A stretch of 11,166 nucleotides of DNA from Thermoplasmata archaeon (GTDB taxonomy: Archaea; Thermoplasmatota; Thermoplasmata; Halarchaeoplasmatales; Halarchaeoplasmataceae). The stretch covers positions 1 to 11,166 of the forward strand of contig JAFDTP010000056.1 in the NCBI GenBank assembly GCA_019594195.1, given 5' to 3'. The notes under the pieces are model-generated. The model saw nothing but the letters and a program-made list of their open reading frames with translations, did no database searches and had not been told where the DNA came from. Below are positions 1 through 11,166 of the stretch, one piece after another; the first letter of the stretch is position 1, and the number at the start of each line of letters is the position of its first letter. Both the position numbers and the translations under genes were made by a program.

Positions 1-453
1 GACTACGTGAAGAAACTCATCTCTGTCTATAGGGCACCCGTGAACCTTGTAGTCAACATCGATAACCGCGTCGATACCTTTGGCCTTCTCCCAAGCCTCG
101 TACATATCACCGTCATCGTCGTACACTCGTTCTTTGACTTTATTGAAGTTCTGCCGATTCCTTATGGAATTGACTCCGCCGATAGTAGCGCATGATCCTA
201 TAGCAACGACTGTATCAGCGTTCTTCCTTATCTTCCTTAACCTTTCCACGTCATGATCTCTCGTGACTGAACCTTCGATGAAAGCTATGTCATAATCATC
301 GCTGTGTTCGGTCATCACTTCTCTAAAGCTGACTGGCTCTACGATGTCGAGTAAGTCTAGAAGTTTTTCTTCTAGATTCGCGACCTGAAGCTGATCTCCT
401 TCGCATCCAGCAAAATCGAAGAATGCAACTTTTGGCTTTGTCTGCGGTTTCAT
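1..453 (-). CDS. hydD: Group 3b [NiFe] hydrogenase small subunit (sulfhydrogenase delta, HydD), 3' part missing
   Basis: The first 151 codons are present; the C-terminus lies beyond the window edge. The small subunit carries the iron-sulfur relay that passes electrons between the NiFe site of HydA and the HydB/HydG module in a cytosolic hydrogenase. The N-terminus reads FAGCEGDQLQ (residues 14-23), then IAFIEGSV, AIGSCATIGG with ligand C88, and KVHGCP with ligand C140. This is the order of the NiFe small-subunit proximal-cluster domain, and spacing and wording resemble Pyrococcus HydD. The usual proximal motif CxGC is here C17-E-G-D20, so one expected cysteine ligand is aspartate. The ATG follows the hydG stop codon with no gap, and a GGAGG site lies inside the end of hydG, so the two genes are translationally linked. 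The missing part should hold the medial and distal cluster cysteines. Family assignment is secure; the electron acceptor is inferred from the family. Confidence 0.92.
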   Translation of the reverse strand, partial: MKPQTKPKVAFFDFAGCEGDQLQVANLEEKLLDLLDIVEPVSFREVMTEHSDDYDIAFIEGSVTRDHDVERLRKIRKNADTVVAIGSCATIGGVNSIRNRQNFNKVKERVYDDDGDMYEAWEKAKGIDAVIDVDYKVHGCPIDRDEFLHVV

Positions 454-1305
454 CTATAACGCCTCCTCGAAACCTTTGATCACATCGTAATTGAATACAG
501 GACCATCTTGACAGGCATAGAATTCACCTTTGTCGCCGGTTATCTGACAATGGCCGCATTTTCCTACACCGCACTTCATCCTTCTCTCCAAAGAAAGATA
601 GATGCTATCATGAGGTAGGTCTTTATCCTCCAATTCTTGCAGCACGAAACGATACATGACCGGAGGACCACAAACTATAGAGTAGGTGTTCTCTAAATCT
701 ATATCTACACCCGGTATGAGATTTGTGATAACTCCAACGTTTCCTTCCCAACAAGCATCGTCCGGACATTCATCGACTGTCTCTCTGATATCGATATCGT
801 CTCTTTCTCTCCATGTATTTATTTCATCCTCGTATAGCTGCTGGCATGGTTCCTGGCAGCCGTATAGCACTTTGACATCTCCGAATTCGGATCTCCTATC
901 CAAAGTGTACTTGATGAGTGATCTTAAAGGTGCGATACCGAGACCACCCGCTATAAATAGCATATCATTTCCCTTCAATTCTTCTACTGGGAATCCTTTT
1001 CCAAATGGACCTCTGATACCTATCTTGTCGCTAGCGGTCATACGGTGGAGTGCATTGGTTACGTTACCTACCGCTCTTACGCACAGTTCGAATGTGTTTC
1101 CTTCTTTAGTCGGGGAAGAACTAACGGAGATCGGAGCTTCACCAACACCGGGAACGGTCAACTCAACGAATTGTCCTGGATCATGACCCAGTTCTTCTCC
1201 ACTGTCTAATTCAACAGTATACAGTTTTTCTTTTTCAGTCAGTTTTTCCACTTTCAATATCGTTGCTTTTTCAGGTAAATAAATCGATTCTTCAGTTACG
1301 CTCAT
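454..1305 (-). CDS. hydG: Group 3b hydrogenase FAD/NAD(P)H reductase subunit (sulfhydrogenase gamma, HydG)
   Basis: This 283-residue protein is a ferredoxin-NADP reductase-like subunit that exchanges hydride between FAD and NAD(P)H for the cytosolic group 3b hydrogenase. An FAD-binding beta-barrel covers roughly residues 8-105, with GEAPISVSSSP at 55-65 where the family binds flavin and RAVGNVT at 77-83. The nucleotide-binding domain has AGGLGIAPLRSL (119-130) and CGPP (212-215). The C-terminal [2Fe-2S] motif is C245-x4-C250-x2-C253-x11-C265, as in HydG and dihydroorotate dehydrogenase PyrK-type subunits. Length fits the family. The ATG overlaps the hydB TGA by 4 bases (ATGA), and a strong AAGGAGGGG site lies just upstream (1311-1319), which fixes the start. 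NADPH preference is known for Pyrococcus homologues; it cannot be read from this sequence. PyrK-like function is unlikely given the hydB and hydD neighbours. Confidence 0.95.
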   Translation of the reverse strand: MSVTEESIYLPEKATILKVEKLTEKEKLYTVELDSGEELGHDPGQFVELTVPGVGEAPISVSSSPTKEGNTFELCVRAVGNVTNALHRMTASDKIGIRGPFGKGFPVEELKGNDMLFIAGGLGIAPLRSLIKYTLDRRSEFGDVKVLYGCQEPCQQLYEDEINTWRERDDIDIRETVDECPDDACWEGNVGVITNLIPGVDIDLENTYSIVCGPPVMYRFVLQELEDKDLPHDSIYLSLERRMKCGVGKCGHCQITGDKGEFYACQDGPVFNYDVIKGFEEAL

Positions 1306-2342
1306 ATTTTCCCCTCCTTGAGTTTGTTATAAATTCTAGCGGGATCAGCGATGTCAGGCAAACACTGCGATGAACATCTACCACAACCCACACAGGCTAT
1401 ATCTCCAAATTCATCGTACATGTATCGTCCTTTCCTCATGTATCTGTGCCTGTATCTTGCGGCTCTTTCTTCTCTGAAGTTTTCTCCACCAGCGACCTCC
1501 GCGAAGGCCTGAAGCATGCAGCCGTCCCATCTTCTCAATCTCTCGCCTTCCTGAAGATTCAGGTCCGCTTCTTCTTGAACATCGAAACAATAACAAGTCG
1601 GGCAAACAAGATTGCAGGTGCCACAGCTCAGACAGTCTTCAGAGTTCTTCTCCCAAAATTCCTCGTTACCGTAGTTCTCAGCTAAAAGGTGAGGGAGTTC
1701 GTGTGGTGAGAAATCGAGCTCGGTTTCGAATTTCCCTTTTATCTTTTCTTTTTTCTCTTCGACGGCTTTGATCTCCTCTGGAAGTGCATCTCTCATCTCC
1801 GCTTTATGTTTCTCAAGTATATTGGATCCCTTTGGTGTTCCTATCTCCAAAGCGTACTTATCTCCTAAATCAGTGAGCATCAAATCGTAACCGGAGTCTA
1901 TCGTAGCTGTACCCATACTAGCAGCGAAAGACCATTCGGAGATGTTTTCCATATTCACGCCTATCAGGACTGCCTCACGTCTTTTCCACAGATAATTTTG
2001 ATCGCTATGAGTGTCTTCGAACACTTTATCCATCTGTTGGATAGCCACAAGGTCATATGGATGGATACCTATGATGACTCTAGGGATCACTTCGTTCACA
2101 GGATCCATAGACATCTCTTCAGTGGATTTGTACCTCACCAGTGTTTCTCTCTGAGGCATGAAATACTTCTTAGGTGGGAGTATAGTAGTGTCGTAGTCCA
2201 ATCGAAGGTCTTTCGGATCTTTGAGTTCTTTGAAAGCGAACTTGTCTTTACCCTTCTCCTGTACACCCACTATCTCTCTGCTGTCTTTTTCGATCAGATC
2301 TCTAACGAACTGATCAAAATCCTCTTTTTCTATAATTTTCAT
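1302..2342 (-). CDS. hydB: Group 3b hydrogenase 4Fe-4S electron-transfer subunit (sulfhydrogenase beta, HydB), N-terminal cluster site lost
   Basis: With the ATG at 2342 this is 346 residues, close to the usual HydB length; the frame stays open upstream to 2597, but that stretch is A+T-rich, hydrophobic and unlike the family, so I exclude it. HydB links the flavin subunit HydG to the small subunit HydD. Family landmarks are ILPPKKYFMPQRE (54-66), IGIHPYDLVAI (91-101) and ASMGT (141-145). Two C-terminal [4Fe-4S] sites are intact: C237-x2-C240-x2-C243-x3-C247 (followed by C250, C252) and C317-x2-C320-x2-C323-x3-C327. In homologues such as Pyrococcus HydB, a cysteine after the HP/HA and a further C...CFC set supply another cluster in the N-terminal half. 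Here these positions are Y96, M131, S138 and A140, so that cluster is probably absent. It is the first gene of the minus-strand operon and overlaps hydG by 4 bases. A weak GTGAG-type site precedes the ATG. Confidence 0.92.
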   Translation of the reverse strand: MKIIEKEDFDQFVRDLIEKDSREIVGVQEKGKDKFAFKELKDPKDLRLDYDTTILPPKKYFMPQRETLVRYKSTEEMSMDPVNEVIPRVIIGIHPYDLVAIQQMDKVFEDTHSDQNYLWKRREAVLIGVNMENISEWSFAASMGTATIDSGYDLMLTDLGDKYALEIGTPKGSNILEKHKAEMRDALPEEIKAVEEKKEKIKGKFETELDFSPHELPHLLAENYGNEEFWEKNSEDCLSCGTCNLVCPTCYCFDVQEEADLNLQEGERLRRWDGCMLQAFAEVAGGENFREERAARYRHRYMRKGRYMYDEFGDIACVGCGRCSSQCLPDIADPARIYNKLKEGKI

Positions 2343-2398
2343 ATATCTCACATCTTTGAGATTTTTAAGGGTCTGTATATAGTTGGAATTAGGTAGTC

Positions 2399-2413
2399 TT
2401 TTTAAACCTTTCG
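2399..2413 (-). promoter_or_regulatory. Probable BRE/TATA box of the hydBGD operon
   Basis: Read on the minus strand this is CGAAAGG followed by TTTAAAAA, a good archaeal BRE plus TATA match. A start about 25 bp downstream would fall near 2377 and give a leader of about 35 bases before the hydB ATG. A second minus-strand candidate, TTTATATA around 2441-2448, would give a longer leader; its BRE is poorer. The same bases read TATATAAA on the plus strand. Confidence 0.5.
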
Positions 2414-2609
2414 ATATTTTCGTAAGACATCTACCCAACATATATAAAGGCGTTATGAGTCTAATCGTATTGTGAATGTGAAAAATAAAAAAATATTCAA
2501 TAAGTATCAAATTGATAGTATCATTCCATTTAACGCCTGCAATCTTATAAAACAGATATGATAGGATAGAAGGGAAAGTGTTTAATATGGGTACCATATG
2601 GGATAGATT

Positions 2610-2625
2610 GAACCAATATATATAC
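2610..2625 (+). promoter_or_regulatory. Probable BRE/TATA box of the plus-strand hydrogenase operon
   Basis: GAACCA followed by ATATATATA (about 2616-2624) is a strong archaeal TATA element. A start about 25 bp downstream falls near 2645-2648, at the centre of the 24-bp palindrome, leaving a leader of about 40 bases that contains the AAGGAGTG ribosome site (2673-2680) of hoxE. Position is predicted from spacing only. Confidence 0.6.
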
Positions 2626-2635
2626 CCTCACAACA

Positions 2636-2659
2636 CGAACCGCTTAATTAAGCGGTTCG
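2636..2659. promoter_or_regulatory. Perfect 24-bp palindrome, candidate operator
   Basis: The half CGAACCGCTTAA is followed directly by its exact reverse complement TTAAGCGGTTCG, with no mismatch and no spacer; the flanking pair (2635/2660) does not match, so the symmetry ends sharply. It lies 11 bp downstream of the TATA box, over the predicted transcription start of the hox-type operon and about 28 bp before the hoxE ATG. In archaea, repressors bound here typically block RNA polymerase recruitment. A homodimeric helix-turn-helix regulator is the likely ligand; a 5' RNA hairpin is less likely, because transcription probably starts inside the element. Confidence 0.7.
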
Positions 2660-2687
2660 ATATGAGTGGGGTAAGGAGTGTAATATA

Positions 2688-3146
2688 ATGGAAAGGCATC
2701 ATCTGCGGGATATACTCCCGATAATAGAGGAATACGAAAAAGAGTCCGGGAGCTTGATACCGGTACTTCACGAGGTACAAAAGAAGATAGGCTATCTGCC
2801 TAAAGAAGTCCAACAGTTCATAGCCGAGGAATTGGGTGTTTCTTTCAGCCAGGTATACTCCGTAGTGACGTTCTACTCTTTCTTCTCTATGGAGCCTAAG
2901 GGGGATCACACCATATCCGTCTGCACTGGAACCGCTTGCTACGTGAAAGGTGCCGATGAACTGGTGGAAGAGTTGAAAGATGAACTAGATGTTGAAGAAG
3001 GAGGAACTTCCGATGATCGTAAGTTTACACTGACCACGAGTAGATGCGTAGGCGCCTGCAGTAAAGCTCCCGTTATGATGATCGACGACGAAGTATATGG
3101 AAAGCTCAAACCGGATGAACTGTCTGATATATTGAAGAGGTATTAA
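2688..3146 (+). CDS. hoxE: NuoE/HoxE-type [2Fe-2S] subunit of NAD-linked [NiFe] hydrogenase (HydC-like)
   Basis: This 152-residue thioredoxin-fold ferredoxin is the NuoE homologue of the diaphorase module and partners the flavin subunit encoded next. The N-terminal helical part (1-70) carries the family wording LHEVQKKIGYLPKEVQ and VVTFYSFF. The [2Fe-2S] ligands are C79-x4-C84-x35-C120-x3-C124 in SVCTGTACYVKG and SRCVGAC. Length and spacing fit NuoE, HoxE and HydC of bifurcating hydrogenases. It opens the plus-strand operon, with an AAGGAGTG site 7 bases before the ATG, and the next gene follows after 13 bases. Sequence alone does not separate HoxE from HydC; the C-terminal ferredoxin domain in the following gene favours the HydC-like role. 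Confidence 0.95.
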   Translation: MERHHLRDILPIIEEYEKESGSLIPVLHEVQKKIGYLPKEVQQFIAEELGVSFSQVYSVVTFYSFFSMEPKGDHTISVCTGTACYVKGADELVEELKDELDVEEGGTSDDRKFTLTTSRCVGACSKAPVMMIDDEVYGKLKPDELSDILKRY

Positions 3147-3159
3147 AGAGGGGTATAAC

Positions 3160-4962
3160 ATGCCGAGAAAAGAGATATTGATATGTGCCGGGACGGGTTG
3201 TCTGTCCGCAGGCGCTGAGGAAATAGAAGAAAGATTGATGGATGAACTTTGGGAGCACGGGCTGGAAGATAGGTATCCTGTAAAGAGAGTTATCAAGAAA
3301 ACGGGATGCATGGGTCCCTGCAACAAAGGTCCTATGATGATAATACAGCCGGAAAATACTTTTTACGGTAACCTCGAACCTTCTGATGTTGAAACTATAG
3401 TGGAGGAACATCTGATAAATGACAGGGTCGCTTTCAACCTTTTAGTGGACGGCGAAGACGGCAAAAAGGTCGAAAAGTTCCAGGAACTAGATTTCATCCA
3501 GGGTCAAAAGAAAGTGGTCATGAGGAACTCGGGCGATATAGATCCAAGCAGTATCGAGGATTATCTGAATCAGGACGGGTATAGAGGGGCTAAAAAAGCA
3601 GTTACAGATATGGAAAAAAAGGAGATAATAGAAGAAGTAAAAGAGTCCGGCCTCCGAGGTAGAGGTGGTGCTGGATTTCCAACAGGTCTTAAGTGGGAAT
3701 TCACCGCTAACGAAGATGCCGATCAGAAATACGTCGTCTGCAACGGCGACGAAGGAGACCCGGGTGCTTTCATGGATAGGAGTATCCTTGAAGGTGACCC
3801 GCACAGCGTCATAGAAGGTATGATGATAGCGGGCTACGCTGTCGGAGCAGATCAAGGTTACATCTATGTAAGAGCTGAGTATCCTCTCGCTATCAGAAAT
3901 CTACAAAAAGCTGTCAGAGATGCAGAGAGCGAAGGATATCTCGGGGAGAATCTTTTCGGGACAGATTTCGACTTTGACGTAGAAGTGAGGGTCGGTGCTG
4001 GAGCATTCGTTTGCGGTGAAGAGACCGCGCTTTTATCATCCATAGAAGGTAAACAGGGCAGGCCAAAATACAGACCGCCGTATCCAGCTACCGACGGTCT
4101 GTGGGGTCAGCCGACAGTTATCAACAACGTAGAGACCTTCGCGAACGTAACCCCGATAATACTCAACGGTTCCGAGTGGTTTGACCAGATAGGAACAGAA
4201 GATAGCTCAGGAACAAAGGTCTTCGCGGTCGCTGGTGACGTAGAAGAGACCGGGCTTGTCGAAGTACCGATGGGGACGACCATAGAAGAGATGATCGAAC
4301 TAGCCGGCGGCGTTGCCGAAGGAGAGGACTTCAAAGCGGTACAGATAGGAGGTCCGGCCGGCGGAACGATACCTGAAAAATACGTCGATCTACCTATAGA
4401 CTACGACTCTTTAGAAGAAGCTGGAACCATAATGGGTTCCGGAGGTTTCATCGTTTTAGACAAGAATAACTGCATGGTAGACGTGGCGAGATTCTTCTTG
4501 GATTTCACTCAAGAGGAGTCCTGTGGTAAATGTCCTCCCTGCAGACTAGGATCAAAGAGGATGTTGGACCTACTCGATAAGATGACCCAGGGCGAAGCTG
4601 AACCTGGAGATATAGAGAAGTTGGAAGACCTAGCTCACACTGTGAAAGATACATCGTTCTGCGGTCTGGGCCAGGCGGCTCCGAATCCTGTGTTGAGTAC
4701 TCTTAGATTTTTCCGAGAAGAGTACGAAGCACACGTTCACGACGATGAATGTCCCGCTGGTCAATGTAAAGCTCTCATGGACTCTTACGTGATCGATGAA
4801 AATAAATGCGTTACTTGTGGTAAATGCGCCGAAGTTTGCCCTGTAGATGCTATTTCCGGCGGAGAAGAATCTTACTTGATAGATGCTGAAACCTGTATTT
4901 CTTGCGGCGAGTGTGCTGAAGTTTGCCCTGTAGATGCGATCTCACAGGGAGGTGAAGAATGA
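3160..4962 (+). CDS. hoxF: NuoF/HoxF-type FMN and NAD(H)-binding subunit with N-terminal [2Fe-2S] and C-terminal 2x[4Fe-4S] domains (HydB-like)
   Basis: This 600-residue flavoprotein is where NAD(H) meets FMN in the soluble hydrogenase complex. In order: a thioredoxin-like [2Fe-2S] domain (C9, C14, C50, C54); the NuoF core with the glycine-rich loop GLRGRGGAGFPTGLKW (164-179), NGDEGDPGAF (195-204) and GAGAFVCGEETAL (279-291); the N3-type [4Fe-4S] site C455-x2-C458-x2-C461 and C501; a linker with H525, H527, C531 and C536; and two ferredoxin motifs, C550/C553/C556/C560 and C579/C582/C585/C589. The C-terminal ferredoxin is absent from cyanobacterial HoxF and typical of HydB of electron-bifurcating hydrogenases, where the His/Cys linker is reported to hold zinc. 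GAGGGG lies 6 bases before the ATG. Bifurcation is inferred from architecture. NADP-reducing HndC-type subunits share this layout and remain an alternative. Confidence 0.95.
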   Translation: MPRKEILICAGTGCLSAGAEEIEERLMDELWEHGLEDRYPVKRVIKKTGCMGPCNKGPMMIIQPENTFYGNLEPSDVETIVEEHLINDRVAFNLLVDGEDGKKVEKFQELDFIQGQKKVVMRNSGDIDPSSIEDYLNQDGYRGAKKAVTDMEKKEIIEEVKESGLRGRGGAGFPTGLKWEFTANEDADQKYVVCNGDEGDPGAFMDRSILEGDPHSVIEGMMIAGYAVGADQGYIYVRAEYPLAIRNLQKAVRDAESEGYLGENLFGTDFDFDVEVRVGAGAFVCGEETALLSSIEGKQGRPKYRPPYPATDGLWGQPTVINNVETFANVTPIILNGSEWFDQIGTEDSSGTKVFAVAGDVEETGLVEVPMGTTIEEMIELAGGVAEGEDFKAVQIGGPAGGTIPEKYVDLPIDYDSLEEAGTIMGSGGFIVLDKNNCMVDVARFFLDFTQEESCGKCPPCRLGSKRMLDLLDKMTQGEAEPGDIEKLEDLAHTVKDTSFCGLGQAAPNPVLSTLRFFREEYEAHVHDDECPAGQCKALMDSYVIDENKCVTCGKCAEVCPVDAISGGEESYLIDAETCISCGECAEVCPVDAISQGGEE

Positions 4963-6821
4963 TGAGCGAAGTTGAATTGAAAGTGGATGGAGATGTTATC
5001 CCCGCGGAAAAAGGCGAGACCGTACTTTCAGCATGCGAGAGAAACGATATAGAGATACCGACCTTATGTGAACACGATGCTTTAGAGAACGTGATGGCCT
5101 GCCGTTTATGCGTTGTCGAGGTGAATGATGGACAGATAGAGCCCTCTTGCGGGTTAAAAGTCGGAGAAGATATGGAGATAAAGACCCATACCGAAAAACT
5201 TGAGAAATATAGAAAAGTAAATCTCGAGTTGATATATCTCAACGAGAACCATTTCTGCATGTTCTGTGAAAGCGACGGAGACTGCGAACTACAAGACCTT
5301 ATGTGGGAACACGAGATAGACAGTTTCGACTTCCCAAGATCATATCCTGATCTACCTATAGAGGCCTCACACGACTTCTTGATCATAGATAACAACAGAT
5401 GTATAAAGTGCGGTAGATGCATAAGAGCTTGTGAGGAAGTCGTAGGAAACGAAACCCTTGGATTCGGAGGTAGAGGTTTAGATAACAGGATAGTGGCGGA
5501 TACCGATATCCCTTTAGCTGAATCGAGCTGTATCGAGTGTGGGATGTGCCAGCAGGTATGTCCTACAGGCGCTATCTTCAACAAACAGAGCATGTTCAAA
5601 GGTACCAGCAGAGAGTGCGATTCTAAAGAGACCACGTGTTTGGGATGCAGTATAGGATGTGGGACTGAAGTCTACAACCGATCAGGTAATATAGTTGAGA
5701 TAATGGGTACTGATCTAGAAGATGAAAAAGGCGGACAACTATGTAAGATGGGAAGATTCGACCCGGTGATCGAACAAGACGAAAGGATAGATCAGATCAT
5801 AGTTCGTGAAGACGACGAAGAGAAGATATTAGATGAAGAAAAAGGTATAGAAAAAGTAAAAGAAAAGTTGACTGACGCGGATAGGATCAACGCTTTGGCA
5901 AGCGGTAAAACTACCTCCGAAGTACTGGAAAGCCTTGAAAGCGTTATGAAGGAACACGGCGCTCTCTTCGATATCGTAGGGGCTGAAAGGCACAGGATAG
6001 AAAAGGAAGTCATGCGGAGAGTGAACATGATAGAAGGACACCTGATAGATGATATCACCGAAGTGATGAAAGCGGATCATCTTTTGGTGTACGATACATC
6101 CATAGTTGAAACACATCCCGTCTTTGCTTCATTCATAAGAAGAGCCGCCATCAATGGCACGAAACTCATAACTGTAGATACACGTGAAGATAAATTTTGG
6201 AGACACTCTGACATATCTATAAACATTGAATCGCCCAACACGCAGTTGACCAGACTTGTCAACGAGGTGATCAAGGAAGGGGTCGCTTCGATCCAGGATC
6301 TATCTAGGGTCTCTTCGATACTGGGCGGTGTAAAGGTACATCCTGAAGATATAATGACCATCGTTAACCATCTTGAAGAAGATACCTACGATATCATAAT
6401 CCTAGGATCCAAGATGCCCGACAGATGGTCTATCAGACATATCTTCGAACTTGCAAAACTTGAAGGAAGCTATCTTGTCAGTCTGAACAAAGCGGCCAAC
6501 CAGTACTTCAAAGAAGTCGAAACGGAGGAGCTTTATAACAGTCCAGATCTCACTTATATATACGCTTCCGACGAAAAGGACAACGAGCAGATGTTGGAAG
6601 AGGCAGAAAAAGCCGATTACCTGATCGTACAGTCGACTAAAAAGTCTGAACTGACGGAGATGGCGGATATCGTTATCCCTTCCCTGACTATGTTCGAGAG
6701 AGACGGAACGGTAGTTGATATCAATGGAGAAGAAAAAAGATTGGATCGGGTTTTCGATCCAGAACCAGATATCGAATCGGAGGAAAAATTTTTTGAGGAA
6801 CTATCGAAACAGGAGGTGTAA
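4959..6821 (+). CDS. hoxU: NuoG/HoxU-type multi-cluster subunit with degenerate molybdopterin-oxidoreductase-like C-terminus (HydA-like)
   Basis: This 620-residue protein should wire the flavin subunit to the HoxY/HoxH core. The N-terminal [2Fe-2S] ligands are C37, C48, C51 and C64; next comes the H98-C100-C103-C109 [4Fe-4S] site, then two ferredoxin-type sites, C148/C151/C154/C158 and C191/C194/C197/C201. A fifth site, C227-x2-C230-x3-C234-x27-C262, is the Fe4S4 motif of the NuoG/formate dehydrogenase family. Residues 280-620 resemble the tail of NuoG (ADIVIPSLTMFERDGT at 569-584) but are far too short for a complete molybdopterin domain and show no obvious catalytic Cys, so this part is probably structural. 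Cyanobacterial HoxU ends after the ferredoxin-type sites, near 240 residues. The ATG overlaps the hoxF stop by 4 bases; a second ATG at 4962 has better spacing from GGGAGGTG (4947-4954) and may be used instead. Confidence 0.93.
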   Translation: MMSEVELKVDGDVIPAEKGETVLSACERNDIEIPTLCEHDALENVMACRLCVVEVNDGQIEPSCGLKVGEDMEIKTHTEKLEKYRKVNLELIYLNENHFCMFCESDGDCELQDLMWEHEIDSFDFPRSYPDLPIEASHDFLIIDNNRCIKCGRCIRACEEVVGNETLGFGGRGLDNRIVADTDIPLAESSCIECGMCQQVCPTGAIFNKQSMFKGTSRECDSKETTCLGCSIGCGTEVYNRSGNIVEIMGTDLEDEKGGQLCKMGRFDPVIEQDERIDQIIVREDDEEKILDEEKGIEKVKEKLTDADRINALASGKTTSEVLESLESVMKEHGALFDIVGAERHRIEKEVMRRVNMIEGHLIDDITEVMKADHLLVYDTSIVETHPVFASFIRRAAINGTKLITVDTREDKFWRHSDISINIESPNTQLTRLVNEVIKEGVASIQDLSRVSSILGGVKVHPEDIMTIVNHLEEDTYDIIILGSKMPDRWSIRHIFELAKLEGSYLVSLNKAANQYFKEVETEELYNSPDLTYIYASDEKDNEQMLEEAEKADYLIVQSTKKSELTEMADIVIPSLTMFERDGTVVDINGEEKRLDRVFDPEPDIESEEKFFEELSKQEV

Positions 6822-6823
6822 AT

Positions 6824-7363
6824 ATGGCAGAAGATAAAACACGGGTAGCTACAGCCTGTATGTGCGGGTGTTCTGGATGCCACATGTCATTTTTAGATGT
6901 GGATGAATACATCAAAGATCTAGCTGAAGAAGTTGAATTTGTAGCTAGTCACGTGATCATGGACGCTAAAGGGTTCGAAGAAGTGGATATCGGTATACTT
7001 GAAGGAACCATAACTAATGAGGAGAACGTAGAGGTCGCGGAAGAACTGAGAGAAAACTGTGATATACTCGTGGCGTGGGGTGACTGTGCCTGTTTCGGGG
7101 GGATCATGACCATGAGGAACTTTGAGGACGTCGATGAGATATTGGAAGAATGCTACAAAGAGAAGGGTGACGAGAAAAGTGAAATGCCTACGGATGACTC
7201 GATACCCACTCTCACGGAGAAAGCAAAAGGCATCGACGAAATAGTCGAGGTCGATGCTTACATACCGGGTTGTCCTCCTTCGGCAGAACTGATCAAATAC
7301 GGTTTCGAAGAGCTTTTGGAAGGAAGAACACCAAAGCTTGATAAAGATAGGTTGATATATTAG
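6824..7363 (+). CDS. hoxY: Hox-type [NiFe] hydrogenase small subunit (HoxY / HydS)
   Basis: This 179-residue protein is the short, single-domain small subunit of soluble NAD-linked hydrogenases and carries one proximal [4Fe-4S] cluster next to the NiFe site. The ligands are intact: GC16SGC19HMSFLDVDEY, WGDC88ACFGG and IPGC150PPSAE. The wording around these matches cyanobacterial HoxY closely, including GCSGCHMSFLD and LEGTITNEEN. It lacks the C-terminal medial/distal cluster domain of other small subunits, as HoxY does. Two further cysteines (C12, C14) precede the motif. The start is set by AGGAGGTG (6811-6818) five bases before the ATG, two bases after the hoxU stop. Its intact CxxC contrasts with the altered motif in HydD on the other strand. 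Confidence 0.96.
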   Translation: MAEDKTRVATACMCGCSGCHMSFLDVDEYIKDLAEEVEFVASHVIMDAKGFEEVDIGILEGTITNEENVEVAEELRENCDILVAWGDCACFGGIMTMRNFEDVDEILEECYKEKGDEKSEMPTDDSIPTLTEKAKGIDEIVEVDAYIPGCPPSAELIKYGFEELLEGRTPKLDKDRLIY

Positions 7364-7369
7364 AGGTGA
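7362..7369 (+). promoter_or_regulatory. Ribosome binding site that decides the hoxH start
   Basis: AGAGGTGA overlaps the hoxY stop codon and stands 5 bases before the ATG at 7375. The in-frame GTG at 7366 is part of this site and so cannot have it as its own ribosome site. I therefore place the start at the ATG. Confidence 0.75.
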
Positions 7370-7374
7370 AAAAG

Positions 7375-8805
7375 ATGGGAAAAGTAGAAGAGATAAATCC
7401 CGTAACCAGGGTAGAAGGACATGGAAAGATAACTGTACATCTTGATGATGAGGGTGAGGTGGACGAAGCAAGATTTCACGTTACCGAATTCAGAGCTTTC
7501 GAGAAATTCGTTCAAGGCAGAGTTCTTTGGGAGATGCCCGAGATGACTTCAAGGATATGTGGTATATGTCCTGTGAGTCATGAATTAGCGGCTTCAAAGG
7601 CTGGTGATGCATTGGTAGGAGCTGACGTTCCTGAAAGTGCCCACAAGATCAGAGAATTACTCCATATGGGTCAGATACTTCAATCTCACAGTCTGAGTTT
7701 TTTCTACTTATCAAGCCCAGACTTGGTGATGGGTTTCGACGCATCTCCAGAAGAGAGAAATATATTCGGATTACTGAAAGAGGATGAGGAACTTGCCGAT
7801 AGGGGCATAGAACTGAGAAGTTTCGGTCAAAGGATAATAGAGGCTCTCGGTGATAAAAAAGTACATCCTGAGCTGTCCGTTCCCGGCGGTGTCAACAAAA
7901 ACATGGATCGCGAGACAGGCGAAGAACTGCTAGAGAAAACCGACGACCTTATCGCCTATTTGAAAGATACTATCGATGTTTTGAGAGATATCTATGAAGA
8001 TATCGAGGAACAAGTTGAAACTTTTGCCGCCCACTCTACTGGTTATATGGGACTGGTAGATGAAGACGGCGAACTTGAATTTTACGACGGGAAACTGAAG
8101 ATCGTCGATCCACACGGAATAGAATTGGGTGAAGTGAGTCCAGAAAAGTACAAGAATTTGATCGATGAAAGATCACTTGACTGGAGCTACATGAAATTCC
8201 CGTATTACGAAGAGTTGGGCTTCAAGAGAGGAGTGTATAGAGTAGGGCCTCTAGCTAGATTGAACATCATAGAGGGGATCGGAACCGATATTGCCCATGA
8301 GGAATGGGAGAGATATAATGAACTTGGCCGCGGCGAGATAAAAGAAGGACCACTGTTCTATCATTATGCTAGATTGATAGAATGTATACATACTGTTGAA
8401 CGCATCGAAGAACTCCTTAAGGACGAAGATGTATATTCCGGAAAGATTAATGTTCCTACGAAGGCCAAGAATGAAAGAGGCGTCGGCGTCATAGAAGCAC
8501 CTAGAGGCACATTGATCCATGACTATAATTCTGATGAAAATGGTATAATTACCGACGCTAACTTTATAGTCGCGACCGGTCACAACAACGCTGGTATAAA
8601 CAGAAGCATACAGAAAGTTGCTGAGAAATATATCGATGGAGAAGAGATACCTGAAGGAACACTGAACAGATTGGAAGGCGTGGTCAGAGCATACGATCCG
8701 TGTCTATCTTGTTCTACCCATGCGGTAGGAGATATGCCCATGGAAGTCAAGTTGATATCCAGTGATGGAAAAGTTGTAGATAAAAAGACCAAAGATATCT
8801 ACTAA
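7375..8805 (+). CDS. hoxH: Hox-type [NiFe] hydrogenase large (catalytic) subunit (HoxH / HydL)
   Basis: This 476-residue subunit holds the NiFe(CN)2CO active site, which cleaves or forms H2. The N-terminal nickel motif is RIC62GIC65PVSH, and the C-terminal one is DPC443LSC446STH449. RVEGHG (12-17), the region near 115 reading PDLVMGFD, KVHPELSVPGGV and GVYRVGPLARLN are typical of Hox-type large subunits. After H449, 27 residues remain; in the family a nickel-dependent protease removes this tail during maturation, but no protease or hyp gene lies in the window. The chosen ATG gives MGKVEEINPVTRVEGH, the usual short N-terminus, and has a well-spaced ribosome site; a GTG nine bases upstream is less likely. 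It is the last gene of the five-gene operon and is followed by a T-rich terminator. Family assignment is secure. Use with ferredoxin plus NAD(H) is inferred from the partner subunits. Confidence 0.96.
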   Translation: MGKVEEINPVTRVEGHGKITVHLDDEGEVDEARFHVTEFRAFEKFVQGRVLWEMPEMTSRICGICPVSHELAASKAGDALVGADVPESAHKIRELLHMGQILQSHSLSFFYLSSPDLVMGFDASPEERNIFGLLKEDEELADRGIELRSFGQRIIEALGDKKVHPELSVPGGVNKNMDRETGEELLEKTDDLIAYLKDTIDVLRDIYEDIEEQVETFAAHSTGYMGLVDEDGELEFYDGKLKIVDPHGIELGEVSPEKYKNLIDERSLDWSYMKFPYYEELGFKRGVYRVGPLARLNIIEGIGTDIAHEEWERYNELGRGEIKEGPLFYHYARLIECIHTVERIEELLKDEDVYSGKINVPTKAKNERGVGVIEAPRGTLIHDYNSDENGIITDANFIVATGHNNAGINRSIQKVAEKYIDGEEIPEGTLNRLEGVVRAYDPCLSCSTHAVGDMPMEVKLISSDGKVVDKKTKDIY

Positions 8806-8806
8806 A

Positions 8807-8840
8807 ATCTCTTTTTATTATTTTCTTCTTTTCATTCTTT
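8807..8840 (+). terminator. T-rich transcription terminator after hoxH
   Basis: The 43-bp gap between the convergent hoxH and prenyltransferase genes is a pyrimidine tract on the plus strand with T5 at 8812-8816, T4 at 8821-8824 and further T clusters to 8840. Archaeal RNA polymerase terminates on such oligo-T stretches without a hairpin. No comparable T tract is seen for the minus-strand gene. Confidence 0.6.
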
Positions 8841-8848
8841 GATTTGGT

Positions 8849-9574
8849 TTACTCTCCCATCCTTCTATGCCTGTTCTGATATGATCTTATAGCTCGTAGG
8901 AAATCTATCTTTCTGAACCCAGGCCAGTAAACATCTGTGAAATAAAGTTCTGAATAAGCAGATTGCCATAACAAAAAGTTGGATATCCTTTCCTCACCAC
9001 TCGTCCTGAGTATCAGGTCCGGGTCCGGAAAGTCAGAGGTATAAAGTTTATCAGCGAAGACTTGTTCGTTGATCTGGTCTACATCTAACCTCCCATCTTT
9101 CACATCTGCAGCGATCTGTTGTATGCCGTGGATTATCTCTTCTCGCCCGCCATAACCCACGGCGATATTGAAGAAGTAGTTGTCATATCCCTTTGTCTTG
9201 TCCTCTGCGTACCTTATCGCCTCTTTCACATCATTAGGGAGTTTCTCTATATTACCGATGGCTTTTATTTTGATGCCATGCTCATGGACCCTTTCGTCCT
9301 CTGCTGCCTTCCTAAAATTTTTTTTGAATAGGTCCATCAGCTTTTGGACTTCATCTGTATCTCGCTTAAAATTTTCAGTAGAAAAAGCGTAAACAGTCAA
9401 TATCTTTATATCGAGATCAGTACACCAATCAAGCATCTCTTCAAGTTTCTCACGTCCTTTTTCGTGACCAGATTTCTCTTGAAGACCCAGCTCTTTGGCG
9501 AATCTCCTATTCCCGTCCATTATCACCGCTACATGGTAAGGGATGTCATCTCTCTTCTTGATCTCCTTCAACAA
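8849..9574 (-). CDS. uppS: cis-Prenyltransferase, (poly)prenyl diphosphate synthase of the UppS family; start codon uncertain
   Basis: The enzyme adds isopentenyl units in cis to an allylic diphosphate to make the long polyprenyl (dolichol-type) carrier used in archaeal protein glycosylation. Motifs in order are VAVIMDGNRRFA (catalytic Asp and Arg pair), TVYAFSTENFKR, NIAVGYGGREEI and LILRTSGEERISNFLLWQ followed by SELYFTDVYWP, all hallmarks of the family. From the TTG at 9574 it is 241 residues. In-frame codons upstream read AYQAYEKK before LLKEIKK, which looks like the conserved YE..L N-terminus of archaeal homologues, yet no ATG, GTG or TTG occurs in that frame between 9574 and the stop at 9665-9667. 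The real start may be a rare ATA/ATT codon, or an indel may lie in the A8 run at 9575-9582. It is convergent with hoxH and not linked to the hydrogenases in function. Confidence 0.9.
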   Translation of the reverse strand: MLKEIKKRDDIPYHVAVIMDGNRRFAKELGLQEKSGHEKGREKLEEMLDWCTDLDIKILTVYAFSTENFKRDTDEVQKLMDLFKKNFRKAAEDERVHEHGIKIKAIGNIEKLPNDVKEAIRYAEDKTKGYDNYFFNIAVGYGGREEIIHGIQQIAADVKDGRLDVDQINEQVFADKLYTSDFPDPDLILRTSGEERISNFLLWQSAYSELYFTDVYWPGFRKIDFLRAIRSYQNRHRRMGE

Positions 9575-9642
9575 TTTTTTTTCATATGCCTGATAAGCCG
9601 TATCTGATATTGTCTTGGAGATCTCACTAATTTTTAGCCACC

Positions 9643-9681
9643 GGTTTAAAATGAGTACTAAACCCTATAAAAATATATTGG
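9643..9681 (-). promoter_or_regulatory. Possible promoter of the cis-prenyltransferase, with a dyad
   Basis: Read on the minus strand, CCAATATATTTTTATAGGG (9663-9681) offers TATA-like sequence. A start about 25 bp downstream would fall near 9648. The plus-strand dyad GGTTTA (9643-9648) and TAAACC (9659-9664), separated by 10 bases, overlaps this position and could be an operator. Several A+T-rich alternatives exist, so the exact box is uncertain. Confidence 0.35.
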
Positions 9682-9747
9682 AGAACATGGGTCATTTTAT
9701 CATCGATATTTACCAAAAAGGCAAAAAGCCTCGGCTATCATCATAAT

Positions 9748-9785
9748 CATTATATACAGATAGTATTATGGGAAACCAGGTGGTG
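9748..9785 (+). promoter_or_regulatory. Promoter and ribosome site of the serine-biosynthesis pair
   Basis: TTATATAC at 9750-9757 is a TATA box; transcription would begin near 9776-9780, leaving a leader of only about 10 bases. AGGTGGTG (9778-9785) then serves the TTG start at 9789. The ATG at 9768 opens a frame that stops after six codons, so it is not the start. A small hairpin, AGGC-AAAAA-GCCT, lies upstream at 9719-9731. Confidence 0.5.
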
Positions 9786-9788
9786 TAA

Positions 9789-10865
9789 TTGAACCATAAA
9801 AAATTATATATTCCGGGCCCGACGGAAGTAAAAGATGAAGTGATCGAGGCGATGAATGAACCGATGTTCGGCCATCGGATGGAAAAGATGACTGATCTCT
9901 ATACTACGATAGTCGAAGATACTAAAGAGTTTCTGGATACGGACAAACACGTGATAATACTCACAGCATCCGGTACCCAGTACATGGAAAGTACCATACA
10001 GAATCTGGTAGATGATAAGGTTCTGTGTTCCACATGTGGAAGCTTCAGTGAAAGGCAGGCCAACGTTGCGGAAAGACTCGGAAAAGACGTAGATAGATTA
10101 GAATATGATTGGGGGAAAGCGGTAAAACCAGAGGATGTAAGAGAAGCTCTGGAAAAAGACGACTATGATGCATTCACCTGTGTGATGAACGAGACCTCTA
10201 CAGGGGTGAGGAATCCGCTGGAAAAGATCGGAGAAGTTTTGGAAGATTATCCTGACACATTCTTCATAGTAGATGCCATCTCAGCTTTGGGCGGAGACTA
10301 CATAGACATAGATGGAGCTAACATAGATGCGATATATACTTCAGTTCAGAAAGCCTTCGCTATGCCTCCAGGTCTTGCGGTCTGCGTAGTGGATGATGAG
10401 GCCTATCAATACGAAAAAGAAAAAGATTCCTGTTCTTGGTACGGAGGATTCCAAAGAAGCATAGATTACTACAAGAGGAAGGGACAGACCCACTCTACAC
10501 CTGCGATCTCATTGATGCTCGCTTACAGAAAACAGATGAAGAGGATGCTGGAAGAAAGTCATCAAGAAAGAGACAAACGCCATAAGGAGATGGCTGAGTA
10601 CACAAGAGATTGGGCCTATGAACATTTCGACATGTTCCCAGAAGAAGGATATATGTCTCAGACAGTCAGCACAGTAGAGAACACCCAAGGTATAGATGTG
10701 GCGGAAACCATACAAGAAGTAAACGAGAAATACGATCTTGCATTCGCTAACGGCTATGGATCAAAGCTTAAAGAGAAGACATTCAGAATAGGACACATGG
10801 GAGAACATACTGTTGAGGACATAAAAGAATTGACCGACGCTATCGAGGACGTTGCAGGGCTGTGA
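9789..10865 (+). CDS. Class V PLP-dependent aminotransferase, probably for serine biosynthesis (alanine-glyoxylate / phosphoserine type)
   Basis: This 358-residue enzyme belongs to the serine-pyruvate/alanine-glyoxylate aminotransferase branch of class V. The N-terminus KLYIPGPTEV (5-14) binds substrate in the family. TASGTQYMES (59-68) forms the phosphate loop, D162 in VDAISALGGD contacts the pyridine nitrogen, and K188 in SVQKAFAMPPGLA is the PLP lysine. HSTPAI (235-240) and R333 in FRIGHMG are also conserved. Length is normal. The start is TTG, supported by the ribosome site AGGTGGTG. A SerA-type dehydrogenase follows five bases after its stop, which suggests it converts 3-phosphohydroxypyruvate to phosphoserine in place of a canonical SerC. 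A role in glyoxylate or serine catabolism is possible, since substrate cannot be read from the motifs. Confidence 0.9.
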   Translation: MNHKKLYIPGPTEVKDEVIEAMNEPMFGHRMEKMTDLYTTIVEDTKEFLDTDKHVIILTASGTQYMESTIQNLVDDKVLCSTCGSFSERQANVAERLGKDVDRLEYDWGKAVKPEDVREALEKDDYDAFTCVMNETSTGVRNPLEKIGEVLEDYPDTFFIVDAISALGGDYIDIDGANIDAIYTSVQKAFAMPPGLAVCVVDDEAYQYEKEKDSCSWYGGFQRSIDYYKRKGQTHSTPAISLMLAYRKQMKRMLEESHQERDKRHKEMAEYTRDWAYEHFDMFPEEGYMSQTVSTVENTQGIDVAETIQEVNEKYDLAFANGYGSKLKEKTFRIGHMGEHTVEDIKELTDAIEDVAGL

Positions 10866-10870
10866 TAAAC

Positions 10871-11166
10871 ATGGCAAAGAAAGTATTGATATGTAATCCT
10901 GTAGCGGATGAAGCTGTGGATATGTTGGAAGACGCCGGTTTCGAGGTGGACCAGGAATTCGGTATGTCAAAAGAAGAATTGACGGAAAAAGTCCCTCCTT
11001 ATCATGCGATGGTCGTTAGAAGTTCGACAAAGGTCAGAGAGCCAACCATAGATGCCGCTGAGAACTTGAAAGTCATAGGTAGACCGGGCATAGGATTAGA
11101 TAACATCGACTTAGAATATGCGAAAGATAAAGGCATAGCTGTTTATAACACTCCTACAGCCACAAC
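10871..11166 (+). CDS. serA: D-3-phosphoglycerate dehydrogenase, N-terminal part (cut by window end)
   Basis: About 98 codons are present before the window ends. The product is a D-isomer-specific 2-hydroxyacid dehydrogenase that would oxidise 3-phosphoglycerate to 3-phosphohydroxypyruvate with NAD. Visible are the N-terminal substrate-domain strand KKVLICNPVADEA, VVRSSTKV (the R-S-x-T substrate region), and KVIGRPGIGLDNIDLEYAKDKGIAVYNTPTA, the characteristic run into the NAD-binding domain (written here as family wording; residues about 65-97). The catalytic Arg, Glu and His lie beyond the window, as would any ACT-type regulatory domain. The ATG lies five bases after the aminotransferase stop, so the two are co-transcribed. 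SerA is preferred over other hydroxyacid dehydrogenases because of this neighbour. Confidence 0.88.
   Translation, partial: MAKKVLICNPVADEAVDMLEDAGFEVDQEFGMSKEELTEKVPPYHAMVVRSSTKVREPTIDAAENLKVIGRPGIGLDNIDLEYAKDKGIAVYNTPTAT

Follow-up and report, generated by a model that had tools for sequence, protein, structure and literature searches.

A probable NiFe-HydABCSL-type hydrogenase operon, head-to-head with a group 3b operon, from a probable halophilic Thermoplasmatota host

Introduction

Bifurcating hydrogenases set the amount of H2 that a fermenter can release. Among the closest described systems to the locus considered here is the five-subunit NiFe-HydABCSL of Acetomicrobium mobile, for which solved structures (PDB 7t2r, 7t30) and an electron pathway model have been published (PMC8880783). 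An archaeal enzyme of this kind, NiFe-Bfu, has already been named from Halorhabdus (BfuB clade 19), and in the accessible part of that paper it is known from genomes only, while the archaeal Bfu enzyme that was purified is of another type, Nfn-Bfu (PMC9304861). Further relatives are the bacterial FeFe-HydABC enzymes (PDB 7q4v, 8a6t) and the group 3d HoxEFUYH or HoxFUYH complexes, whose E/F/U/Y/H subunits are homologous to those of the locus. In Thermoplasmatota MAGs from Great Salt Lake, group 3c Mvh hydrogenases have been reported, with a role that was unclear to the authors in two of them (PMC11287216).

We analysed a stretch of DNA of 11,166 nucleotides, called the window below. Between 2688 and 8805 on its plus strand are five intact open reading frames in the order hydC-hydB-hydA-hydS-hydL, spaced by 13, -4, 2 and 2 bases:

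2688..3146, plus strand: hydC, NuoE/HoxE-like, 152 aa, [2Fe-2S] cluster C1
3160..4962, plus strand: hydB, 600 aa, N-terminal [2Fe-2S] B5, FMN/NAD site, [4Fe-4S] B1, His-coordinated B2 site, C-terminal two-cluster ferredoxin domain B3/B4
4959..6821, plus strand: hydA, NuoG-like, 620 aa, clusters A1-A5, without an H-cluster domain
6824..7363, plus strand: hydS, short [NiFe] small subunit, 179 aa, with space for the proximal [4Fe-4S] cluster S1 only
7366..8805, plus strand: hydL, [NiFe] large subunit, 479 aa, GTG start

Taken as a whole, the operon very probably encodes a cytoplasmic NiFe-HydABCSL (Type 3 NiFe-Bfu) hydrogenase, judging from its sequence. This would be a new member of an enzyme type that is already known, and what it adds is a lineage and a pairing with a group 3b operon.

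Results

Subunits of the predicted complex

The combination of HydA, HydB and HydC with HydS and HydL is the gene set of NiFe-HydABCSL, and bacterial loci with the same C-B-A-S-L gene order exist. The Pfam matches of HydB run 2Fe-2S_thioredx, Nuo51/FMN, SLBB, NADH_4Fe-4S and a C-terminal Fer4 dicluster, in agreement with the domain order proposed in the initial annotation (N-terminal [2Fe-2S], NuoF core, C-terminal two-cluster ferredoxin), and the first and last of these together are a mark of NiFe-Bfu. At the B2 site, defined in A. mobile numbering as Cys438, Cys/Thr476, His525, Cys531 and Cys536, HydB carries Cys, Thr, His, Cys and Cys; A. mobile has Cys at 476, and the published definition allows either residue there. 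The best PDB matches of HydB are a tie between A. mobile (7t2r_B, 776.8 bits) and FeFe-HydABC (7q4v_B, 776.1 bits). HydC, with a 2Fe-2S_thioredx domain, matches the FeFe-HydC 7q4v_C at 146.9 bits and the A. mobile HydC 7t2r_C at 143.6 bits, so that HydB and HydC are as near to the FeFe enzyme as to A. mobile. The four Cys of HydC (CxxxxC...CxxxC motif) are conserved in HoxE and in the HydC of two bacteria as well.

HydA is the long NuoG-like subunit that had been described from the first reading, with Pfam matches to Fer2, NADH-G_4Fe-4S, Fer4 dicluster, Molybdop_Fe4S4 and a Molybdopterin-fold domain. Although shorter than A. mobile HydA (620 against 692 aa), it has in common with residues 1-335 of that protein the Cys/His motifs of A1-A5, and its best PDB match is 7t2r_A at 282.4 bits, the next being at 169. 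The top Foldseek matches of its predicted model (mean pLDDT 74.4) are 7t30_A and 7t2r_A. None of its 16 Pfam matches is an [FeFe] catalytic-domain family; A1-A5 motifs without an H-cluster are what distinguishes a NiFe-Bfu HydA, and unlike FeFe-HydABC the complex would have its catalysis in HydS and HydL. A reading of HydA as a formate dehydrogenase or complex I fragment was rejected given these matches and the hydS and hydL genes downstream.

HydS (Oxidored_q6) and HydL (NiFeSe_Hases) have their best solved relatives in A. mobile, HydS with 7t2r_E at 166 bits, followed by MvhG at 147 and HoxY at 126, and HydL with 7t2r_D at 544 bits, followed by HoxH at 422 and MvhA at 382. HydS has the length of 7t2r_E and four Cys conserved with HoxY and bacterial HydS, as in the short, one-[4Fe-4S]-cluster HydS of NiFe-Bfu; for HydS and HydC the ligand comparison was made against relatives rather than the A. 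mobile chains. HydL carries the nickel-site motifs RICGICP at residue 63 and DPCLSCSTH at residue 444, with a C-terminal extension beyond the last His. The small/large core had been called Hox-type; with A. mobile HydS and HydL as best solved relatives it is not a plain Hox one.

The divergent operon and the gap

The minus strand from 1 to 2342 holds part of a group 3b hydrogenase operon, head-to-head with hydCBASL, and two elements lie in the gap between the operons:

1302..2342, minus strand: group 3b beta subunit (HydB/AsrA-like), ATG at 2342
454..1305, minus strand: group 3b gamma subunit (FAD/NAD(P)-binding, HydG-like, 283 aa)
1..453, minus strand: group 3b delta (small) subunit, first 151 residues, continuing past the window edge
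2617..2624, plus strand: TATA-box-like TATATATA from a motif scan, about 64-71 bases upstream of the hydC ATG
2636..2659, no strand: perfect 24-bp palindrome CGAACCGCTTAATTAAGCGGTTCG, near the TATA-like box

As in the group 3b sulfhydrogenase (PDB 9nez), beta, gamma and delta are consecutive; beta and gamma are complete, delta is partial and alpha would fall beyond the window. The similarity is moderate, with sulfhydrogenase 1 beta (9nez_B, 190 bits) and gamma (9nez_C, 222 bits) as best PDB matches. The mechanical reading frame of beta, which extends to 2597, is too long, as the NCBIfam ShyB/HydB match starts at its residue 83-84. The gamma subunit matches Pfam FAD_binding_6, NAD_binding_1 and DHODB_Fe-S_bind, and delta matches Pfam Oxidored_q6 and, as the best of 10 families, NCBIfam sulfhyd_HydD (102.5 bits). 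TATATATA may be an archaeal promoter element. Apart from CGAACCGCTTAATTAAGCGGTTCG, no perfect palindrome with arms over 7 occurs in the window, and among Markov-1 draws of the gap (2346-2687) 7 of 20000 reached arms of 11 or more; it is a candidate operator at which the operons could be regulated. No Rfam match was found at gathering scores, and the plasmid comparison gave no near match.

Trees and host

Trees were built for HydB, HydL and HydA. The quick trees took part of the best 120 relatives listed for each, and the careful trees 28 of the 75 quick-tree rows for HydB, 33 of 86 for HydL and 23 of 49 for HydA; the choice of AU-test groups followed the quick trees. The window's HydB clade is nested among bacterial HydBs, and grouping it with A. 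mobile HydB is rejected (AU p 3e-58). Grouping HydL with A. mobile alone is rejected as well (AU p 2e-16), so neither simple descent from the characterised enzyme nor a sister relation to it fits. HydL and HydA are placed with halophilic archaea and/or Bipolaricaulota. The HydL of Halorhabdus, like the probable host halophilic and archaeal, is about 60% identical and lies in the same 17-row clade. Joining Thermoplasmatota with three haloarchaeal HydL rows is rejected (p 2e-5), but this constraint cut through a clade; once all seven rows of that clade are included, the test no longer rejects the grouping (p 0.41). No Halorhabdus HydB or HydA is among the best 120 relatives listed, so the partner subunits there are less alike or of other length.

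A mosaic history is likely, with HydB from among bacterial HydBs and HydL and HydA allied with halophilic archaea and/or Bipolaricaulota; it is suggested by the HydB tree together with the absence of Halorhabdus and Bipolaricaulota among the best 120 HydB relatives listed, most of which are nameless. Transfer from anaerobic bacteria, as first suggested, is thus supported for HydB by its tree; for HydA and HydL it could have run in either direction.

All named rows in the window's clade are Thermoplasmata or Thermoplasmatota (2 of the 10 other HydL, 2 of 9 HydB and 3 of 15 HydA rows among the matches listed), and a halophilic Thermoplasmatota host is probable. It is unlikely that the contig is instead bacterial, for example from Bipolaricaulota, with the labels of its relatives being binning errors. 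Of the 34 close relatives among the matches listed, only 7 are named, MAG labels can err (P0059, labelled Thermoplasmata, groups with Chloroflexi rows) and HydB is nested among bacterial rows; against this, all seven names are concordant, Bipolaricaulota branch apart in the HydL tree as a group of their own (100/98) and TATATATA lies upstream of hydC. The archaeal setting suspected in the initial annotation is therefore likely, but it is not the first such case, being preceded by Halorhabdus in what is accessible of PMC9304861.

Comparison with Hox and Mvh enzymes

A plain NAD-linked Hox enzyme (group 3d, HoxEFUYH) would have no ferredoxin coupling, and the extra domains would be leftovers. 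After A. mobile, HoxH is the solved protein nearest to HydL (422 bits), and over residues 6-528 HydB has 51% identity to the HoxF of Acaryochloris, which has all three FMN-loop motifs. We consider this reading decidedly unlikely. HydB has C438, H525, C531, C536 and the two-cluster C-terminal domain, all absent from the three HoxF compared; HydA has 620 aa against 234-239 aa in three HoxU; and archaeal HydL rows stand apart from proteobacterial HoxH (98/97 branch), with joining them rejected (AU p 6.5e-7). A HoxF ending after B1, a short HoxU and a HydL inside the HoxH clade, the marks of HoxEFUYH, are thus not what we find, and a plain Hox complex was rejected on the HydB ligands and domain and the HydL test. 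The subunits do not all fall inside a plain NAD-reducing Hox clade, and the earlier preference for the HydABCSL type is borne out by the best PDB matches (7t2r), the B2/dicluster comparison and the trees.

The flavin loop of HydB has AFM and Phe282, and GGPSG, which has been described as a motif of bifurcating enzymes, reads GGPAG. The Ala at A. mobile position 400, the Ser of GGPSG, is found in 10 of 10 archaeal rows and 0 of 110 others among the matches listed. Tight bifurcation could thus have been lost in this clade, leaving a NiFe-HydABCSL-like complex that is now ferredoxin- or NAD-linked. This is very improbable, since C438, H525, C531 and C536 are retained in the same 10 rows (among the matches listed), and the bacterial homologue L018 has GGPLG yet keeps these four ligands, so Ser is not strictly required to retain the branch. 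Cyanobacterial HoxF, which is not known to bifurcate, has AFM, Phe282 and GGPSG, and because of this the three motifs are weak evidence for bifurcation; together with L018 it also means that the motif set is not family-defining. The GGPAG loop, like the nearness of HydB and HydC to FeFe-HydABC, is a counter-point to the NiFe-HydABCSL reading.

A group 3c Mvh/Vhu-type hydrogenase working with heterodisulfide reductase is hardly credible and was rejected: the best NCBIfam models are VhuA for HydL and VhuG for HydS, and MvhG is second-best for HydS, but the scores of 420 and 148 bits fall far short of the curated cut-offs of 800 and 450, the A. mobile proteins outscore Mvh for HydS as well as HydL, HydS has 179 aa against 299 for a long three-cluster MvhG, and no hdr or mvhD gene is among the reading frames of at least 80 aa in the 11 kb window, where three diaphorase-type genes are found instead.

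Discussion

If the NiFe-HydABCSL reading holds, H2 would be split or formed at the NiFe site of HydL. Electrons would reach the FMN of HydB by way of S1-A3-A2-A1-B1, and this FMN would exchange hydride with NAD(H); low-potential electrons would move through C1 of HydC and the His-ligated B2 into the ferredoxin-like domain (B3/B4) and from there to ferredoxin, as in the model published for A. mobile (PMC8880783). We infer electron bifurcation, complex assembly and direction from such likeness. In a fermenting cell the enzyme would most likely be a confurcating H2 producer (NADH + 2 Fdred + 3 H+ <-> NAD+ + 2 Fdox + 2 H2), reversible at high H2. Coupling to the group 3b enzyme encoded alongside would bring in NADP(H), and H2 could then connect three electron pools.

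New here are the probable halophilic Thermoplasmatota host, the likely mosaic history, the clade-specific Ser-to-Ala change and the head-to-head group 3b operon with its palindrome. A joint picture can be offered only tentatively: a bifurcating hydrogenase of halophilic Thermoplasmatota in which HydASL, shared with halophilic archaea and Bipolaricaulota, were joined to HydBC from anaerobic bacteria with the clade's Ala, and which is regulated together with the group 3b enzyme, H2 thereby bringing NADH, NADPH and ferredoxin into equilibrium. Some MAG enzymes reported as group 3c Mvh might then be the same enzyme. As the best NCBIfam model of HydL is VhuA, misassignment to group 3c is possible from calls on HydL only, and if our reading of the locus is true, classification by its catalytic subunit alone could wrongly label the enzyme as methanogen-type Mvh. 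The clade-wide GGPAG would likewise serve as a natural experiment on the GGPSG flavin-loop motif. If real, the locus would represent a second archaeal group with a NiFe-Bfu enzyme and would suggest that a bifurcating HydB core and its NiFe module need not share one history.

Operon identity

Our analysis supports reading the hydC-hydB-hydA-hydS-hydL operon as a further NiFe-HydABCSL enzyme with three notable traits: a likely mosaic origin, an alanine in the flavin loop and a head-to-head group 3b partner. The features of the window are as follows.

1-2342, minus strand: group 3b hydrogenase genes for beta, gamma and part of delta (its first 151 residues)
2343-2687: 345-base gap between the two head-to-head operons
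2617-2624: TATATATA, in the gap
2636-2659: perfect 24-bp palindrome, in the gap, about 12 bases downstream of TATATATA
Within 2688-8805, plus strand: hydC, 152 aa
Within 2688-8805, plus strand: hydB, 600 aa
Within 2688-8805, plus strand: hydA, 620 aa
Within 2688-8805, plus strand: hydS, 179 aa
Within 2688-8805, plus strand: hydL, 479 aa
Within 8849-11166, minus strand: polyprenyl diphosphate synthase, flanking gene
Within 8849-11166, plus strand: class V aminotransferase, flanking gene
Within 8849-11166, plus strand: start of a SerA-like phosphoglycerate dehydrogenase gene, flanking

The five-gene hydrogenase operon reported in the initial annotation is confirmed at 2688-8805 as intact, closely spaced ORFs, and a domain scan bore out the domain content it gave them. 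Among PDB chain sequences the top match of three subunits is the Acetomicrobium mobile enzyme (7t2r): HydA with 282 bits (runner-up 169), HydS with 166 (MvhG 147) and HydL with 544 (HoxH 422, MvhA 382). HydB and HydC score nearly equally with 7t2r and FeFe-HydABC 7q4v (776.8 vs 776.1 and 143.6 vs 146.9, respectively). These matches, the cluster motifs and the rejected grouping of HydL with HoxH support the HydABCSL type that had been proposed.

Cofactor sites and the flavin loop

HydB was aligned with A. mobile HydB, two FeFe-HydB and three HoxF, and HydA with residues 1-335 of its A. mobile counterpart, while HydS and HydC were aligned with relatives, leaving the A. mobile chains out. Cluster motifs other than that of B2, the His-coordinated site in the low-potential branch of HydB, were recognised as generally known motifs and by conservation. 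In these alignments each of the 12 clusters described for the A. mobile enzyme (PMC8880783, the paper defining NiFe-HydABCSL, whose text numbers the residues solely of B2) has its Cys/His motif in the window proteins. The B2 site reads C438, T476, H525, C531 and C536 in A. mobile numbering, and either Cys or Thr is allowed at 476 (PMC8880783). Unlike the window HydB, the HoxF proteins of Acaryochloris, Lichenicola and Cupriavidus lack the B2 residues at 438, 525, 531 and 536 as well as the C-terminal dicluster domain. C438, H525, C531 and C536 are kept in 118 of the best 120 HydB rows, window protein included; the exceptions, P0171 and P0200 (533 aa), are also without the dicluster domain. These two relatives, 65-67% identical, lie in the HydB clade though they lack the B2 ligands, and look like HoxF-like truncations.

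Three motifs, AFM, Phe282 and GGPSG, are described as distinct in bifurcating hydrogenases (PMC8880783). The window HydB has the first two and reads GGPAG in place of the third; the alanine occurs in all ten rows of its clade, and serine in the other 110 of the best 120. The set alone is not diagnostic, because Acaryochloris HoxF shares all three motifs with bifurcating HydB and a fused bacterial HydB (locus L018) has GGPLG. That HoxF belongs to plasmid-borne cyanobacterial Hox genes of Acaryochloris sp. 'Moss Beach' (L024, 2421-7623); it has the motifs but few of the B2 ligands and no dicluster domain.

Phylogeny and origin

Careful trees were built for HydL (33 rows), HydA (23) and HydB (28). 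In the HydL tree the five Thermoplasmatota-type rows form one group (100/100), within a 17-row clade (100/99) that also holds Bipolaricaulota, Halorhabdus, Halapricum, Halococcoides and Hadarchaeia rows. AU tests, with groups chosen after quick trees had been seen, rejected placing these five rows with A. mobile alone (p 2e-16) or with three proteobacterial HoxH (p 6.5e-7), so HydL does not fall in that Hox group. A sister relation to the Bipolaricaulota group has support of 84/57, and the AU test leaves standing an alternative grouping with the full set of seven halo/Hadarchaeia rows (p 0.41). P0059, a HydL-like protein labelled Thermoplasmata, sits among Chloroflexi rows outside the window's clade; this could be another transfer or a binning error, as MAG labels can err. 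HydA of the window groups at 100/100 with P0257 and with P0259, the latter Acetothermia by source label.

HydB behaves differently: its archaeal clade (100/100) is nested in a 12-row clade, also 100/100, whose two named members beyond the archaea are a Bacillota MAG and a Bacteroidales MAG, and forcing it with A. mobile HydB is 164 log-likelihood units worse (AU p 3e-58, the groups again chosen after the quick trees). Because of this difference from the HydL and HydA trees, the operon is likely a mosaic, with HydB from anaerobic bacteria and HydA and HydL from a halophile pool; HydC perhaps shares the bacterial source of HydB, and HydS perhaps came from the halophile pool. The suggested transfer from anaerobic bacteria is thus supported for HydB; HydA and HydL may have been transferred in either direction.

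The named rows of the window's clade (two of ten further HydL, two of nine HydB and three of 15 HydA rows) are all Thermoplasmata or Thermoplasmatota. The hydrogenase genes have GC3 values (0.39-0.50) on either side of those of the adjacent uppS (0.47) and aminotransferase (0.46) genes, an indication that the operon has settled into the genome. The window proteins are acidic (pI 4.1-5.8; HydL 4.8, against 6.4 for A. mobile HydL over the aligned part), as in salt-in halophiles.

The same gene order is found in bacterial loci among six (L018-L023) sampled from the phylum group to which a Deltaproteobacteria MAG belongs. C-B-A-S-L is uninterrupted in L019, L020 and L023; L018 has one additional small ORF between C and B, L021 has the same ORF and hydA as two ORFs, and L022, a short contig, holds S and L only. 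HydB is 1039-1056 aa long in L018-L021 and L023. Of these proteins, those of L018 and L020 were scanned, and both end in a region matching GltD-like NAD(P)-binding proteins, a possible link of such enzymes to NADPH. In a Deltaproteobacteria MAG (L001, 2-5693) a GltD-like ORF is followed by HydA-like, HydS-like and HydL-like genes and by an ORF that resembles, by eye, a maturation protease.

The group 3b partner and the intergenic gap

The nearest solved relatives of the group 3b beta and gamma subunits are sulfhydrogenase 1 chains (PDB 9nez), and the alpha subunit would lie beyond the window. The 24-bp palindrome is the only perfect one in the window with arms above 7, and arms of at least 11 arose in 7 of 20000 Markov-1 draws of 2346-2687. 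Since it sits near the expected transcription start, it is a candidate repressor site or operator.

Relation to known hydrogenases

Archaeal NiFe-Bfu enzymes have been reported before from Halorhabdus (PMC9304861), and no mention of HydABCSL in Thermoplasmatota occurs in the titles and abstract openings listed by literature searches. In PMC11287216, two hypersaline Thermoplasmatota MAG groups are assigned hydrogenases of groups 3b, 3c and 4d and two others 3c and 4d; group 3c is interpreted there as Mvh with Hdr, and its role in the latter two is termed not clear. Another class of the phylum has sulfhydrogenase, Mvh and Hdr genes (PMC12220078). Because VhuA is the top-scoring NCBIfam model for the window HydL, we offer the hypothesis that some of the 3c calls in PMC11287216 may be HydABCSL.

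Homology predicts that HydABCSL couples H2 to both NAD and ferredoxin. A fermenting cell would use it to release H2 from NADH plus reduced ferredoxin, and the group 3b enzyme would tie that H2 pool to NADP(H).
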